Assembly (NCBI RefSeq): GCF_014202505.1
Contig: NZ_JACHGW010000001.1
Location: 1,302,001-1,366,000 of the forward strand
DNA length: 64,000 bases
DNA from: Armatimonas rosea
GTDB lineage: Bacteria; Armatimonadota; Armatimonadia; Armatimonadales; Armatimonadaceae
Reading direction: 5' to 3'
The notes under the pieces were generated by a model. It did no database searches and had not been told where the DNA came from. It saw only the letters and a list, made by a program, of their open reading frames with translations. Shown here piece after piece: positions 1 through 64,000 of the stretch. Every line of letters starts with the position of its first letter. Within the stretch, counting starts at the first letter, position 1. The translations under genes were made by a program, and so were the position numbers.

Positions 1-322
1 GGCTAGCGATACTTCTGCTACCGCAGAGTTTTAATGAACACTTCGGACATGCCTTACTGGTCCAGAGCGGCCAAGTGGCTGTAGGGACGGTCATGAGTAT
101 CGAAAAAAGAATGGGTATGGTGAGATGGGAGAATCAGTGGATTTTGTGATTTCCTACGAATTCCAGATGGTGGAAGGAAAGCGAGTCAAAGGAGAGTGTA
201 CATCCGGTTGGCTGAGTCGCTTTCACGAAGGAGGGCCAATCCTGATTGTCTACTTGCCTGATGATCCTTCGCAAAATGAGCCTTTTCTGAACTTGACCCA
301 CGAGCCAGTCCAGACAGCGTGA
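1..322 (+). pseudogene. DUF3592-like protein, 5'-truncated by window edge and frameshifted
   Basis: The reading frame starting at base 3 is open from the window edge and gives a plausible protein end (…VAVGTVMSIEK), then stops at 147. The frame one base back continues from about 107 to the stop at 320-322 and carries …FVISYEFQMVEGKRVKG… and …VYLPDDPSQNEP. Joined, the two resemble a DUF3592-type domain: a turn-rich sheet with a late 'Y.P.dPs.n' motif. The frames meet at a run of six A at 103-108, so a one-base indel there (real or a sequencing error) explains the break. The family assignment comes from motif shape only. Function is unknown. Confidence 0.5.
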
Positions 323-374
323 GCTTGTGTTAAACTGTCCTCAACTCGCAATCGAACTCTGAGGAGCTTTTGTC

Positions 375-2054
375 ATGTCTGCACCGCCGCGCGATCTTGA
401 TACCCACCATCTGTTTTCCGCCCCCGCCACCCGCGAGGCGTGGGAGGCCCGTGCCAAGGAGATTCGGGAGCGGATTTTGTTCTCCTGCGGGCTCTGGCCG
501 CTGCCTAAGAAGACACCGCTACGGCCCACGGTGACCAGCACGGTCGAGCTTTCGGACATCACGATTGAGAACGTGGCGCTGGAGACCTTTCCGGGGTTCT
601 GGCTCTGTGGGAGCCTGTACAAGCCCAAGGGCGCGGGGCCATTTCCTGCGATTGCCAACATGCACGGGCACTGGGAAGACGGTCGCCTGCAGCGTGAAGC
701 CGATGTTCCCAAGGCACCGCCGGCACCGGGGGCACGTGGGGCGGGGAAGGCCGATCTCGTGGCGCTGGCGGCGAGCCTGGCGCGGCAGGGCTTTGTGGTC
801 TTCGCCTACGACATGCTGGGCTACAACGACACCGACCAGTTTGTGCACCGCAAGCTCGGGGCGAGCCTGGACCAGTGGCTCTGGGGCGTGAGCGAGCTGG
901 GTGTCCAGACCTGGAACAGTATTCGCGTTCTGGATTATTTACAGTCGTTGCCGTTTGTCGATAAGAAAAAGCTCGGCGCGACCGGGGCATCGGGCGGGGG
1001 CTCCCAGACCTTTCTGCTGGCTGCGGTCGATGACAGGGTGCAGGTGAGTGTTCCCGTGAACATGGTCTCGGCGTATATGCAGGGCGGCTGCAACTGCGAG
1101 AACGCGCCGGGCTTGAGGGTCGGGACGGATAATGTGGAGGTGGCGTCGGTGTTTGCGCCCAAGCCCCAGCTCTTTGTCTCCTGCACGGGGGACTGGACCA
1201 GCCACGTTCCCAGTGAGGAAGGCCCGGCGGCAAGGAAAGTCTACGAGCTCTACGGCAAGCCCGAGAACCTCCAGTGGGTGCAGTATAACTACGCCCACAA
1301 CTACAATGTCGAGAGCCGCGAGGCCATGTACGCCTTCTTCAAGAAGCACCTGCGCGGCGAGGTGGGGGAGAAAGAAAAGCCCCTGGAGCTCGACCCCAAG
1401 CAGCTCCGGGTCAAGCGCCCCGCCGGCAAGAGCGACACCGAGCTCCTGAGCGATCTGAAGCGCGAGCGTGCGGAGACGATGGCCGCCCTGCGCCAGAAGA
1501 ACGATAAAAAATCCCGTGAGGTCCTGCGCAAGGGGCTGGCACGGGCGCTGGCGGTGGACATCCCCAAGGCAAAGGGCAAGAGAGGCCGCGCCGACGAGCT
1601 GCGTGTGGTGGCGGGGCCGCTGGCACAGGAAAAGAGTGCCCTCTGGAAGGACTTTTTCTCCTGCTACAACCGCACTCCGCTGGGTGAGCAGGTGCAGACG
1701 GTTCTAAAAAACATGGCCGAGGCGAGCCAGGCGGGCGTGGGGAGCCTCACGCTGATCGGGGGGATCGAGGTGCTCCTGGCGCGTGCGGTGGCTCCCGATC
1801 TCTGCCCCGGCCCGACGGTCGTGGATTTAGGGGGCTTTGCCGCCGATGACGACGCGGCGTACCTGGAGCGGGCCTACGCGCCGGGGCTGCGGGGGATCGG
1901 GGGCCTGCATACGGCGGCGCTGCTGGCCAATAATAAACCACTGCTTCTGCACAACACGCAGCGAAAGTTTCGCGCGGAGAATATCACCTGTCGGCTGGAG
2001 CCGGAGAGACTAAGCGACGACGAAATCCGCGCGTGGCTTAAGAGTGTCGGGTAA
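375..2054 (+). CDS. Alpha/beta hydrolase, acetyl-xylan-esterase/dienelactone-hydrolase-like
   Basis: This 559-residue protein has an alpha/beta hydrolase fold spanning roughly residues 60-330. The segment 'NMHGHW' looks like the oxyanion region. 'GATGASGGGSQ' near residue 205 holds the nucleophile serine in a GxSxG-type elbow, and the histidine of 'YAHNYN' near residue 310 is a candidate catalytic base. The C-terminal 200 residues are Lys/Arg-rich and contain no motif I recognise. Similar bacterial proteins act on acetylated or methylated sugars, but the substrate here is not known. There is no clear signal peptide, so it is probably cytoplasmic. The ATG at 375 follows a GAGGAG ribosome-binding site. 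Confidence 0.75.
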   Translation: MSAPPRDLDTHHLFSAPATREAWEARAKEIRERILFSCGLWPLPKKTPLRPTVTSTVELSDITIENVALETFPGFWLCGSLYKPKGAGPFPAIANMHGHWEDGRLQREADVPKAPPAPGARGAGKADLVALAASLARQGFVVFAYDMLGYNDTDQFVHRKLGASLDQWLWGVSELGVQTWNSIRVLDYLQSLPFVDKKKLGATGASGGGSQTFLLAAVDDRVQVSVPVNMVSAYMQGGCNCENAPGLRVGTDNVEVASVFAPKPQLFVSCTGDWTSHVPSEEGPAARKVYELYGKPENLQWVQYNYAHNYNVESREAMYAFFKKHLRGEVGEKEKPLELDPKQLRVKRPAGKSDTELLSDLKRERAETMAALRQKNDKKSREVLRKGLARALAVDIPKAKGKRGRADELRVVAGPLAQEKSALWKDFFSCYNRTPLGEQVQTVLKNMAEASQAGVGSLTLIGGIEVLLARAVAPDLCPGPTVVDLGGFAADDDAAYLERAYAPGLRGIGGLHTAALLANNKPLLLHNTQRKFRAENITCRLEPERLSDDEIRAWLKSVG

Positions 2055-2116
2055 ACTGGGCTTGACCAAGGCTCTAAACTGTGATACTTTGTGTGCGAAG
2101 TTCTTTGTGAGGCAAA

Positions 2117-2902
2117 GTGAATCAGATGACGACCCTGGCCACCCGACCCATTACCATGTCTACCGTGCCCGCTAAATCGCTCCCCTACGACCCAGCCCCG
2201 GAGCGTCTGCCCCGCCATGTCGCCATTATCTGCGATGGCAACGGGCGCTGGGCCAAGGACCGGGGCCTGCCGCGCCTCTCTGGGCACTGGGAGGGCTACC
2301 AGAGTGTCCGTGAGGTCGTGCGTGCCGCCTCCGATATGGGGCTGGAAGCCCTCACCCTCTACGCCTTCTCCACCGAGAACTGGCGCCGCCCGCAACTCGA
2401 AACCGACGGTCTCATGCGGCTCTTTGTCGAAGGGGCGCGCCGCGAGCTCAAGGAGCTGCACGAGAACAATGTCCAGATGCGCTTCTCCGGCCGGCTAGAG
2501 GCACTCCCTGCCGATCTCCGAAAAGAGCTCAACCGCCACTGTGAGGTCACCAGCGCCAATACTGGGCTGATCCTCAATGTCTGCCTGAACTACGGCGGGC
2601 GCGCCGAGATTGTCGATGCCGCACGTCGCCTCGCCGAGAAAGTCGCGGCGGGTGAGCTCACTCCCGACCAGATCAACGACACGCTCTTTGAGCAGGAGCT
2701 CTACACCGCTGGGATGCCCGACCCGGACCTCTTGATCCGCCCCGCCGGGGACCTGCGCATCTCCAACTACCTCCTCTGGCAGATCGCCTACGCCGAGATC
2801 TACTTCACCCCCGTCCGCTGGCCCGACTTCCGCAAGACCCACCTCGAAGAAGCCATCGCCGAGTTCCAGCGCCGCGAGCGCCGCTTCGGTGGGCTGAAAT
2901 AA
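2117..2902 (+). CDS. uppS: Undecaprenyl diphosphate synthase (cis-prenyltransferase)
   Basis: The enzyme condenses farnesyl diphosphate with isopentenyl diphosphates to make the C55 lipid carrier for peptidoglycan and other wall polymers. Diagnostic motifs are present: 'CDGNGRWA' (catalytic Asp and diphosphate-binding loop), 'LYAFSTENWRRP', 'DLLIRPAGDLRISNYLLWQ' and a C-terminal 'RRFGG'. The 261-residue length is normal for the family. About 30 residues precede the conserved core, so the start is uncertain. The GTG at 2117 is taken here, with ATGs at 2126 and 2156 as alternatives. No partner genes of the isoprenoid pathway are adjacent. Confidence 0.95.
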   Translation: MNQMTTLATRPITMSTVPAKSLPYDPAPERLPRHVAIICDGNGRWAKDRGLPRLSGHWEGYQSVREVVRAASDMGLEALTLYAFSTENWRRPQLETDGLMRLFVEGARRELKELHENNVQMRFSGRLEALPADLRKELNRHCEVTSANTGLILNVCLNYGGRAEIVDAARRLAEKVAAGELTPDQINDTLFEQELYTAGMPDPDLLIRPAGDLRISNYLLWQIAYAEIYFTPVRWPDFRKTHLEEAIAEFQRRERRFGGLK

Positions 2903-2949
2903 CGCCGAATAGAATTAGGCGTCTACAGTGGCTTCGTTCCTCAGCCGCA

Positions 2950-3085
2950 AAGCCCGTGCCGGGCTACCAATACTAGCCCCCTTCGCTTGCCGGAGGGGGT
3001 CGGCGGTGGTGCTGTCGGGGGGAGGCTAGCCCGGAACGGGCTTCGCGGCGGTACGCCACTGCAGACGCCGATTTTCAATCGGCGG
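2950..3085. repeat. Composite intergenic palindromic repeat (families B and C)
   Basis: The gap between uppS and the Uma2 gene is filled with hairpin-forming repeats. Bases 2995-3022 (family B core) match, inverted and with two differences, 18657-18684. Bases 3028-3085 (family C) match 32347-32404 at 47 of 58 positions and form three successive hairpins. Bases 2950-2966 are an inverted copy of the first family C hairpin. The element ends 12 bases before the Uma2 start codon. Confidence 0.8.
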
Positions 3086-3097
3086 TAAAATAACCGC

Positions 3098-3595
3098 ATG
3101 AGCAGCGTTGAGGAGGCGATACGGCTGGGCGAGGCGAGTGGTGTCCGGCTGGAAGTGGCGGGCGGCATCACGACCTGGGAGGCATTCCCCTCGGTGCGTC
3201 ATCAGCGAGCCGTGGACCGGATTCGTGCCTCGATCCAGCCTGCCGCCACCCCCATCACCGACTGTGGCTGCGTCCACTACGCCGATATCTATATCCAGTT
3301 CCCCGATGGCTCGCTCAAGCGCCCCGATATCGCGATTTTCTGCGGTGAGCCCGAGGAGCAGACCACGGCGGTCACCATGCTCCCCGAGGCCGTGATTGAG
3401 ATTGTCAGCCCGGACTACGAAGGCAAGGACCTCAGTGTGGGCGTACCGTTTTTCCTGCGCCAAGGCATCAAGGACGTGATTGTCTTCGATCCCGCCACAG
3501 GCGAAGTCCGTCACTTCCGCCCCAGTCACTCCGAGCAGCGCTACACGTCGCCACAGAGCATCGCACTCACCTGCGGTTGCACCGTCACGGTCTGA
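3098..3595 (+). CDS. Uma2 family (PD-(D/E)XK-like) putative endonuclease
   Basis: This 165-residue protein matches the Uma2 family, a PD-(D/E)XK nuclease-fold group abundant in cyanobacteria, Chloroflexi and Armatimonadota. Visible motifs are 'KRPDIAIF' (metal-binding Asp), 'EIVSPDYEGKDL' (Glu plus the following Lys of the E-x-K motif) and 'RQGIKDVIVFDPATGEV'. The biological role of the family is unsettled. The start codon follows a palindromic repeat and lacks an obvious Shine-Dalgarno sequence. The HEAT-repeat gene begins one base after its stop, so the two are probably co-translated. A second Uma2 gene lies at 53731. Confidence 0.85.
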   Translation: MSSVEEAIRLGEASGVRLEVAGGITTWEAFPSVRHQRAVDRIRASIQPAATPITDCGCVHYADIYIQFPDGSLKRPDIAIFCGEPEEQTTAVTMLPEAVIEIVSPDYEGKDLSVGVPFFLRQGIKDVIVFDPATGEVRHFRPSHSEQRYTSPQSIALTCGCTVTV

Positions 3596-3596
3596 T

Positions 3597-5138
3597 ATGG
3601 ATGATGAGGCACTTCTCGAAATTCTAAGTCGCGAGCACGACTACGATCACCAGTGGCTTGTGGCAGCAATTCTAGGAGCCCGTGGCGATGTCGAGACTAT
3701 CCCGTTACTCCTGGAAAAAATGCCTAGTGAGTATGCAATACGCGCCTTGCGGCTGATGGGTGAGCAAGGTATCGAGGCTCTCTTAGAACTAAGCCCTGTT
3801 TTCACCCTTCGCACTTTTGCAGCATTTCCTCATCCAAGGGCAGTCAATTTGTTAAAACGCCACCATGCCTTCTTCCAGCGTTTTGGTGATTTTCGAGACA
3901 GAGATAGTCGCACGGTGCTTTTGAAACAGTTTGGTGTGGAAGTTTTTCCGGCTCTGACCAACTTTTTGCGGGAGACGAAAAGTCACGTTTACGATCTGAG
4001 AGAGATTGTTACGGTGCTCCGTGAGGTTGTGCCGCTTCCCTGGCCTGCGGAGCTGATGCAACTGCTAAACAAGCACCTTCCTCCTGATGATCCTGCGGAA
4101 TGTCGTGCTGCGATCCGGCACTATCTGGACGGTGTGGAAACAGAAGACGATGATCTGCTCTGGCTCGCAGCCGATGTTTTGGGGAGACAGAAAGACCATG
4201 AGGCAATCCCACTTCTTTTTGAGGTTCTGGAGATGGGCAAGGGCGATGCCCTCCTGGCAAAACAGGCGATCTGGGCACTAGGGGAGATCGGCGATTCTGA
4301 GGTTCTGCCACGCTTACGTGCGCTTCAGCCTCGCTGGAAGGAGCGTGTACCGCCTTTTGACCAGCTCAACCGTGAAGACCGAGTCGGGGTGCAAGTGGAG
4401 TTAGCACTGGCGCTGGCGAAGCTCAAGGCACCCGAGGCACAAGATGCGATGCTGGAGTGCCTGCCTTATTATGATGACCTTGACTGGGGAGCCTCGTCCA
4501 CGGAAGGGTTTGTCTTACTTGGCCCTGAGGTCGTGGAGCCGCTTCTAAAAGCTCTCAAGAGCAAAAAACCGACGCTGATTATTGGTGCAGTTCTGGCTTT
4601 ACAAGCACGTAAGGAGCCGATGGCAGTAGAGCCGCTGATTCGGCTCTTAAGTTATCGCCACAAGACCTGGGAGGATGGGGTTATTGGTTACGTGGCAGCA
4701 GCTCTTGGGGCACTGGGCGACATGCGAGCGGCAGTTCCGCTTGCCGCTTTGTTAGACGATATGCGGTGGGGGATAAAGTGGAGTGTTCGGCAGGCGTTAG
4801 TAACCTTGGCAATCCCCGAAATTGTCGAGCCTCTTGCAGAGCACACCACAGGAACCGATGCCTGGGTGGTGGACTACGATATTCTTCAGGTACTTGCAAA
4901 ACTGGGAGAAGTAGCCCATGAGCCGCTACGACACCAGCTTCGCTCTGAAAACGCAAGCACACGCCAAGCCGCCGCACTAGCGCTTGCTTGGCTCCGTGTG
5001 GAGACAGCCAGAGACGAACTCACCCAGCTTGCGACAACCGAGGAAGATTCTGAGGTTCGTGAAGCTGCGACGCTTGCAGTCGCGTATCTGAGCCAACCGC
5101 CCCCTGCTGCGCTTGAAACACGCTTCTCCCCGTACTAA
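3597..5138 (+). CDS. HEAT-repeat protein
   Basis: This 513-residue protein is built mostly of paired helices of HEAT or PBS-lyase type, for example 'LLAKQAIWALGEIGDSEVLPRLR' split over residues 215-240 and similar units to the C-terminus. There is no signal peptide and no enzymatic motif, so it is likely a cytoplasmic protein-interaction scaffold. The ATG at 3597 starts one base after the Uma2 stop. An upstream in-frame start at 3480 would lie inside the Uma2 gene and is not preferred. Codon use is somewhat less GC-biased than the flanking genes. The role is unknown. Confidence 0.8.
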   Translation: MDDEALLEILSREHDYDHQWLVAAILGARGDVETIPLLLEKMPSEYAIRALRLMGEQGIEALLELSPVFTLRTFAAFPHPRAVNLLKRHHAFFQRFGDFRDRDSRTVLLKQFGVEVFPALTNFLRETKSHVYDLREIVTVLREVVPLPWPAELMQLLNKHLPPDDPAECRAAIRHYLDGVETEDDDLLWLAADVLGRQKDHEAIPLLFEVLEMGKGDALLAKQAIWALGEIGDSEVLPRLRALQPRWKERVPPFDQLNREDRVGVQVELALALAKLKAPEAQDAMLECLPYYDDLDWGASSTEGFVLLGPEVVEPLLKALKSKKPTLIIGAVLALQARKEPMAVEPLIRLLSYRHKTWEDGVIGYVAAALGALGDMRAAVPLAALLDDMRWGIKWSVRQALVTLAIPEIVEPLAEHTTGTDAWVVDYDILQVLAKLGEVAHEPLRHQLRSENASTRQAAALALAWLRVETARDELTQLATTEEDSEVREAATLAVAYLSQPPPAALETRFSPY

Positions 5139-5166
5139 CGCTCCAGGCACGGGGTAAAATAGCGGC

Positions 5167-6570
5167 ATGCTGACCCGCCGTGTTTTCCTCGCCGCCACTC
5201 TTGCCCTTGCCGCGCTGCCTGCGTGGGCGCAAGACAAGCTCGATCTGACGATTCTCCACACCAACGACCTGCACGGGCACACGCTACCCTTTGCCTACAC
5301 GGAGCCGGAGCGTAGCAAGGACGAGCAGCCGTCGGTGGGGGGCGCGGCGCGGCGGGCGACTCTGATTCGGGAGCTGAAGAAAAAGGCGAAGAACCCGGTC
5401 ATGGTGATCGACCTGGGCGATGTGGCGACCCGTGGGCCGCTGACCAATGCCTACGAGGGGATCGCGGATATCGAGGCGCTCAACGCGACGGGCTACGATA
5501 TCGGGACGATCGGCAACAATGAGTTCAAGCTGAAAGATGCCGCCGAGCGCTTCGATGCCGCCGGGGCGCAGAACGCGCTGCTGCAAGTGCTGCGCCGCTC
5601 GCACTTTCCCTGGGTCTGTGCTAATGCGGGTGTCGGGGAGGCGGCCAAGGGCGAGCTGATTCCGGGTGTCCATCCCTATCTGGTGCGCGAGATCAACGGC
5701 GTCCGCGTGGGCTTTCTCGGGCTGACCGCACCACGCTCCAATGGCTATCCGCAAGTGAAGGGCTGGTGGGTGGGCGATCCGGTCGAGGCCGCGAAGAAGT
5801 GGGTGCCGATTGTTCGGAAAAACTGCGATGTGCTCGTGGCACTGACCCATGTGGGTGTGGATGACGATAAGAAAATCGCGGAGGTGCCGGGGATCGATGC
5901 GATTGTGGGCGGGGACTCGCACACGTTTCTGTACAAGGCAGTCGAGGTGAATGGGGTCCCGATTGTCCAGACCGGCGAGTTTGGGGTGAACCTGGGCAAG
6001 TTCGACCTGCACTTTGCCAAAACACCTGCCGGTGGCTGGAAGCTGGCGAGCTATGACTACGCCTTGCTTCCCATTACCTCTAAGCTCAAAGAGGCAAGAG
6101 ATGTCAAAGCCGTAGCCGATGCCTACGCCGCGCCGCTGAAAAATGGCCCCGGAGTGCTCTTGCCAAAGCGCTTTCTGGGAGCCACCCCCGACGAGCGCAC
6201 GCGGCGCACGAGCGAGGCGGTGGCCTTGGCGCTGGCAAAGGCAACCAACGCCGAGATTGGCCTGCACGTCGAGGGCGATGGCTTCTTCGATGTCTTCCGC
6301 ACCGCGACGCTCACCCGCTACGATATCTGGGCCGTGATGCCCTTCAAGAACAAAGTCGCCACGCTCACGATGACCGGCGCGGAGCTGGCCGAGCTGAAGC
6401 AGAAGAACAAGGGCCTGATCCTGAGTGCCCCCGCAAGTGACCCCACCAGGCTCTACACGGTTGCACTGGTGGACTTCACGGCCACAGGGACGCTCAAGCT
6501 AGACGCGAGCCGCCTGAGCGTCGGTGGGGACCTGCGTGAGGCCGTGATCGCGGGCCTCGGAAAGCTCTGA
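5167..6570 (+). CDS. 5'-nucleotidase/UDP-sugar hydrolase-family metallophosphoesterase, secreted
   Basis: A signal peptide (MLTRRVFLAATLALAALPAWA) precedes a calcineurin-like phosphoesterase domain at about residues 25-270. Visible motifs are 'ILHTNDLHGH', 'VIDLGDVATRGP', 'ALTHVGVDDD' and 'GGDSHTFL'. A C-terminal 5'-nucleotidase domain follows at about 310-467 ('TLTMTGAEL'). The family hydrolyses extracellular nucleotides or UDP-sugars. The motif normally written GNHE reads GNNE here ('TIGNNEF'), so the usual catalytic histidine is replaced. The protein may therefore have altered or lost phosphoesterase activity. It is a single gene with no operon partner. Confidence 0.85.
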   Translation: MLTRRVFLAATLALAALPAWAQDKLDLTILHTNDLHGHTLPFAYTEPERSKDEQPSVGGAARRATLIRELKKKAKNPVMVIDLGDVATRGPLTNAYEGIADIEALNATGYDIGTIGNNEFKLKDAAERFDAAGAQNALLQVLRRSHFPWVCANAGVGEAAKGELIPGVHPYLVREINGVRVGFLGLTAPRSNGYPQVKGWWVGDPVEAAKKWVPIVRKNCDVLVALTHVGVDDDKKIAEVPGIDAIVGGDSHTFLYKAVEVNGVPIVQTGEFGVNLGKFDLHFAKTPAGGWKLASYDYALLPITSKLKEARDVKAVADAYAAPLKNGPGVLLPKRFLGATPDERTRRTSEAVALALAKATNAEIGLHVEGDGFFDVFRTATLTRYDIWAVMPFKNKVATLTMTGAELAELKQKNKGLILSAPASDPTRLYTVALVDFTATGTLKLDASRLSVGGDLREAVIAGLGKL

Positions 6571-6572
6571 AG

Positions 6573-6672
6573 CCCCCTAACCCCCGTGCAACGGGGGGAA
6601 TACAAGGAATCCGATTCCTCATTGTCCCCCCGCCCGGGTACCCCGCGAAGCGAGGGTGGTGGGGTTAGGGGG
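6573..6672. repeat. Long palindromic intergenic element, family A copy 1
   Basis: Perfect 12-bp arms CCCCCTAACCCC (6573-6584) and its complement (6661-6672) enclose an inner hairpin at 6581-6597 and the palindrome GGAATCCGATTCC (6606-6618). The right arm contains the TAA stop of the GH95 gene (6665-6667). A second copy with the same core lies at 51004-51084 and a shorter relative at 28494-28542. It sits between convergent genes and may also terminate transcription. Confidence 0.8.
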
Positions 6673-8896
6673 TAATCACCACAGCCTTTCCGGCGGGGAG
6701 CGTGATGAGCTTGGTGTGCTCGGAGCGCTGGACGCGGACGGGGATCTTTAGTGTGTGGCTCGCGACGAGGGTCGCTTGGGTGAGCCTGCCGTCTTCCCAG
6801 GCGAGCGAGGTCACTGTGATCCCCCCGCGCGCCCGCAGGCCCGTGACACTGCCCGATTTCCAGTCTGGGGGGAGGGCGGGGAGTAGGTGCACCTCGTAGG
6901 CGTGGCTCTGGAGCAAGCACTCCGCCATCCCCGCCGTACCGCCGAAGTTACCGTCGATCTGGAACGGCGGGTGCGAGTCAAAGAGATTGGGGAGCGTGCA
7001 CTTGGTCAACAGGGCTTGCAGGTGCTCTTGGGCCGCCTTGCCGTCCTCGAAGCGCGCCGCCAGGCAGAGCAGCCACGCGCGGCTCCAGCCTGTGTGCCCG
7101 CCGCCGTGGGCAAGCCGCGCGGTGATGGTTTTCTTCAGTGCTTCGGCGAGCTCGGGGGTGCCCCGGAGCGTGATGGCGTTGCCGGGGTAGAAGCCGTAGG
7201 CGTGGCTAATGTGCCGGTGACCGGGCTCGGGCTCGTCGTAGTCCTCCTGCCACTCCTGGAGGCGGCCATCACGGGGGGAGACACAGAGGGGGGCAAGGCG
7301 GTTTAGCGCCCGCTCTAGCTCCTGCTGAAAGCCATCGTCGATACTGAGTAGCTGCGCCACGGCGAGCGTGTTCTCCCAGCACTCGCGCGTGATTTGCAGG
7401 TCCATGGTCGCGCCGTAGGTGAACCAGGACTCCTCGCCGGACTTGGTGCGGAACTTATTCTCGGGCGACTGCGACGGGCACAGGGTGAGCTTGCCCTTGG
7501 GGCCGGTGACCGCAAAGTCCAGCAGAAACTCCGCTGCGCCCTTGAGGGTGGGGTAGATGCGCTTCAGGTGCTTCTGCTTCTCCGGGGCGAAGCGCCAGTG
7601 CTCAAAGAGGTGCTGACAGAGCCACGCCGCGCCCATCGGCCAGAGCCCCCAGATGCCGTCTGCGGGTGCGACAAACCCAAAGATATCGGAGAGGTGGTGC
7701 ACCACCCAGCCGCGCTTGAGGCCGTAGTGTTTCTGAACCAGCTCTTTCCCCGGCGCGACCAGGCTCTCGGTATAGGCAAAGAGTGCCTCGTGGCAGTCCG
7801 AGAGGCTGGTCACCTCGGCGGGCCAGTAGTTCATCTGGAGGTTGATATTGGTGTGGTAGTCGCTGTTCCACGGTGCCTTCATGTGCTCGCACCAGAGCCC
7901 TTGCAGGTTCGCGGGCAGGTTCTCTGGGCGGGAGCTGGCGATCAGCAAGTAGCGTCCGTAGTGGAAGTAGAGCGCCGCCAGGCCGGGATCGTCGCTGTGG
8001 AGCGTAAGGCGCTGGTCGGTGGGGAGCTTGGGGTGCGCGGAGGGAAGACTGAACGCCACCCGGCGAAAGAGCCGCTGGTGCTCGACCTGGTGCCGCGCCT
8101 GAAGCTCGCTGGTCGGGCGGTGGAAGGCTGTCTCCAGGGTCGTCTGCGCGTCCTCCGGGTTTCGACCTTGCCAGCTCGTGCGTGCCGTGAGAAAGAGGGT
8201 CACCACGGTCGCATCGACAATCTGGATCGTGTCGTCGGTTGCCTTGACCAGGCCGCCCTCGACCCGGGCGCGGACAAAGCAGGCAAAGTGCAGCCCCTTG
8301 CCGTCGCGCTCAAGCTGCCCGCGCAGGGCCAGGCTATCGCGCCCCGTGGCCTTCACCTCCAGGGTCTGGTTGGCGTCTTTGGCTGCGCGGGTCAGGCGAA
8401 TCTTGAGGTTCAGGCTCTCGGGCGTGTCGGTGTGGAAGCGGACAATCAGGACATCGTCGGGGGCGCTGGCAAAGACCTCACGGGTGAAGCGCGTGCTCTT
8501 GGCGGTAAACGCCGTGCTGGCGACCGCGGTGTCTAGATCTAGGGCGCGGCGGTAGTTTTTTGTCGGGCCGGGAAGGGCCTGCTCGATAAACAAGTCCCCC
8601 AGGCTCTGGTAGGAGTGGATGCGCTCCGGCACGCCTAAAAGCGCGTCTTTACAGAGCGCCTCCGCCTCGTGGTGCTTGCCGGCAAAGATCAGCTTGCGCA
8701 CCTCAGGGAGCGCGGCCTTTGCCTTGGGATTGTGCCGGTCTTGTGCGTAGCCGTCCCAGAGCGACTCCTCGTTGAGCTGGATTCGCTCGTGCTCTATGCC
8801 CCCAAAGACCATCGCCCCGAGGCGCCCATTGCCCACGGGAAGGGCCGCGTTCCAGTCCGCGGCGGGCTGCTCGTACCAGAGAGTTGTTTCCTGCAT
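6665..8896 (-). CDS. Glycoside hydrolase family 95 alpha-L-fucosidase-like
   Basis: This 743-residue protein has the GH95 layout: an N-terminal beta domain that opens '[19 protein letters not shown]' and 'LNEESLWDG', an (alpha/alpha)6 barrel in the middle ('[22 protein letters not shown]', seen in two parts), '[19 protein letters not shown]' near residue 650 and a C-terminal beta domain. The family removes terminal fucose or galactose from glycans with inversion. I see no signal peptide, which would place it in the cytoplasm unless the start is further upstream. The ATG at 8896 lies 187 bp from the divergent PEP-CTERM gene. Confidence 0.88.
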
Positions 8897-8925
8897 CTTG
8901 CCCTGAGTGTACCGGATTCTACGTC

Positions 8926-8941
8926 TGGCACGGTTTTTGCT
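8926..8941 (+). promoter_or_regulatory. Sigma-54 (-24/-12) promoter for the PEP-CTERM gene
   Basis: The sequence TGGCACG-GTTT-TTGCT is an exact match to the sigma-54 consensus, with GG at 8927-8928 and GC at 8939-8940 separated by ten bases. Transcription would start near 8952, leaving a leader of about 130 nt before the ATG at 9084. rpoN itself is encoded at 32418-33830. The expected enhancer-binding activator is not in the window. Confidence 0.8.
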
Positions 8942-9083
8942 TTCCCCGAAAAGTGCTTATGAGATTTTGCTGCAGGAATCTATATAAAGAATTCTCATCG
9001 GCTTCCAATAATGGAGAAGGCAGGATTAGGCGTGGGGTTTGTGCCAACTCTGCCTCTCTGCGCTAGAAAAAAGGACGTAAACC

Positions 9084-9809
9084 ATGGTTTTGAATCGAAT
9101 AAATCTTAAAGGGCTTGTCACGAGTGCTCTGGCGGTGGGAGCCGTTTTCGGAGCAACTTCCGCACAGGCTCAGGTAACTTTTGGCAGCCTTCCGGTCAAT
9201 GGGATCGGGACCTACGGCGGCCTCACCACCACGGGGGGGCTACCCGGTGGCTTCTTCCAGTTTGGTGCGACTCAGCTGGCGGCCTACAGCGGCACCAATG
9301 CGGGCAACACCATCTCGGGGAACCTTGTCTCCGCTGTCTTCAGCAATGGCAGTGAGCTGATCTTTGCCTACCAGCTGCAGACCTCCACCGGCAACGCTGC
9401 GACTGCGGACTTCTCGGTCGCTGGGTTTGGGGGGCGTACCCTTAGCTACGCCGCGACCACCAATACCGATCTCGACGGTGCCAGTGCGCTGACCAGCTCG
9501 ATCACCGGTGCACCCAACCGCGATATCCGCTCCGATGCTACCGACCAGGGCGATAGTGTTGCCTTCAGCACGACTCCTGCCCTCACGGCAAACCAGAATA
9601 GCCCCATCTACCTGATCCGCATGGCCGGAACGACCAGCGATATCATCACGAATGGGGGGGCTGCCGTCCTTGGGGGAGGCGTCTCCGCCAACACCACGGC
9701 GACCGTGCTCACCACGACACCGGTCTCGACCACCGCGCCTGAGCCGGGCACCCTGGTTCTTGCTGGCCTCGGAATTGCCGGACTGGCTGTTCGCCGCCGC
9801 AAGCACTAG
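9084..9809 (+). CDS. PEP-CTERM sorting-domain surface protein
   Basis: This 241-residue protein has a signal peptide (about residues 1-29, ending ATSAQAQ) and a Gly/Thr/Ala-rich body with no catalytic motif. A classic PEP-CTERM tail closes it: 'APEPGTLVLAGLGIAGLAV' followed by RRRKH. Proteins of this class are exported and processed by an exosortase, usually in organisms that make extracellular polysaccharide. No exosortase lies in the window. A ribosome-binding site (AAAAAAGGACG) precedes the ATG. The gene is preceded by a sigma-54 promoter and followed by a hairpin terminator, so it is probably transcribed alone. Confidence 0.9.
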   Translation: MVLNRINLKGLVTSALAVGAVFGATSAQAQVTFGSLPVNGIGTYGGLTTTGGLPGGFFQFGATQLAAYSGTNAGNTISGNLVSAVFSNGSELIFAYQLQTSTGNAATADFSVAGFGGRTLSYAATTNTDLDGASALTSSITGAPNRDIRSDATDQGDSVAFSTTPALTANQNSPIYLIRMAGTTSDIITNGGAAVLGGGVSANTTATVLTTTPVSTTAPEPGTLVLAGLGIAGLAVRRRKH

Positions 9810-9824
9810 CTTAAGATAGCGATT

Positions 9825-9867
9825 AAAACTCCTCAGGAGCTTGGCTCTTGGGGAGTTTTCGTTTTTG
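9825..9867 (+). terminator. Intrinsic terminator after the PEP-CTERM gene
   Basis: The 8-bp arms AAAACTCC (9825-9832) and GGAGTTTT (9852-9859) are followed by CGTTTTT. The A-run on the left arm could make it act in both directions. It overlaps the 3' end of the convergent regulator gene (stop at 9833-9835). Confidence 0.7.
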
Positions 9868-12352
9868 GGGCCAGCGCTTGCTGGAGGCGTGCCTGATCGT
9901 GGGGGTAGCGTGCATCCTGGGGAGGGGCGAGCTGGGCCTGCTGGGCAAAGAGGGCGGCTTCTTGGTGCCTGCCCTCCAGCCCCGCGATCCAGGCCATCTC
10001 TGCCAGGGTAGAGCCGAGCTGCCCACTGATCCTGTAGCGCCGAAACTCCACGAGAGCCCACTGGAGACTCGCCCAGGCGGCGGGGAAGTTGCCGGTGCTG
10101 GCAAAGACAATCGCGCGGCTCCGCTCGATAAAGGCGGGGAGAACATGGATTGTATTCCCGTGGCAGAGCTGGAGGCTCTCGGCGTAGTAGGCCTGGGCAT
10201 CGTCGGCCCGGCCCTTGAAGCGGGCGAGCTCTCCCAGAAGCAAGAGCAGGTTCGCGCGGCTCATCGTATCGGGGGCCTGGGAGAGCAGGGCGTGCGCGGC
10301 GGCGGCGGTTTGCTCGGCCTCATCGAGTCGCTCCTGAAAGAGGAGCGCCTGGGCGAGCCCATAGTGTGCATCCCAGAGGTTGAGCGGGCTCTCCAGCTGG
10401 CGGGCTAGGACCAGAAAGTGGGTGTAGCCCCGCTCGGCCCCGACCATATCTCCCTGCCGGAGGGCCGCGATCGCATCGTACTCAAGGGCGTGGGCCTGGC
10501 CGTAGAGGTCCCCCAAGCGCCCGTAGCGCTCGTAGGCCTCTTGGGCGTGGCGACGGAGCGCAGTAAGGTCGCGCTGTTTTTCCTGGAGGCAGGCTGCCAG
10601 GGCGCACTCGGCGAGCTCCTGCTCCAGCTGGTACTCCAGGGCAGTGGCACGTGCCTGCTGGAGGATTTGCCGGCTCTGGGTATCGTCGGGGGTGACCATG
10701 GCGAGGGTGCGCAGGCCTTGGGCGCTCTGGAGGGGAGTGCGCTGGCCCTCGGTTGCCTGTAAGAGCGCGTGGAGAGAGCGGCGCGCGGGAAAGCCGGTCT
10801 GGCGTGTCCAGAAGGTCTCCAGGCCCACCATGAGCTCTAGACCACGGAGAGGGTCGTGCTGGGTCAGCCAGCTGAGGGCGATCTGAAGCTCCTGCTGGTG
10901 GGTCTCCAGCCAGCGAACCCAGTGGGGCTGCTGGGGACCAAGCCACTCGTGGGCCGCTCTCTGGAGCAGGGAGGCAAAGTGGCGGGCATGGGCTGCTCTT
11001 GCAGCAGACGTGGTACACGGCTCGCACTGGGTTCGGGCGAACTCGCGGATGGTCTCCAGAAACCGGAAATGGACACGTGTCGCCGTGCGCTGGGCGACCA
11101 CGAGCGAGTGTGAGACCAGGGACTCTAGGAGAGGGAGCGCCTCGCGGGTCTCCAGTACGGCCTCGGCATCCTCTAGGCTCCAGTCGCCTTGAAAGACCCC
11201 GAGCCGAAGGAAGGCATCCCGCTCCCGCGCCGAGAGCAGGTCGTAGCTCCACCGGATGGTCGCCTCCAGAGTTGCCTGGCGTGGGGAGCCTCCCCCCGCG
11301 CTTCGTCGCAGCAGGCGCAGAGGAGCGCTGAGGCGCTCACGGAGCTGCTGAGGTGTCATGAGCTTCAAGCGCGAGGCGGCCAGCTCCAGGGCGAGTGGGA
11401 GGCAGTCGACACTCTGGCAGATCGCCTCGACCGTCTCATCCCGTGGGTAGCGCACTCCCTCTCGGGCGGCGTGCTCCAAGAAGAGGGTCGCGGCGACCTC
11501 CAGCTCTAGTGGGGGAACCGGGACTGGGCACTCCCCCGCGCACTCTAAGGGAAGGCGGCTCGTTGCCAGAAAGCGCACCTCGGGGAGGGCGGCGACAAGA
11601 GCGGCGCTGTGGTCACGTACCTGCTCACAGTTGTCCAGCACCACCAGAGAGAATCGCCCCTTGAGCTGCGCTGCGAGGTGCGGGAGGGACAGGCCTGCGG
11701 TGGGGAGCTCGAGCGCGGTGGCCACGCAAGCCAAGAGTTCCTCAGCGGAGCTCTCCGGGGGGAGGCTTGCGAGGGGGACGAAGCCCACGGCTCCCCCGTG
11801 GGCCTGTGCCACTGCGCGCGCGAGGCGTGTCTTGCCCACGCCCCCCGGCCCGGTAAGCGTGACCAGAACCTCCGTCTCAAGCTGCACCAGGACCGTTGCC
11901 AGAAGCGCCTCGCGGCCCAGAAACGGAGCAATCACGAGGCTTGGGTGGCTGTGGGGAGCTGTTGCACTCTGATTCTGCTGCGCATAGCGCGCCTCCAAGA
12001 CCCAGTCGTCGGTCCAGCCTTGTAGGAGCTCCTCGGGGCTGCCGCTCTCCAGATCGCACTCCGCTCCCTCCAGGTTCAGGGCGAGGGTGCGCGGACTGGG
12101 CGCAAGCACGCGCCCCGCTTCGTCGCCCAGGGCCTTGCGCAGGTCAGAGAGCACACGTCGCAGGTAGAAAAGCGCCCGGGGCTCGTCGGTATCGGGCCAG
12201 AACAGCCCCGCCAGGTAGGACCGCTCCACCGGGCGACCGCCTTGGAGCGCGAGGTAGGCCAGTAGCTTCCGTCCTTGTGGGTAGCGGAGCCCGGTCAGGG
12301 GGGCGCCATCGACCAGAAAAAGGGGGGAGCCCAGCAAGCGTAGCGAGAGCAT
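9833..12352 (-). CDS. SARP/AfsR-like regulator with STAND ATPase and TPR-like region
   Basis: This 839-residue protein opens with a winged-helix OmpR/SARP-type DNA-binding domain (about residues 1-100; 'RYPQGRKLLAYLALQGGRPV', 'LFYLRRVLSDLRKALGD'). An NB-ARC/AAA-like ATPase follows from about 135, with Walker A 'TGPGGVGKTRLA', Walker B-like 'LVVLDNCEQV' and 'RFLATSRLPL'. The C-terminal half is helical and TPR-like. The bacterial transcriptional activation domain usual in SARPs appears shortened or absent. Proteins of this build sense a ligand through the TPR region and activate nearby genes. The ATG at 12352 is chosen because upstream residues are not conserved-looking. It is divergent from the gene at 12425. 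Confidence 0.8.
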   Translation of the reverse strand: MLSLRLLGSPLFLVDGAPLTGLRYPQGRKLLAYLALQGGRPVERSYLAGLFWPDTDEPRALFYLRRVLSDLRKALGDEAGRVLAPSPRTLALNLEGAECDLESGSPEELLQGWTDDWVLEARYAQQNQSATAPHSHPSLVIAPFLGREALLATVLVQLETEVLVTLTGPGGVGKTRLARAVAQAHGGAVGFVPLASLPPESSAEELLACVATALELPTAGLSLPHLAAQLKGRFSLVVLDNCEQVRDHSAALVAALPEVRFLATSRLPLECAGECPVPVPPLELEVAATLFLEHAAREGVRYPRDETVEAICQSVDCLPLALELAASRLKLMTPQQLRERLSAPLRLLRRSAGGGSPRQATLEATIRWSYDLLSARERDAFLRLGVFQGDWSLEDAEAVLETREALPLLESLVSHSLVVAQRTATRVHFRFLETIREFARTQCEPCTTSAARAAHARHFASLLQRAAHEWLGPQQPHWVRWLETHQQELQIALSWLTQHDPLRGLELMVGLETFWTRQTGFPARRSLHALLQATEGQRTPLQSAQGLRTLAMVTPDDTQSRQILQQARATALEYQLEQELAECALAACLQEKQRDLTALRRHAQEAYERYGRLGDLYGQAHALEYDAIAALRQGDMVGAERGYTHFLVLARQLESPLNLWDAHYGLAQALLFQERLDEAEQTAAAAHALLSQAPDTMSRANLLLLLGELARFKGRADDAQAYYAESLQLCHGNTIHVLPAFIERSRAIVFASTGNFPAAWASLQWALVEFRRYRISGQLGSTLAEMAWIAGLEGRHQEAALFAQQAQLAPPQDARYPHDQARLQQALAPKTKTPQEPSS

Positions 12353-12424
12353 CGTGCCTATTGTACAAAATTTCACCGGCCTTGTGTCACGCTTTGTGGT
12401 ACGCCTCGGGCGGGAAAATAGCCC

Positions 12425-13408
12425 ATGATGTCTTTGAAACAACAAAAAAACCTTCAAGGCGGCGCACAGTTTATTGTCCGTCCTGAGGTACTGCGAGCCA
12501 GCTACCAGACCGCTCTGCCCCAGCTCTCCACGACAAACCTCCAGGGCTTTGCGCTACGTCAAGATGCCCTCAAAAACTGTCAGCTCAGCTATCAGCCTCA
12601 GCTCGAAGCCGATGCGAAGGCCTTGGGGATCAACCTAGAGGCGCTTGCTACGGAGCTCAAGCAAATCAGCGCCCTCACCGATCCCAAGCTCCAGGAGGCG
12701 CGGCTGGATGCCTTCGCAAAGAAAAATGCGAGTGCTCTGGGGAGTCTCTACGCAAAGTTTGAGGGATCGAGTTCCTACAAGGGCTTCACCAGCAAGCTGG
12801 CTCTGAGCAAGAAGCAACGCGTGCGCTCGGGCCAGACCGGGGGGATCTCTATCGAGGAAAATCCTTCGTCAACACCTCCCAGTGGCAATGCGGAGCTGAG
12901 GCTGACAGCCCCCTTTAGCTTTTCTGGCGGGGAGACGGGGCAGGATAGTGGGACGTTTTATGTGGGCAACTTTGCGGTCATTGCAGGTTCTAGCCAGAAG
13001 CTTGGCTTTATTGGCCAGACCCTCGTGGTGCCTGCGGGGGTCCGTGAGATTGAGGTGATCGCCGTGCTGTCACGCTACGACGCAAGGGCCTACGCTCTCG
13101 CCACCGGCGGCTATGCGTCGGCGGAGGCACTCCTCACGCTACGGCTCTTGACTGCCTCAAACCAGCTCCTGACCGAAGATCGGCGGAGCATGGTGCACAT
13201 GATGGCGGTGGTGGTGGGAAGCGGCGACAAGGTATTTCGTGCGCCTGTCTCCTTGCTTGCCCGCTACGTACGGCCCAATCCCGGTGTGGAGGAGCGGTTC
13301 CATCTCAATCTCACCGCAGAGTGCTGGACAGGCGGTGGGGGAATTGCGGGGGCGACCTGCCACTCCTCTGGCACCCTGGAGCGCTTCGATGTGCGGCTGT
13401 TTCGGTAA
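12425..13408 (+). CDS. Hypothetical protein upstream of a PEP-CTERM gene
   Basis: I do not recognise this 327-residue protein. The N-terminal 150 residues are helical and Gln/Lys/Leu-rich. After a Ser/Pro linker near residue 155 the rest looks like beta-rich domain sequence ('GTFYVGNFAVIAGSSQKLGF', 'VPAGVREIEVIAVLSRYDA'). There is no signal peptide. Two adjacent ATG codons (12425, 12428) are possible starts. It ends 10 bp before the PEP-CTERM gene at 13419, so the two are probably co-transcribed. Its promoter would lie in the 72-bp gap shared with the divergent SARP-like regulator, a natural candidate controller. Confidence 0.7.
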   Translation: MMSLKQQKNLQGGAQFIVRPEVLRASYQTALPQLSTTNLQGFALRQDALKNCQLSYQPQLEADAKALGINLEALATELKQISALTDPKLQEARLDAFAKKNASALGSLYAKFEGSSSYKGFTSKLALSKKQRVRSGQTGGISIEENPSSTPPSGNAELRLTAPFSFSGGETGQDSGTFYVGNFAVIAGSSQKLGFIGQTLVVPAGVREIEVIAVLSRYDARAYALATGGYASAEALLTLRLLTASNQLLTEDRRSMVHMMAVVVGSGDKVFRAPVSLLARYVRPNPGVEERFHLNLTAECWTGGGGIAGATCHSSGTLERFDVRLFR

Positions 13409-13418
13409 GGAGCAGGTG

Positions 13419-14378
13419 ATGAAACAAAGCCTTGCGCTTCTGGTGCTCTGTCTGCTTACGGGGACGCTGCCGGCACGGGCACAGGTCTACAAGTCCTGGG
13501 CGGCGGCCACGGGGTTCTCCGGGGTGCCGGTCACGGATTTTCACGACGGCCTCGGCGGGGTATCGTCGGCGCGTACCACCGCGACCTCACCGATGGGCGG
13601 GACGGGAATCGCCTACGGGTACTCGTGGACGGAGCTGGGGGCGCTGCACGTGCTGGCAGAGACACGCACCGATAGCACGAGCCTTGCGGTGGGGGCCGAC
13701 CAGAACTTTGCCTTTAGTGGGCGCGATAACGCGGCGGTCTTCGATCCCACGGCACCTGGTTTCTATGCCACCGCGGCGCAGTTTGCAGTCGATGACCTGC
13801 TGATTCCGGGGGTGGGGGTGACCACGGTCAGTGCGAACATGAGCCTCCACGCCATCCTCCAGTCCACCGCCGCCACCGCCTTGGGAAGCTACTTCGCCGA
13901 GAGCGGGTTCTATCTCGGCTTCTCGGTGAGCCAGGGCGGGGTGGGGATCGGCAGTGGGACACTAAAGGTCCGCCGGGACGCCGCAGGGGTGTCTAGCCAG
14001 GTCGGCACGGGGCTCCTCCCCGAGTCGCTGGTCGTCGCCCCGACCATCTCGACGATCTACACGACCAATAGCTTCTCGGTCACCAAGGGCGCGCCTTTTA
14101 AGATGGACTGGTTCCTGAGCGGCTACGCCACATCGTTTACCAACGGGGGCAACGCGACCACGGGAAAGACCGATATGGAGAACACCTTCTCCTGGGCGAC
14201 CTCGGGGCCGGTTTTTAATATCGCGGGGGGAGGCACGATCAGCTCGGCGCAGGGGGGGATCAGCAACAACCTCTACACCAGCCTCGCCAGCGCCCCCGAG
14301 CCAGGGACACTGACCTTTCTCGCACTGGGGGCGACCCTGGTGATCGTCACACGAAAGCAGAGACGCGCACACCACTAG
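13419..14378 (+). CDS. PEP-CTERM sorting-domain surface protein
   Basis: This 319-residue exported protein has a signal peptide (MKQSLALLVLCLLTGTLPARAQ is 22 residues; cleavage likely after ARA). A Gly/Ser/Thr-rich beta-type body follows, and the tail has the PEP motif ('SAPEPGTLTFLALGATLVI') and a basic end (RKQRRAHH). The ATG at 13419 is preceded by AAGGAGCAGGTG, a strong ribosome-binding site. Longer in-frame starts upstream would lie inside the preceding gene. It is predicted to be anchored or released at the cell surface by an exosortase encoded elsewhere. The sequence body gives no function. Confidence 0.85.
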   Translation: MKQSLALLVLCLLTGTLPARAQVYKSWAAATGFSGVPVTDFHDGLGGVSSARTTATSPMGGTGIAYGYSWTELGALHVLAETRTDSTSLAVGADQNFAFSGRDNAAVFDPTAPGFYATAAQFAVDDLLIPGVGVTTVSANMSLHAILQSTAATALGSYFAESGFYLGFSVSQGGVGIGSGTLKVRRDAAGVSSQVGTGLLPESLVVAPTISTIYTTNSFSVTKGAPFKMDWFLSGYATSFTNGGNATTGKTDMENTFSWATSGPVFNIAGGGTISSAQGGISNNLYTSLASAPEPGTLTFLALGATLVIVTRKQRRAHH

Positions 14379-14397
14379 AAACGGTACACTGCGGGAT

Positions 14398-15354
14398 GTG
14401 AAGCGGCTCCGGTTCTGGTTGTTCCCCGTGCTCTCTGGCATCTGTCTGGGGTTTATTACCTTCTGCTATGCCACACGTTGGGACACGCTCGCGGCAGTTA
14501 CGGTCGTCCCTGCTTGGTGCTGGCCCTTGCCGGGGGCTCTTCTGGCAGGCGTGCGGTGGAAACCGCGGCGGGTGCGGACTCTCTGGGCTCTGTGGGGGCT
14601 CTTTGCCCTTCTGTTTGTGGACGAGCTACGCCCTCTCACCCACCCGCTGCGCTGGCTCTCTTCGCCCACCACCACCGGGAAAGCAGCGGGTACCTGGCGC
14701 GTTGTCTCGCTAAACTGTGCGGGCGGCGATCCCAAAGCGGCGGAGGAAGTGCGTGCCTGGAAGCCCGATGTGGTGCTGCTCCAAGAAATACCGAACCCTG
14801 AGAGTGTCCGAGCACTGGCGGAGAAGCTTTACGGGAGCCGCGATGCCTGTGCTGTTGGCTTCGACACCGCTGTCCTTGCCCGAAACCTTACTGCGGTTCC
14901 ACTTCCCCACGACCTCCAGCGCTATGCCGTGGTCGCAAAGACGCCGCATGGCACCGTCGCCAGCGTCCGGCTCTCTCCTAGCATCCTGCGCGTGGACTTC
15001 TGGAGCCCTGAGTGCTGGAAAGCCCACACAGAGAACCGCCAAACACGTCGCGCCGAGCTACGTGCCGTGGTGGCGCAGCTCTCCCGCGATGGAGCATTGC
15101 TTGTCGGGGGCGATCTCAATGCTCCGGCAGGTGACGGCGTCTTCTCGGAGCTGAACCCCCTCCGCCTACAAGATGTCTGGCCCGTCGCGGGGCTTGGCTG
15201 GGGCAACACGATCGCCAACGACCTACCGATTCACCGGATAGACCAGCTCTGGCTACGAGGGCACAACCCGCAGGCGCTGATTGCCGTCAAGACCCAGAAC
15301 TCCGATCACCGCATGCTCATCTGCGATCTGCTGTCCCAGTCGAGCCCTCGCTAA
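14398..15354 (+). CDS. Membrane-anchored endonuclease/exonuclease/phosphatase family protein
   Basis: Two or three N-terminal membrane segments (residues 5-80) precede an EEP-fold domain (about 100-315). Motifs seen are 'VSLNCAGGDP', 'PDVVLLQEIP' (metal-binding Glu), 'LVGGDLNAPAGD' (Asp, Asn), 'IHRIDQLW' and 'NSDHRMLI' (catalytic His). The family includes phosphodiesterases acting on DNA, lipids or inositol phosphates, and the substrate cannot be told here. The start is a GTG at 14398, 19 bp after the PEP-CTERM gene, so it may be the last gene of that operon. The length of 318 residues is typical of the YafD-like subgroup. Confidence 0.82.
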   Translation: MKRLRFWLFPVLSGICLGFITFCYATRWDTLAAVTVVPAWCWPLPGALLAGVRWKPRRVRTLWALWGLFALLFVDELRPLTHPLRWLSSPTTTGKAAGTWRVVSLNCAGGDPKAAEEVRAWKPDVVLLQEIPNPESVRALAEKLYGSRDACAVGFDTAVLARNLTAVPLPHDLQRYAVVAKTPHGTVASVRLSPSILRVDFWSPECWKAHTENRQTRRAELRAVVAQLSRDGALLVGGDLNAPAGDGVFSELNPLRLQDVWPVAGLGWGNTIANDLPIHRIDQLWLRGHNPQALIAVKTQNSDHRMLICDLLSQSSPR

Positions 15355-15366
15355 CCTCCGTGAGCT

Positions 15367-15738
15367 TTAGCGTATCAGGGTGAGGGGAAGCCGCCGGGTC
15401 ACCTTCTGGTCACCGTCGGTGGTTGCTGTGATCTCCAGCAGGTAGCCCCCTGGACGGAGCTGTTGCCCCTCCGCATCCTTGAGCTCGCCTTCTAGCTCGA
15501 TCTCTTGCGGCCGGCTGTCTGTCTTGGTGAGAGGTGGCGCTGGCGGAGCAACTTGGACGGGAGGTACTGGGCGGCTGAGTGTCATCAGCGACCTTCCTAC
15601 CACTGTCTTGAGCTGTGCATCGAGCTTGGCTTCCTGGTTGAGGCGAACTTTCAGGGAGAGCTTCAGGGGAAGCCCCGAGGGGCTGCGCACGAGCTTATGG
15701 TGCACACTCAGAATCTGAAGGGGCTGACGGTAGGGCAT
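15367..15738 (-). CDS. Hypothetical small protein downstream of pheA
   Basis: This 123-residue protein is not recognised. It contains a Pro-rich stretch ('SRPVPPVQVAPPAPPLTKT') followed by a beta-type segment ('QQLRPGGYLLEITATTDGD') of the sort found in FlgD-like or extracellular Ig-like folds. There is no signal peptide. It begins 8 bp after the pheA stop on the same strand, so it is probably in the pheA transcript. Reality as a gene is supported by position and by beta-strand patterning rather than by homology. Confidence 0.5.
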   Translation of the reverse strand: MPYRQPLQILSVHHKLVRSPSGLPLKLSLKVRLNQEAKLDAQLKTVVGRSLMTLSRPVPPVQVAPPAPPLTKTDSRPQEIELEGELKDAEGQQLRPGGYLLEITATTDGDQKVTRRLPLTLIR

Positions 15739-15746
15739 GGCGGTTC

Positions 15747-16820
15747 TCAGTTGGCTTCAGGGTAGGAGCCTAGGATCGTGACAAAGAGGCTGTGTTCCTC
15801 TAGGAGCTTGAGGGCGCGGGTGACTTGCGCTTCTTTGTGGTGGCCCTGGATGTCGATAAAGAAGACATACTCCCAGGGGAGCTGCTTGGTGGGGCGGCTC
15901 TCGATCATCGTGAGGTTGATGTCGTGGGCATCGAAGGCGGCCATGGCGCGCATCAGCGAGCCGGCGCGGTGCTGGACCGAGAAGAAGATGCTGGTCTTGT
16001 CCTTGCCCGATGGCTGCGGCTCGTTCTCCCCGATCACGAGGAAGCGCGTGCGGTTGTGCGGCGAGTCCTCGATGTGCTGGGCGAGCAGGGGGATGGCGTA
16101 GAGCTCGCTGGCGATACTGGTGGTGATGGCGGCGCTGGTCGGGTCCGCGGCGGCGAGCAGGGCGGCCTTGGAGTTCGAGGTCGCATCGACCACCTCGACA
16201 CTCGTGCCGATATTGTCCCGAATCCAGTTGCGGCTCTGGGCGTAGGCCTGCGGGTGGGCGTAGAGCTTCTGGATGTCGGCGAGGGTCTCGGCGTGGGTGG
16301 CGAGGTTGTGCACGACAGGGACATAGACCTCGGCGCAGATCTTGAGGCGCGTGCCCTTCTCGTGGAACATGTCGAGGGTGTAGGGGACGATCCCCTCGGT
16401 GCTGTTCTCCACAGGGACCACCCCGTAGTCCGCCTCGCCCCGTTCGACGAGTGCGAAAACATCGGGTATAGTATCGGCGGCCTTGAGCTCGGAAGACGTC
16501 CCGAACTTGTCGAGCGCTGCCTGGTGGGAGAATGTCCCCGCTGGGCCAAGATGCGCGACACGAATCTGCGCCTCCAGGGCTCGCATCCCGGAGAGGATCT
16601 CCCGGAAGATCGCACGAACCGCCGTCGGCGGGAGCGGTCCCCGGTTGGCTTCTTCGAGACGCTCAAAGATCTGGCGCTCGCGCTCAGGCGAGAAAAACTT
16701 AGTCTGAGTGCGTGTCTTGGAGTGACCTACCTCCTGGACGACATGCGCCCGCTGGGTTAGAAGGTCTAAAATCTGGGCATCGAGGGCGTCGATCTGACGC
16801 CGGAGTTCTTGAAGCGACAT
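15747..16820 (-). CDS. pheA: Bifunctional chorismate mutase/prephenate dehydratase
   Basis: The enzyme converts chorismate to prephenate and then to phenylpyruvate for phenylalanine synthesis. The order of domains is an AroQ chorismate mutase (residues 1-85, 'RRQIDALDAQILDLLTQRA'), a prephenate dehydratase (about 88-270, 'LGPAGTFSHQAA', 'VPVENSTEGIV', 'HNRTRFLVIG') and an ACT regulatory domain (about 278-357, 'GSLMRAMAAF', 'MIESRPTKQLPWEYVFF'). The TRF and ESRP motifs, for catalysis and phenylalanine feedback, are both intact. The 357-residue length is normal. It is divergent from accD with a 34-bp gap. Confidence 0.96.
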   Translation of the reverse strand: MSLQELRRQIDALDAQILDLLTQRAHVVQEVGHSKTRTQTKFFSPERERQIFERLEEANRGPLPPTAVRAIFREILSGMRALEAQIRVAHLGPAGTFSHQAALDKFGTSSELKAADTIPDVFALVERGEADYGVVPVENSTEGIVPYTLDMFHEKGTRLKICAEVYVPVVHNLATHAETLADIQKLYAHPQAYAQSRNWIRDNIGTSVEVVDATSNSKAALLAAADPTSAAITTSIASELYAIPLLAQHIEDSPHNRTRFLVIGENEPQPSGKDKTSIFFSVQHRAGSLMRAMAAFDAHDINLTMIESRPTKQLPWEYVFFIDIQGHHKEAQVTRALKLLEEHSLFVTILGSYPEAN

Positions 16821-16854
16821 ACGTGCCCAGGATTATATCAAGGTATGCAATTTT

Positions 16855-17682
16855 ATGCCTGACTGGTTTCGCCGTCCCGCCCCCGCCGCCGTACCCGAAG
16901 GTGCCTTCACCAAGTGCACCAAGTGCGGCGCGATTCTTTACACCAAGGACTTTGAGCGGGATTTCAAGGTCTGCAACAAGTGCGGACACCACCACCGTCT
17001 CAGCGCCGATGAGCGCATCGCCATGACCGCCGACGAAGGCAGCTTCGTGGAGTTTGGCCGTCGCGACATCCGCGCCCTCGATTTTCTGCAGTTCCCCGGC
17101 TACGGCGACAAGCTCACCGGCGCCGAGTCTGCTGAGGAAAACGCCCGCACCGATGGCCTGGTCACGGGAGTGGCGACCATCAGCGGCCACCCTTGTGTCC
17201 TCGCGGTCTCGGACTTCGAGTGGGGCCGCCTCGCGGGGACCATGGGGAGTGTCTTTGGCGAGAAGTTCGCCCGCGCCGCCGACCGTGCCCTGGAGGAGCA
17301 GAGCGCCCTCATCACGTTCTGCGCCTCGGGAGGGGCGCGCATGCAAGAGGGCCTCACCAGCCTGATGCAGATGGCCAAGACCAGCCTCTCGGTCGCGCAG
17401 CTCGATAAGGCCCGCGTGCCCTATATTGTCGTGCTGACCAACCCCTCCACGGGGGGGGCCGTGGCGTCTTATGCCAGCCTCGGGGATGTGATCTACGCCG
17501 AGCCGGGCGCGACTGTCGGGCTCTCGGGCGAGCGGGTCGCGGCGCAGGCCCAGAGTGTCAAGCCGCCCGCCAACTACCGCACGGCAGAGTTTATGGAAGA
17601 GCACGGGCAGGTCGATAAAATTGTCGCCCGTAAAGAGTTAACGACGATGCTGGCAAAGACGCTCGCATTTCTGGGATCCTGA
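16855..17682 (+). CDS. accD: Acetyl-CoA carboxylase carboxyltransferase subunit beta
   Basis: This subunit forms the carboxyltransferase half of acetyl-CoA carboxylase with AccA and transfers CO2 from carboxybiotin to acetyl-CoA for fatty-acid synthesis. A C4 zinc ribbon is visible at about residues 19-43 ('CTKCGAILYTKDF', 'VCNKCGHHHRL'). The crotonase-like core follows, with 'CASGGARMQEG', 'TNPSTGGAVASYASLGD' and 'GERVAAQAQ'. The 275-residue length is normal. accA begins about 6 bp downstream, giving a two-gene operon. Confidence 0.96.
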   Translation: MPDWFRRPAPAAVPEGAFTKCTKCGAILYTKDFERDFKVCNKCGHHHRLSADERIAMTADEGSFVEFGRRDIRALDFLQFPGYGDKLTGAESAEENARTDGLVTGVATISGHPCVLAVSDFEWGRLAGTMGSVFGEKFARAADRALEEQSALITFCASGGARMQEGLTSLMQMAKTSLSVAQLDKARVPYIVVLTNPSTGGAVASYASLGDVIYAEPGATVGLSGERVAAQAQSVKPPANYRTAEFMEEHGQVDKIVARKELTTMLAKTLAFLGS

Positions 17683-17687
17683 AACCA

Positions 17688-18653
17688 TTGGAAAACATGA
17701 CTATCCAAGAGTTTGAGCAGTTTCTTGCCGAGCTCGACGACAATATAGCCAAGCTGGATCAAGCCGCACAGCGTACGGACAACGCGGCGGCGGCGGCTGA
17801 GGTGCAGAAACTGCGCGCCCAGCGAGATGGCTACGTGGAACGATTCTTTGATAAGCTGACCCCCTGGGACAATGTCCTGCTGGCACGCCACGCCCAGCGG
17901 CCCTACGCGCTCGACTACATCAGCACGATCTGCGATGACTTTATCGAGCTGCACGGGGACCGGCTCTTCGGCGACGACGGCGCATTGGTGGGCGGTTTCG
18001 CACGCCTCGCCGGGCAGAGCGTGATGGTGCTCGGGCAGCAAAAGGGCCGCGATTTAAAAGAGCGTCAGAAACGCAACTTCGGCTACATGAAGCCCGAGGG
18101 CTATCGGAAAGCCCTGCGCCTGATGCAGCTCGCCGGCAAGTTCACCAAGCCCGTGGTCTCGTTTGTGGACACCCCCGGCGCCGACCCCAATGTGCCCTCC
18201 GAGGAGCGCGGCATCTCCGAGGCGATCGCCCGCAACCTCCGTGAGCTCGCCGTGCTTCCCACGCCCACTATCGCTATCGTGATCGGCGAGGGCGGCTCGG
18301 GTGGTGCACTTGGGATCGCGGTCGCGGACTGCGTCTTGATGCTGGAGCATAGCTTCTACTCCGTGATCGCCCCCGAGGGCTGCGCCGCGATTATCGCCCG
18401 CGATGCCACCAAGGGAAGCGACGCCGCGCGCTGGATGAAGGTCACGGCGCACGATGCGCTCGCGCTGGGCCTGATCGATGGCGTGATCAAAGAGCCGCTC
18501 GGCGGCGCCCACCGCGACCCCGCCGCCACCGCAGAAGCCATCCGCGACGCGATCACCGCCGCCCTCGCCGAGCTCACCCCGCTCACCACAGATGCGCTCC
18601 TCGCCCGCCGGGCCACACGCCTGCGCGGCATGGGGCGGTTTACCGACATTTAA
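17688..18653 (+). CDS. accA: Acetyl-CoA carboxylase carboxyltransferase subunit alpha
   Basis: This is the partner of AccD in the carboxyltransferase heterotetramer. Typical signatures are 'LHGDRLFGDDGALVGGFA', 'GRDLKERQKRNFGYMKPEGY', 'FVDTPGADPNVPSEERG', 'IGEGGSGGALGIAVAD' and 'YSVIAPEGCAAI'. The length of 321 residues matches the family. The start may be the TTG at 17688 or the ATG three codons later at 17697, and neither has a strong ribosome-binding site. Translation is probably coupled to accD, whose stop is only a few bases upstream. A palindromic repeat follows the stop. Confidence 0.96.
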   Translation: MENMTIQEFEQFLAELDDNIAKLDQAAQRTDNAAAAAEVQKLRAQRDGYVERFFDKLTPWDNVLLARHAQRPYALDYISTICDDFIELHGDRLFGDDGALVGGFARLAGQSVMVLGQQKGRDLKERQKRNFGYMKPEGYRKALRLMQLAGKFTKPVVSFVDTPGADPNVPSEERGISEAIARNLRELAVLPTPTIAIVIGEGGSGGALGIAVADCVLMLEHSFYSVIAPEGCAAIIARDATKGSDAARWMKVTAHDALALGLIDGVIKEPLGGAHRDPAATAEAIRDAITAALAELTPLTTDALLARRATRLRGMGRFTDI

Positions 18654-18656
18654 CAT

Positions 18657-18733
18657 CCCCCCGGCGGCACCACCGCCGACCCCCTTCGCCACACCCAGAG
18701 GGTACCCGCCTCGTTCCGAGGGGCGAAGGGGGT
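18657..18733. repeat. Palindromic intergenic element, family B copy 2
   Basis: Bases 18657-18684 are an inverted, nearly identical (26 of 28) copy of 2995-3022. They overlap a second inverted repeat with perfect 12-bp arms, ACCCCCTTCGCC (18679-18690) and 18722-18733. The element lies between the convergent ends of accA and the gene at 18744. Confidence 0.75.
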
Positions 18734-18743
18734 AAGAGGTCGA

Positions 18744-19214
18744 TTAACGCTTGACGAGGTCGTACTCCAGCGCGAGGCCACCAGGGACGCGGCGAATCCA
18801 GAACTCAATGGCAAGGTCGGAGTAGTCTTCGGCCATCATAAGCCAGGTTGTAGCGATTCCTGCGTAGAGGCTGGAATCGTAGTGAGAGGCGGAGATACCG
18901 GAAAAGTCTCGTGGCTTGCTTTCCTGCATCCACCCGTCTTCCAAAAAAATCCTAGAGACACGGTAGAAGACGACCTCATTGCTGTGGGTGATCGGGGCGA
19001 GGTGGGTTTGCCAGTTCCATTCAGGATCGTTAAGAAACGTGGTGTTGTAGCTTCCGTTGGTGGCAATCCCGAGACGAATCAGCGAGCAGGCTTTTTCTCT
19101 GTCCACGACGAAGAGGCAGTCCACGGCATCCTCGATTCGACCTTCGCCTATCAAGCTGACGACCTCGCGCAGAATCGCAATTAGCTCGGTTTCGTTAGTT
19201 CCCACACGCATCAT
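18744..19214 (-). CDS. Hypothetical protein
   Basis: This 156-residue acidic protein has no motif I can name with confidence. Its N-terminus is a helix ('ELIAILREVVSLIGEGRIED') and the remainder alternates strands and helices. The size and composition resemble small cytoplasmic immunity-like or regulatory proteins, but that is only an impression. The start is one of two adjacent ATGs (19214, 19211), about 9 bp after the stop of the DUF1080 gene on the same strand, suggesting it ends the glycoside hydrolase operon. Codon use is less GC-rich than its neighbours, which may indicate a later arrival. Confidence 0.65.
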   Translation of the reverse strand: MMRVGTNETELIAILREVVSLIGEGRIEDAVDCLFVVDREKACSLIRLGIATNGSYNTTFLNDPEWNWQTHLAPITHSNEVVFYRVSRIFLEDGWMQESKPRDFSGISASHYDSSLYAGIATTWLMMAEDYSDLAIEFWIRRVPGGLALEYDLVKR

Positions 19215-19223
19215 GCGACGAGA

Positions 19224-19901
19224 CTACTTCGGTTTTGGCACGGGCGGAACGGGGATTGAGGCCTTGGCTTCGTCGGGGGTGAGGGGGCGGATTTGGATGT
19301 CCTTGATCCCAGCGACTGTGTTGTAGCAGGCGATTCCCAGCGGGCGTGATGCCTCCACCTCGGAGCGGATGCCGATCTTGCGACCCTTTGTCTCGACCCC
19401 CACCACTTGCTTGTCGTCGATCCAGGCGGCGATGCCGCGCTCGCTGACCCGGACACGGATCTTGTACCAGCGCTTGTTGGTGAACTCCATGAACCGCGCG
19501 GTCTCGTTTCGGGCGGCGTCCTTGCCATCGAGGCTGGAGAGCCCGACCACCCCGCCGTTCCAGCCGCCGACAATGAAGCTGCACGGATCGTCTTTGACCG
19601 GGAAGGTCAGGCCGCAGAAGAAGTCGTTGCCGTCGATGCGCTGGGCTTGGAGAGAAATCTCGTAGTTGAGCTTGGGGAGCGCTGCCGTGTCGCCGGTCCA
19701 GGTGATCCCGGTCATCTCATCCCCCTTGGCCAGGACAATCATGCCGTCTTTGACTGTGACCGAGCCTTCGTCACCGAACGGCGTGCTCTTCCAGTTCGTG
19801 AGGGTCTTGCCATCGAAGAGAGACTTCGTGGGCGGGGCGACCTGGGCGTAGAGCGGCACTACGGTAAGGGCGGCGAGGCTGAGCAGAGCGAGTCGTTTCA
19901 T
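19224..19901 (-). CDS. DUF1080 (LamG-like) secreted protein
   Basis: A signal peptide (MKRLALLSLAALTVVPLYAQ) is followed by a concanavalin-like DUF1080 domain ('KSLFDGKTLTNWKS', 'DGMIVLAKGDEMTGITWTG', 'FVIGG'-like core 'CSFIVGGWNGGVVGLSSLDG'). In Planctomycetota and relatives these 3-keto-disaccharide hydrolase-like domains occur in secreted polysaccharide-degrading proteins. The 225-residue length is one domain. It starts 6 bp after the glycoside hydrolase gene stop, so both are likely exported together and act on the same glycan. Direct catalytic residues are not assigned. Confidence 0.88.
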   Translation of the reverse strand: MKRLALLSLAALTVVPLYAQVAPPTKSLFDGKTLTNWKSTPFGDEGSVTVKDGMIVLAKGDEMTGITWTGDTAALPKLNYEISLQAQRIDGNDFFCGLTFPVKDDPCSFIVGGWNGGVVGLSSLDGKDAARNETARFMEFTNKRWYKIRVRVSERGIAAWIDDKQVVGVETKGRKIGIRSEVEASRPLGIACYNTVAGIKDIQIRPLTPDEAKASIPVPPVPKPK

Positions 19902-19907
19902 TTGATC

Positions 19908-22571
19908 CTATTTCTCAATCAGGTAGTAGAGCGTGTCGGGGCGCAGGAGGATGGTCTTGGCAGTGCCGAGCTTGGCGACCGGGTAGCCATTGGCATCTAG
20001 CGCCGTAACCGTGAGCGAGGCGGCATCGGGGCGGGTGAGGTTGACCGTGCCATTGAGGTTCTTGACGAGAATCGGGGCACCGCCGAGGCTCTCGATCCGC
20101 TGGAGCCCCTTGTCGCCGGGCGCGGTCTTCCAGCCCCAGTTCTTGTCCTCAGACATCACCTGGAGCAGGAGCTTTTTGGACGTGGCGATCGGCAGGCCAT
20201 CCAGGCTCACCAGGGTGATCGCACCGTAGTCGAGCTGGCTGGTGATGGTCATTCCGGGCAGGCTCACAGTGCCCGCATCAGCGAGGAAGCCCAGGAGGCC
20301 ATTGGCCTGTGGCGCGGCGATCACAGCGCGGCCACTGCCCCAGTTCCAGGCCAGCTCCCCGGTCGCGCTTCTTGCCACTTTCTTCGCGCGGTCGATTCCC
20401 GCAAGGCTGCCCAGCTTCGATGGTGCTCCGGCCTCGGAGATATTGGCACGCACCTGCCCGACCAAGTAGGCCAGCGGGTCGAGCGAGGGCAGTGTGTCTA
20501 GGGATTTGGTCTGGCCGCTTGGGAGATCGGCGGCGCGCAGGGCATCGAGGTTGACCGGGGCGCTGACCGGGGCACCTTGCAGCGCGAAGAGGCTGGCCTG
20601 CTTCAGGTTCACCTCGATAACGGTCGGGCCGGTCTTGACCAAGCCCTTGCGGAAGATCAGGGCGGCGGCGGGGGACTGGCCCAGCACACTCGGGACTTGC
20701 AGGTCGAACTTGCCGTGCTGCTGGCTCCAGCTCGGGCCGGAGAGGGCAAAGAAGTGGATCGCACTGGAGCCCTGGAGCGCGCCGTAGGCCGCCGCAAGGA
20801 TCGGCAGGTCGGCGCGGTAGCGGTTGGGCATGGGCCAGTTCACCTCGGAGACCATCGACGGTAGCCCGTTCCACTTGAGGTCAAAGAGTGGCAAGCCTTC
20901 GTCGGGCGACTTCAGCGCGGACTTATCCTCATACAGATCCCCGACACTCAGGCTGTAGCTGGCGCGTGGCCCCTCGTGCTTGCCGCCGAAGTAGCCATGG
21001 CGGTCCATCGCATCCAGACCCGTGTTGCTCCACTTGTCCAGCGGCCCCAGGAACCGCGCCTCACCCGTCACCCAGTTCGAGCCGTAGACACTGGCCTGAA
21101 AGCCGAGCTCGGTCTTGAGGTACTGGGCCGTGCTATCAAAGAACGCCCGCTGGCTCTGTGCCAGAAACGCGACCGTGTCTTGCGAGCGCAGGCTGCGCTG
21201 ATTCCCGAGGTTCCAGATCGGCAGGAACGCCGCACGCCCCTCGGTGGGCTTGTCTTTGGCATCGGGCTGCTTCCACGCCGCCAGGGCTGCCTCGACCGAG
21301 CCGTACTTCTTTGCCAGCCACTGCCCGAACTGCTTCTCTAAGAGCGCCATCTGTGGCGGGGGGATACTGTCGTAGGAGAAGGTCCAGAACAGGTAGCTGT
21401 CCTCGTTGCAGAGCTCGGTCAGGGCCACGGCGGGGTCGCGGCCCAGAGGCTCGCCGCTCGGGTTTGGGGCCGTGAGGAGGGTCTTCCACCAGCTCCGGTA
21501 GATCGCCTGAAACTCCGGGTTGAAGAAGAGCAGGGAGAAGGGCTTCTTGCCCGGGGTATAGCCCGCCAGCGAGTCGCCCGCGGGGATCTCCAGCCAGAGC
21601 GGGAAGTAGATCGAGAGGCAGGAGTAGATTCCCTCGCTCTTGAGCGCGGCCACGAAGCGCTGCAGGCCCGCGAGCTTCTCGGGGTCTATCGCGCGGAAGT
21701 TGTCGTCCTTCCAGAGCGCCCCATGGATCCGCACGAGGTTCACGCCTTTCTTCGCCAGGTCCCGCGCCAGGTAGCGCAGCGCTGCCGGGGGCATGCGGGT
21801 GAGCTCGCCGCCGGCATTGACCGCCCAGAAGCGCTCGGGCTGGCCGGTCTTGCTGTGCACAAAGCTCTCGCCCTTGCGGACAATAAACCCATTTTCGCCC
21901 GCGACTTTTTCATTGAGCCCACGCAGGTCGAGTGAGGTGGGCTGGAACGCATCTAAGTCGGGCTCGAAGGCAAACCAGCCGGGCTCGGTCCGGTTGAGCT
22001 TCTCGCCAGGCTTGCTCTTGCCGCGCGGGAGAAACGGGACCTTGGTGAGCACGAAGCAGTCGAAGGCCGCCGCGCCATTGTTCTCGGTCAGCTCGATGCG
22101 GAGCGTGTGCTTCCCCGCCGTGAGAGAGACCGTCCCCGCCCCGACCCAGTTCGCCCCCACAAACTGCCGAATCGATGCGTCATCGAGGAGGGCGGGGTCT
22201 TTCCCCACGAACTGCCAGGGCTGCTGGTCGAAGCGCCAGCGGAAGGGGCCGTGCTTCCAGAACTTGCGGGCGTAGAAGTCGTAGCTCCCCGCGCTGGGAG
22301 TTGTGACCTCGTACTCTAGAAACAGCGGCAGGCTCCGGGGCCCCTCCGCCCCGATCCAGGCCCCGCCGGAGAGAACGGCCTTCTCGGTGTCGTTGGCGGG
22401 CATAAACGAGTGGCGTGCGGGAAAGTTGGTCGCTCGGGGGCTCTCCGCCTCGAACCAGACAAAATCGCCCCCCCCGCCCCCAATCTTGGGGGAGCCTGGG
22501 TTTTGAGCACGCGCACACGCTCCAGTCAGGAGCCCCAACGCCATCGCCAGAAAAACAGTCCCTCGTCGCAT
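19908..22571 (-). CDS. Large secreted glycoside hydrolase (GH-A clan-like) with N-terminal CBM-like domain
   Basis: The ATG at 22571 gives 887 residues with a signal peptide whose 'GLLTGACA' could be a lipoprotein box. Residues ~30-160 look like a carbohydrate-binding beta-sandwich ('WFEAESPRATNFPARHSF', 'LTAGKHTLRIELTENNGAA'). A TIM-barrel cellulase-like domain follows ('FWAVNAGGELTRMPPAALR', 'GVNLVRIHGAL'). Candidate catalytic glutamates are in 'LTELCNEDS' (acid/base) and 'SMVSEVNWP' (nucleophile), the pattern of clan GH-A. A C-terminal beta region completes it. The substrate is unknown. It leads an operon with the DUF1080 gene. Another in-frame ATG lies at 22598. Confidence 0.8.
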   Translation of the reverse strand: MRRGTVFLAMALGLLTGACARAQNPGSPKIGGGGGDFVWFEAESPRATNFPARHSFMPANDTEKAVLSGGAWIGAEGPRSLPLFLEYEVTTPSAGSYDFYARKFWKHGPFRWRFDQQPWQFVGKDPALLDDASIRQFVGANWVGAGTVSLTAGKHTLRIELTENNGAAAFDCFVLTKVPFLPRGKSKPGEKLNRTEPGWFAFEPDLDAFQPTSLDLRGLNEKVAGENGFIVRKGESFVHSKTGQPERFWAVNAGGELTRMPPAALRYLARDLAKKGVNLVRIHGALWKDDNFRAIDPEKLAGLQRFVAALKSEGIYSCLSIYFPLWLEIPAGDSLAGYTPGKKPFSLLFFNPEFQAIYRSWWKTLLTAPNPSGEPLGRDPAVALTELCNEDSYLFWTFSYDSIPPPQMALLEKQFGQWLAKKYGSVEAALAAWKQPDAKDKPTEGRAAFLPIWNLGNQRSLRSQDTVAFLAQSQRAFFDSTAQYLKTELGFQASVYGSNWVTGEARFLGPLDKWSNTGLDAMDRHGYFGGKHEGPRASYSLSVGDLYEDKSALKSPDEGLPLFDLKWNGLPSMVSEVNWPMPNRYRADLPILAAAYGALQGSSAIHFFALSGPSWSQQHGKFDLQVPSVLGQSPAAALIFRKGLVKTGPTVIEVNLKQASLFALQGAPVSAPVNLDALRAADLPSGQTKSLDTLPSLDPLAYLVGQVRANISEAGAPSKLGSLAGIDRAKKVARSATGELAWNWGSGRAVIAAPQANGLLGFLADAGTVSLPGMTITSQLDYGAITLVSLDGLPIATSKKLLLQVMSEDKNWGWKTAPGDKGLQRIESLGGAPILVKNLNGTVNLTRPDAASLTVTALDANGYPVAKLGTAKTILLRPDTLYYLIEK

Positions 22572-22627
22572 GGTTGTTATCGTACCCGAACGAGACACGG
22601 CGTTCTAGCAAACGCGGTCCACGGGAC

Positions 22628-23920
22628 TTAGGCCGCTTTCGGGAGGTTTCGCGGATGGTCCCGCTCTTCGTCGAGGGCGCGTCGTGCCTCGGTCAGGAGC
22701 TCTTGGGCCGTGCGGCCCTGCTCGGGGTGCCAGGCGGTGCCGGTGACAATGCGTAGGGGGAGGTGGACCTGGGGACCCACATCCTCTAGAACACTGGTCA
22801 GGCGGCGTGCGGCGACCTCGACCTGAGGTCCCGTTCCCCCGAGGACTGCCAGGAGCGTGCTTCCCTCGCCGCGGCCCGCCATGTCCATCCGGCGGATCGA
22901 TGTTCGTAGCCGATTGCCACAGGCCTCCATGGCTTCGTCGTAGGCGCGCCCGCTACTGGGAATACCCTGGATCTGGAACTGGATCACCGAGATGGGCATG
23001 CCCGCTCGGACAGCACGTGAGATGCCCTCATCGAGGCGCGCCACGAGGTGCTCGTAGGTGTAGAGGCCGGTGTAGGGATCGACAATCGAGTGCTCACGCT
23101 GGCGCCGGCGGTCGTAGGCCTCGGCCTCCCCGAGGAGCTTGCCGAGCCGGTCTACCGCCTTGCGCAGGGTCACCGAGACATAGTTACAGGAGACACTGAG
23201 CTTGGTGGCGATCTCGGTCTGGTTGAGGTTGCGGAAGTAGAACTCGTAGACCACTTGCTGCTCAAAGGGCCGGAGCCGCTGGATGAGCTGGCGCAGGACA
23301 ATGCGGTTCTCCACATGGATCGCCATCGGCTCGTCGTCGTCGTCGATGGACTCCAAGATGCCGTCGTAGTCCCCGCCCGCGCTATCGTCGTAGGAGACCA
23401 CCCGGAAGGTACCCCGCGATGCCTGGATCTCCTCGACCGTCTCCACGGGGATCGCGAGGACGGCCGCGATCTCGCCCGACGTGGGCTCGCGCTCCAGCTG
23501 GGCGGTGAGCTGCTCGATGGCGCGCTCCAGGCGCCCCGCAGTCTCCTGGAGCCAGGCGGGCTCGCGGATCATGCGGCTGCGGTCGCGGAGAAAGTGCCGG
23601 ATGGCCCCCCCGATAAAGTGGGTTGCGTAGGTGGAGAAGCGGACACCCTTGCCGGGGTCGTAGTACTCTAGGGCAGAGAGGAGGCCCAGATAGCCTTCCT
23701 GCGCGAGGTCCTCCAGCGGCTCTCCCGTGCCTAAAAACTTCCGTGCCACCGACTCCACAAGGGGGCCGTGAGCGCGTGCAATCTTCTCGCGGAGTACCGG
23801 AAGGGGGAGATCGCCCAAGGAGCGACCACCCCCCTCGCCACGGCGGCGTGCGTACTCCTGGAGCCAGCGGTGTAGTGTTGCTTCGGCAACAGGTTTGGTG
23901 CCATCAGTTAAGAGAGCCAT
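22628..23920 (-). CDS. Sigma-70 factor (SigB/FliA type) fused to a degenerate GGDEF-like domain
   Basis: From the ATG at 23920 the protein is 430 residues. Sigma region 2 is at about 45-115 ('EPLEDLAQEGYLGLLSALEY', 'FSTYATHFIGGAIRHFLRD'), region 3 at 115-190 ('LTAQLEREPTSGEIAAVLAI') and region 4 at 200-260 ('NLNQTEIATKLSVSCNYVSV'). Residues ~275-425 resemble a diguanylate cyclase domain: 'DPYTGLYTYEHLVARLDEG' at the start and 'TAQELLTEARRAL' at the end. The GGDEF loop reads 'GEGSTLL', so it cannot be an active cyclase. It is divergent from pilT. A start at 24043 would add 41 residues and overlap the pilT start. Confidence 0.85.
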   Translation of the reverse strand: MALLTDGTKPVAEATLHRWLQEYARRRGEGGGRSLGDLPLPVLREKIARAHGPLVESVARKFLGTGEPLEDLAQEGYLGLLSALEYYDPGKGVRFSTYATHFIGGAIRHFLRDRSRMIREPAWLQETAGRLERAIEQLTAQLEREPTSGEIAAVLAIPVETVEEIQASRGTFRVVSYDDSAGGDYDGILESIDDDDEPMAIHVENRIVLRQLIQRLRPFEQQVVYEFYFRNLNQTEIATKLSVSCNYVSVTLRKAVDRLGKLLGEAEAYDRRRQREHSIVDPYTGLYTYEHLVARLDEGISRAVRAGMPISVIQFQIQGIPSSGRAYDEAMEACGNRLRTSIRRMDMAGRGEGSTLLAVLGGTGPQVEVAARRLTSVLEDVGPQVHLPLRIVTGTAWHPEQGRTAQELLTEARRALDEERDHPRNLPKAA

Positions 23921-24041
23921 AAGCTTATGTTCTTTATCGGCTTGTATCGCTGGTTTTTCCAGTCCCTTTTTTCGGAAGGGCTTTGGGAAATCCCGAATCA
24001 AAGCCTGAAGATTATGCGAGAGTACTCCGAAAATCTTGAGC

Positions 24042-25334
24042 ATGAACTCGATTCTCCCTGACGACGACTTGGCACCACTGCTGCCGACCGCCGGCTCACC
24101 ACGCCCGGCTGCGACCAACGCCCCGGCTGCTCTGGACGGGACACAGATGCTCCGTGGCCTCCTGGAAGATGGGGCTCTGCTCATGCCTCCAGGGAGCTCC
24201 CACGCCGCGTCCTTGGGACTGGAAAGCTTCGACGATAACCGTAGCGCTGCCTCCAGTGTCACCCCCCTGGCCGATACGCATATCGATGACATCCTGCGCT
24301 ACAGCCAGCAGGTGAAGGCGTCGGATATCCACCTGACCGTGAACCTGCCCCCGATGATCCGCGTCGATGGCAAGCTGATCCCGACGCCTTGGGAGACGGT
24401 CACCCCGCGTGAGGCCCAGCGCCTGATCTACGATATCCTGCTCTCCGACCAGATCGAGCGCTACGAGCGCACCAAGGAGCTGGACTTTTCCTACGGCGTG
24501 CATGGGGTGGGGCGCTTCCGCTTCAATGTCTACCGACAGCGTGGCTCGGTGGGGTGTGCGATGCGTGCCATTCCCGCCAAGATCCCCTCGCTGGAGTCGC
24601 TGCGCCTGCCCCCCGTGCTCAAGGAGCTCACCAAGAAGCACTCAGGCGTGATCCTCGTGACCGGTCCCACCGGCTCCGGAAAGTCGACAACAATTGCGTC
24701 GATGATCGATGTGATCAACGCCGAGCGCCCGGTGCACATCCTGACCATGGAGGACCCGATCGAGTACATCCACCAGCACAAAGTTGGGATGGTCAACCAG
24801 CGCGAGATTGGGCAGGACTCCGAGTCGTTTGCCAACTGTATCCGCGCCGCCCTTCGTGAGGACCCCGATATCATCCTGGTCGGTGAGATGCGTGATAAAG
24901 AGACCATCGCCGCAGCACTGACCCTTGCGGAGACGGGCCACCTGGTCTTTGGGACGCTCCACACCCGCAGCGCCCCCGCAACAGTCGACCGTATTATCGA
25001 TGTCTTTCCCGCTGACCAGCAGGACCAGATCCGGGTGATGTTTGCCGGCTCGCTCCAGGCCGTGGTTGCCCAGCAGCTCCTTCCGCAAGTGGGGGGGGGA
25101 CGTGTTGCCGCCATTGAGATCATGGTCGCCACCGCCGCGATCCGCAACCTGATCCGTGAGGGCAAGAGCCACCAGCTCCTGAGCTCGATCGAGACCGGTG
25201 CCCAGTACGGCATGCAGCAGATGGACAAGGTCCTGGCAGAGCTTCACCGCTCCGGGATGGTCACGATGGAAGAGGCTGCCACCCGCTGTAACGACCGCGA
25301 TAACTTTATGCGCCACCTTAAGGGAGGGAACTAA
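24042..25334 (+). CDS. pilT: Type IV pilus retraction ATPase
   Basis: PilT powers pilus retraction in twitching motility. The core starts near residue 85 ('DILRYSQQVKASDIHLTVNL', 'PPMIRVDGKL') and carries Walker A 'TGPTGSGKSTT', an Asp box, Walker B 'DIILVGEMRDKETIAAAL' and the His box 'FGTLHTRSAPATVDRIIDVF'. The N-terminal 80 residues are a Pro/Ala-rich extension longer than usual. The ATG at 24042 is preferred, with a TTG two codons upstream possible. pilC follows after 6 bp. The promoter must lie in the 121-bp gap shared with the divergent sigma/GGDEF gene. Confidence 0.95.
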   Translation: MNSILPDDDLAPLLPTAGSPRPAATNAPAALDGTQMLRGLLEDGALLMPPGSSHAASLGLESFDDNRSAASSVTPLADTHIDDILRYSQQVKASDIHLTVNLPPMIRVDGKLIPTPWETVTPREAQRLIYDILLSDQIERYERTKELDFSYGVHGVGRFRFNVYRQRGSVGCAMRAIPAKIPSLESLRLPPVLKELTKKHSGVILVTGPTGSGKSTTIASMIDVINAERPVHILTMEDPIEYIHQHKVGMVNQREIGQDSESFANCIRAALREDPDIILVGEMRDKETIAAALTLAETGHLVFGTLHTRSAPATVDRIIDVFPADQQDQIRVMFAGSLQAVVAQQLLPQVGGGRVAAIEIMVATAAIRNLIREGKSHQLLSSIETGAQYGMQQMDKVLAELHRSGMVTMEEAATRCNDRDNFMRHLKGGN

Positions 25335-25340
25335 GCTTCC

Positions 25341-26555
25341 ATGCCAACATTTGTCTATGACGTAATCGACTCCTCGGGCAACAATGTCAAGGGGAAGATG
25401 GAGGCCGATAGCGAGGGAGCGGTCCTGAGCCGCCTCCATGAGCAGCGCCTCCATATCCTCAGTATCAGCGAGCAAAAAGCCAGCGCGTTCTCATCGGTGG
25501 GCAGCAAGAAGGCGATGGGGGCTCCCAAGCTCCAGTCTCTGGTGGTCTTCTCGCGGCAGTTTGCGACGATGGTCGATGCGGGGCTTGCGGTGCTCAAGTG
25601 CCTGGACATCCTGGAGCAACAGACCAAGGACCTCCCCCTGAAGCAGTCGCTCAACGCCATCAAGCGCGATGTCCAGACCGGTGTCTCGCTGGGCGATGCC
25701 ATGGCCAAGCACACCAACTGCTTCTCCAAGCTCTACATCAACATGATCCGCGCCGCCGAGCTGGGAGGTATCCTGGATACCATTCTTGACCGCCTGGCGC
25801 AGTTCCTCGAAAAAGAGCAGGAGATTCGTCAGAAGGTCAAGTCCGCCCTTACCTACCCGATCATTGTCTTGTGCTTCGCCATGATTATCCTGGCGGCGAT
25901 GTTCTTGTTCATCCTGCCGACCTTTAAGCAGATGTTTGCCGATATGGGGGCGCAGATGCCCGCCATGACCGAGGCGCTCTTTAACATGTCGGACTTCATG
26001 GTCCACAACTGGTATCTGTTTGTCTTTGCGCCGCTGTTTGCCGCCATTGCGATCAAGCAGTACGGCAAGACCCCCGACGGTGCCTATAAGATCGACCAGG
26101 TCAAGCTCAAGATCCCCATCATGGGAGAGATCGTCCTCAAGCTCTCCGTGGCGCGCTTCTGCCGCACGTTTGGTACGCTGCTGAGCTCCGGTGTCCCGAT
26201 GATGCGTGCGATCGAGATCGTGGCGGAGACTGCGGGCAACGAGGTGCTCTGCCGCGCGATCAACGATACCAAGATCGCTCTGCGGGAAGGAAGCCGCCTC
26301 TCGCCGCCACTGGTAAAGTCTGGCCTCTTCCCTCCGATGGTGACCCACATGATCGATATCGGTGAGGAGACCGGCCGCATGTCCGAGATGCTGGTCAAGG
26401 TCGCGGAGTTCTACGAGCAGGAAGTCGATGCGACCGTCAAGGCGCTCACCAGCTTGATCGAGCCGATCTTGATTGTCTTCCTCGGGGTGATCGTCGGGTT
26501 TATCGTGATCTCGATCATGGGGCCGATGTTCTCCATCATCAACCAGATCCGCTAA
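25341..26555 (+). CDS. pilC: Type IV pilus/type II secretion inner-membrane platform protein
   Basis: This 404-residue protein has two GspF repeats: cytoplasmic helical domains at about 65-190 ('LVVFSRQFATMVDAGLAVLK') and 270-390 ('VARFCRTFGTLLSSGVPMMR'), each followed by hydrophobic helices ('IIVLCFAMIILAAMFLFIL' and 'LIVFLGVIVGFIVISIMGP'). It anchors the pilus assembly ATPases in the inner membrane. The N-terminal 50 residues match the PilC N-terminus ('TFVYDVIDSSGNNVKGKMEA'). It forms an operon with pilT. Assembly ATPase pilB is not in the window. Confidence 0.95.
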   Translation: MPTFVYDVIDSSGNNVKGKMEADSEGAVLSRLHEQRLHILSISEQKASAFSSVGSKKAMGAPKLQSLVVFSRQFATMVDAGLAVLKCLDILEQQTKDLPLKQSLNAIKRDVQTGVSLGDAMAKHTNCFSKLYINMIRAAELGGILDTILDRLAQFLEKEQEIRQKVKSALTYPIIVLCFAMIILAAMFLFILPTFKQMFADMGAQMPAMTEALFNMSDFMVHNWYLFVFAPLFAAIAIKQYGKTPDGAYKIDQVKLKIPIMGEIVLKLSVARFCRTFGTLLSSGVPMMRAIEIVAETAGNEVLCRAINDTKIALREGSRLSPPLVKSGLFPPMVTHMIDIGEETGRMSEMLVKVAEFYEQEVDATVKALTSLIEPILIVFLGVIVGFIVISIMGPMFSIINQIR

Positions 26556-26592
26556 ACGCGCTCCAAAACTTAATCTGTCGTTTTCTTCACTG

Positions 26593-26623
26593 CCTCCCCT
26601 GTCCATTGCCTTGACAGGGGAGG
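26593..26623 (+). terminator. Perfect 11-bp inverted repeat after pilC (likely terminator)
   Basis: CCTCCCCTGTC (26593-26603) pairs with GACAGGGGAGG (26613-26623) around a 9-nt loop. It is followed by TTGGTGT rather than a clean T-run, so termination may be partial or factor-assisted. It lies between pilC and the histidine kinase gene. Confidence 0.55.
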
Positions 26624-26720
26624 TTGGTGTATAATGGGGTTCCGGCGCGGCAGCTCTGCCGCGCCGTCCTACATTCTAAGTTCTATTAATTCTTGTACGC
26701 AAGAAAGGATCCTGCCCTCG

Positions 26721-28481
26721 ATGAACCTGGACGACAGCGTCGAGTCCCTCAAAGCCCGTATTCTCAGCCTGGAATCCGAAGTCAATCAGAAGTCCCAGGC
26801 GGTCAGTCAGCTCGAGAAGATGATCAAGGACCTTCAACAGAAGGTTCAGACTGCCAATGAGAATGCCCAACCTACCGCAGAGCTCTCAGAGCTAGAGGAA
26901 ACTCTAAAGCGTCTTATGACGCGAATTGCAATGATTGTTCAGGGCGCTAAGTGTCTGTTTATGATCCATGACCAAGAGACACGCGAGCTCTATGCGGGCA
27001 AGCCTGCTCTTGGTTTTGAAGAGGGGCAGATCGAGGAGCTCCGCTTCAATGAAGGCACCGGGGCCTCGGGTGTCTGCTACGCTACCAGCAAGGCAGTCAA
27101 TATCTACGACACCGAGTCTGATGCTCGGGAAGACTGTCAGACCTTTACCTCGCTGGGCATCCGCAATGGAATCGCCGTGCCGCTCATCGTGGAGAAGCGC
27201 GACGACGAGACCAACGCCGTTGTTGACCGCAAGACCATTGGGGTGATCTGGGTCTTCAACAAGAAGTTTGGCGGGGTCTTTGTGGACGAGGACATTCAGC
27301 TCCTGGAGCGCATGTCCAAGAACGCGGCTGCGGTGATCAACACGGCCTCGACCTTCCGCAAGGTGGTGGAGGAAAAAGAGCAGCTCCACGAGATGACCGA
27401 CGCTCTGACCGCCGGTCTCGTGATGATCGGGCGCAATGGCCGTGTCCTCCAGATGAACTCGTCGGCGCGGCGCATCTTCGGCCTGGAGCCCAGCGAGGTG
27501 CTAGGCGTGCGCACCTACGACCAGCTGGTCAAGGACGATACCGTCCGCGAGGTGCTGGCCCGTGCGCTCTCCGAGGAGATCCAGGAAGAGGTGACCATCA
27601 ACGATAGCACCGCCGATGCGTCGCGCACCTTCCAGATCCAGTCCACCGTGGTCAAGAACGAGAACAGCGAGATGGTGGGCACCGCGGCGATCTTTAGCGA
27701 CATCACCGAGCTAAAGAATATCGACAAGCTCAAGACCGCGTTTGTCTCGACCGTCTCCCACGAGCTGCGCACCCCGATGACCTCGATCAAGGGCTTTATC
27801 TCCACGCTGCTCATGGACGAGGACGGGACGATGTTCCAGCACTCGGACCGCCTGGAGTTCTACGGGATTGTCGATAAAGAGTGTGACCGCCTCAAGCGCC
27901 TGATCGATGACCTGCTCAACGTGAGCCGTATCGAGGCTGGTGCATCGATGCTGCCCAACTTTGAGGATGTTCAGCTCCACGAGCTGGTCAAGAAGGCCAT
28001 CATGATCGACAATGGCTCGACCTACAAGAAGGACAACCACACCCTGGACTTCACGATCGACTCCGATGTCCCCGAGGTGATCGAGGCCGATGGCGATAAG
28101 TTCGAGCAGATCCTCCACAACCTGGTGGGCAACTCGCTGAAGTACTCCCCGGATGGCGGCCCGGTCCACCTGCACGTGTCCCGAAAGGACGAGAACACGC
28201 TGCAGTTTGCGATCTCCGACAAGGGCCTGGGAATGACCCCCGAGTTTCTCCAGAAGTTCGGCCAGAAGTTCGCCCGCGCCGACAACCGCGATACCCGCTC
28301 CATCAACGGCACGGGAATCGGGGCGTTCCTGGTGAAGAACTTTGTCGAGGTACACAACGGCGACATGTGGGCCGAGTCCGAGGGCCTGGGCAAGGGCACC
28401 ACGGCCTACTTCACCCTCCCGATCAAGCAGCCCGAGCTCGACGAAAACGCCGAGTCTCTCTCTAGCCGCGTCGCCGGGTAG
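26721..28481 (+). CDS. GAF-PAS sensor histidine kinase
   Basis: The ATG at 26721 follows AAGAAAGGA and gives 586 residues. The order is an N-terminal coiled coil (5-60), a GAF domain (about 65-215), a PAS domain (about 225-340, 'GLVMIGRNGRVLQMNSSARR'), a HisKA box with the phosphorylatable His ('STVSHELRTPMTSIKG') and a HATPase_c domain ('LHNLVGNSLKYSPDGG', 'ISDKGLGMTPEFL', 'GTGIGAFLVKNFV'). There is no membrane segment, so it senses a cytoplasmic or redox-type signal. All catalytic boxes look intact. A dedicated intact response regulator is not adjacent, and the next two genes are degenerate signalling proteins. An upstream start at 26634 is unlikely. Confidence 0.92.
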   Translation: MNLDDSVESLKARILSLESEVNQKSQAVSQLEKMIKDLQQKVQTANENAQPTAELSELEETLKRLMTRIAMIVQGAKCLFMIHDQETRELYAGKPALGFEEGQIEELRFNEGTGASGVCYATSKAVNIYDTESDAREDCQTFTSLGIRNGIAVPLIVEKRDDETNAVVDRKTIGVIWVFNKKFGGVFVDEDIQLLERMSKNAAAVINTASTFRKVVEEKEQLHEMTDALTAGLVMIGRNGRVLQMNSSARRIFGLEPSEVLGVRTYDQLVKDDTVREVLARALSEEIQEEVTINDSTADASRTFQIQSTVVKNENSEMVGTAAIFSDITELKNIDKLKTAFVSTVSHELRTPMTSIKGFISTLLMDEDGTMFQHSDRLEFYGIVDKECDRLKRLIDDLLNVSRIEAGASMLPNFEDVQLHELVKKAIMIDNGSTYKKDNHTLDFTIDSDVPEVIEADGDKFEQILHNLVGNSLKYSPDGGPVHLHVSRKDENTLQFAISDKGLGMTPEFLQKFGQKFARADNRDTRSINGTGIGAFLVKNFVEVHNGDMWAESEGLGKGTTAYFTLPIKQPELDENAESLSSRVAG

Positions 28482-28493
28482 TCCCTTCCGCTG

Positions 28494-28546
28494 GCCCCAC
28501 CTCCTAGCCCCCGTCCGACGGGGGAATCAAAGGGGGTGGGGCTTTT
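28494..28546 (+). terminator. Hairpin terminator, related to repeat family A
   Basis: Outer arms GCCCCACCTCC (28494-28504) and GGGGGTGGGGC (28532-28542, one mismatch) enclose an inner hairpin CCCCCGTCCGACGGGGG (28508-28524). TTTTGCTTTT follows. The internal sequence closely resembles the left half of the element at 6573-6672, suggesting that repeat family A copies can serve as terminators. Confidence 0.65.
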
Positions 28547-28566
28547 GCTTTTAAGGAGCGCTGTCT

Positions 28567-29550
28567 ATGCCGACTGTTACTCTTGACCTCGACGACCAAG
28601 CCTATGCACAGCTGGAGCTGCGTGCCAAGGACTACGGCCTCACGATCGCCCGGTTTCTGGAGCTTAAAGCGCTGCATGAGACGCACACGCTGACGATCAT
28701 GGACCAAGGGACACTGTCCAGCCTGCGCCAGTATCTTCCGGCGATCCAGGGGATTCTCCAGGAGGCCTTCCAAGACAACCACCACCTGCGTGCCTATCCC
28801 CCTGAAGCACTCGACTCCCTGATAGCGTTGCTCAAGGAGTGCGCCACGCTTCTAAAGCGGCTCGCTCCCAGTCGGTCGAGCAGTGTGGGGCGCAACTACG
28901 TCCCCGTGCTGACCTTCCTCCGGGAGTTTATTGGGATGTATGTCTTGGATCGCTGGAGCGATCCCCGCTACAATCCCGGCAATCACCACGTACGCCTGGA
29001 GCTCGACGAGAGCGTGCCCGTGCTGGTCCGGCTGGATCACGACACCCTCTCACAGGTACTCATGGTGCTGATTCACTCGGCCATGCAAGACTCGCCTGCG
29101 GGAAGCGAGGTCGTGGTACGGGGCGCACGATACGATAGCACCCAGCTCCTCTTCTCCGTGCAGCATACCGGTACACCTCTGCCCCCCGAGGAGCGAGAGC
29201 GCTACGGCGAGTGGCCCCTCGATACACAGGATCTCCGAAAAGGACAGAGTGTGAGGTCCTGCCAGCACTATGTTGAGCGTCACGGCGGGACGATCTGGGC
29301 GACCAACGAGGGCGAGAAGGGCCTGCCGACGGTCTGGTTTACGCTCCCGATCACGATCGCCGCGGACGACCGCGAGTACCAGGCGCTTCGGGCACGGCTC
29401 GCCCAGATGTACGAGGCACTGAGCACGCTCATGGCCCTGCCGCCGCAGCCGTGGCACCCGCTGTACTTCTCCGATGCCCTTCAGGAGCTCCGTCGCCTCG
29501 CCCGTGAGGAGCGCGGAAATCTACTGGCTTTTCTGGAGACTCTCCCTTAG
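28567..29550 (+). CDS. Histidine-kinase-like ATPase-fold protein lacking catalytic boxes (pseudo-kinase)
   Basis: This 327-residue protein has the topology of a kinase catalytic domain at about 145-265 ('VLVRLDHDTLSQVLMVLIHSA', 'VRSCQHYVERHGGTIWATNE', 'LPTVWFTLPI'). The N-box Asn is missing ('VLIHSAMQ') and the G1 motif reads 'VQHTGTPLP' without DxGxG. There is no His-box. The first 50 residues look like a short ribbon-helix segment ('TVTLDLDDQAYAQLELRA'). It may act as an inactive partner or allosteric regulator of the kinase encoded just upstream. This is inferred from position and motif loss. Confidence 0.65.
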   Translation: MPTVTLDLDDQAYAQLELRAKDYGLTIARFLELKALHETHTLTIMDQGTLSSLRQYLPAIQGILQEAFQDNHHLRAYPPEALDSLIALLKECATLLKRLAPSRSSSVGRNYVPVLTFLREFIGMYVLDRWSDPRYNPGNHHVRLELDESVPVLVRLDHDTLSQVLMVLIHSAMQDSPAGSEVVVRGARYDSTQLLFSVQHTGTPLPPEERERYGEWPLDTQDLRKGQSVRSCQHYVERHGGTIWATNEGEKGLPTVWFTLPITIAADDREYQALRARLAQMYEALSTLMALPPQPWHPLYFSDALQELRRLAREERGNLLAFLETLP

Positions 29551-29607
29551 GGCGCGAGGGAAGGGGGTGGCTAAGCGCTCGCTCTGGCGATACAACAGCT
29601 CTCAGAG

Positions 29608-30312
29608 TTGCAAAACGTTCTTATCTTAACCCGAGATGCCCCGGACCGGCCGCCGCTGCAGGTGACCCATGCGCTGATGGCGGCGAGTCTGCATGTCTGT
29701 CCGCTGCCCTTTGAGGCGGGGGATGGCGAGTGGATCAACGCGTTTAATGGGGTGCCGCCGCACCTCATTGTTGCGGACCTCTCGGATAGTAGCGACCTCT
29801 TTCTCCTGCGGAGCGCCCGGAGCCGGATGCTCACGATCTGGGGTGAGGGAGTGCCCGTGCCCCCCGTGCTGGCCCTGCTGACCCGCCGGCATCTCGGGGT
29901 TCCCGAGCTCCGTGCCTTTGTCGATGACTTTCTCCTGCCCCCCTACGAGCCCGAGGAGGTAAAGGCGCGGGTGGCGCTGCTCTTCTTCCGCAAGCGCTCG
30001 GTCGAGGCGGGGGACATGCTCTACTTTGGCGGGATTCGGCTGAGCCTGGGGGCGGGCAAGGTCTCGACCGCCGACGGTCGGCCGCTGGCGCTCACCCCGC
30101 GGGAATTTGACCTCCTGCGCTTCTTGCTGACCCACCGGGGCCGGCGCTTCCCGCGGGAGCAGATCCTGGCAATGGTCTGGGGGGTTGACTACGAGGGCGG
30201 GGAGCGGACTGTGGATATCCATATCCGACGTCTGCGTGCCAAGCTCCCCGAGGAGACCGCCGCGCTCCTGGAGACACGGCGGGGGATGGGCTACGGCTTC
30301 CGGGTGGACTAG
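29608..30312 (+). CDS. OmpR-type response regulator with degenerate receiver
   Basis: The C-terminal half (about residues 130-234) is a clear winged-helix OmpR-type DNA-binding domain ('LALTPREFDLLRFLLTHRG', 'VDIHIRRLRAKLPEET', 'RRGMGYGFRVD'). The N-terminal receiver keeps an Asp where phosphorylation normally occurs ('PHLIVADLSD'). It lacks the acidic pair at the end of strand 1 ('VLILTRDAPD') and the conserved Lys ('DDFLLPPYEPEE' where DDYxxKPF is expected). It therefore probably signals without standard phosphorylation. The start is a TTG at 29608. It follows the pseudo-kinase by 57 bp. Confidence 0.85.
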   Translation: MQNVLILTRDAPDRPPLQVTHALMAASLHVCPLPFEAGDGEWINAFNGVPPHLIVADLSDSSDLFLLRSARSRMLTIWGEGVPVPPVLALLTRRHLGVPELRAFVDDFLLPPYEPEEVKARVALLFFRKRSVEAGDMLYFGGIRLSLGAGKVSTADGRPLALTPREFDLLRFLLTHRGRRFPREQILAMVWGVDYEGGERTVDIHIRRLRAKLPEETAALLETRRGMGYGFRVD

Positions 30313-30320
30313 CGCACGCG

Positions 30321-31058
30321 CTAGCTGGCGGCGGTGCGGCTGATGTGGGCGGGTAGGTTCTGCAGGTGCAGGAGGCCGTTACCGCGCTGGATCAGCTCGG
30401 AGCAGGTGACAAAGGTGTAGCCCTGGGCACGAATACGCGCGACAAACTCGGGGACCGCCTTGGTGGTCTCGGGGAGGCCGCTGTGGAGCAGGATGATCGC
30501 GCCGGGGGTCAGGTCCCGCATCACCAGCTCCGTGATCCGGGAGGCGGTGCGCCCGAGCTTGTAGTCCGCGGGATCGTCGGTCCAGAGCATGTTGGTGTAG
30601 CCCTCTTGGGCGATGATCTTCTGAATCCGGTCGTTGTACTCGCCGCCTGGGGGGCGGAAGAGCCGGGTCGGGGCACCGACGATCCCGGTGAGGACATCCC
30701 GTGTCCGGTTCAGCTCACCGGCGACCTCGCTGAGCGGGATCTGGGGGAGGCGGTAGTGGTTGTAGGTGTGGTTGCCGAGCTCGTGGCCATCGAGGACAAT
30801 GCGCTCGATCAGGTTGGGGTAGCGCAGGGACATCTTGCCCACAACAAAGAAGGTCGCCGGCACACGCAGGCGGCGCAGGACGGTGAGCAGGTCACCGGTC
30901 TTCTCCCCATGCGGGCCGTCGTCGAAGGTAAGCGCCGCGAGGCGCTGGCTGGGGTCGCCGGTAATGACACGACTGACACGAATCCCCTTCTGGCGCTCGA
31001 CATCGTCTTGGAGGGCGAGGGCGAGAAGACGGCGGTACTCAGGGTCTCGATTTGGCAT
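30321..31058 (-). CDS. Polysaccharide deacetylase (NodB/CE4 family)
   Basis: This 245-residue protein carries the CE4 motifs: MT1 'LTFDDGPHGEKT', MT2 'HELGNHTYNH' (metal-binding His pair), MT3 'RLFRPPGGEYND' and the late 'GAIILLHSG'. The family removes N-acetyl groups from chitin-like or peptidoglycan polymers. The ATG at 31058 is used because longer starts would overlap the divergent gene at 31087. No signal peptide is visible from this start, which is unusual for an enzyme expected to act outside the cytoplasm. Its stop is 8 bp from the response regulator's stop on the other strand. Confidence 0.9.
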   Translation of the reverse strand: MPNRDPEYRRLLALALQDDVERQKGIRVSRVITGDPSQRLAALTFDDGPHGEKTGDLLTVLRRLRVPATFFVVGKMSLRYPNLIERIVLDGHELGNHTYNHYRLPQIPLSEVAGELNRTRDVLTGIVGAPTRLFRPPGGEYNDRIQKIIAQEGYTNMLWTDDPADYKLGRTASRITELVMRDLTPGAIILLHSGLPETTKAVPEFVARIRAQGYTFVTCSELIQRGNGLLHLQNLPAHISRTAAS

Positions 31059-31086
31059 GGGAAAACGTGATAGAGTGTAGCACAGC

Positions 31087-32256
31087 ATGTCCTCTTCCGC
31101 CATAGCCGCGAGCCCCATTCACATGCTTGCTCGCCCCCTTCCTGGAGTCTCTCCCCAAGAGCGAGTGGGGGTCGCCGCCGAGTGGGTTCGTGTCTCCCCG
31201 TATCGTTGCGTGCCCGTGCTCTCGGGGGGGATTTTGTTGGGCCTTGTCACCGAGCGCTCGCTGGCGGCCTACCTCTGCCGGGCCCCCGATGGCCCGGAGC
31301 GCCGCCGCTGGCTGGAGGCTCCCGTGGAGGGAACCGTGCTGGCCCCCACCGCTGCTCTGCATCCGCTCCTGAGTGTGGCTGAGCTACAAGACGCGCTGGC
31401 TGCCGAGGGAGTCGAGGCCCTGCCGCTTGCCGAGGGCAACGGGCTCTATCTGGGGATGATCGGGGCGGGGGACCTGGTGCGTGAGCTCCTGCGCCCGCTT
31501 GCCCTGCCGCAGCTCGCGGGGATGGCGACTCCCGTGGGGGTGCACCTCTCGACCGGCAGTGTGGCGGCGGGGGTGGGCAACCCGGCCCTGGTCGCGACCG
31601 GTTTCTGCTTCTTTGTCGCTCAGTTTGCGCTGCTGGCGCTGCTGACTGTCGTGACTCCCTACCTTCCCACTCTGCCGCTCCCCCCAAGCTGGCGGGAGGC
31701 TATCGAGCTTACCCTGACCGGCCTCGTGACCCTCACGGGCTTTCTCGCACTGATCCGGCTCTCGCCCTTGGCGGGCTTTCATGCGGCCGAGCACCAGGTG
31801 GTCCATGCTGTGGAGCGGAGTGTCCCGCTCCTGCCAGACCAAGTGGCGCGGATGCCACGCGTCCACCCGCGCTGTGGGACCAATCTCATGGCGGGGATGT
31901 TCCTGCTGGGGCTGGGTGGGGCGTTCACGCCGCTCTTGGGGGAGCTTGGCTTTGTGCTCTCCGGCCTGCTGACTCTCTTCTACTGGCGCTCTGTCGGGGC
32001 CTGGCTCCAGGAGCACCTCACAACCCGCCCCGCGACCGAGGCGCAGCTCGTCCAGGCGATTGCCGCGGCCCGCACCCTCCTAGAGCGCCACGAGGCCTCG
32101 ACCATCACCCCCACGCCGCTGCGCCGCTTGCTCCACAGTGGGATGCCGCAGATGCTGCTGGGCTTTGCGCTCGGGGTGGGCTTTCTCGCGCTGCTCTGCC
32201 TGCTGATCCCCGCCCTTGGGGATGTTCTGCGCCCGCACTGGAACGAGCTTTTCTAG
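31087..32256 (+). CDS. CBS-domain/DUF1385 membrane protein
   Basis: This 389-residue protein combines an N-terminal pair of CBS-like units (about 1-155, 'YRCVPVLSGGILLGLVTERS', 'LPLAEGNGLYLGMIGAGDLV') with a C-terminal DUF1385 membrane domain. DUF1385 signatures are 'AGFHAAEHQVVHAVE' and 'RVHPRCGTNLMAGMFLL', with about four or five hydrophobic helices. DUF1385 proteins have conserved His/Cys residues, probably for metal binding, and no proven function. CBS domains usually sense adenine nucleotides, so this looks like a nucleotide-gated version. The first start at 31087 overlaps the promoter zone of the divergent deacetylase gene. Confidence 0.82.
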   Translation: MSSSAIAASPIHMLARPLPGVSPQERVGVAAEWVRVSPYRCVPVLSGGILLGLVTERSLAAYLCRAPDGPERRRWLEAPVEGTVLAPTAALHPLLSVAELQDALAAEGVEALPLAEGNGLYLGMIGAGDLVRELLRPLALPQLAGMATPVGVHLSTGSVAAGVGNPALVATGFCFFVAQFALLALLTVVTPYLPTLPLPPSWREAIELTLTGLVTLTGFLALIRLSPLAGFHAAEHQVVHAVERSVPLLPDQVARMPRVHPRCGTNLMAGMFLLGLGGAFTPLLGELGFVLSGLLTLFYWRSVGAWLQEHLTTRPATEAQLVQAIAAARTLLERHEASTITPTPLRRLLHSGMPQMLLGFALGVGFLALLCLLIPALGDVLRPHWNELF

Positions 32257-32314
32257 CCGCTGCTTGAGTTTGCTGTCCCCCGCGCTGCGTTTAGCCTCCC
32301 CCGTGGCGTGTTTT

Positions 32315-32404
32315 GCCTCCCCCGGTTCGCTGAGCCGGGGGAGGCCAGCCCGGCACGGGCTTTGTGGCCGAAGGCCGTTGCAGACGCCGGTTTCCAACCG
32401 GCGG
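32315..32404. repeat. Hairpin array, family C copy 2
   Basis: A perfect 11-bp hairpin (32315-32325 with 32335-32345) is followed by three more hairpins at 32347-32404 that match 3028-3085 at 47 of 58 positions. The array lies between the convergent ends of the DUF1385 gene and rpoN. Differences between the copies preserve base-pairing in the second and third stems. Confidence 0.8.
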
Positions 32405-32417
32405 CGATGTAAAACGC

Positions 32418-33830
32418 CTACGCCGCTTTGCGCTTGCGCAGGCGGGCCGGGAGGATGCGCTCGATCCCACGGTACTTTGCCACCGTGCGCCGTGCGAGCG
32501 GAAAGCCTTGCTCGGTTAAGATCGCCGCGATCTCGTCGTCGGAGTAGGGGTTGCTGGGGCTCTCGGAGCTAATGAGGTTCAGCAGCGCCTCGCGCACCGC
32601 CTGGGAGTTGCCAAAGAAGGCATCCAGCGGGATGATCTCGCCGCTGGGGAGCTGTGCCCACTTATCGGCGACCGCGCGGCTAATCACGGACTCATCGAGC
32701 TTGAGCTTCTCGGCCAAGGCCTGGCGGGTGAGGGGCTTGAGAAAGGCGCGGTTTCGGGTCTCGAGGTAGCCCTGCTGGACCCGGGCGATCTCGCGTGCGA
32801 TGGCGCGCAGGGTCCGGCCACGGCGGGAGACACCGGCCATGAAGCTCTGGGCGCGATCGACATGGTCGCGGATGTAGCGACGCATCGCCTCATCCGAGTG
32901 GGTCTCGCTACCATCGGCGAGGCGCTTCCAGAGCGGGGCGACCGAGACAAGCTGCTCAAAGTCGCGGGCTAGCTCGACAACAATGCCGGCCTCGGTGCGC
33001 AAGAAGAGAATATCGGGCTTGACCACGGGGGCGCTGGCCGCCGCGCGGTGGTCGCTGGGGCGGAAGAGGGCACCGGGATAGGGGGAGAGCGCCTGCTGCA
33101 AGAAGCGCACGGCGCGGCTGACCTCGCTCGGGGAGACCTTGAGCCGAGTGGCGATCCGGTCTTCGCGGCGCGCCACGAGCTCGTCCCAGCAGCGGGTGAG
33201 GATACGCCGCGCGAGGGCATGGCCCTCCCCGGTCTGCTCAAGATAGTCGATCTGGAGTAGGAGACACTCGCGCAGGTCACGCGCTCCCACCCCGGCGGGG
33301 TCCATGCTCTGGAGGGCCTTCACCGCGTCTTCTAGGCCGGTTCGGGTGAGGCGGAAGCGCTCCATCATCTCGTCGAGGTCCCCGATCAGGTAGCCCCGGT
33401 CATCGACATTCTCGATCAGGTAGCGCAGTAGCTCCAGCGGAACCCCCGCCTTTACCTGCCCGACCTGGCTACGCAGGTGCTCTCGCAGGGTGGTGTTGGA
33501 GGCGACTCGGTCCAGCGGGTCTTCGTCATCGAGCCCACCGCCCATCACCTGAAGCGCCGGGGCAGTGTTCTCCGCCGCCGTCGCCGTGTCGTTCTTGCCG
33601 CCGATCGCAATGGTCAGGGAGAGAGGCTCCGCCGTGGCCTGGGTGTTGCTCAGCGCCGAGAACGACTCATTCTCCTGCGCTTCCAGGGCGGGGTTCTCGG
33701 CCAGCTCACGCTCAATCGCCGCCTCCAGCTCCTCGGTGGTCCAGGCGAGAATCTCGCTGGCGAGGATCTGGCGCGGGTCGATACGCTGGGTCTGGTGCTG
33801 TCGGGCTTCTAGGGTCTGCGAAAGTCTCAT
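32418..33830 (-). CDS. rpoN: RNA polymerase sigma-54 factor
   Basis: This 470-residue protein has the three sigma-54 parts: an N-terminal Gln/Leu-rich activator-interaction region ('MRLSQTLEARQHQTQRIDP', 'ELAENPALE'), the core-binding domain (about 95-290) and the DNA-binding domain. The RpoN box at the C-terminus reads 'ARRTVAKYRG', one residue from the usual ARRTVAKYRE, and recognises the -24 element. RpoN needs AAA+ activators to open promoters, and none is in this window. A perfect -24/-12 site occurs at 8926-8941. The acidic linker is short. Confidence 0.96.
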   Translation of the reverse strand: MRLSQTLEARQHQTQRIDPRQILASEILAWTTEELEAAIERELAENPALEAQENESFSALSNTQATAEPLSLTIAIGGKNDTATAAENTAPALQVMGGGLDDEDPLDRVASNTTLREHLRSQVGQVKAGVPLELLRYLIENVDDRGYLIGDLDEMMERFRLTRTGLEDAVKALQSMDPAGVGARDLRECLLLQIDYLEQTGEGHALARRILTRCWDELVARREDRIATRLKVSPSEVSRAVRFLQQALSPYPGALFRPSDHRAAASAPVVKPDILFLRTEAGIVVELARDFEQLVSVAPLWKRLADGSETHSDEAMRRYIRDHVDRAQSFMAGVSRRGRTLRAIAREIARVQQGYLETRNRAFLKPLTRQALAEKLKLDESVISRAVADKWAQLPSGEIIPLDAFFGNSQAVREALLNLISSESPSNPYSDDEIAAILTEQGFPLARRTVAKYRGIERILPARLRKRKAA

Positions 33831-33876
33831 AACTTCTAGAGCTATTTTCGGCAGACCCTTCCCAAATTTAGAGGAC

Positions 33877-34260
33877 TTATAAAACGGCGATCGCTTCGAT
33901 CTCTACCAGCGCTCCCAGGGGCAGGGCCGCGACCGCAAAGGTCGAGCGCGCCGGCTTGACACCGTCGGCAAAGTGCGCCGCATAGAGCCCATTGAGCTCC
34001 GCGAAGCGCGACATGTCGCCCGAGAGGAAGATCGTGGTCTTGACCACATTGGCCAGTGTCCCCCCCGCGGCCTCGACAAGCGCCTTGATCCCCGCAATCG
34101 CGCCCTCGACCTGTGCGGCAAACTCGGCATGCGGCTGCTTGGTCTCAGGGTCGAGCCCGAGCTGACCGGAGATAAAGAGCAGGTCGCCCACACGGACAGC
34201 CGGGGTGTAGGGAGCGCCCGAGACCGCAGCGCCCGCGCCAAAGATAGGTGTTTTTTCCAT
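33877..34260 (-). CDS. RidA/YjgF-family enamine/imine deaminase
   Basis: This 127-residue protein matches the RidA family, which hydrolyses reactive 2-aminoacrylate-type enamines made by PLP enzymes. Motifs seen are 'YTPAVRVGDLLFISGQLGLD', 'VVKTTIFLSGDMSRF', 'FADGVKPARSTFAVAALPLG' with the key Arg, and a final 'VEIEAIAVL' with the conserved Glu. It is expected to be a cytoplasmic trimer. The ATG at 34260 follows AAAGGA and is preferred over the one nine codons upstream. rpoN lies downstream on the same strand with a 46-bp gap. Confidence 0.93.
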   Translation of the reverse strand: MEKTPIFGAGAAVSGAPYTPAVRVGDLLFISGQLGLDPETKQPHAEFAAQVEGAIAGIKALVEAAGGTLANVVKTTIFLSGDMSRFAELNGLYAAHFADGVKPARSTFAVAALPLGALVEIEAIAVL

Positions 34261-34426
34261 AGGTTGGTTTTCCTTTTCAACCAGCAATAGTACCTGGCAT
34301 TTCGCGATTTTAGGGGGAGTAAGGGAGCAAGATAGGGAAAAACAAGTAGCATTACGGTTTTTGGCGAGAGACTGCCTAACCTAAATGTGCTCTCCTGAGA
34401 GACCGATAATCCTCAGTGGAGAAATC

Positions 34427-35011
34427 ATGCTTAGCCGTTTCAAGAATAGAGCCCGCGTGTCCCCGAGGATTCCTCGTGCGTTTACGATCATGGAGGTGGT
34501 CCTCTCCCTCTTGGTCGTGCTGTTTATGGTGGTGATGGTCGCCGCCGTGGTTCCTAGCTCTCTGCGCACCAGCCGCTACAGCACCGATTTCTCGCAGGCT
34601 GCCTCCCTGGTCCAGCACAAGATCAACCAGCTCCAAGACGCTGGCTACAACGGGATGAACGCCCCGAACTTGGGCGGTAACGGGCTGGCGATTATCGATG
34701 GCTCCCCCAACACCCCGGCGACCAACCCCCTGGGAGACCAGAGCGTGACCTTTGAGTTTACGGACCGGGACAAGCTCTGGCAGTCCTTTGCCGGAGGAGT
34801 GGACTCGACCGGTGCTCGGATCACCGGTAGCAATACCCCGCGTGGCTATATCTACCTGGCCCCCTACAGCCCCAGTGCCTACACCAATGCCGCGGGAGCG
34901 ACCGAGTACGGGCTGATCCGTGCCACGGTGACGGTTCAGTGGTGGACGAGCAAGGGCAACATGCAGGCCTTCTCGGGGACCACGCTGATCCCACGCGCGA
35001 CCGTGAACTAG
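34427..35011 (+). CDS. Prepilin-like protein (type IV pilin/pseudopilin)
   Basis: This 194-residue protein has a class III leader: basic N-terminus, then 'RAFTIMEVVLSLLVVLFMVV', with the prepilin peptidase site before the Phe and a Glu at mature position 5. The pattern fits minor pilins of the PilV/GspI kind. The globular part has no recognisable motif. The ATG at 34427 is preceded by GTGGAG. It heads a run of four same-strand genes with pilin-like N-termini up to 39791, probably one operon. It may be assembled or retracted by the pilus machinery encoded at 24042-26555, which is an inference. Confidence 0.82.
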   Translation: MLSRFKNRARVSPRIPRAFTIMEVVLSLLVVLFMVVMVAAVVPSSLRTSRYSTDFSQAASLVQHKINQLQDAGYNGMNAPNLGGNGLAIIDGSPNTPATNPLGDQSVTFEFTDRDKLWQSFAGGVDSTGARITGSNTPRGYIYLAPYSPSAYTNAAGATEYGLIRATVTVQWWTSKGNMQAFSGTTLIPRATVN

Positions 35012-35046
35012 CAGCGACAGTGAACTAGCAGCGACAGTGAACTAGC
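35003..35046 (+). repeat. 17-bp tandem repeat over a gene junction
   Basis: The unit GTGAACTAGCAGCGACA occurs twice (35003-35019, 35020-35036) and partly a third time (35037-35046). It includes the stop codon of the upstream prepilin gene and leads straight into the next start codon at 35048. It looks like a recent slippage duplication that lengthened the gap between the two genes by 34 bp. Confidence 0.85.
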
Positions 35047-35047
35047 G

Positions 35048-36112
35048 ATGATGTTGAAAAATAAAACGTTGTTTAAGAAGCTAGCAAGGGCGTTCTCTCT
35101 CACCGAGGTACTCGTTGCCATGGTGCTGATGAGCCTGCTCTTTCTGGTGGTGGCACAGCTCTTCATGACCACGGGACGAACCGTGGGGAAGATGCATGCC
35201 ATGACCAATAGCACCCGCTCCGCCGGGCTCGTGATGCAGTGGCTCGATAATGAGCTCCACGAGGCCTACGGTGTGGTTCTCCCCAGCGATAGCAACCCGG
35301 CTTGGGATGCGGGCCAGCTCGGGGCGGTAAGCCACTATGTGGCAGACAATCCTGGCGGGACGGTGAATGCGGCCTGGCCCTCGGAGCTCAACACGGCGGT
35401 CTTTATCCTCTACCCACCCGCGGGGGCAGCGACAGTCAAGGGCTCCAGTGGAGCTGATCTGGTCCTCGCGGGAGGCAACTTGCCGGTCAACCGGGGAGCC
35501 GCTGTGATCACTCGCACCGCACTGGTCTACCGAGGCAACCCCGATGGGACGACCAACCCGGGCTATGGCACCTGCCTCTGGGTGTGGCGCTTTGAGAATG
35601 GAAACCGGGTCGAGACTCGCTTGCTGACCAATGAGCTCAGTACGGCCTGGAACGCGCTGTACTTTCGGCGACACAACACCACCGAGCGTGCAGTGGAGGT
35701 CAAGGCGGTCTGTGGGGAGTCCGCCTATGCCTATGGCGAGCAGACCAGCGATAGCACCGATAGCAAGTCGAAGGTGACCCAGACCTCCGGGCGCGTGATC
35801 TACATGGCCAATACGGCGATGACAACACAGACGACGATCACCTACCCGAACAACCCGCTGCTCCTGCCCCAGGCGAATACGGCGACGCCCTCGCCGACTC
35901 CGGTGCCACCGACTCCGACGCCGACACCGAGTCCCAGCCCGACACCGCGCCCGACCCCAACCCCGACCCCTTTTGGGATGACTCCGGCACCCGCAACCCC
36001 GACTCCCGTGCCGACACCTACTCCAGCACCCACTCCTGTTCCCACCGCAACCCCGGTGCCGACACCCACGCCTGTTCCAACGCCCACCCCGACACCGATC
36101 CCGATTAACTAA
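35048..36112 (+). CDS. Prepilin-like protein with Pro/Thr-repeat tail
   Basis: This 354-residue protein has a leader ending '[20 protein letters not shown]' with Glu5, typical of PilW/GspJ-type minor pilins. The middle 200 residues are a pilin-like globular part. Residues from about 275 to the end are a low-complexity tail of Pro-Thr dipeptides (units like PTPTPVP) ending 'PIPIN'. Such a tail is likely an extended, possibly glycosylated stalk or linker. Two adjacent ATGs (35048, 35051) could serve as start. The next gene starts 1 bp after the stop. Confidence 0.8.
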
Positions 36113-36113
36113 G

Positions 36114-37937
36114 ATGATGAAGCTACTTCCCACTAAAAATCTGCGCCGCCGCGGTGTGGCGATGGTTGGTGTGATGATCTTGCTCTTCTTGATCCTCTCG
36201 CTGTACATGATCTCGATGCTCAACCAAGGGCGTGGCGGGGACGTGGCCTCGTCTGCCAAGAGCGGTCTACACCTGACGCGTCGTCGTGCGGAGCTTCTTG
36301 GGGCGCAGACGATCTCTGAGGCGGGTGTTCGTATGTCGCTGCAGTGGCTGATGCAGCAGTCGAGCGCCCCGACGAACCTGACGGCGTTTGCGCCCTCGGA
36401 TGTGGCGGCGTTCTACGGTGGCACGACGGTGAGCGGTTGGACGGAGGTGAGCATCAACCAGGGGCCAACCAGTGGCGAGAACGCGACTGCGGGTCAGGTG
36501 AACGGCACGGCTCGTATTCGCTTCTACCCGTATGCGAGCAACGCGACCTCGAACCGTAAGATGTTTGGGATTGAGTCCATCGGTGAGTACCAGGGCTACA
36601 GCTACACATCGCGTGTGTTTGTGCGCCAGAACAGCTTTGCACGTTACGCGTACTTCAGCGACACGGCTCCGTCGGGCTGGTGGGTTGCGGGCAGCACGCG
36701 CTTCCAAGGTCCGGTGCATGTCAATGGTGTGGACTCGACGGGCAACGCGGTCGATCCCAATGCGCGCATCAATATCTTGTTCAAGATGGATGACTGGACC
36801 GCACCCTACACGACCGACTGGATCTTCACCTACACTGACGATGGCTACTTCACGACCGCGATGGACTACTCCCAGATCAACTGGGTGCATAGCTCTGGTG
36901 GGAGCGCCTCGCCCTACGATCCGAACTGGTGGATGCCGTCGTGGGAGCATATCACCGCCGCAAGTCGTGCTCCCAAGACCAACCAGCCGATCATCAAGAT
37001 GCCCACCGCGACCACGGACCAGAAGAGCGCCGCGCTCGGCAGTGCCAGTGAGCCGGGATCTAGCTTTGTTGGTGTCTTTATCCCCGCCTCCGGGACAACC
37101 GCAACCGCAGGGATCTATGTGGGGGGCGATGTGCTGGACATGAACCTCTCCTACCAGCAGCGCACGACACACCAGGACCAGCTGATCGATATTATCCAGG
37201 CCGGCTCGGGGACAAGCCAGATCAAAAGCTCGCTGGATATCTGCCCTGATGATCCCTATACCCGTCTGATGGTCTACACACGCGCCAGTGCCACGGCTGC
37301 ATGGACTCTGGTAAGTACGACTAACTACACCAACCTGACCAATGGGGTGATCTATGTCAATGGCAATATTGGCTCACAGACTGGAAGCTTCTCCGGAGGG
37401 ATCTCGGGGATTGTTGCCAATAACATGATGTCCGGGAGCACGATACTCAAGCCCAATACCTGGACTGTCGCCACCGAGAGCACCAAGACCATCAATATCA
37501 ACGGCGGCATTGTCTACCAGAACTTGGTAAGCGATACGACCAATGCCTACAACATGAAGTCCAATGCCGGAGCCGCCAACGACACATCGGGGACGATGGG
37601 GCTGGTGGCGGGGAGCTTCCGTGTGCCCCTGCTCGACGATGGGGGAGCCGTCTTGGACTACCTGACGATTCATGCCGTGACCATGGCCTACAACACCTTT
37701 GCGGTGGTCGATCCCACGACCCGTGCTCCAGGGGTGATCAACCTCCTGGGGGGCTTCATTGTCAAGAACAACAGCCAGATGGGGGTCGTCCAGCTGGATG
37801 GGACGGTTGTCAATGGCTTTATCCTCAACCGCAACTACGACCAGCGCATCGCCGATAGCCCACCGCCCGCCTACCCGGTCGCGGACCGGAGCTACCAGGT
37901 GATGTCCTTCCAGAAGGTCAATACCACCCTCAACTAA
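36114..37937 (+). CDS. PilX-like N-terminal membrane anchor, large surface protein (paralog 1)
   Basis: This 607-residue protein starts with a basic segment and one hydrophobic helix ('RRGVAMVGVMILLFLILSLY'), as in PilX-type proteins, but without the Glu5 of true prepilins. A long region rich in Asn, Thr, Gly and Tyr follows, with beta-helix-like stretches ('GVINLLGGFIVKNNSQMGVV'). It is likely exposed at the cell surface or incorporated at a pilus tip. Bases 36147-36789 are almost identical to the next gene, while the rest has diverged. It begins 1 bp after the Pro/Thr-tail gene. Confidence 0.75.
   Translation: MMKLLPTKNLRRRGVAMVGVMILLFLILSLYMISMLNQGRGGDVASSAKSGLHLTRRRAELLGAQTISEAGVRMSLQWLMQQSSAPTNLTAFAPSDVAAFYGGTTVSGWTEVSINQGPTSGENATAGQVNGTARIRFYPYASNATSNRKMFGIESIGEYQGYSYTSRVFVRQNSFARYAYFSDTAPSGWWVAGSTRFQGPVHVNGVDSTGNAVDPNARINILFKMDDWTAPYTTDWIFTYTDDGYFTTAMDYSQINWVHSSGGSASPYDPNWWMPSWEHITAASRAPKTNQPIIKMPTATTDQKSAALGSASEPGSSFVGVFIPASGTTATAGIYVGGDVLDMNLSYQQRTTHQDQLIDIIQAGSGTSQIKSSLDICPDDPYTRLMVYTRASATAAWTLVSTTNYTNLTNGVIYVNGNIGSQTGSFSGGISGIVANNMMSGSTILKPNTWTVATESTKTININGGIVYQNLVSDTTNAYNMKSNAGAANDTSGTMGLVAGSFRVPLLDDGGAVLDYLTIHAVTMAYNTFAVVDPTTRAPGVINLLGGFIVKNNSQMGVVQLDGTVVNGFILNRNYDQRIADSPPPAYPVADRSYQVMSFQKVNTTLN
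36147..36789 (+). repeat. 643-bp direct repeat, copy 1 (second copy at 38001-38643)
   Basis: The two blocks align without gaps at an offset of 1854 bp. I count about nine differences, five of them clustered at 36466-36477. Identity falls sharply after 36789. The block covers the membrane anchor and the first third of the two PilX-like genes. Confidence 0.9.
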
Positions 37938-37964
37938 TGCTTAAGAAAGCTACTCGCTCGCAAA

Positions 37965-39791
37965 ATGAAAACAAAGACTCCCCAACGAGGGAAACTAAAT
38001 CGCCGCGGTGTGGCGATGGTCGGTGTGATGATCTTGCTCTTCTTGATCCTCTCGCTGTACATGATCTCGATGCTCAACCAGGGGCGTGGCGGGGACGTGG
38101 CCTCGTCTGCTAAGAGCGGTCTACACCTGACGCGTCGTCGTGCGGAGCTTCTTGGGGCGCAGACGATCTCTGAGGCGGGTGTTCGTATGTCGCTGCAGTG
38201 GCTGATGCAGCAGTCGAGCGCCCCGACGAACCTGACGGCGTTTGCGCCCTCGGATGTGGCCGCGTTCTACGGTGGCACGACGGTGAGCGGTTGGACGGAG
38301 GTGAGCATCAACCAGGGTCCGACGAGCAGCGAGAACGCGACTGCGGGTCAGGTGAACGGCACGGCTCGTATTCGCTTCTACCCGTATGCGAGCAACGCGA
38401 CCTCGAACCGTAAGATGTTTGGGATTGAGTCCATCGGTGAGTACCAGGGCTACAGCTACACATCGCGTGTGTTTGTGCGCCAGAACAGCTTTGCACGTTA
38501 CGCGTACTTCAGCGACACGGCTCCGTCGGGCTGGTGGGTTGCGGGCAGCACGCGCTTCCAAGGTCCGGTGCATGTCAATGGTGTGGACTCGACGGGCAAC
38601 GCGGTCGATCCCAATGCGCGCATCAATATCTTGTTCAAGATGGCAGACTGGACCGCACCCTACACCACCGACTGGATCTTCACGTACCCCGATGATGGCT
38701 ACTTCACGACCGCGATGAGCTACTCCCAGATCAACTGGGTCTACTCCTACGGAGCGGGAGCCTACGGCTACGATCCAAACTGGTGGATGCCTTCCTGGGG
38801 GCATATCACGGCGGCGAACCGTGCGCCCAAGACCGACCAGCCGATCATCAAGATGCCCACCGCGACCACGGACCAGAAGAACGCCGCGCTGGGGACGGCC
38901 AGCGAGCCCGCTATCGGCTTTAGGGGCGTCTTTATCCCCATGAGCGGCTCCACCCCGACCGCAGGCATCTACATTGGCGGAGATGTTAAGGACTTTACGA
39001 TGTCCACCAACCTGCACTCTGGCCAGGACGATCAGATCTTTGAGATTATCCAGCAGGACGGAACGGGCGAGAAAAAGTATGTCATCGAGGTCTGCAATCT
39101 CAACAACGATATCAAGATAAAGACCTACGAGCGGGCGAGCCCAACGGCCTCTTGGCAGCACGATGGGACCACTAACTACACCGGCGGCACGACCAATGGG
39201 ACGATCTATGTCAATGGGAACATTGGCAGCCAGACCGCTCCCTACACCGGTGGCCTCTCCGGCGCGATTGCGATGAACTACATGTCCGGCTCCACCGTTG
39301 TGCGGCCCAATACCTGGACCATCGCCACGGCGAGCAACAAGACCATCAATATCGACGGTGGCATTGTCTACAAGAACCTGATCACCGATGGCACCAATCC
39401 CAATAACCTGAAGTCCAGTGCCAATAGCGCGACGGACAGTACCGGAACGCTGGGGCTGGTGGCGGGGAACTACCGCGTTCCGCTGCTGGATGGTGGGGGG
39501 ACGGCACTGACCTACCTGACGATCCATGCGGTGACCATGGCCTACAACACGTTTCAAGTGGTCGATCCTACGACCCGTGCTCCGGGGGTGATCAACCTCT
39601 TGGGGGGCTTTATTGTCAAGAACAACAGCCAGATGGGGGTGGTTCAGCTGGATGGGACGGTCAATAACGGCTTTATCCTCAACCGCAACTACGACCAGCG
39701 TATCTCCGACAACCCGCCTCCGGCCTACCCCGCCGCGGACCGGAGCTACCAGGTGATGTCCTTCCAGAAGGTCAATACCACCCTCAACTAG
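37965..39791 (+). CDS. PilX-like N-terminal membrane anchor, large surface protein (paralog 2)
   Basis: This 608-residue protein is a tandem paralog of the preceding gene. The first ~12 residues differ ('MKTKTPQRGKLN'). Residues ~13-225 are then the same apart from one Gly/Ser change, the middle differs clearly (about residues 225-470), and the C-terminal 130 residues are again very similar ('GVINLLGGFIVKNNSQMGVV', 'SYQVMSFQKVNTTLN'). The role is probably the same surface or pilus-linked structural function with a variable middle. The gap between the paralogs is 27 bp, so they are co-transcribed. Confidence 0.75.
   Translation: MKTKTPQRGKLNRRGVAMVGVMILLFLILSLYMISMLNQGRGGDVASSAKSGLHLTRRRAELLGAQTISEAGVRMSLQWLMQQSSAPTNLTAFAPSDVAAFYGGTTVSGWTEVSINQGPTSSENATAGQVNGTARIRFYPYASNATSNRKMFGIESIGEYQGYSYTSRVFVRQNSFARYAYFSDTAPSGWWVAGSTRFQGPVHVNGVDSTGNAVDPNARINILFKMADWTAPYTTDWIFTYPDDGYFTTAMSYSQINWVYSYGAGAYGYDPNWWMPSWGHITAANRAPKTDQPIIKMPTATTDQKNAALGTASEPAIGFRGVFIPMSGSTPTAGIYIGGDVKDFTMSTNLHSGQDDQIFEIIQQDGTGEKKYVIEVCNLNNDIKIKTYERASPTASWQHDGTTNYTGGTTNGTIYVNGNIGSQTAPYTGGLSGAIAMNYMSGSTVVRPNTWTIATASNKTINIDGGIVYKNLITDGTNPNNLKSSANSATDSTGTLGLVAGNYRVPLLDGGGTALTYLTIHAVTMAYNTFQVVDPTTRAPGVINLLGGFIVKNNSQMGVVQLDGTVNNGFILNRNYDQRISDNPPPAYPAADRSYQVMSFQKVNTTLN
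38001..38643 (+). repeat. 643-bp direct repeat, copy 2
   Basis: This is the partner of 36147-36789, inside the second PilX-like gene. Identity of about 98-99% across this block against a clearly lower level downstream points to recent gene conversion or unequal exchange. Confidence 0.9.
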
Positions 39792-39818
39792 GGCCTTTGC
39801 TATGAACCGTCCGTCAGT

Positions 39819-39943
39819 GGCCTGAAAGTCCACTTCTGGGCCGCGCAAGCGCGAAGCGGGCCGAGCCCGCAGAGAAGTCTAAGTACTCTACGCGGCCTCG
39901 GGCCGCTTCGTTGTAGGCGGCATCAGACGGGGACTTTCAGGCC
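39819..39943. repeat. Widely spaced inverted repeat after the pilin-like cluster
   Basis: GGCCTGAAAGTCC (39819-39831) and its exact complement (39931-39943) are 99 bp apart, with further small GC-rich hairpins between them. The right arm is inside the 3' coding end of the acetyltransferase gene, which may have acquired its last residues from the element. Confidence 0.6.
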
Positions 39944-40370
39944 CTGGTAGTCTCCCCGTAACGTAGTGCATCTTGTAGTGGGGGCCGACATCGGGGACCT
40001 CGAAGCGGTCCCCTTCTACCTGCCAGCCGTTTTTTTCATAGAAGCCCACCGCACTCACCCGTGCGTTGCACCAGAGCGGGAGGGCGCGATGGCTGGCGTA
40101 CTGGTGGACCGCCTCTAATACCGCACGTCCCACCCCCTTGCCCTGCCACTCGGGGGCAGTGGCCATGCCGCGAAGCTGGAGCCGGGAGTCTGCCTCAAGG
40201 ACGCTAGCGCAGCCGATAACCTCGCCCTTTTGATCCAGAGCGGCGAAGTGGCGTGTGGTCGGGAGGTCGTCGCCGGGGAAGTGCGTGGTGCTCTCTGGGC
40301 GGCCGGGGCGAAGCACCCGCCAGCGCAGGGCGAGGAGAGAGTCCGCCGAGGTTTCCTTTATCGTGAACAC
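39888..40370 (-). CDS. GNAT-family N-acetyltransferase
   Basis: The GTG at 40370 gives 160 residues. The GNAT fold is visible from 'LLALRWRVLRPGRPESTTHF' to 'LQLRGMATAPEWQGKGVGRA' (acetyl-CoA loop Q/RxxGxG/A) and 'CNARVSAVGFYEKNGWQVEG'. This subgroup resembles ElaA/YitI-like proteins, and the acceptor is unknown. A longer reading frame exists upstream but would cover the rsgA promoter and start. The C-terminal 'PRLMPPTTKRPEAA' is encoded by a palindromic repeat and may be a late extension. The divergent rsgA gene begins 39 bp away. Confidence 0.85.
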   Translation of the reverse strand: MFTIKETSADSLLALRWRVLRPGRPESTTHFPGDDLPTTRHFAALDQKGEVIGCASVLEADSRLQLRGMATAPEWQGKGVGRAVLEAVHQYASHRALPLWCNARVSAVGFYEKNGWQVEGDRFEVPDVGPHYKMHYVTGRLPGPESPRLMPPTTKRPEAA

Positions 40371-40375
40371 GGCGC

Positions 40376-40381
40376 TATAAT
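40376..40381 (+). promoter_or_regulatory. Possible -10 box for rsgA
   Basis: TATAAT lies 28 bp before the rsgA TTG start, in the short divergent gap with the acetyltransferase gene. The -35 region (around TTTCCT) is poor. A ribosome-binding site (GAGGGG) follows at 40394-40399. Confidence 0.4.
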
Positions 40382-40409
40382 ACCTCGTGCAACAGCGAGG
40401 GGATAATGA

Positions 40410-41399
40410 TTGAGTGAAGGCATCGTGACACGGGCGGGACGTGGGCTCTACACGGTTCAGACCGATACGGGGCGCATCTTGCCCTGCCGCTTGCGGGGAA
40501 ACCTGAAGAAGCGCTTTACCTACTCCGAGACCGCCAGCCATGTTCGGCGGGTGGAGAAGGTCAAGAAACTAGCCGAGACCGACCCGATTGCCGTGGGAGA
40601 TAGGGTCGTGATCGCGGTGGGCGACTCGGGGATCGAGGGGGTGATCGAGGAAGTGCTCCCCCGCCGCAAGGCCCTGGTGCGCCGCTCCGGCAACGAGCGG
40701 GAGCGCCAGACCCTGGTCGCCAACCTGGAGCTGGCCGTGATTGTCTTCTCCGCCGCCGAGCCCCGCCCCGATCTCTTCAAGCTGGACCGTTTTCTTGTCC
40801 TCGCCGAGGATAGCGAGCTAGAGATCCTGATCGTCCTCAACAAAGCCGACCTCGCCGACCCCAGCGAGCTCACCGAGGCCCTGGCGGAGTACCGCGCGAT
40901 TGGCTACGAGATCCTCACCACCAGCCGGATCACGGGCGAGGGGATCGACACGCTCCGTGCCCGGCTCAAGGGCCGCCTCTCCGCGTTCTGTGGGCCGTCG
41001 GGGGTGGGGAAGTCGTCGCTGCTCAACGCGGTCCAGCCGGGCCTGCGCCTCAAGACCGGGGAGACCAGCGAGATCACCCACGCTGGGCGCCACACGACCG
41101 TCCGCGCAGAGCTGCTCACCCTGGAGGTCGGTGGCTGGGTCGCGGACACGCCGGGGCTCCGTCAGGTGGAGTTCTGGGACCTGCTCCCCGAGGATGTCGC
41201 CTTCTGTTTCCCGGAGCTGGAGCCGCTGATGGGCCACTGCAAGTTCCCCAACTGCCGCCACCGCAAGGAGCCTGGCTGCGCGGTCCGCGCCGCGGTCGAC
41301 GACCAGCGGGTCAGCCCTCGGCGCTACCAGAGCTACCTCCAGATGACCCTGACCGATCCCACGCACGGGAGCGCCCCCCGTAAGACCGCTCCATCCTGA
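40410..41399 (+). CDS. rsgA: Ribosome small-subunit-dependent GTPase A
   Basis: RsgA checks late maturation of the 30S subunit by GTP hydrolysis. An N-terminal OB-fold (about 1-85) precedes a circularly permuted GTPase domain with G4 'VLNKADLAD', G1 'FCGPSGVGKSSLLNAV' and G3 'VADTPGLRQVEF' in that order. The C-terminal zinc finger is 'CKFPNCRHRKEPGCAV'. The length of 329 residues is normal. The start is a TTG at 40410 with a good ribosome-binding site. An ankyrin-repeat gene follows after 11 bp. Confidence 0.96.
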   Translation: MSEGIVTRAGRGLYTVQTDTGRILPCRLRGNLKKRFTYSETASHVRRVEKVKKLAETDPIAVGDRVVIAVGDSGIEGVIEEVLPRRKALVRRSGNERERQTLVANLELAVIVFSAAEPRPDLFKLDRFLVLAEDSELEILIVLNKADLADPSELTEALAEYRAIGYEILTTSRITGEGIDTLRARLKGRLSAFCGPSGVGKSSLLNAVQPGLRLKTGETSEITHAGRHTTVRAELLTLEVGGWVADTPGLRQVEFWDLLPEDVAFCFPELEPLMGHCKFPNCRHRKEPGCAVRAAVDDQRVSPRRYQSYLQMTLTDPTHGSAPRKTAPS

Positions 41400-41410
41400 G
41401 AGATACCGCC

Positions 41411-41962
41411 ATGACAAAACATCGTAAAGTAATCGTAGGGCTCGTTGCGCTTGTGGTTACCGGTGTCTTGGGGGCTTGGTGGATGGTAGCCCGTAGCCCA
41501 GATGCCCAGGCGCACCGCTTTGTGACCGCGATCCAAGACTATGAAGACGGCCCGATCTTTGAAACCCTCTTAGAGCAAGGGGTAGATCCTAACTACCTCG
41601 ACCGAACCTACTCGGAGCCTAGCGTCAAGGAGAAGCTCGTCGCGCTCGTGGCCGGGGGCACTCCCGCCACGGGGTACGAGCCGATGCCGCTGCTCTTTAT
41701 GGCCTGTACCAACGCCAACGAAGACGCGGTCAAGGCCCTTCTCAAGCACAACGCCAACCCCAACGTGGCCTTTCTCGATGGGATCACACCGCTGATTGCC
41801 GCCACGGAGGCCGGGAGCCCGCGGATTGTCCGCCTGCTGCTGGAGCATGGTGCGGAGATAAATCACCGAACGACGCGAGGGGATACCGCGCTCAAGCTCG
41901 CACGCGCCACCCAGCGCGACAGTGTGATCTCGCTGCTGTTGGAGAGGGGAGCGAAGGAGTAA
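41411..41962 (+). CDS. Membrane-anchored ankyrin-repeat protein
   Basis: This 183-residue protein has an N-terminal signal anchor ('VIVGLVALVVTGVLGAWWMV'). The C-terminal half has three ankyrin units ('MPLLFMACTNANEDAVKALL', 'GITPLIAATEAGSPRIVRLL', 'GDTALKLARATQRDSVISLL'). The repeats probably face the periplasm and bind a protein partner. It follows rsgA closely and precedes a similarly anchored small protein by 5 bp, so the three may be co-transcribed. No enzymatic motif is present. Confidence 0.82.
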   Translation: MTKHRKVIVGLVALVVTGVLGAWWMVARSPDAQAHRFVTAIQDYEDGPIFETLLEQGVDPNYLDRTYSEPSVKEKLVALVAGGTPATGYEPMPLLFMACTNANEDAVKALLKHNANPNVAFLDGITPLIAATEAGSPRIVRLLLEHGAEINHRTTRGDTALKLARATQRDSVISLLLERGAKE

Positions 41963-41967
41963 CCGGC

Positions 41968-42402
41968 ATGAACCAACCCAAGAAAATCACCTTTGCCCTC
42001 CTGGGTATCGTGGCCTCTGTGGGGCTGTATCGTTTGATCGCTACCCGGCCTTGGACAATGACCACAGGAAGGTGCTGGGAGCGTGCCACTCCGGAACCAT
42101 CACCGAGACCTGACCCATTTGCCGGTGGCTGTAATTGGGGGACGTTGGTGACTATCTGCCCGACCCCTGCGCCTGAGAAGACAAAAACGATTACGTTGAA
42201 GGAGCCCTACGCCCACGGGAGAAAGACCCCGCTCTCTTTCGACGAAGCGGTGAATAACTACTACTGGACCGGAGGGATTGCGTCTCTGCATCGATGTACC
42301 CCTGGGCCAGACTCTGAAGAGGTAAACACGTACATCAAGAAGGAGCACCGCGGCTTCTATGAGGCAGTCGTCACTGAAGTAGAGCGTATAAAGACCGAGT
42401 AA
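41968..42402 (+). CDS. Hypothetical membrane-anchored protein
   Basis: This 144-residue protein has one N-terminal hydrophobic segment ('ITFALLGIVASVGLYRLIA') and a Pro/Cys-containing periplasmic part with three cysteines ('GRCWERATP', 'GGCNWGTLVTIC'), then a basic-acidic C-terminus. I do not recognise the family. It begins 5 bp after the ankyrin gene and shares its anchored layout, so the two may work together. Confidence 0.6.
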   Translation: MNQPKKITFALLGIVASVGLYRLIATRPWTMTTGRCWERATPEPSPRPDPFAGGCNWGTLVTICPTPAPEKTKTITLKEPYAHGRKTPLSFDEAVNNYYWTGGIASLHRCTPGPDSEEVNTYIKKEHRGFYEAVVTEVERIKTE

Positions 42403-42447
42403 GACACTTGCCTCCTGAGCGGGATATACTCTCTCCGGAGGACTGTC

Positions 42448-42693
42448 GTGCGCGGAACCAAACTTATTGTATCCATGAAGGCGGTGGCATTTGCCATCAA
42501 GGGGGACCTCCCCGACGAGGTCAAGCTGGAGCGGCTGCGGCTGTTTCTACAGCAGGAAGCGACCCGCAAGGGCATTCGCTTGGACACCGACGAGCCCGTC
42601 TTGCAAGGGGTTGTGGACGGCAAGGACGAGCTCTATTTCTACAACGGGCCCAAGGGGCGCCCGCTCGCCATCCCGGAGCTGCCTCACGGATAA
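42448..42693 (+). CDS. Hypothetical small protein
   Basis: This 81-residue protein starts at a GTG preceded by GGAGGACTGTC, a strong ribosome-binding site. It is charged and helical ('DLPDEVKLERLRLFLQQEAT') with a short beta end. No homology is apparent to me. It lies in a same-strand run before the methyltransferase gene. The good ribosome-binding site and typical codon use support it as a real gene. Confidence 0.55.
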   Translation: MRGTKLIVSMKAVAFAIKGDLPDEVKLERLRLFLQQEATRKGIRLDTDEPVLQGVVDGKDELYFYNGPKGRPLAIPELPHG

Positions 42694-42747
42694 AACGTCA
42701 GGGATGATAGAATTGTCCGGCGACCTGAGCACGGTCGGCAGAGAGTT

Positions 42748-43446
42748 ATGAACGACTGGAAACGATTTTTTGAGGCGCTTGGACCTGAGCGCTACCTGAC
42801 TGAGGTGTTCACACAGCACACGCTCGCCGAGGTCGATTTTGTGATCGATGCCTGTGGGCTCACCCCCGGCGCACGGGTTCTGGACATGGGCTGTGGGCCG
42901 GGGCGGCACTCGCTGGAGTTGGCACGCCGTGGCTTCCAGGTCACCGGGGTGGACTTTACCGAGAAGTTTATTCAGTTCGCGCAAGAGGCCGCCGCCCGCG
43001 AGGGCCTGAGCGAGCGCGCCGAGTTTGTCCTCGCCGATGCCCGCGATTTTGTGCGGCCACTCGCCTTCGATGCCGCGGTCTGCCTGTGCGAGGGAGCGTT
43101 TGCCCTGCTCCAGACCGACGAAGACAATGTGCGGGTGCTGCGGCATATCGCGGCCTGCCTCAAGCCGGGGGCGGCGTTCCTCCTGACCACCCTCAATGGC
43201 TATCGGACGATCCGCCGCGCGGGGAAAGAGACCGCACTCGATCCGCTGAGCATGGTGGAGACCTGGCCCGGCGACGACTCCGGGATGCTCCAGGGGCGGC
43301 ACTACATCGTCCCCGAGCTTGTGAAGATGCACGAGGGCGCGGGGCTAAGTGTCGAGCATGTCTGGGGGGGCACTGCTGGGAGCTGGGCTCGCCGCCCCCT
43401 CGACTGGGACGAGATTGAGGTTATGTTCCTCTCCCGCAAAGGCTAG
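42748..43446 (+). CDS. Class I SAM-dependent methyltransferase
   Basis: This 232-residue protein has the Rossmann-type SAM-binding motif I 'ARVLDMGCGPGRHSLELAR' near residue 45, the acidic residue at the end of strand 2 ('GVDFTEKFI'), and motif IV-like 'FDAAVCLCEGAF'. The late segment around 'DPLSMVET' is typical of small-molecule methyltransferases. The substrate is unknown. The last 102 bases overlap the 3' end of a gene on the opposite strand. Confidence 0.88.
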   Translation: MNDWKRFFEALGPERYLTEVFTQHTLAEVDFVIDACGLTPGARVLDMGCGPGRHSLELARRGFQVTGVDFTEKFIQFAQEAAAREGLSERAEFVLADARDFVRPLAFDAAVCLCEGAFALLQTDEDNVRVLRHIAACLKPGAAFLLTTLNGYRTIRRAGKETALDPLSMVETWPGDDSGMLQGRHYIVPELVKMHEGAGLSVEHVWGGTAGSWARRPLDWDEIEVMFLSRKG

Positions 43447-43848
43447 CGAGGGCTCCTGTTTTTTAGCACTCCGCAGAAGCACCAGCGCGACGCCGGTCAG
43501 GAGCAGGTAGAGGGCAAGGGGCCGGAGCATCCGCACGGTCTGGAGCGCTGCAAGCCGGGTGAGGGACCGCTCGCGCGGCGGGGAGGCGACCGCGCTCTTG
43601 GGGGGCTTGCCTCCTCTGGCGGGCTCCGGCGACGGTGAGGCTTCCGGCGACGGAGAGGGCGGTGTTGCCTCCTCCTGCTCCTCAACCGGAGTGGCCTGGG
43701 CGAGCCGAGTGGAGAGCTTCGTCTGAAACTGCTCCGTGCGCAGCGTGATTAAGTTCAAGAAAAAAATAACTCCCCCAGCAACCACAAGCGCAAGGACGCC
43801 TAGGCCGAAGGCATACTGGGAGAGGCGGTAAGAGTAGCCAAGTCGCAT
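43345..43848 (-). CDS. Hypothetical two-helix membrane protein with Pro/Ser linker
   Basis: This 167-residue protein has an N-terminal hydrophobic helix ('YAFGLGVLALVVAGGVIFFL') and a second at about residues 110-125 ('LRPLALYLLLTGVALVLL'). Between them lies a low-complexity Pro/Ser/Glu linker ('PPSPSPEASPSPEPARGG'). No family is recognised. The coding frame overlaps the convergent methyltransferase gene by about 100 bp, so its last ~30 residues may be an accident of readthrough. Membrane pattern and codon bias favour a real gene. Confidence 0.6.
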   Translation of the reverse strand: MRLGYSYRLSQYAFGLGVLALVVAGGVIFFLNLITLRTEQFQTKLSTRLAQATPVEEQEEATPPSPSPEASPSPEPARGGKPPKSAVASPPRERSLTRLAALQTVRMLRPLALYLLLTGVALVLLRSAKKQEPSLAFAGEEHNLNLVPVEGAASPAPSSAPPDMLDT

Positions 43849-44217
43849 GAGAGAGACGCCTCAAAGAGAGTACGGTAAGGTAAAAGAGGGTGTATCACAA
43901 GAAGCCGCCTGGAGACAAGGAGCTGCCCGTGATGCGCCGACAAAAAGCTATTTTTTAGAAACAGGGAACAATTCGCGGGGGGAATTCGTACTAATAACCA
44001 GCGCATGTCCTCCTTTTCACTGTCCATCGGACGTGATGGAAACCCGGTCTGATCTCTTGGACCGGGTTTATTTTTGCCTGGGGGCGGAAAAGCAAGGACT
44101 GAGAAAAAATACTAAAAATTGGGAACAGCTTGGAAAGAGTGGCGTTTAGAGTAGCAAGTGAGGAGGAGCGCGCCCTCCCTACAGAATCTCAAACCCCTCT
44201 GAAAGAGAGTTGTTCCC
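43849..44217 (+). other. Intergenic region with an orphan terminator and possible untranslated RNA
   Basis: This 369-bp gap separates two outward-facing genes. It contains a strong plus-strand intrinsic terminator at 44041-44075 but no convincing protein gene upstream of it. A small inverted repeat TCCATC...GATGGA (around 44022-44039) precedes the terminator, and A/T-rich promoter-like sequence occurs at 43955-44000. A short RNA or an attenuated leader for the fasciclin gene at 44218 would explain this. I could not match it to a known riboswitch. Confidence 0.4.
44041..44075 (+). terminator. Intrinsic terminator with no upstream gene
   Basis: AACCCGGTC (44041-44049) pairs with GACCGGGTT (44060-44068) around a 10-nt loop and is followed by TATTTTTG. 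It is oriented for plus-strand transcripts starting somewhere after 43849. Confidence 0.8.
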
Positions 44218-44712
44218 ATGAAAAAGTATTTTGTCCTTGCCGCGCTTGCGCTGGCTGCTCTAGCTCCCGTGCGCCCCGTCTTTGCCCAGGACAAGACCAT
44301 CGTCGAGATCGCCGCAAGCAACCCTGATTTCTCCACCCTCGTCTCCCTGGTGAAGGCCGCCGGTCTGGCGGAGACCCTCAGTGGCACCGGCCCCTTCACG
44401 GTCTTTGCTCCCACCAACGCGGCGTTTGCCAAGGTCCCGAAGACCGTCCTCGACAAGCTGGGTAAGAACCCGGAGGCACTCAAGGCAGTCCTGACCTACC
44501 ATGTCGTGGCCGGTAAGGTCATGGCGGCGGATGTCGTGAAGCTCAAGAGCGGCACCAAGGTCAAGACCGTCAACGGCGCCTCGATCACCGTGGGCACCAA
44601 GCACGGCGTCACGGTCGACAAGGCCAAGGTTGTCAAGACCGATATTGTCGGCAGCAACGGCGTGATCCATGTGATCGACAGCGTCATCCTGCCCAAGGGC
44701 CTCAAGCTCTAG
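44218..44712 (+). CDS. Secreted fasciclin-domain (FAS1) protein
   Basis: This 164-residue protein has a signal peptide ([17 protein letters not shown]…VFAQ) and one FAS1 domain. The H1 motif is '[15 protein letters not shown]' and the H2 region is '[15 protein letters not shown]', with '[11 protein letters not shown]' between. FAS1 domains mediate cell-surface or matrix adhesion. The protein is monomeric in length and soluble once exported. It sits alone between two intrinsic terminators. Confidence 0.93.
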
Positions 44713-44719
44713 GAAGCGC

Positions 44720-44755
44720 GACGCTAGGGGCGGGCTCGCCCCTAGCGTCTTTTTT
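44720..44755 (+). terminator. Strong intrinsic terminator after the fasciclin gene
   Basis: A perfect 13-bp stem (GACGCTAGGGGCG at 44720-44732 with 44737-44749) has a 4-nt loop and is followed by six T. Confidence 0.95.
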
Positions 44756-44792
44756 CCTCCACGAACCTAGTCGTTGTACCGATACTAAGGTT

Positions 44793-46514
44793 GTGGAGAG
44801 TGTCGCAGAAAAAGCAGATGCCTGGCTACGTGCGAGGCGCGGTAAGAGCCTGGTCTATCTCTTTGTCTTAGCCCTCGGCATTCCGTTTCTCTGCCTAACC
44901 CAGTACGCCGCCTCTCCGTTCTTCTGGGTGCCTCGGATGGATGCGCTCTACCATAGCCTCCAGGCCCATGCCCTCGCTCACAGGCAGGCCCCCGCCGAGC
45001 CCTACTTCCGTGCTCCCCTCTACCTCTGGCTCCTCTCGGGGGTCTATGCGACACTGGGTGAAGGCCCTTGGGCACCGCGGCTGGTGCAGCTCGTGGTCGG
45101 CTCGGGGAGTGTCCTGCTGCTGTATCTCCTGGGAGAGCGCCTCTTTCGTCCCTGTGTTGCGTTTCTGGCCGCGGTGAGCATGGCGCTCTACGGGCCGCTT
45201 GTCTACAACAACCTGGAGCTCCATACGCCCGTGGTGGAGGTCTTCTTTACCCTAGCGGCCCTGACCGCTCTGGTGCGCTCCGGTGTTGGTCTGAAGGGCG
45301 TGGCGCTTGCCGGGGGGCTTGCAGGGCTTGCGGCACTTGCCCGCCCGAATGCGCTGGTCCTGCTCCCGTTGGGGCTGTGGTATCTCTGGCAGACGCGGCG
45401 GCCGTGGCGAGCGCTGGTGCTCTTTGTGGTCCTTGCCCTCCTGCCTCCGCTCGCCGTTACGCTTCGCAATGCACGCGTCAGTGGGGACCCTGTTTTTATC
45501 GCGTCCCAGGGAGGGATCAACCTCTATCTCGGGAACCGCGCCCACGCCGATGGCTTTACTCCCAGCACCCCCCAGCGTTATCGGTTCGACTCCGCCTACG
45601 AAGACTCGGTCGCGCTCTACGGACAGCGCGCCGCGGAGGAGGCCCTGGGCAAGCGCCTGCGCCCCTCCGAGGTCTCGCGCTACTGGGTGGGCCAAACGCT
45701 CCGCTGGTGGCAGGCGCACCCGAGAGAGGCGCTGGCACTCACGCTCAAGAAGGCGATCTTAACCCTCTCGTCTGTCGAGATTCGAAACAACACGGGCTAC
45801 CACTACATCCGCGAGGCCTGGGTCCCTCTGCTCTGGCTGGCCCCCTTTGGGTTTGCCTGGGCGGGGCCGCTGGGCGGAGTGGGGCTCTTCCTGGCGCTAC
45901 GGCGGCACCCTCAGCGTGCGGCGATCCAGCTCTTGGTGGGCTTCCTAGGGCTGTACTTTCTGAGTATTGTCGTGTTCTTTGCCGCAGACCGTTTCCGCCT
46001 GCCCCTGGTTCCGCTCTTGCTCTTGTTTGCGGTCGAGGGGGGCTGGCAGCTTCTGCATTGCTACCACGAGCGCCTCGGGAAGCAGGCACTCGTGCTTCTG
46101 GCGGGGCTCCTCCTCCTCGTGGGCGGAGACTGGTTCAGGCTCCCGAGAGCCCACTGGGATAGCCAGGACTGCTGGAGTGCGGGAAACCGCCTGCTGGCCC
46201 TAAAGCGCCCCGATGATGCCGAGCTGTATCTACGCCGTGCGCTGCAGCAGGAGCCTGCGAACGCGGAGTATTGGACAAGCCTGGGGGAGGCTGCCTACCT
46301 CAAGGGGGAGCTAAGCCCGGCACAGGAGGCGTTTGCGCGGGCGCTCCAGCTCTCCCCGGAGTCGCCGCAGAGCTACTACAACCTCGCGGTTTGCCTACAG
46401 GAGCAGGGCAAGAGCGACGAGGCCCGAGGCTATCTCCTGCAGGCGCTTGCACGAGACCCGGGCTACACCCGGGCACGCACGGCGCTCGCGGCTATTTCTT
46501 CAGCAGGGAGATAG
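44793..46514 (+). CDS. Membrane glycosyltransferase (GT39/ArnT-like) with C-terminal TPRs
   Basis: This 573-residue protein begins with a GT-C type membrane glycosyltransferase: a first helix ('LVYLFVLALGIPFLCLTQYA'), an Asp-containing loop ('VPRMDALYHSLQAHALAH') and 'YFRAPLYLWLLSGVYATLG', then about ten hydrophobic helices to residue ~450. The last 120 residues are tetratricopeptide repeats ('AEYWTSLGEAAYLKGELSPA', 'QSYYNLAVCLQEQGKSDEA'). Such enzymes move sugars from polyprenyl-phosphate donors to proteins or lipids outside the membrane. The start is a GTG at 44793. Its last 23 bp overlap the convergent protease gene. Confidence 0.85.
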   Translation: MESVAEKADAWLRARRGKSLVYLFVLALGIPFLCLTQYAASPFFWVPRMDALYHSLQAHALAHRQAPAEPYFRAPLYLWLLSGVYATLGEGPWAPRLVQLVVGSGSVLLLYLLGERLFRPCVAFLAAVSMALYGPLVYNNLELHTPVVEVFFTLAALTALVRSGVGLKGVALAGGLAGLAALARPNALVLLPLGLWYLWQTRRPWRALVLFVVLALLPPLAVTLRNARVSGDPVFIASQGGINLYLGNRAHADGFTPSTPQRYRFDSAYEDSVALYGQRAAEEALGKRLRPSEVSRYWVGQTLRWWQAHPREALALTLKKAILTLSSVEIRNNTGYHYIREAWVPLLWLAPFGFAWAGPLGGVGLFLALRRHPQRAAIQLLVGFLGLYFLSIVVFFAADRFRLPLVPLLLLFAVEGGWQLLHCYHERLGKQALVLLAGLLLLVGGDWFRLPRAHWDSQDCWSAGNRLLALKRPDDAELYLRRALQQEPANAEYWTSLGEAAYLKGELSPAQEAFARALQLSPESPQSYYNLAVCLQEQGKSDEARGYLLQALARDPGYTRARTALAAISSAGR

Positions 46515-49500
46515 CTTTCTCGAGCTGCGGGTCTTTTCCGGCGAAGTAGTCCGCGGTGCTCCAGGGCACGAGATAGTCGGGGCGCTCCCCGATATTCTCC
46601 AGCGGGGTGCCATCGGTGCGCCAGACACCTTGGAAGGGCATGCGGGCACCCGTCCCATCGACAAGCCCCAGCCCATAGGTCCAGATGACATAGCCCGGGG
46701 TGGGCTCTCCCACGAGCTTGGCGAGGCCGGTGGCGCGCATGCCGTAGGGGAACATCTCCGCGTTGGAGAACGACGAGTCTCCCATGAGCACGACAATCGG
46801 CTTGTTCCACGGCTGGCGTCCCTCAAGGATGGGGGCGGGGACCACATAGCCGCCGCGGGGGGAGTTGGTGGCGTAGGGCTTGAAGCGCAGCCAGGAGATC
46901 AGGGTATCGCCGATATTGCCGCCGCCGTTCTCCCGGACATCGATAATCATCGCGTCCTTGCCCTCGGCCCACTCGTAGAACTCCCGGACAAACTGCTGCT
47001 GGTTCTGGCCGCCCATCCCCGAGATATGGACATAGCCTACTTTCCCACCCGATGCCTGCTCGACCTGCTTGCTCCGCGCCTCGATTCGGTTGCGGTAGTG
47101 CAGGTCGCTCCACTCGGCCTCGCTCAGGGCCTTGTAGGTGACGGTCCGGGCACCGTCGCGGCCCGGCTTGTCGTTGACCAGGAGCGTGAAGTCCCGCTCG
47201 CCCTTGTCGTTGAGGACGCTGTAGAGGTTCTCATCAAGCGTGACATCCACCCCATCAATGGCGACAATGTACTCCCCGGGCTTGATCCGGGTCTTCTCGT
47301 AGCTGCCGGGCGCGCGCTTGGGGACCTCTTTCACACGGATGCCGGGGCCGACATAGCTGTAGTCAAAGTACACCCCAAGCTGCGCCGTGCTCGGGCCGAT
47401 CGTGGTTCCGGGCGCGGCGCTCACCTCGGAGTGGCTGGCCTCGAGCTCCCCGAGCAGGAGGTTCCCCAGGTTGGCCATCTCCTCGCGCGTTCCCACACCC
47501 TCCAGCATCGGCTCGTAGCGTGCCTTGAGGGCCGCGAAGTCGCGCCCGTGGAAGTTGGGGTCGTAGAAGCGGGTGTTGTAGCTCCGCCAGAGCTGGTTGA
47601 AGGCGGCCTGACGCAGGGCGCGCAGGTTCTGGATATAGGACGCGCTGAAGCCGATCAGGCTGGGCTGGGCACCGGGGACACGGGTGCGTAGGGAGAAGAG
47701 CTGGCCCCCGCGCTGGAAGTAGGCCATGTCGCCCGCGGCGCTGATCCGCAGGTTCCCGATCCCCCCGATCCCGGTGAGCGGCCGGACCTCTTTGCCGTCG
47801 TAGGAGGCGGCCCAGACATTGCCGCCGGAGAGGAAGTAGAGGGTTCCGTCGGAGTCGGTGAGCTGGAGATCGGCCTCGGGCGGGGTGCTGCTGAGCTTGC
47901 GGAGGCGGTAGTGGACATCCTCAAAGTCGATGGTCACCTGCACAGGGTCGCCAGGCTTGATGTACTTCACCTCCAGCTCCGCGCCGCGTGCCTCCTCGCG
48001 GGTGAGCGGGAGAACCCAAAGCCCATTGCTACCGTCGCGGTTGCTGCCGAAGTAGAGGTAGCGGCCATCGGCGGACCAGGTGGGGGCGCTGTGCGACGCA
48101 TTCAGGCGGGTGACATTGATCGGGTCGGTGCCATTGCTCTTGGCGATATAGAGGTTCGTCCCCCCGGACTCGCGGCCCCGGCGGGTAAAGGCGATCCAGC
48201 GCTGGTCCGGCGACCACGCGACCTCGCCCTGGACATCGCCGGCGATTGTGAGCAGGCGGGTCGGGGGCGCGGAGAGATCGACCGGGCAGGTGTAGAAGCC
48301 CGCGCCCTCCTCTTCCTTGCCCTTCACCCAGAAGCCTAGGGTCTTGCTGTCCGGGGAGAGGATCGGGGTGCTGGCATCGGAGCGGCCCGTCCAGACCGGC
48401 TTGACCGCCTTGGTGGCCACCTCCATCGCAAAGACCCGCTCGTTGCCGTTGCGGTCCGAGACAAAGAAGAGAGTCTTGCCGTCCTTGCTCCAGCAGAGGT
48501 CGTGGTCGGTGCCGGGGTAGTCCGTGAGACGCGTCGCCTGGTCGGCGTTGCGGCTCTTGGCTTTATCGACCGGGATGGTCCAGAGCTCGTCGCGCAGGAC
48601 AAAGGCAAAGGTCTTGCCATCGGGGCTGATCCGCGCCTCGCTGACATCGGCGTTGCTGATGACACTGCGCTGCTCGGCGTTGCTCTTGTCATCGCCGCCG
48701 CAGAGCAGGGAGAGCTTGATCGGCTCGTTGCTACCCGCCTTGAGCAGGTAGAGGTCGGTGCCGTGCTCAAAGGCGATATCCCCGGACCTGCGCGCCACGG
48801 AAGGAAAACGCACCGCGCTCCCCACAAACTGCGTGAGCTGCTTGGGCTTGCCGCCGCCTGCGGGAAAGGCCCAGAGGTTCGGGGTGCGCTTGGGGCTATC
48901 GTCGAGCTTGGGCGGTGTCTTGCCCAGCAGCGTGACACTGGGGCTCTCCTCACCGTAGGTCACACAGACAATGCTCTTGCCATCGGGGAGGAAGTGGGGG
49001 TAGAGGTGCTGCCTGCCATCCTCGACCAGGGGACTGCTCTTCCCTGAACTCAGATCCTCGGTCCAGAGCTGCGCGGCGGCGGAGCCACTGTAGCGCGGCC
49101 GTGTCCAGGGGAAGCCATTGCGCTCGTAGACTAGCCGGGTGCCATCGGGCGAGAGGGTGGGGCGGTTGAGCTTCTTGAAGTCCTCGGCGAGCTTGGTGAA
49201 GCGGCGGGTCGCCAGGTCCAGGGAGAAGACCGTGTCGTAGGGGCGGTCGCGGCGGCTGACAAACAGCAGGCTCTTGCCATCGGGGGACCAGTCGGTGGGG
49301 GACTCGGTGCCACCCGCAAAGGTCAGCTGGCGTGGCGTCCCCCCCTCCGCCGGCACGACCCAGATATCCGACGAGCCCGTGCGGTTGGACTGAAACGCGA
49401 TCCACTTGCCATCGGGGGAGAACACGGGGTAGGCATCGTACTCCGCGTGTGTGGTCACCGGGTAGGCGCGCCCGCCGCTCGACGGTGACACCCAGATATC

Positions 49501-49668
49501 GCCCCGCCAGACAAACGCCAGCTTGCTCCCATCGGGAGAGAGCGCCGGCATCCGCGCCCCCACCACGGGCTTGTCCACGGGGGGAGTCAGCTGAGCCAGT
49601 GCTAGAGAGCAAGGCGCAAAGCAGAGGGCAAGAGAGAGCGTTCGTCGCAGGGTTTGCATAGAGGGCAT
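46492..49668 (-). CDS. Tricorn-type secreted S41 protease
   Basis: This protein of about 1,058 residues has a signal peptide (MQTLRRTLSLALCFAPCSLA, cleaved near LAQ) and WD40/TolB-like beta-propeller repeats through residue ~700 ('GARMPALSPDGSKLAFVWRG', 'YPVFSPDGKWIAFQSN'). A PDZ-like segment follows at about 780-860, then an S41 peptidase domain. The catalytic region has 'DVRENGGGNIGDTL' and 'LMGDSSFSNAEMFPYGMRA', with the nucleophile Ser before Asn-Ala-Glu as in tricorn. It degrades peptides, here probably in the periplasm. The start is an ATG at 49668 or 49659. Confidence 0.93.
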   Translation of the reverse strand: MPSMQTLRRTLSLALCFAPCSLALAQLTPPVDKPVVGARMPALSPDGSKLAFVWRGDIWVSPSSGGRAYPVTTHAEYDAYPVFSPDGKWIAFQSNRTGSSDIWVVPAEGGTPRQLTFAGGTESPTDWSPDGKSLLFVSRRDRPYDTVFSLDLATRRFTKLAEDFKKLNRPTLSPDGTRLVYERNGFPWTRPRYSGSAAAQLWTEDLSSGKSSPLVEDGRQHLYPHFLPDGKSIVCVTYGEESPSVTLLGKTPPKLDDSPKRTPNLWAFPAGGGKPKQLTQFVGSAVRFPSVARRSGDIAFEHGTDLYLLKAGSNEPIKLSLLCGGDDKSNAEQRSVISNADVSEARISPDGKTFAFVLRDELWTIPVDKAKSRNADQATRLTDYPGTDHDLCWSKDGKTLFFVSDRNGNERVFAMEVATKAVKPVWTGRSDASTPILSPDSKTLGFWVKGKEEEGAGFYTCPVDLSAPPTRLLTIAGDVQGEVAWSPDQRWIAFTRRGRESGGTNLYIAKSNGTDPINVTRLNASHSAPTWSADGRYLYFGSNRDGSNGLWVLPLTREEARGAELEVKYIKPGDPVQVTIDFEDVHYRLRKLSSTPPEADLQLTDSDGTLYFLSGGNVWAASYDGKEVRPLTGIGGIGNLRISAAGDMAYFQRGGQLFSLRTRVPGAQPSLIGFSASYIQNLRALRQAAFNQLWRSYNTRFYDPNFHGRDFAALKARYEPMLEGVGTREEMANLGNLLLGELEASHSEVSAAPGTTIGPSTAQLGVYFDYSYVGPGIRVKEVPKRAPGSYEKTRIKPGEYIVAIDGVDVTLDENLYSVLNDKGERDFTLLVNDKPGRDGARTVTYKALSEAEWSDLHYRNRIEARSKQVEQASGGKVGYVHISGMGGQNQQQFVREFYEWAEGKDAMIIDVRENGGGNIGDTLISWLRFKPYATNSPRGGYVVPAPILEGRQPWNKPIVVLMGDSSFSNAEMFPYGMRATGLAKLVGEPTPGYVIWTYGLGLVDGTGARMPFQGVWRTDGTPLENIGERPDYLVPWSTADYFAGKDPQLEKAISLLKK

Positions 49669-49689
49669 TGTACCTTTTGGCGTAGGATT

Positions 49690-49817
49690 CCCGGACAGGC
49701 GGCCCGGACAACGAATGAAGCCCGGACAGATTTGCCCGGACACTCGTTGTCGATCCTGCCCCCTGTGCAGGCTAGGGCGGGTTTTGGTCCGTCTGTCTAG
49801 TGCGGGAAACATTTCCC
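49690..49817. promoter_or_regulatory. Divergent control region with four CCCGGACA copies and a palindrome
   Basis: The gap between the protease gene and the small gene at 49858 holds CCCGGACA at 49690, 49703, 49721 and 49735. It also holds the palindrome GGGAAA-CA-TTTCCC at 49804-49817. Repeated octamers within 53 bp look like tandem binding sites for a regulator. No regulator is identified. Confidence 0.45.
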
Positions 49818-49857
49818 CGTCCCGCTTGGTAGAGTACATTGGGAGAATCGATTGCAC

Positions 49858-50076
49858 ATGAGAGTTGTTTTAGAAGAGGCCCACCGCGGCTATCAGGTCA
49901 CCATCCGTGAGACACCCCGAGTTGCCTATATCGGGCGAAGCCCGCTCCGACAGTGGAGCTACCGTGCGCTGGTCAACAATGAAGATATCTCCGCGCACGT
50001 GGTCACGCAGGGCCTCAAGCCCACCCAGATCGCCGAGAACGTCAAGCGCTTCCTCGATACCCAACTGACACACTAG
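49858..50076 (+). CDS. Hypothetical small protein
   Basis: This 72-residue protein is taken from the ATG at 49858. It has an alpha/beta pattern ('RVVLEEAHRGYQVTIRET', 'PTQIAENVKRFLDTQL') and no recognised family. It is the first gene after a control region with repeated octamers, and the isomerase-like gene follows after 70 bp, so it may lead that operon. Confidence 0.55.
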   Translation: MRVVLEEAHRGYQVTIRETPRVAYIGRSPLRQWSYRALVNNEDISAHVVTQGLKPTQIAENVKRFLDTQLTH

Positions 50077-50146
50077 CAAGTTTAAGCCTGAGGAGGGCCT
50101 CGCGGAGCTGCTGTCGAACTTGGTTGCTGGAGGACGAAGGAAAACC

Positions 50147-51013
50147 ATGGCGGCTTTTGATAGGCTCAACGACGGCACACAGAGCGCACCGCGCTTGCGG
50201 GTGCAGCAGACTCTCTGGGGGATGGTCAAGCTCCCGATGAACGGCGCGGCGGAGTGGACACTCGACGAGAAGTTCGCGCGCTGCAAGGCGGCAGGCTTGG
50301 AGGGAGTCGAGTGCTGGCTGGACGACAGCAACGAAAAAGACGTGACCGAGGCGCTCCAGCGCCATGGGCTGCGGCTTGCCCTGGGGCACCGGCCCTTTAA
50401 AATCGACGACACACAGCGGCTGATCGAGCGTGCGGTGCGGGTCGGGGCAGACTATGTCATGGCCCAGCCCGCCGATGCCTACACGCCCCTCGACGAGGTC
50501 GCCAAGCTGGTCACCGACGGCAGGAGGCTCGCCAACGACGCTGGCCTGTGCTACTTCGTGGAGACCCACCGCGGCAACTTCACCGAGACCATCCCCCAGA
50601 CCCTAGCGCTGATCGAGCGCGTCCCCGAGATTCGCATCACCGCCGATCTCTCGCACTTTGTGGTGGTCGGGGAGTTCTACGGCTGGGAGGCGGAGCGCGC
50701 CCACGAGCGGATGCTGCCGATCCTAGAGCGTGTCTCCCATATCCACGGCCGCATCAGCAACGGCGAGCAGGTGCAGGTGGACTGCGGCGATGGAAGCACG
50801 CCTTGGGCGCGGTTCTTTGTGAAACTCTGGACGATCGCGATCCAAAGCTGGAAAGCCGCCGCCGCCCCCGGCGATATCCTCCCGTTCTCGTCGGAGCTTG
50901 GCCCCCCGCGCTACGCCATCACCACCCCCGACGGCAAAGAGATCTCCGACCGCTGGGAGCAGGGCCTGCTGATGACCCGCCTCGCCCAAGAGGCCTGGGA
51001 CGCGGCCCCCTGA
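50147..51013 (+). CDS. Sugar phosphate isomerase/epimerase-like TIM-barrel protein
   Basis: The ATG at 50147 follows GAAGGAAAACC and gives 288 residues. It matches the xylose isomerase-like TIM barrel (AP endonuclease 2 family). Metal-ligand candidates are the Glu/His of 'YFVETHRGNFTET', 'RITADLSHFVVVGE' and 'VSHIHGRISNGEQVQVDCGD', and a late Glu in 'PFSSELGPPRYAI'. Related proteins isomerise sugars or hydroxypyruvate-type acids, and the substrate here is unknown. The stop codon lies in the left arm of a family A palindrome. There is no signal peptide. Confidence 0.82.
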   Translation: MAAFDRLNDGTQSAPRLRVQQTLWGMVKLPMNGAAEWTLDEKFARCKAAGLEGVECWLDDSNEKDVTEALQRHGLRLALGHRPFKIDDTQRLIERAVRVGADYVMAQPADAYTPLDEVAKLVTDGRRLANDAGLCYFVETHRGNFTETIPQTLALIERVPEIRITADLSHFVVVGEFYGWEAERAHERMLPILERVSHIHGRISNGEQVQVDCGDGSTPWARFFVKLWTIAIQSWKAAAAPGDILPFSSELGPPRYAITTPDGKEISDRWEQGLLMTRLAQEAWDAAP

Positions 51014-51084
51014 CCCCCAAGATTGGGGGAACCGTAAGGACTCCGATTCCGCATATTTCCCCCACGCGTGGGGGTCAGGGGGCC
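51004..51084. repeat. Long palindromic intergenic element, family A copy 2
   Basis: Perfect 15-bp arms GGCCCCCTGACCCCC (51004-51018) and its complement (51070-51084) enclose a 7-bp hairpin at 51014-51029 and the 16-bp palindrome at 51059-51074. The core (51036-51063) resembles 6604-6630, sharing TCCGATTCC and the following CAT. The left arm contains the stop codon of the upstream gene (51011-51013). Confidence 0.85.
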
Positions 51085-51110
51085 ACTGGGTGCGGTACCA
51101 TAGAGACGCT

Positions 51111-51353
51111 ATGCCAAAACGCGCTGAGCCCATCACCGATCCCGCAGACCTCCTGCACCTGCTGGGGCGCTTTTTTCTTTGCCTGGTCGCCAATATCATG
51201 GTGGTCTACAGCCTCGTGCAAAAGAGCTGGGTCTCGGTGGGGGTGCTCGCGGCGGGCTCCCTCTTTCTGCACCGTAGCACGATCGTGCTGTGGAAGAAGC
51301 TCAGCGCTGAGCGCCAGCAAAAGCTCGCGGAGCGGGAGGCACAGCGCCAGTGA
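51111..51353 (+). CDS. Small two-helix membrane protein
   Basis: This 80-residue protein has two hydrophobic segments ('FFLCLVANIMVVYSLVQ' and 'WVSVGVLAAGSLFLHRS') and a charged C-terminal helix ('LSAERQQKLAEREAQRQ'). No family is recognised. The ATG at 51111 is taken. The next gene's GTG overlaps its TGA stop, indicating translational coupling. Confidence 0.6.
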   Translation: MPKRAEPITDPADLLHLLGRFFLCLVANIMVVYSLVQKSWVSVGVLAAGSLFLHRSTIVLWKKLSAERQQKLAEREAQRQ

Positions 51354-51601
51354 TCCCCCGCCAGCGTGTGCGCCCTAAGCCTACCAAAGCGGCCGAAAAG
51401 ATTATCCTGACCGTCTTGAGCATTCGTGTTGTCATTGGACTACTTGTTTTTTCGAGCATCACGGTTATCGCGTTTCAGGCAGAGCCGCACTTTGGCTGGA
51501 TTATGCTGCTCATTACCTTGGCATTCGCCGGAGTCACCGGCTCGATTTTATGGAAAGCCCTGCGCCAGTTCAAGGTGCGCTATGGAGCGGAGAAGAAGTA
51601 A
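51350..51601 (+). CDS. Small two-helix membrane protein
   Basis: This 83-residue protein has a basic N-terminus, two membrane helices ('VVIGLLVFSSITVIAFQA', 'WIMLLITLAFAGVTGSIL') and a basic end. It starts at a GTG overlapping the previous stop (GTGA), and the next gene follows its TAA with no gap. It may form a membrane complex with the preceding small protein. Function is unknown. Confidence 0.6.
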   Translation: MIPRQRVRPKPTKAAEKIILTVLSIRVVIGLLVFSSITVIAFQAEPHFGWIMLLITLAFAGVTGSILWKALRQFKVRYGAEKK

Positions 51602-51997
51602 GTGACGATTTCCTGTGCGGTGTTTGTGGATGGGGTGCGGCAGGGGGAGAATGGGATCGACCTCTGTGGCCTGACCGAGGGCTTTGGGTTTCCTAGCCTC
51701 CCCGTGACTCTGGAGAAGATGCCCCTCTTTGTAAACCTAGAGCTCGACGCTACGGACCTGGGGAGAGCGTGTCGGCTGGAGTTTCACCTGCTCTCGCCCA
51801 GTGGTCAGGCGCTCGACTCGCCCAACTGGCTGGACTTCACGCTCCCGAGCGAGGAAGACACCGTGACCGCCAAGCTCCTGCCCACCCTGGACCTGACCTT
51901 CCATCACTTTGGGGTACACACCCTGGAGATCCGCCACGACGACACCATGCTCCAGCGCCTCCAGCTCACGATCACCCAGCAAGGACTACGCAAATGA
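51602..51997 (+). CDS. DUF6941-like protein
   Basis: This 131-residue protein has an all-beta pattern: an opening 'ISCAVFVDGVRQGENGIDLC', then 'RLEFHLLSPSGQALDSPNW' and 'FHHFGVHTLEIRHDD'. This resembles DUF6941 proteins, which open with a 'cD.....g.kl.l.G' strand and contain a 'G.h.l.i' hairpin. No function is known for that family. The start is a GTG directly after the preceding TAA, and the stop overlaps the next ATG (ATGA). The family assignment is tentative. Confidence 0.55.
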   Translation: MTISCAVFVDGVRQGENGIDLCGLTEGFGFPSLPVTLEKMPLFVNLELDATDLGRACRLEFHLLSPSGQALDSPNWLDFTLPSEEDTVTAKLLPTLDLTFHHFGVHTLEIRHDDTMLQRLQLTITQQGLRK

Positions 51998-53724
51998 AAA
52001 AGCTCGCTCTCTCACTCCTGGCGACTGTCGCGGTTGCCTCGGTCTCGCACGCCTGGGGAGGCGTCGGGCATACCTATGTCGCCAAGCTCGCCGTGGACTC
52101 CCTGCCAGACTCGTCGCTCAAGACCCTCTTTCTCCTCAACAAAGACTGGTTCGCCGCTGCCTCGTCGCACCCCGACCGCTGGCGCAACCGTCCCGATAGC
52201 GCGGAGGCGCCGCGGCACTTCCTCGATGGCGAGCGCTTTGGCTTCGGGGCGGATCTCAGCAAGATTCCCCAGGACTTTGCCGCGGTTCAGAAGCTGCGCG
52301 ACTACATGAAGCTCCGCAGCGATGGCATGAACCCCTGGACCGTGCGCCGTATCTACCAGCTGCTCGTGCTGGCGATGCGGGAGAAGCGCTGGGACGATGC
52401 CATGGTGCAGGCGGCCTATCTCTCGCACTATGTCGCCGATGCCCACGTGCCCTTCCACGCCACGGAGAACTACGACGGCCAGCTCTCGGAGCCGTCGCAG
52501 AAGGGAATCCATGCGCGCTTTGAGTCCGTGATGCTGGAGAAGAGTGTCGCCTACTCCGAGCTCAAGCCGGGGACCATCACCCTCCAAAAAGACCCGGTCG
52601 GGGCGGCGTTTGCGATCTTACAGGCGAGCATCAACGAGGTCCCGGCGATCCTAGCGGCGGACAAAAAAGCGAGCGCGGCGGCGGGCGGCGATACCTTCGC
52701 CGATGCCTACTGGAGCGCCTTCACGCCCGTGGCCAAGCCCATTGCGGTCAAGCGTCTGGAGAAAGGGGGCGTCGCGCTGGCGAGCCTGATCGCGAGCGCC
52801 TGGCAAGAGGCCGGTCGCCCGACCCCGCCCGCGGCCTTTCGCGCCAAGAACAGCAGCCTGCCCTACGCCCCCGAGTTTGTTCCGCGCGGCCAGACCCCGC
52901 CGCCCGTGATGCCCGTGGTCACCGACGAGCAAAAAGCGGCGGCGCGCAAGGGAGCGCTCACGTTCCATATCGAGTCCGAGGCGCTGGGGCGCTTTGTGCC
53001 CTGCACGGTCTTGCTCCCTAAGGACTACTGGCAGTCCGGCAATACCAAGCGCTACCCCGTGCTCTACCTGCTCCATGGCGCGTTTGGCAAGCACACCGAC
53101 TGGCTCAAGAACGCAGGGACCGCTGCCTACCTCGCCGACCTGCCGCTGATTGTCGTGCTCCCGGACTCCCAGGGCGACTCGTTCTACCTGGACTCGCCCG
53201 GCTTTGGGAAGTGGCAGACCTACTTCGAGAAAGAGCTGATGCCCGAGGTGGAAGGGACATTTCGGACGATCAACAAGCGCGAGGGGCGTGCGATCGCGGG
53301 GCTCTCGATGGGGGGCTACGGCTCGTGGCACCTGGCGCTGGACAACCCCGGTAAGTTCTGCGCTGCGGCGTCGCTCTCGGGGGTCGTGGGCTGGGGCGAG
53401 GGCAAGCCGATCATGAACTTTGTCCAGAAGATCTACCCCACCGACACGGACAAGCGCTACACCACCAATGCGGTCTGGCCCAAGATCGAGAAGCTGACGG
53501 CCAAAGACGGCACCTGGCGCGGTCCGGTGCTCTACTTCGACTGCGGCAAGGACGATTTCCTGATCCAGATGAACCGGGACATGGAGCGCCGCCTTATTGA
53601 GCGCGGCCTGCCCTTCGAGTTCGCGGAGTTCGACGGTGCCCACACCTGGCCGTACTGGGACGAGCACCTGCGCGATGTCCTCAACTTCACCCTGCGCCAT
53701 GTCGCTCCGCCCACGGAGAAATAG
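51994..53724 (+). CDS. Secreted fusion of a zinc nuclease/phospholipase-like domain and an esterase
   Basis: This 576-residue protein has a signal peptide ending 'VASVSHA' directly before 'WGGVGHTYVAKLA', the mature N-terminal Trp and His expected in S1/P1 nuclease and phospholipase C proteins. Further ligands are in 'ASSHPDRW' and 'YLSHYVADAHVPFHATENYD'. This domain runs to about residue 300. From about 320 to the end is an esterase-D-like alpha/beta hydrolase: 'YPVLYLLHGAFGKHTDWLK', nucleophile Ser in 'IAGLSMGGYGSWHLAL', an Asp region 'YFDCGKDDFL' and His in 'FDGAHTWPYW'. Both active sites look intact. Its ATG overlaps the preceding stop. Confidence 0.82.
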   Translation: MKKLALSLLATVAVASVSHAWGGVGHTYVAKLAVDSLPDSSLKTLFLLNKDWFAAASSHPDRWRNRPDSAEAPRHFLDGERFGFGADLSKIPQDFAAVQKLRDYMKLRSDGMNPWTVRRIYQLLVLAMREKRWDDAMVQAAYLSHYVADAHVPFHATENYDGQLSEPSQKGIHARFESVMLEKSVAYSELKPGTITLQKDPVGAAFAILQASINEVPAILAADKKASAAAGGDTFADAYWSAFTPVAKPIAVKRLEKGGVALASLIASAWQEAGRPTPPAAFRAKNSSLPYAPEFVPRGQTPPPVMPVVTDEQKAAARKGALTFHIESEALGRFVPCTVLLPKDYWQSGNTKRYPVLYLLHGAFGKHTDWLKNAGTAAYLADLPLIVVLPDSQGDSFYLDSPGFGKWQTYFEKELMPEVEGTFRTINKREGRAIAGLSMGGYGSWHLALDNPGKFCAAASLSGVVGWGEGKPIMNFVQKIYPTDTDKRYTTNAVWPKIEKLTAKDGTWRGPVLYFDCGKDDFLIQMNRDMERRLIERGLPFEFAEFDGAHTWPYWDEHLRDVLNFTLRHVAPPTEK

Positions 53725-53730
53725 CGGAGG

Positions 53731-54321
53731 ATGTACGCCTTTAAGCTAGAGCCACAAGTCAGCGCCGAAGAGTACCTCGAACGGGAACGCACTGCGGAGC
53801 ATCGCAGTGAGCGAATTGACGGGGTGATTGTCGCGATGGCCGGGGCATCGGTTGAGCATGTTGATATTGTGAGCAACCTGCTTGGTGCTCTTCAGCCCCT
53901 CCTGCGAGCTCGGGGATGCAGGGCGATGGCGAATGAGATGCGGGTAGAGGTTCTTGGGGGGCACTACCTCTATCCCGATCTTGTGATTACCTGTGCGACA
54001 CGCACCTACGCCGACAACACGCTGGATATCCTGACAAATCCTGAGATCGTGATTGCGGTTCTCTCACCGAGCACCGAGGCACTGGATCGTGGCCGTAAAT
54101 TTCTCCTCTACCGGCAGATCACCTCGGTGCAGGAGTATATTCTGGTTTCACAGGATAGGGCTCTCGTGGAGTCGTACAAGCGCGAGGCCAATGGGCTCTG
54201 GACCTACCGAAGCATAGAGGGGCTTCATGATACGCTGAGACTGGAATTCCTAGGGGCTGAGGTTCCTCTCGCAGAGGTTTACGACGGTGTCTTCTCTGAC
54301 GAGAGCCGTGATCCCGCCTGA
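53731..54321 (+). CDS. Uma2 family (PD-(D/E)XK-like) putative endonuclease
   Basis: This 196-residue protein is a second Uma2 member and longer than the one at 3098. Motifs are 'SAEEYLERERTAEHRSERID' at the start, 'LYPDLVITC' (metal-binding Asp), 'EIVIAVLSPSTEALDRGRKF' (with the Asp-Arg-Gly-Arg-Lys helix) and 'LVSQDRALVESYKR'. It follows the fusion esterase gene by 6 bp, and the HD gene overlaps its 3' end. The usual alternation of metal ligands is intact, so the nuclease fold is probably active. The target is unknown. Confidence 0.88.
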   Translation: MYAFKLEPQVSAEEYLERERTAEHRSERIDGVIVAMAGASVEHVDIVSNLLGALQPLLRARGCRAMANEMRVEVLGGHYLYPDLVITCATRTYADNTLDILTNPEIVIAVLSPSTEALDRGRKFLLYRQITSVQEYILVSQDRALVESYKREANGLWTYRSIEGLHDTLRLEFLGAEVPLAEVYDGVFSDESRDPA

Positions 54322-54826
54322 GGTTCTGGCACGCTATGCCGAGCCGCACCGGCGCTACCACACGGTGCGGCACCTGCGGGCGGTGCTAGGGGCGCTCCAC
54401 CGCTGGCTTGGGCCGGAGCTACCCAGCTCACTACGAACCGCCGCCCTCTGGCACGATGCGGTCTACGATCCCAAGGCTCACGACAACGAGGAGCAGAGCG
54501 CGGCGCTGGTCGTGGGCGATCCACGGGCCGCCTTGCTCATCCTCGCCACCAAGAGGCACGAGCTGCTGGACGAAGGCGAGGACATGCGGCTCCTCCTGGA
54601 TGCCGATCTCTGGATCCTAGGCGCTGCGCCGCGCGCCTACCGGCGCTACGCGGCTCTCATCCGGCAAGAGTACACGCATGTCCCTGACACAGCTTATCGA
54701 GCCGGGCGTGCGGCGGTGCTGGAGCGTTTTTTGCAGCGCCCTCGGCTCTACTTTGGCCCCTTCCCCGAGCGCGAGGCACGGGCACGGGAGAACCTCGCGG
54801 CCGAGCTTAGCCGCTTGCGCACTTGA
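54308..54826 (+). CDS. HD-superfamily metal-dependent phosphohydrolase-like protein
   Basis: The GTG at 54308 gives 172 residues (a GTG at 54287 would add seven). The motif order matches predicted HD hydrolases of the COG4339 kind: 'AEPHRRYHTVRHLRAVLGAL', 'AALWHDAVYDPKAHDNEEQS' (HD pair plus the Glu) and 'LILATKRHELLDEGEDMRLL' with 'DADLWILG'. The substrate is unknown. It overlaps the Uma2 gene by 14 bp. The last six codons (LSRLRT) are encoded by a 115-bp repeat that is a copy of the 3' end of the gene at 55954, so its natural end may have been altered. Confidence 0.8.
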   Translation: MIPPEVLARYAEPHRRYHTVRHLRAVLGALHRWLGPELPSSLRTAALWHDAVYDPKAHDNEEQSAALVVGDPRAALLILATKRHELLDEGEDMRLLLDADLWILGAAPRAYRRYAALIRQEYTHVPDTAYRAGRAAVLERFLQRPRLYFGPFPEREARARENLAAELSRLRT

Positions 54827-54920
54827 GCAGGGCGCTCTGGAGGCTCTTGGGCTTCCAGCTCGCGACTTTATGTGGCCCCGCCTTGCCTTTTTGAAAGGTT
54901 TGGGTGGCGTAGCGGATGCC
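54806..54920 (-). pseudogene. 3'-end fragment duplicated from the gene at 55954 (direct repeat copy 1)
   Basis: These 115 bases match 55953-56067 with 11 substitutions and no gaps. Read on the minus strand they encode the last ~38 residues of that gene ('IRYATQTFQKG', 'GPHKVASWKPKSLQSALLK') and its stop. They end abruptly at a transposase fragment at 54920. It is a truncated duplicate, old enough to have diverged by about 10%. Confidence 0.8.
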
Positions 54921-55039
54921 GAGGTATCTTGGTTAGCTGGGACAAGAAAGCCGAACTCTATCTGGCCCAAATCAAGCTCGCTTGTGCATTGCTATGGTTC
55001 CGCCGACTGCATCGACTACAGGCAACTGAGACCGTCTAG
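54920..55039 (+). pseudogene. IS5-type transposase C-terminal remnant
   Basis: The plus-strand frame from 54920 encodes 'RGILVSWDKKAELYLAQIK' followed by 'LACALLWFRRLHRLQ' and stops at 55037-55039. This is the usual C-terminal pattern of IS5-family DDE transposases: R.lLVrW.KK, then yLa and an AcaLi.yRRl helix. The rest of the transposase is missing, and no complete inverted repeats were found. It marks the left boundary of the AT-rich island. Confidence 0.6.
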
Positions 55040-55204
55040 GAGTTCTGTTATAGATTTTTAGGAAGAGGCTTCCCCATCTCCCATAATCAAACAAACGGTG
55101 AATTTCACGCACACAAGCGAGGCTACCGCTCCGATGGGCAAAGTTTCACCAAACTACCAGGAGAACCACTTTTAAGAACGGTTTGACAACTGGTGTGGAT
55201 TTGC
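55040..55204. other. Left part of the island, no gene seen
   Basis: This stretch has intermediate composition and no reading frame with recognisable content. It separates the transposase remnant from the AT-rich broken gene and may include the lost end of the insertion sequence. Confidence 0.5.
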
Positions 55205-55953
55205 CTAATTACTCTGTGTGTCAAGGCTTAAGATAGGAAAGATCTCTTTTAATATCCAATTCCAAAATAGTATTTTCATGTCATTATGGGATTTCATGTA
55301 GGTCCCTGATAGGTAAAGTTCACCCATGGTGAATATGTCAACCTGATCATATATACTGCCATCATTATCAATAATTTCAAAATCTATAAAATGTAAATAA
55401 TTTTTCTGTAATCATGAGATAAAACCATGAACGCTATTTTTAAAGATAAATCAATGAAATTAATATAGTGGTTTATAAATTCTCCATGATTTTTATGATG
55501 ATTTATTTCATATTTCACCTTCTCAATGTTTTCCTGGCATTTATCTAATGCTTTATGAAACATATTTTCGTCAATATACCCATCATTATAATTATTACAA
55601 ATTTCAGCGATATCACTAGGAAACATGCCTTTTAATACCGAAGCCATAGCGTTAACATCTTCTTTATAATGACAAGTATAAAAATCATTGAATAAATCTA
55701 GTAATTTTATTTTGAAATCAATGCTTGATTTGAGGTAAATAAAGTATTCTAGATTGAATTTGGTTCCGAATCTAATCAATGGATTGTCATTTAATTGAAA
55801 TTTTATTTGTTTTTCGATTTGTATTAAATCCATATCGTCACATTTAATTTCTAGTATATTTTTGTGGACATCTTTATTAAATACATGAACTTGATGAGGA
55901 TCCGCAATAATAATTCTTCTCTGAGTTGCTTGGCTATATAAAGTTAACCATTC
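55205..55953 (-). pseudogene. Foreign AT-rich gene, 5'-truncated and frameshifted
   Basis: G+C is about 20-30% in sampled lines against low 60s outside. On the minus strand the frame is open from 55953 to the stop at 55384 ('RRIIIADPHQVHVFNKD', 'FIYLKSSIDFKIKLLDLFND') with no start near its beginning. After a run of five A (55401-55405) the -1 frame stays open for about 66 codons to the TAG at 55205 ('YLHFIDFEIIDNDGSIYDQV'). Together this is about 249 codons of one protein that lost its 5' end and one base of frame. I do not recognise the family. Codon use is that of a low-GC host. Confidence 0.7.
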
Positions 55954-56385
55954 TTAGCCGCTTGCGCGCTTGAGGAGAGCGCTCTGGAGGCTCTTGGGCT
56001 TCCAGCTTGCCACTTTATGCGGCCCCACCGCGCCTTTTTGAAAGGTTTGGGTGGTGTAGCGTATGCCTGAGGGCAAGAGGGTGTAGCGGGTGAGGAGAAG
56101 CAGGCCGTCCACCTCAAACGCGGAGAGAAGCTCGTTGTCTTCTAGAACGGCATCCAGCAGAATGCCATTTTTCTCATCCATCGCAAAGGCACCAGGCTTC
56201 TCCGCCACGGCCACAAGCTCGTAGCCGCGCTCGGGCTGGCCGGAGTAGGCGATCACCCAGCTCCAGCGGCCCTTTTCTTTCGGCGCGATCCGAAGCTCCA
56301 TGGGGGAGGTTGGAGGGAAGTTCTTGAGGGGCGGGCGCAGGGTCAGGCTGCCGCGCCAGACCCCGTGCCAGCTCTCGGGGAGCAC
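55954..56385 (-). CDS. Hypothetical protein
   Basis: This 143-residue protein starts at a GTG directly after the TAG of the preceding gene. It is mostly beta-strand ('PMELRIAPKEKGRWSWVIAY', 'LLSAFEVDGLLLLTRYTLLP') with a basic C-terminus ('KVASWKPKSLQSALLKRASG'), a layout like small lipocalin- or DUF-type beta-barrels. There is no signal peptide. Its last 38 codons are duplicated at 54806-54920, and the AT-rich broken gene begins immediately after its stop. It may act with the secreted protein encoded upstream. Confidence 0.65.
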   Translation of the reverse strand: MLPESWHGVWRGSLTLRPPLKNFPPTSPMELRIAPKEKGRWSWVIAYSGQPERGYELVAVAEKPGAFAMDEKNGILLDAVLEDNELLSAFEVDGLLLLTRYTLLPSGIRYTTQTFQKGAVGPHKVASWKPKSLQSALLKRASG

Positions 56386-57051
56386 CTACTTGCCCTTGGC
56401 CTTCTTCGGGGCCGGTTTAGTGGGCTTCTCGGCGGGGGCGGCTGGTTTCACGGTGGGAGCAGGCTCCTCCCCGATAAACTTCAGGGTCCCTAACATCCTG
56501 TCCAGGTCCTTAGAGCGCAGGTCCCACTGCTCGTTGGTGGTGCCAAAGAGGATGAGCAAGACCTTGTTCTTGGTCGCCACAAAGACCAGGCGCCCCGTGA
56601 CCTCATCGTTGGCCTCGGGCACATCCAGGCTGAAGAGGCAGGCAAGGGCATCGTGGTTGGCGAGCTTGACCTTGGCGGTCTTCTGCACCACAAAGCCGGG
56701 GATGATCTTCTCAATAATGGCCGTGATGGTCTTGGCATCGCCCTCCGGGAGCTCGCCGGGCTTGTAGAGGCCTGTCTTATCGGCAGGAAGGGCGAGGATC
56801 GCCATGCCATCGACCACGTGGATGGTCAGGCTCCTATTGTTGGACTGGAAGCCCAATTTGCTCTTAGACCACTGTCCACGGAGCTCGAAGTCTAGGCCGG
56901 GGGCCAGCTTTTCCGGGGGGACGATATCGTAGCCGGGGACGGTCTTAAACGTGATCCCGAGGTTCTCTAGAACGACCTTTTCCTGCGCCTGTGCGGGAGA
57001 GAGTGTGCCAACAACAAGAGAGAGCGCGGCAAGCGCAGTGATGCATTTCAT
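56386..57051 (-). CDS. Hypothetical secreted protein with Lys/Pro/Ala tail
   Basis: This 221-residue protein has a signal peptide (MKCITALAALSLVVGTLSPAQA), a mixed alpha/beta domain (about 25-195) and a low-complexity end rich in Pro, Ala and Lys ('PAAPAEKPTKPAPKKAKGK'). The core is unrecognised. Its pattern ('LFGTTNEQWDLRSKDLDRML', 'MLGTLKFIG') recalls PsbP/LpqN-like small secreted domains, which is tentative. It is translationally adjacent to the gene at 55954. Confidence 0.7.
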   Translation of the reverse strand: MKCITALAALSLVVGTLSPAQAQEKVVLENLGITFKTVPGYDIVPPEKLAPGLDFELRGQWSKSKLGFQSNNRSLTIHVVDGMAILALPADKTGLYKPGELPEGDAKTITAIIEKIIPGFVVQKTAKVKLANHDALACLFSLDVPEANDEVTGRLVFVATKNKVLLILFGTTNEQWDLRSKDLDRMLGTLKFIGEEPAPTVKPAAPAEKPTKPAPKKAKGK

Positions 57052-57074
57052 AGAACGGTGATCCTTCCGAGGAA

Positions 57075-57629
57075 TTATACCGGTGTACGGGCATAGACCG
57101 CCATATCCCGCAGGTTTCCTGTCAGATCACGCGACCAGTTTTTTAAGCAGCCCTCGTAGAGGTAGCTACAGCGCTCTGCAACCTGCGCCGATGCGGTATT
57201 TCGTGGGTCACAGTCGAGCTGAATGCGGGCCAAACCCAGCTCTTCCAGCCCATAGCGAGTGAGCTCTTGGACTGCCTCGGTCATCAAGCCAAGGCCCACA
57301 AAACGCGTGTCGAGCCAGTAGCCGACTCCCGCCTTGGGAACGCCCCACTCAATCTCAAAGAACGAGAGCTTCCCGACAAACGCGCTGTCGGCTTTCTGGT
57401 AGAGGCTAAAGTGCAGTGCCTTACCCTGCGCGTTGGCGTCCCGCGCCTCGCTCTGCCGCTGGGCGCACTGCTCCAGAGTCGGGAGCCCGGTGCGTGTCCA
57501 GTAGAGCCACGGGGTCAGCTCCGGCCAGCTGTGCGCCATCGACTCCAGCACCATCGCCGCCTCCCCCGGCTCCGGCCAGCGCAGCCAGAGCCGCGGGGTC
57601 TCCAGCGTCTCCGTGAGCTTAGGAGGCAT
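57075..57629 (-). CDS. RimJ/RimL-type GNAT acetyltransferase
   Basis: This 184-residue protein shows the RimJ/L pattern: 'LETPRLWLRWPEPGEAAMVL' at the start, 'FFEIEWGVPKAGVGYWLDTR' and 'GLGLMTEAVQELTRYGLEEL' (acetyl-CoA binding), then 'LDCDPRNTASAQVAERCSYL'. The family acetylates N-terminal amines of ribosomal proteins or small amines. Its start overlaps the stop of the SMI1/KNR4 gene by 11 bp, so the two are translationally coupled. Confidence 0.9.
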   Translation of the reverse strand: MPPKLTETLETPRLWLRWPEPGEAAMVLESMAHSWPELTPWLYWTRTGLPTLEQCAQRQSEARDANAQGKALHFSLYQKADSAFVGKLSFFEIEWGVPKAGVGYWLDTRFVGLGLMTEAVQELTRYGLEELGLARIQLDCDPRNTASAQVAERCSYLYEGCLKNWSRDLTGNLRDMAVYARTPV

Positions 57630-58674
57630 CTTGGAATCTCTCGGGATAGAGAATCTTGTTGGGACAGGGAAACGTGAACGGGTGCCAGGTATCCGAGCTT
57701 GGGGCGCAGTACTCGGGCTTGGGCGACCCCGGCCGGAACCGATAGCCTGCCTCTATCATTGCCTCCGCCACCCTCCAGGGATCGCTTGCGGAGCGGAAGT
57801 AGCCTGCGGGGCTGGCGAAGATCGCCTCAATGGCCTCAGGTGTCGCGATCTGGCAGAGCGCCTTGGCGGCGGCGGAGGGGACATTGGGGCGCTTGGCAAG
57901 AATTGCCCGTCGTAGCGCCTCGACCGCAGGGCCGTAGCGGCGTTTTCCCAGGCTCTCCGCAGCGTCTTCTGCAACGTAGAAGTCTCTATCGTCCAATAGC
58001 GGGATGAGCTCGGCGCTTTGCTCCCACGGCAGGAGAAGGCAGATCAAGCGTGATGCCATCAGGCGCTCGTCGGAGTCTGTTTCATCTTGCAGTAGTAACT
58101 GGAGCTGAGCCACGACGCCTTGCTCTTCTACCGGCGAAGCTGTCGTTTGTTGAGGAGGATAGTCGCCTGTGAGGGCACCATAAGCAAAGCCACGATGGCC
58201 TGCACGTTTCTGAGCACGAAGGAACGACTCTAGCGAACGAAAGAGAACCGGGTAGCAGGTATCGGCGTGCATGAGCAGACCGACCCGACCTTGGAGAGGC
58301 CCGTCAAGCCAAAGAAAAAGATGGTTAGACTCATCGTCGGTCCAGAAACAACCCCAGCGGTCAGGGATGCACGCGCGGAGGGCAACGGAGAAAGCGAGAT
58401 CGTCATAGATGAAATTGCCTACGTCCAACACTTCGGCAATGGTCATCAGGCGGAAGAACTGCCCGCCGTATCCCTCATCTGCTTCGTGTTCGTCTTCTTC
58501 CTCTTCGGAGTAGAGCCACTCCCCCATGCCGTTGTGGTCACGGTAGAGGGCGACAATGTCGTCGGGGAGGGGAGCACCCAGCGCCTCGGTGAGCTGGGCT
58601 AGCTCTTGGTCGGTGGCTCCGGGGTGGAGGGGCGCGCCCTTCTCCCGGAGCCAAGAAATCAGCTCGGTGATCAT
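57619..58674 (-). CDS. SMI1/KNR4 (SUKH) domain protein with HEAT repeats
   Basis: This 351-residue protein opens with a SUKH fold (about 1-165): 'GATDQELAQLTEALGAPLPD', 'IVALYRDHNGMGEW' and 'LFLWLDGPLQGRVGLLMHAD'. HEAT-like repeats follow at about 195-310 ('DFYVAEDAAESLGKRRYGPA', 'VPSAAAKALCQIATPEAIEA'). SUKH proteins often serve as immunity proteins against contact-dependent toxins, but they also occur as general regulators. No toxin gene is nearby. It precedes the acetyltransferase gene and follows the sugar kinase gene by 3 bp. Confidence 0.8.
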   Translation of the reverse strand: MITELISWLREKGAPLHPGATDQELAQLTEALGAPLPDDIVALYRDHNGMGEWLYSEEEEDEHEADEGYGGQFFRLMTIAEVLDVGNFIYDDLAFSVALRACIPDRWGCFWTDDESNHLFLWLDGPLQGRVGLLMHADTCYPVLFRSLESFLRAQKRAGHRGFAYGALTGDYPPQQTTASPVEEQGVVAQLQLLLQDETDSDERLMASRLICLLLPWEQSAELIPLLDDRDFYVAEDAAESLGKRRYGPAVEALRRAILAKRPNVPSAAAKALCQIATPEAIEAIFASPAGYFRSASDPWRVAEAMIEAGYRFRPGSPKPEYCAPSSDTWHPFTFPCPNKILYPERFQDAS

Positions 58675-58677
58675 CGG

Positions 58678-59703
58678 TTAGCGCTGGACACGCCCAGAGC
58701 CGTCGCCTTTGAGGAGGGTTTCGACCTCGGCGAGCTTGATGTAGCTGAAGTCTCCGATAATCGAGTGCTTGAGGCAGCTGGCGGCGATGGCGAACTCGAT
58801 GGCGTCTTGGGCGGACTTGCCATTGACCAGCGAGTAGATCAGGCCCGCCGCGAACGAGTCGCCGCCACCCACACGGTCTACGATGTCGATATCGTAGTGG
58901 CGGGAGAAGTGCGCGGTGCTGTCGGTGTAGAGCATGCCGGACCAGCCGTTGCGGCTCGCGGAGTAGGACTCGCGGAGGGTGATGGCGACTCCCTTGAGGT
59001 TGGGAAAACGCGCGACAAGCTTCTGTGCGACCTCGATATAGCCGTCGTGGGAGAGCGCGCCGCTGGTGAGGTTGGTGTCCGCCGCCTTGATCCCAAAGAC
59101 CGTCTCCGCGTCCTCTTCGTTGGCGATGCACCAGTCCACGTAGGGCATCAGCTCGCCCATGACTCTCCCGGCCTTCTCGCTGCTCCAGAGCTTCTTGCGG
59201 TAGTTAAGATCGCAGCTCACCGAGATACCGCGCTCCTTGGCCGCCTTCGCGCCCACGATCGCCGCCGCCGCCGCGCTGTCGGAGAGAGCGGGCGTGATTC
59301 CGGTGGTATGGAACGCGGTCGCGCCCTCGAAGATCTCGTCCCAGTTTAGCTCGTCTGGGGTGATCTCGGCGATAGCGCTATTGGCCCGGTCGTAGAGCAC
59401 GGTCGAGGCCCGCTGCGACGCGCCCTTCTCCACAAAATACACGCCCATGCGCTCGCCGCCCCGGAGGATCTTGGTGGTATCGACGCCGAGGCCGCGCACT
59501 TGGTTGATAAAGGCCTGCGCCACATCGTTCTTGGGCAGGCGGGTCACAAAGCGGGCATCGAGGCCCAGCTGCGCCAGGGAGACCGCAACATTGACCTCGG
59601 CACCGCCGAAGGTCATCTCTAAAGACGTGGCCTGGAGCAGGCGCAGGTAGCCAGGAGGGCAGAGGCGAAGCATGACCTCGCCGAAGGTAACGACTCGTTT
59701 CAT
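58678..59703 (-). CDS. kdgK: PfkB-family sugar kinase, 2-keto-3-deoxygluconate kinase-like
   Basis: The ATG at 59703 gives 341 residues. Ribokinase-type signatures are present: 'VVTFGEVMLRLCPPGYLRLL', 'FGGAEVNVAVSLAQLGLDA' (substrate loop) and the anion-hole/catalytic Asp motif 'DRVGGGDSFAAGLIYSLVNG'. The N-terminal 'GE.M.R..P' and length fit 2-keto-3-deoxygluconate kinases, which phosphorylate an intermediate of uronate or Entner-Doudoroff catabolism. The substrate is inferred from similarity of motifs only. It lies 113 bp from the divergent TetR gene. Confidence 0.82.
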   Translation of the reverse strand: MKRVVTFGEVMLRLCPPGYLRLLQATSLEMTFGGAEVNVAVSLAQLGLDARFVTRLPKNDVAQAFINQVRGLGVDTTKILRGGERMGVYFVEKGASQRASTVLYDRANSAIAEITPDELNWDEIFEGATAFHTTGITPALSDSAAAAAIVGAKAAKERGISVSCDLNYRKKLWSSEKAGRVMGELMPYVDWCIANEEDAETVFGIKAADTNLTSGALSHDGYIEVAQKLVARFPNLKGVAITLRESYSASRNGWSGMLYTDSTAHFSRHYDIDIVDRVGGGDSFAAGLIYSLVNGKSAQDAIEFAIAASCLKHSIIGDFSYIKLAEVETLLKGDGSGRVQR

Positions 59704-59781
59704 GGGGCTATTGTACAACGCCAGGACGGAAATCGTCCGGCTATGGGGTCTTCGGCCGTTCGCTTCGCTCAGATTTATTTG

Positions 59782-59834
59782 ACAAATGATTTACTCTGCG
59801 GTAAAAAATTTAACTGGTGAGTAAAGTGATTTGT
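59782..59834. promoter_or_regulatory. Imperfect inverted repeat over the TetR start (possible operator)
   Basis: ACAAATGATTTACTC (59782-59796) and GAGTAAAGTGATTTGT (59819-59834) are inverted near-copies with a 22-nt spacer. The second arm overlaps the first codons of the TetR gene (GTG at 59817). Autoregulation through this site is plausible for a TetR repressor. Confidence 0.45.
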
Positions 59835-60425
59835 GAGAGCCTGCGTGAGCGCCAGCGGCAGCAGCGCGCCGATGCCATTCTCGATGCGGCGCGGGAGCTG
59901 ACCCTGGAGACCGGCTACGAGGCGCTGACCATGGATGCGCTCGCGGCACGGGCGGGGGTGACCAAGCCGACCCTCTACGCCCACTTTCCCAATAAAGAGG
60001 CGATCGCGGTAGCCTCGGTGGTGCGCAATATCCAGCGCGGCCAGGAGAGTCTGGCACAGCTCGACCCGACCCTCTCCCCACTCGCGCGGCTGGAGACCTA
60101 CTTTCGCTGGGCGCTGCGGAGCAAGTTTATTGAGCGTCGGATGGTCTCGTTTGGCGGCGCGCCCGTGGCGGTGATCCGCACCAACCCGGCGTACCAGGCG
60201 GCATTTCGGCAGATGATGGACAACCTGGGCGAGATTGTCGAGGCGGGAAAGGCCTGTGGCGAGATCGCCGTGGACCTGGATACCCGCACCGCGCTCCAGG
60301 CCTTTGTCAGTGTGGTCCGGGACCCGGACTACGACGACCTGCTCCGCAGTGGAGCGGTCACGTCCGACACGCTGGTAGAGACCCTGGTGACGGTTCTGAT
60401 CCATGGTTTGAGGAGAGAAAAGTGA
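59817..60425 (+). CDS. TetR-family repressor of an efflux operon
   Basis: This 202-residue protein has an N-terminal TetR helix-turn-helix ('RADAILDAARELTLETGYEA', 'MDALAARAGVTKPTLYAHFP', 'NKEAIAVASVVRN') and an unmatched ligand-binding C-domain. The start is a GTG at 59817. The TolC-like gene starts inside its TGA stop (GTGA), so repressor and pump are translationally coupled. It probably releases the operon on binding a toxic compound. Confidence 0.92.
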   Translation: MSKVICESLRERQRQQRADAILDAARELTLETGYEALTMDALAARAGVTKPTLYAHFPNKEAIAVASVVRNIQRGQESLAQLDPTLSPLARLETYFRWALRSKFIERRMVSFGGAPVAVIRTNPAYQAAFRQMMDNLGEIVEAGKACGEIAVDLDTRTALQAFVSVVRDPDYDDLLRSGAVTSDTLVETLVTVLIHGLRREK

Positions 60426-61690
60426 TACCGATAGTCTGGGTGCAGGAAGCGCCCCAAGAGAGAGTCGAGAGATTCACGCTGGAGCGGGCGGTGGCCCAGG
60501 CGCTGGAGCGGAGCACGAGTGTCAAGAACGCCAAGCGCGCCGTGGAGGCCGATAGCAAGCGCGCGGATGCCACGGCCACGGCGCTCAAGCCGACCCTCTC
60601 GGCCAGTGCCAGCGCCCTGCGCTTCGACAGCCCGACTCGGATTGTCTTCACGCCCGGAGCCGCGCCCTTCACCGCCCTGCCCGATCACACCGAGACTCTC
60701 GCGATCACGCTGGCGCAGCGGCTCGACCTCTACGGCCAGGTACGTACCGCGACCAGCCAGGCGCGGCTCCAGAGCCTCGCGGATACGTTTGGGGTGGAGG
60801 GAGCGGTGCGCGCCAAGACGCTCCAAGCCCGGCTGACCTACTTTGGCCTGCTCAAGGCACGCGACCAGGTGAGCGTGGCCGCGGCGGCGCTGACGGCGGC
60901 ACAGGCGCAGCAGAAGCAGGCACAGACCCTCTTCGACGGCGGCATCGGCCAGAAAGTGGACCTGCTCCGCGCCAACACCGCACTGGTCCAGGCCGAGCAA
61001 GCGGTCGAGGTCGCCAAGAACGGCGAAGCCGTGGCTCGGGCGGCGTTCAACGATGCGGTGCACCTGCCGCTCGACACCAAGATCGAGCTAGAGCACGTGG
61101 CGACCGTCCCCGACCTCCCCGACGAGACCACGGTCAACAGGCTCGCCGAGAGCCGCGACGATGTCTTGCAGGCGGAGACCCTGGCCCGTGCGACCGAGCT
61201 CGGCGTGACCCTGGCGCGGGTGGCTGACAAGCCCAGTGTCGCGCTCCAGGCAACGGGGAACTACTACCCAACCACATCGTTCCAGTACCCCCGCCAGCGC
61301 ACTGCGGCGGTGGGAATCTCGCTGAACATCCCGCTCAGCGATGGGGGGCTCACCCGGGCTCGCACCGACGAAGCCCGGCTGCGGGCGGAGAGCGCGCAGG
61401 GGCTGGTGGGGATCACCAAGGGCAACGCCGCGCTGGAGGCCCGGCAGGCCTACCTGAACCTACGCACCGCCCTGAAGCAGATCGAGACCGCACGCGCCGC
61501 CGCCGAGCAGGCACGCGCCGCCCGCGATCTGGCCCAGGTGCGCTACGCCGGGCAAGTGGGGCTCTTTCTAGAGCTCAGCGATGCCCAGGCCGCGCTTGTC
61601 CGTGCCGAGAACGCCGCAGTCGATGCCCTCTACGACTACCACAGCGCCCGCGCCCGCTTTGAGAGCGCCATAGGAGAGAAAACAAGATGA
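60422..61690 (+). CDS. TolC-family outer-membrane efflux protein
   Basis: This 422-residue protein has the two TolC repeats with long helices ('FTLERAVAQALERSTSVKNA', 'LAQRLDLYGQVRTATSQARL', 'GVTLARVADKPSVALQATGN', 'IETARAAAEQARAARDLAQV'). It forms the outer-membrane channel of a tripartite pump. The N-terminus is odd: only 'MIPIVWVQEAPQERVE' precedes the first repeat, which is too short for a normal signal peptide, and no upstream start exists in frame. Either export uses a very short signal or the 5' end has been altered. Its stop overlaps the next ATG. Confidence 0.88.
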   Translation: MIPIVWVQEAPQERVERFTLERAVAQALERSTSVKNAKRAVEADSKRADATATALKPTLSASASALRFDSPTRIVFTPGAAPFTALPDHTETLAITLAQRLDLYGQVRTATSQARLQSLADTFGVEGAVRAKTLQARLTYFGLLKARDQVSVAAAALTAAQAQQKQAQTLFDGGIGQKVDLLRANTALVQAEQAVEVAKNGEAVARAAFNDAVHLPLDTKIELEHVATVPDLPDETTVNRLAESRDDVLQAETLARATELGVTLARVADKPSVALQATGNYYPTTSFQYPRQRTAAVGISLNIPLSDGGLTRARTDEARLRAESAQGLVGITKGNAALEARQAYLNLRTALKQIETARAAAEQARAARDLAQVRYAGQVGLFLELSDAQAALVRAENAAVDALYDYHSARARFESAIGEKTR

Positions 61691-63333
61691 GTCAAGCACC
61701 CGTTCCTACCCCAGAGACCCCCAAGCGCCGCTCGCCCGTGCCGCTGATTCTGCTGGTCCTCGTGCTGGGCAGTGGCGCGGTCTATGGCGCGCAGCAGTAC
61801 GTCTGGGGCCGGACGCATGTCCAGACCGACGATGCCTACCTCACGGGGAACCTGGTAAATGTCAGCCCGGTGATCGGTGGCACGCTCTCGGCGATCACGG
61901 TCTCGGAGGGCGATGAAGTGAAAGAGGGGCAGCTCCTGGCAACCCTGGACAGTGACTCGCAAAAGGCCGCGCTCGCTCAGGCGGAGGCAGCGCTCGCGGC
62001 GATGAAGAGCCAGGTGCCACAGGCCATTGCGAATTTGGAGTTCCAGAGCCGCTCGACCGATGCCGCGATCCAGCGTGCCCGCTCCGCCGAGGCGATCCAG
62101 CAAGCCCGTACCCAGAGCGCGCAGGCCCAGGTCGCCCTCGCGGACAAGACCAGTACCAGCCAGCTCACTCAAGCGCAGCGGCAGCTCGCCGCCGCAAAGG
62201 CCCAGGCCGCGCAGGTCGGGCTGCAGGCCGAGGCGGCCGCCGCAACGGTCCACCAGCTGGAGGCACAGGCCGATACCGCCCGTGCCGGGCTGGCCGGAGC
62301 AAAGAGAGCAGTCGAGACCGCGCGAAAGGGCGTGGACGTGATCGCCGCGCGCCTCTCGGGTGCCGAGGCCGATGTCGAGAAGACCAGCCGCGACGAGGCA
62401 CGCTACAAGGGGCTGCTGGAAAAAGACGCCGTGACGCGCCAGCAGTTCGAGGCGATCCACTCCCAGGCCGAGGGGGCACGGTCCAACCTCGCGGCGCTAA
62501 AGGAGCAAGTGGCGCAGGCGCAGTCGCAGGTGGCACAGGCTGAGTCCCAGGTGGAGCAGGCCGCGTCGCAGGTGAAGAGTGTCGAGTCTCAGGTTCTCCA
62601 AGCACGCGCCGCCCACGCCGCTGCAACCCAGGCCGCGCAGGCCGCGAAGGAGCAGGCGAAGGTGGCGGAGGCCGGAGTCGGGCTGGCGCGGGCAGGCGGC
62701 GGCCAAGTGGCGGTGCAGGCCGGAAACCTCGCCGCGACCACCGCACAAAATCCTCAGCTCGCCGCCGAGCTCGCCACGGCCAACGCGGGACAGTCCCAGG
62801 TAACCGCCAAGCGCGAGGCAGTCAACGCCGCCAAGACCCAGGTGGACCAGGCCGCCGCGCAGGTCGCCAGTGCACGCAAGGCACTCGCCAACACCACCCT
62901 CAGCTCGCCCACGGCTGGGATTGTCGTGAAGAAGACGGCCAATGTCGGGGCGGCACTCGCGCCAGGCCAGACCATCCTCACCCTGACCCAGGGCAAGACT
63001 GTCTGGCTGACCGCGAACTTCAAGGAGACCCAGGTGCGCGACCTTCGGATCGGGCAGCCGGTGACGGTCCACGTAGACGCGCTACCCAACAAGACCATTA
63101 TCGGCCATGTCGCGGTGATCGGGGCCGCGACCGGCGCAACCATGAGCCTGCTCCCCCCCGACAACGCGACCGGCAACTTCACTAAGGTGGTCCAGCGCAT
63201 CCCCGTCAGAATCGCCCTCGATGGGGACCTCGACGGCCTCTCCCAGGGCATGAGCTGTGTCGCTGTGGTCGATACCGCGGATAAAACCGAGCACTCCGAG
63301 CGCATCCTCAAGGGCTGGGACGGCAAGAAATGA
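61687..63333 (+). CDS. HlyD/EmrA-type membrane fusion protein with extended coiled coil
   Basis: This 548-residue adaptor has one N-terminal membrane helix ('VPLILLVLVLGSGAVYGAQQ') and 'VQTDDAYLTGNLVNVSPVIG', typical of EmrA. A lipoyl half-motif follows, then a very long helical hairpin (about 90-420) of Ala/Gln heptads ('QVAQAQSQVAQAESQVEQAA'). The second lipoyl half and beta-barrel follow ('SPTAGIVVKKTANVGAALAP', 'VWLTANFKETQVRDLRIGQP'). Usual EmrA proteins are near 390 residues, so the hairpin is about 150 longer. It links the MFS pump to the TolC channel. Confidence 0.92.
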   Translation: MSQAPVPTPETPKRRSPVPLILLVLVLGSGAVYGAQQYVWGRTHVQTDDAYLTGNLVNVSPVIGGTLSAITVSEGDEVKEGQLLATLDSDSQKAALAQAEAALAAMKSQVPQAIANLEFQSRSTDAAIQRARSAEAIQQARTQSAQAQVALADKTSTSQLTQAQRQLAAAKAQAAQVGLQAEAAAATVHQLEAQADTARAGLAGAKRAVETARKGVDVIAARLSGAEADVEKTSRDEARYKGLLEKDAVTRQQFEAIHSQAEGARSNLAALKEQVAQAQSQVAQAESQVEQAASQVKSVESQVLQARAAHAAATQAAQAAKEQAKVAEAGVGLARAGGGQVAVQAGNLAATTAQNPQLAAELATANAGQSQVTAKREAVNAAKTQVDQAAAQVASARKALANTTLSSPTAGIVVKKTANVGAALAPGQTILTLTQGKTVWLTANFKETQVRDLRIGQPVTVHVDALPNKTIIGHVAVIGAATGATMSLLPPDNATGNFTKVVQRIPVRIALDGDLDGLSQGMSCVAVVDTADKTEHSERILKGWDGKK

Positions 63334-64000
63334 TGCCAAGCACGGTTAGCCCGTACCGGTGGTGGATTCTGCTGGGGCTTTGGGCATCGGCGGTGATGGA
63401 GGTGCTCGACACCACCATTGTCAATGTCTCGCTGCCCCAGATGGCAGGGAACCTCAACGCGACCACACAGGAGATCGCGTGGGTGGCTACCGGCTACATC
63501 CTCTCCAACGTGGTCGTGCTGCCCATGACGGCGTTCCTGGCGGGGCGCTTTGGGCGGCGCAACTACCTCATCGCGTCTATCGTGCTCTTTATTGTCGCCT
63601 CGTTCTTCTGTGGGACCTCGACCACGCTGGGGCAGATGATCCTCTTCCGCATCCTCCAAGGGGCGGGCGGCGCCGCGCTCCTCTCGACCGCGCAGGCGAC
63701 CCTCCGGGAGATCTTTCCCCCGCAAGAGCAAGGCCTTGTCCAGGCGATCTTTCTGATCGGGATCGTGGTCGCCCCGACAGTCGGCCCGACCCTCGGAGGC
63801 TGGATCACCGACAACTACAACTGGAACTGGATCTTCTACATCAACATTCCCCTCGGCTTGCTGGCACTGCTCCCCGTGACCGCGTTTCTGGAGGACTCGC
63901 CGTTTGGCCGTGGCAAGCGGCCGGCGGACTGGCTGGGGATTGGCCTGCTGACCGTGGGGCTGGGGTGCCTGCAGTATGTCCTGGAAGAGGGCAACAAGGA
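63330..64000 (+). CDS. MFS efflux transporter, DHA2/EmrB family (partial, runs off the window)
   Basis: The ATG at 63330 overlaps the previous TGA stop (ATGA). The first 223 residues are present. The DHA2 motifs are 'ASAVMEVLDTTIVNVSLPQM' (motif D1), 'ATGYILSNVVVLPMTAFLAG' with 'RFGRR' (motif A) and 'VAPTVGPTLGGWITDNYNWN' (motif C, antiporter). It uses the proton gradient to expel drugs through the HlyD and TolC partners encoded upstream. About half of a 500-residue, 14-helix transporter is visible. Confidence 0.93.
   Translation, partial: MMPSTVSPYRWWILLGLWASAVMEVLDTTIVNVSLPQMAGNLNATTQEIAWVATGYILSNVVVLPMTAFLAGRFGRRNYLIASIVLFIVASFFCGTSTTLGQMILFRILQGAGGAALLSTAQATLREIFPPQEQGLVQAIFLIGIVVAPTVGPTLGGWITDNYNWNWIFYINIPLGLLALLPVTAFLEDSPFGRGKRPADWLGIGLLTVGLGCLQYVLEEGNK

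Follow-up and report, generated by a model that had tools for sequence, protein, structure and literature searches.

Can a sigma factor read a second messenger in its own polypeptide chain? The question is raised by a gene in Armatimonas rosea, within the 64,000-nt stretch of DNA analysed here (the window), that joins a sigma factor to a GGDEF-like domain and lies beside pilT and pilC. We argue that its product is probably a one-component regulator, a sigma factor that responds to c-di-GMP and is linked to type IV pili; its ligand, dimerisation, gating and targets we infer. The locus is laid out as follows.

22628 to 23920, minus strand: sigma-GGDEF fusion gene, 430 aa, ATG at 23920-23918; full-length homologs are known.
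23934 to 23941, minus strand: GCCGATAA 5' of the sigma start, with the look of a flagellar-type -10 element and GAAA 14 nt upstream; weak here, partly kept in the close ortholog L114.
24042 to 25334, plus strand: pilT, type IV pilus retraction ATPase (TIGR01420, 480 bits against a cut-off of 319; PF00437).
25341 to 26555, plus strand: pilC, type IV pilus inner-membrane platform protein (PF00482; NF052607 is the best match, below its cut-off; a conserved neighbour).
26634 to 28481, plus strand: GAF-PAS histidine kinase, 3' of pilC; one is found close to the locus as well in L038, a relative of the same genus, and in L048 and L053 of lineage f18.

The minus-strand frame stays open from 22628 to 24043, and the first-pass annotation began the gene at 24042. 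A start at 24042/24043 must be rejected since it overlaps the pilT start codon at 24042 and since L114 starts at the equivalent of M42 in the window. The coding sequence is therefore 22628-23920, which leaves 121 nt between the start of the sigma-GGDEF gene and the pilT ATG. The fusion frame is not a product of chance because homologs spanning its full length, most of them 31-74% identical, are found throughout the Armatimonadota. Directly 3' of the gene is an 896-aa protein (19908-22598, minus strand) that is probably secreted; a Pfam search of it at 1e-5 gave no match.

The features within the fusion protein, from its N-terminal side, are these.

23573 to 23779, minus strand: Sigma-70 region 2 (PF04542, 4.8e-20), core RNA polymerase and -10 binding.
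23369 to 23545, minus strand: Sigma-70 region 3 (PF04539, 3.7e-9).
23144 to 23284, minus strand: Sigma-70 region 4 (PF04545, 9.2e-9), the -35 binding helix-turn-helix.
23093 to 23188, minus strand: continuous long helix from the sigma4 recognition helix into the stalk (DSSP of the model, 246-277 in model numbering, 286-317 of P0001).
22646 to 23086, minus strand: degenerate GGDEF domain (PF00990, full-length; AlphaFold2 model superposed on GGDEF structures, VIA-align Z 21.9, rmsd 1.6 A over 145 aa).
22883 to 22894, minus strand: I-site RxxD, R384 R M D387 (P0001 numbering), a strictly invariant pair in the alignments.
22853 to 22867, minus strand: former catalytic GG[DE]EF loop, here EGSTL (sequence and family alignment).

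Sigma-70 regions 2, 3 and 4 are all found, which makes the protein a member of that family. The best NCBIfam subfamily is SigB/SigF/SigG (TIGR02980) at 158.5 bits, below the curated cut-off of 234 bits; against the FliA/WhiG family (TIGR02479) the score is 105.3 bits, below a cut-off of 189.6 bits. When the family profile is compared with solved structures, SigB of the S. aureus polymerase comes first (8x6g, 1.2e-49) and the sigma factor of 1l0o next. The WhiG chain in 6pfv, the RsiG-WhiG-c-di-GMP complex, ranks about ninth. Judged by its sequence the window protein is an alternative group 3 sigma factor, SigB/F/G-like rather than FliA-like. It had been called SigB/FliA-type; the SigB part of that label agrees with the best subfamily and the 8x6g match, and the FliA part has to be dropped given the low score and the separate FliA/WhiG-class gene in most genomes. 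TIGR02479 is matched in 61 of 61 genomes, and its cut-off is passed by another gene in 45 of them. That the fusion is the phylum's flagellar sigma factor is ruled out by this separate gene together with the lack of any flagellin match in the window's genome. It must be noted that the FliA/WhiG-class sigma gene at G000:C4:220318-220989 (L007) has one in-frame TAA. With no flagellin found it looks as if flagella were recently lost, though the stop may be a sequencing error. In G001, a relative of the same genus, flagellins are present and the FliA/WhiG-class gene has no inner stop.

The C-terminal part had been described as having diguanylate-cyclase topology, with a model of the fold proposed as the check. 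PF00990 matches over its full length (8.4e-10; 39 bits, cut-off 23.8), pLDDT is about 97 in most of the domain, and on the superposition what follows residue ~315 is a GGDEF fold and not something unrelated. The protein reads GRGEGSTLL where RYGGDEF is expected, so the 'GEGSTLL' replacement seen at the outset is real. GG[DE]EF occurs in 0 of 81 aligned members, which is not what an active diguanylate cyclase looks like. Across 60 non-redundant members (<80% identity) the catalytic positions 393-396 have entropies of 2.3-3.4 bits, and few positions in the domain vary more than those of GG[DE]E. On these motifs the GGDEF domain is catalytically dead across the family.

The I-site is another matter. 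RxxD is present in 81 of 81 aligned members that have lost the catalytic motif, which is the pattern of a degenerate receptor. R384 and D387 are the domain's only strictly invariant columns among the 60 non-redundant members. A second, separate alignment gives the same pair, and an alignment of the GGDEF domain alone gives it with R343 invariant too. Among the 60, near invariance extends to R336, E339 and R343, and R414 is conserved in 58; R346, which stands in the place of WspR R198, is an arginine in just 39. In a profile alignment with WspR the R384/D387 pair falls on its RSSD (R242/D245; in PleD R359/D362), the site of product inhibition by c-di-GMP, and by position R414 corresponds to the second arginine of PleD (R390). 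The RxxD inhibitory site is the c-di-GMP docking site of diguanylate cyclases.

This conservation was not directly selected for, since the loci were retrieved by two patterns in the sigma part. Nor does the GGDEF fold force the arginine: RxxD is found in 12 of the 27 intact GGDEF domains of the window's genome (a hand count), and the degenerate FimX has no R at this position. Divergent exceptions lose part of the motif (RPAN in L061, QAAD in L075). Lineage f22 (L077, L076; genomes G042 and G055) keeps the sigma factor and is missing the GGDEF domain, possibly a natural case of domain loss. Each of these two genomes has only two strong GGDEF genes. RxxD alone is no proof of c-di-GMP binding. 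The first-pass annotation had left the choice between c-di-GMP and GTP; the conserved RxxD makes c-di-GMP the likely predicted ligand. Since conservation is lacking at the substrate and metal site positions, GTP is an unlikely one. We are fairly confident in predicting that the GGDEF domain of this sigma factor binds c-di-GMP.

The same fusion was to be sought in related genomes, and it recurs throughout the Armatimonadota. A full-length homolog is present in about 40 of the 61 genomes searched. Scanning 85,000 species genomes with the two patterns gave 249 relatives. The titles of the best 80 name Armatimonadota or one of its sub-taxa (Chthonomonas, Fimbriimonadales, Capsulimonadaceae, Armatimonadaceae and Hebobacteria), or simply a 'bacterium'. 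The fusion also goes with cyclases. The median number of GGDEF genes per genome is 8 with it and 2 without (p=5.8e-5 when collapsed by lineage), with relatedness, genome completeness and lifestyle only partly controlled; the association could reflect lifestyle or genome quality. Presence and absence were assigned by hand, leaving out G022, G036, G042, G055 and G060, which have this type of sigma factor but a domain that is missing or barely recognisable. The three genomes with zero GGDEF genes are all without the fusion; the window's genome has 33 strong GGDEF domains.

It is worth considering what lies around the gene in these genomes. The identity of pilT in the window is certain and that of pilC is well supported. 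Conserved adjacency to pil genes had been set as a check, and it holds: pilC is present in 55 of 80 loci (the best 80 of 249 relatives), and in 50 it shares the strand of the sigma gene and lies 5' of it. Some loci without pilC are cut by contig ends. Where pilC is upstream of the sigma gene it is often preceded by pilT. When all neighbours are clustered without any query, the commonest are pilC, pilT and a secretin-like gene. No pil linkage was seen in lineages f5, f9, f16, f23 and f24, and no anti-sigma gene stood out among the recurrent neighbours of sigma-GGDEF loci. The head-to-head arrangement with pilT-pilC given in the first-pass annotation is real here but local. The sigma-GGDEF gene usually adjoins pilC/pilT as an operon, co-directional and downstream of pilC in most lineages, and is divergent only in the window's family.

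The region upstream of these genes was searched for TAAA-N14-16-GCCGATAA, after the example of a Rubrobacter study (PMC8325347). In three f2 (Capsulimonadaceae-type) loci an exact copy stands 37-95 nt 5' of pilC, and five f5-type loci have one 17-25 nt 5' of the sigma gene; for 40 composition-shuffled motifs the means were 0 and 0.05 such loci, respectively. The window locus has only a weak version. Elsewhere the motif precedes flagellin-, FlgG-, FliL- and CheA-like genes, as read by eye. Since it stands before flagellar-type genes and 45 of the 61 genomes have a separate gene that passes TIGR02479, the sigma-GGDEF gene probably belongs to a FliA/WhiG regulon in the f2 and f5-type lineages. 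The separate gene also makes a cascade from FliA to sigma-GGDEF at least as likely as autoregulation through this motif. A promoter motif of sigma-GGDEF's own was not found. A PAS-GGDEF-EAL protein has an exact flagellar-type promoter 55 nt ahead of its likely start (G000:C2:701851-701878, L224), as do the WhiG-driven c-di-GMP enzyme genes of Rubrobacter (PMC8325347). Short proteins that by eye look like the anti-sigma factor FlgM lie behind a flagellar-type promoter in L220 (G023) and L272 (G030); G023 has no flagellin match.

We propose that such a protein would work as follows. The dead GGDEF domain would bind c-di-GMP at the retained I-site through R384 and D387, probably with R414. Binding would put the domain into another state; the simplest possibility is that c-di-GMP bridges two protomers, as it does when it inhibits the cyclases that make it. 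The change would pass along the continuous helix from the GGDEF domain to the sigma4 recognition helix, and the sigma factor's ability to engage RNA polymerase or the -35 element would be altered. The likely output would include the adjoining type IV pilus genes. The stalk helix stretch is covered too by the structure matches to entries of WspR and DgcB (e.g. the WspR-GCN4 fusion 3i5c), and in the model the single helix suggests a direct mechanical coupling of the sensor to -35 recognition. That c-di-GMP gates the sigma factor's activity is, we think, likely. We would place the pilus genes among its targets with slightly better than even confidence, and we lean only slightly towards c-di-GMP switching the sigma factor off rather than on. 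Taken at its widest, the proposal is that sigma factors of this class, spread through the phylum, read the second messenger in their own chain without an anti-sigma, one helix transmitting the signal that reprograms RNA polymerase for surface and pilus genes; to this we give even chances.

One can imagine other scenarios for the same protein. The GGDEF domain could be free of any ligand and serve as a platform for dimerisation or for docking a pilus protein, an anti-sigma or an active cyclase, with RxxD as a protein contact. Loss of the substrate site fits this, a stalk helix of this kind is common in GGDEF proteins that dimerise, and the near invariance of R336, E339 and R343 hints at an interface outside the I-site. 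However, the most conserved pair is exactly the one that contacts c-di-GMP in cyclases, and genomes without cyclases have no fusion, so we consider a ligand-free platform unlikely. Residual or heterodimeric cyclase activity, or the sensing of GTP instead of c-di-GMP, might be expected of a GGDEF fold, GTP being the substrate of the family. With the GG[DE]E positions free to vary and the metal/GTP stretch unconserved, GTP sensing and residual activity are rejected on motif loss, and this scenario is improbable in the extreme.

A further alternative keeps the c-di-GMP-responsive sigma factor but does not make the pilus genes its main targets. Their linkage would then reflect shared upstream control, with co-transcription from a FliA/WhiG-type promoter, in line with the exact motif before pilC in the three f2 loci and before the sigma gene in the f5-type loci; the sigma gene is also away from pil genes in several lineages. 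Yet pil genes lead the recurrent neighbours even where the promoter is not seen, and we regard this alternative as quite improbable. A c-di-GMP-gated sigma factor acting on pilus genes is the scenario we prefer. If it is true, c-di-GMP picks promoters by binding the sigma subunit itself, which would be the most direct link from messenger to initiation. The Armatimonadota are a phylum with very little molecular biology, and the test would be easy with a soluble-looking protein of ~430 aa and a two-residue site.

We found no description of a sigma-GGDEF fusion in the open-access literature, among the titles, abstracts and passages searched. On sequence it appears to be known parts in a new arrangement, GGDEF receptors and C-terminally extended sigma factors each being known separately. 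FliA/WhiG sigma factors share the group 3 architecture of the window protein, but it falls under the TIGR02479 cut-off that another gene passes in 45 of 61 genomes. FimX is the best PDB sequence match of the single GGDEF domain and is likewise a degenerate GGDEF protein, one that controls twitching. It binds c-di-GMP via its EAL domain. Its GGDEF domain is without the R of RxxD, however, and it is not a sigma factor. PelD and PopA are catalytically dead and use RxxD for c-di-GMP binding. Both are GGDEF-domain receptors of c-di-GMP (PMC10519070), but neither is joined to a sigma factor. We know of no second messenger for the ECF56 sigma factor SigG1. It has a built-in C-terminal SnoaL_2 domain (PMC7730460), but that SnoaL-like domain is unrelated and the architecture is a minimal sigma2-sigma4 one. 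The closest case is RsiG-WhiG of Streptomyces, also linked to type IV pili in Rubrobacter, which its authors describe as the one sigma-anti-sigma complex known to be a target of c-di-GMP (PMC8325347); we found no other c-di-GMP-gated sigma factor in the open-access literature. If our proposal is true, the window protein is a second, independent solution to the type IV pilus problem that RsiG-WhiG solves. The likeness is a c-di-GMP-gated sigma factor linked, in Rubrobacter, to type IV pilus genes (PMC8325347). The sigma factor there is WhiG, whereas the one in the window is SigB/F/G-like. In RsiG-WhiG c-di-GMP sits on the coiled coil of a separate anti-sigma at the sigma interface (PMC8325347), whereas the window protein is a candidate for a GGDEF sensor in the same chain.
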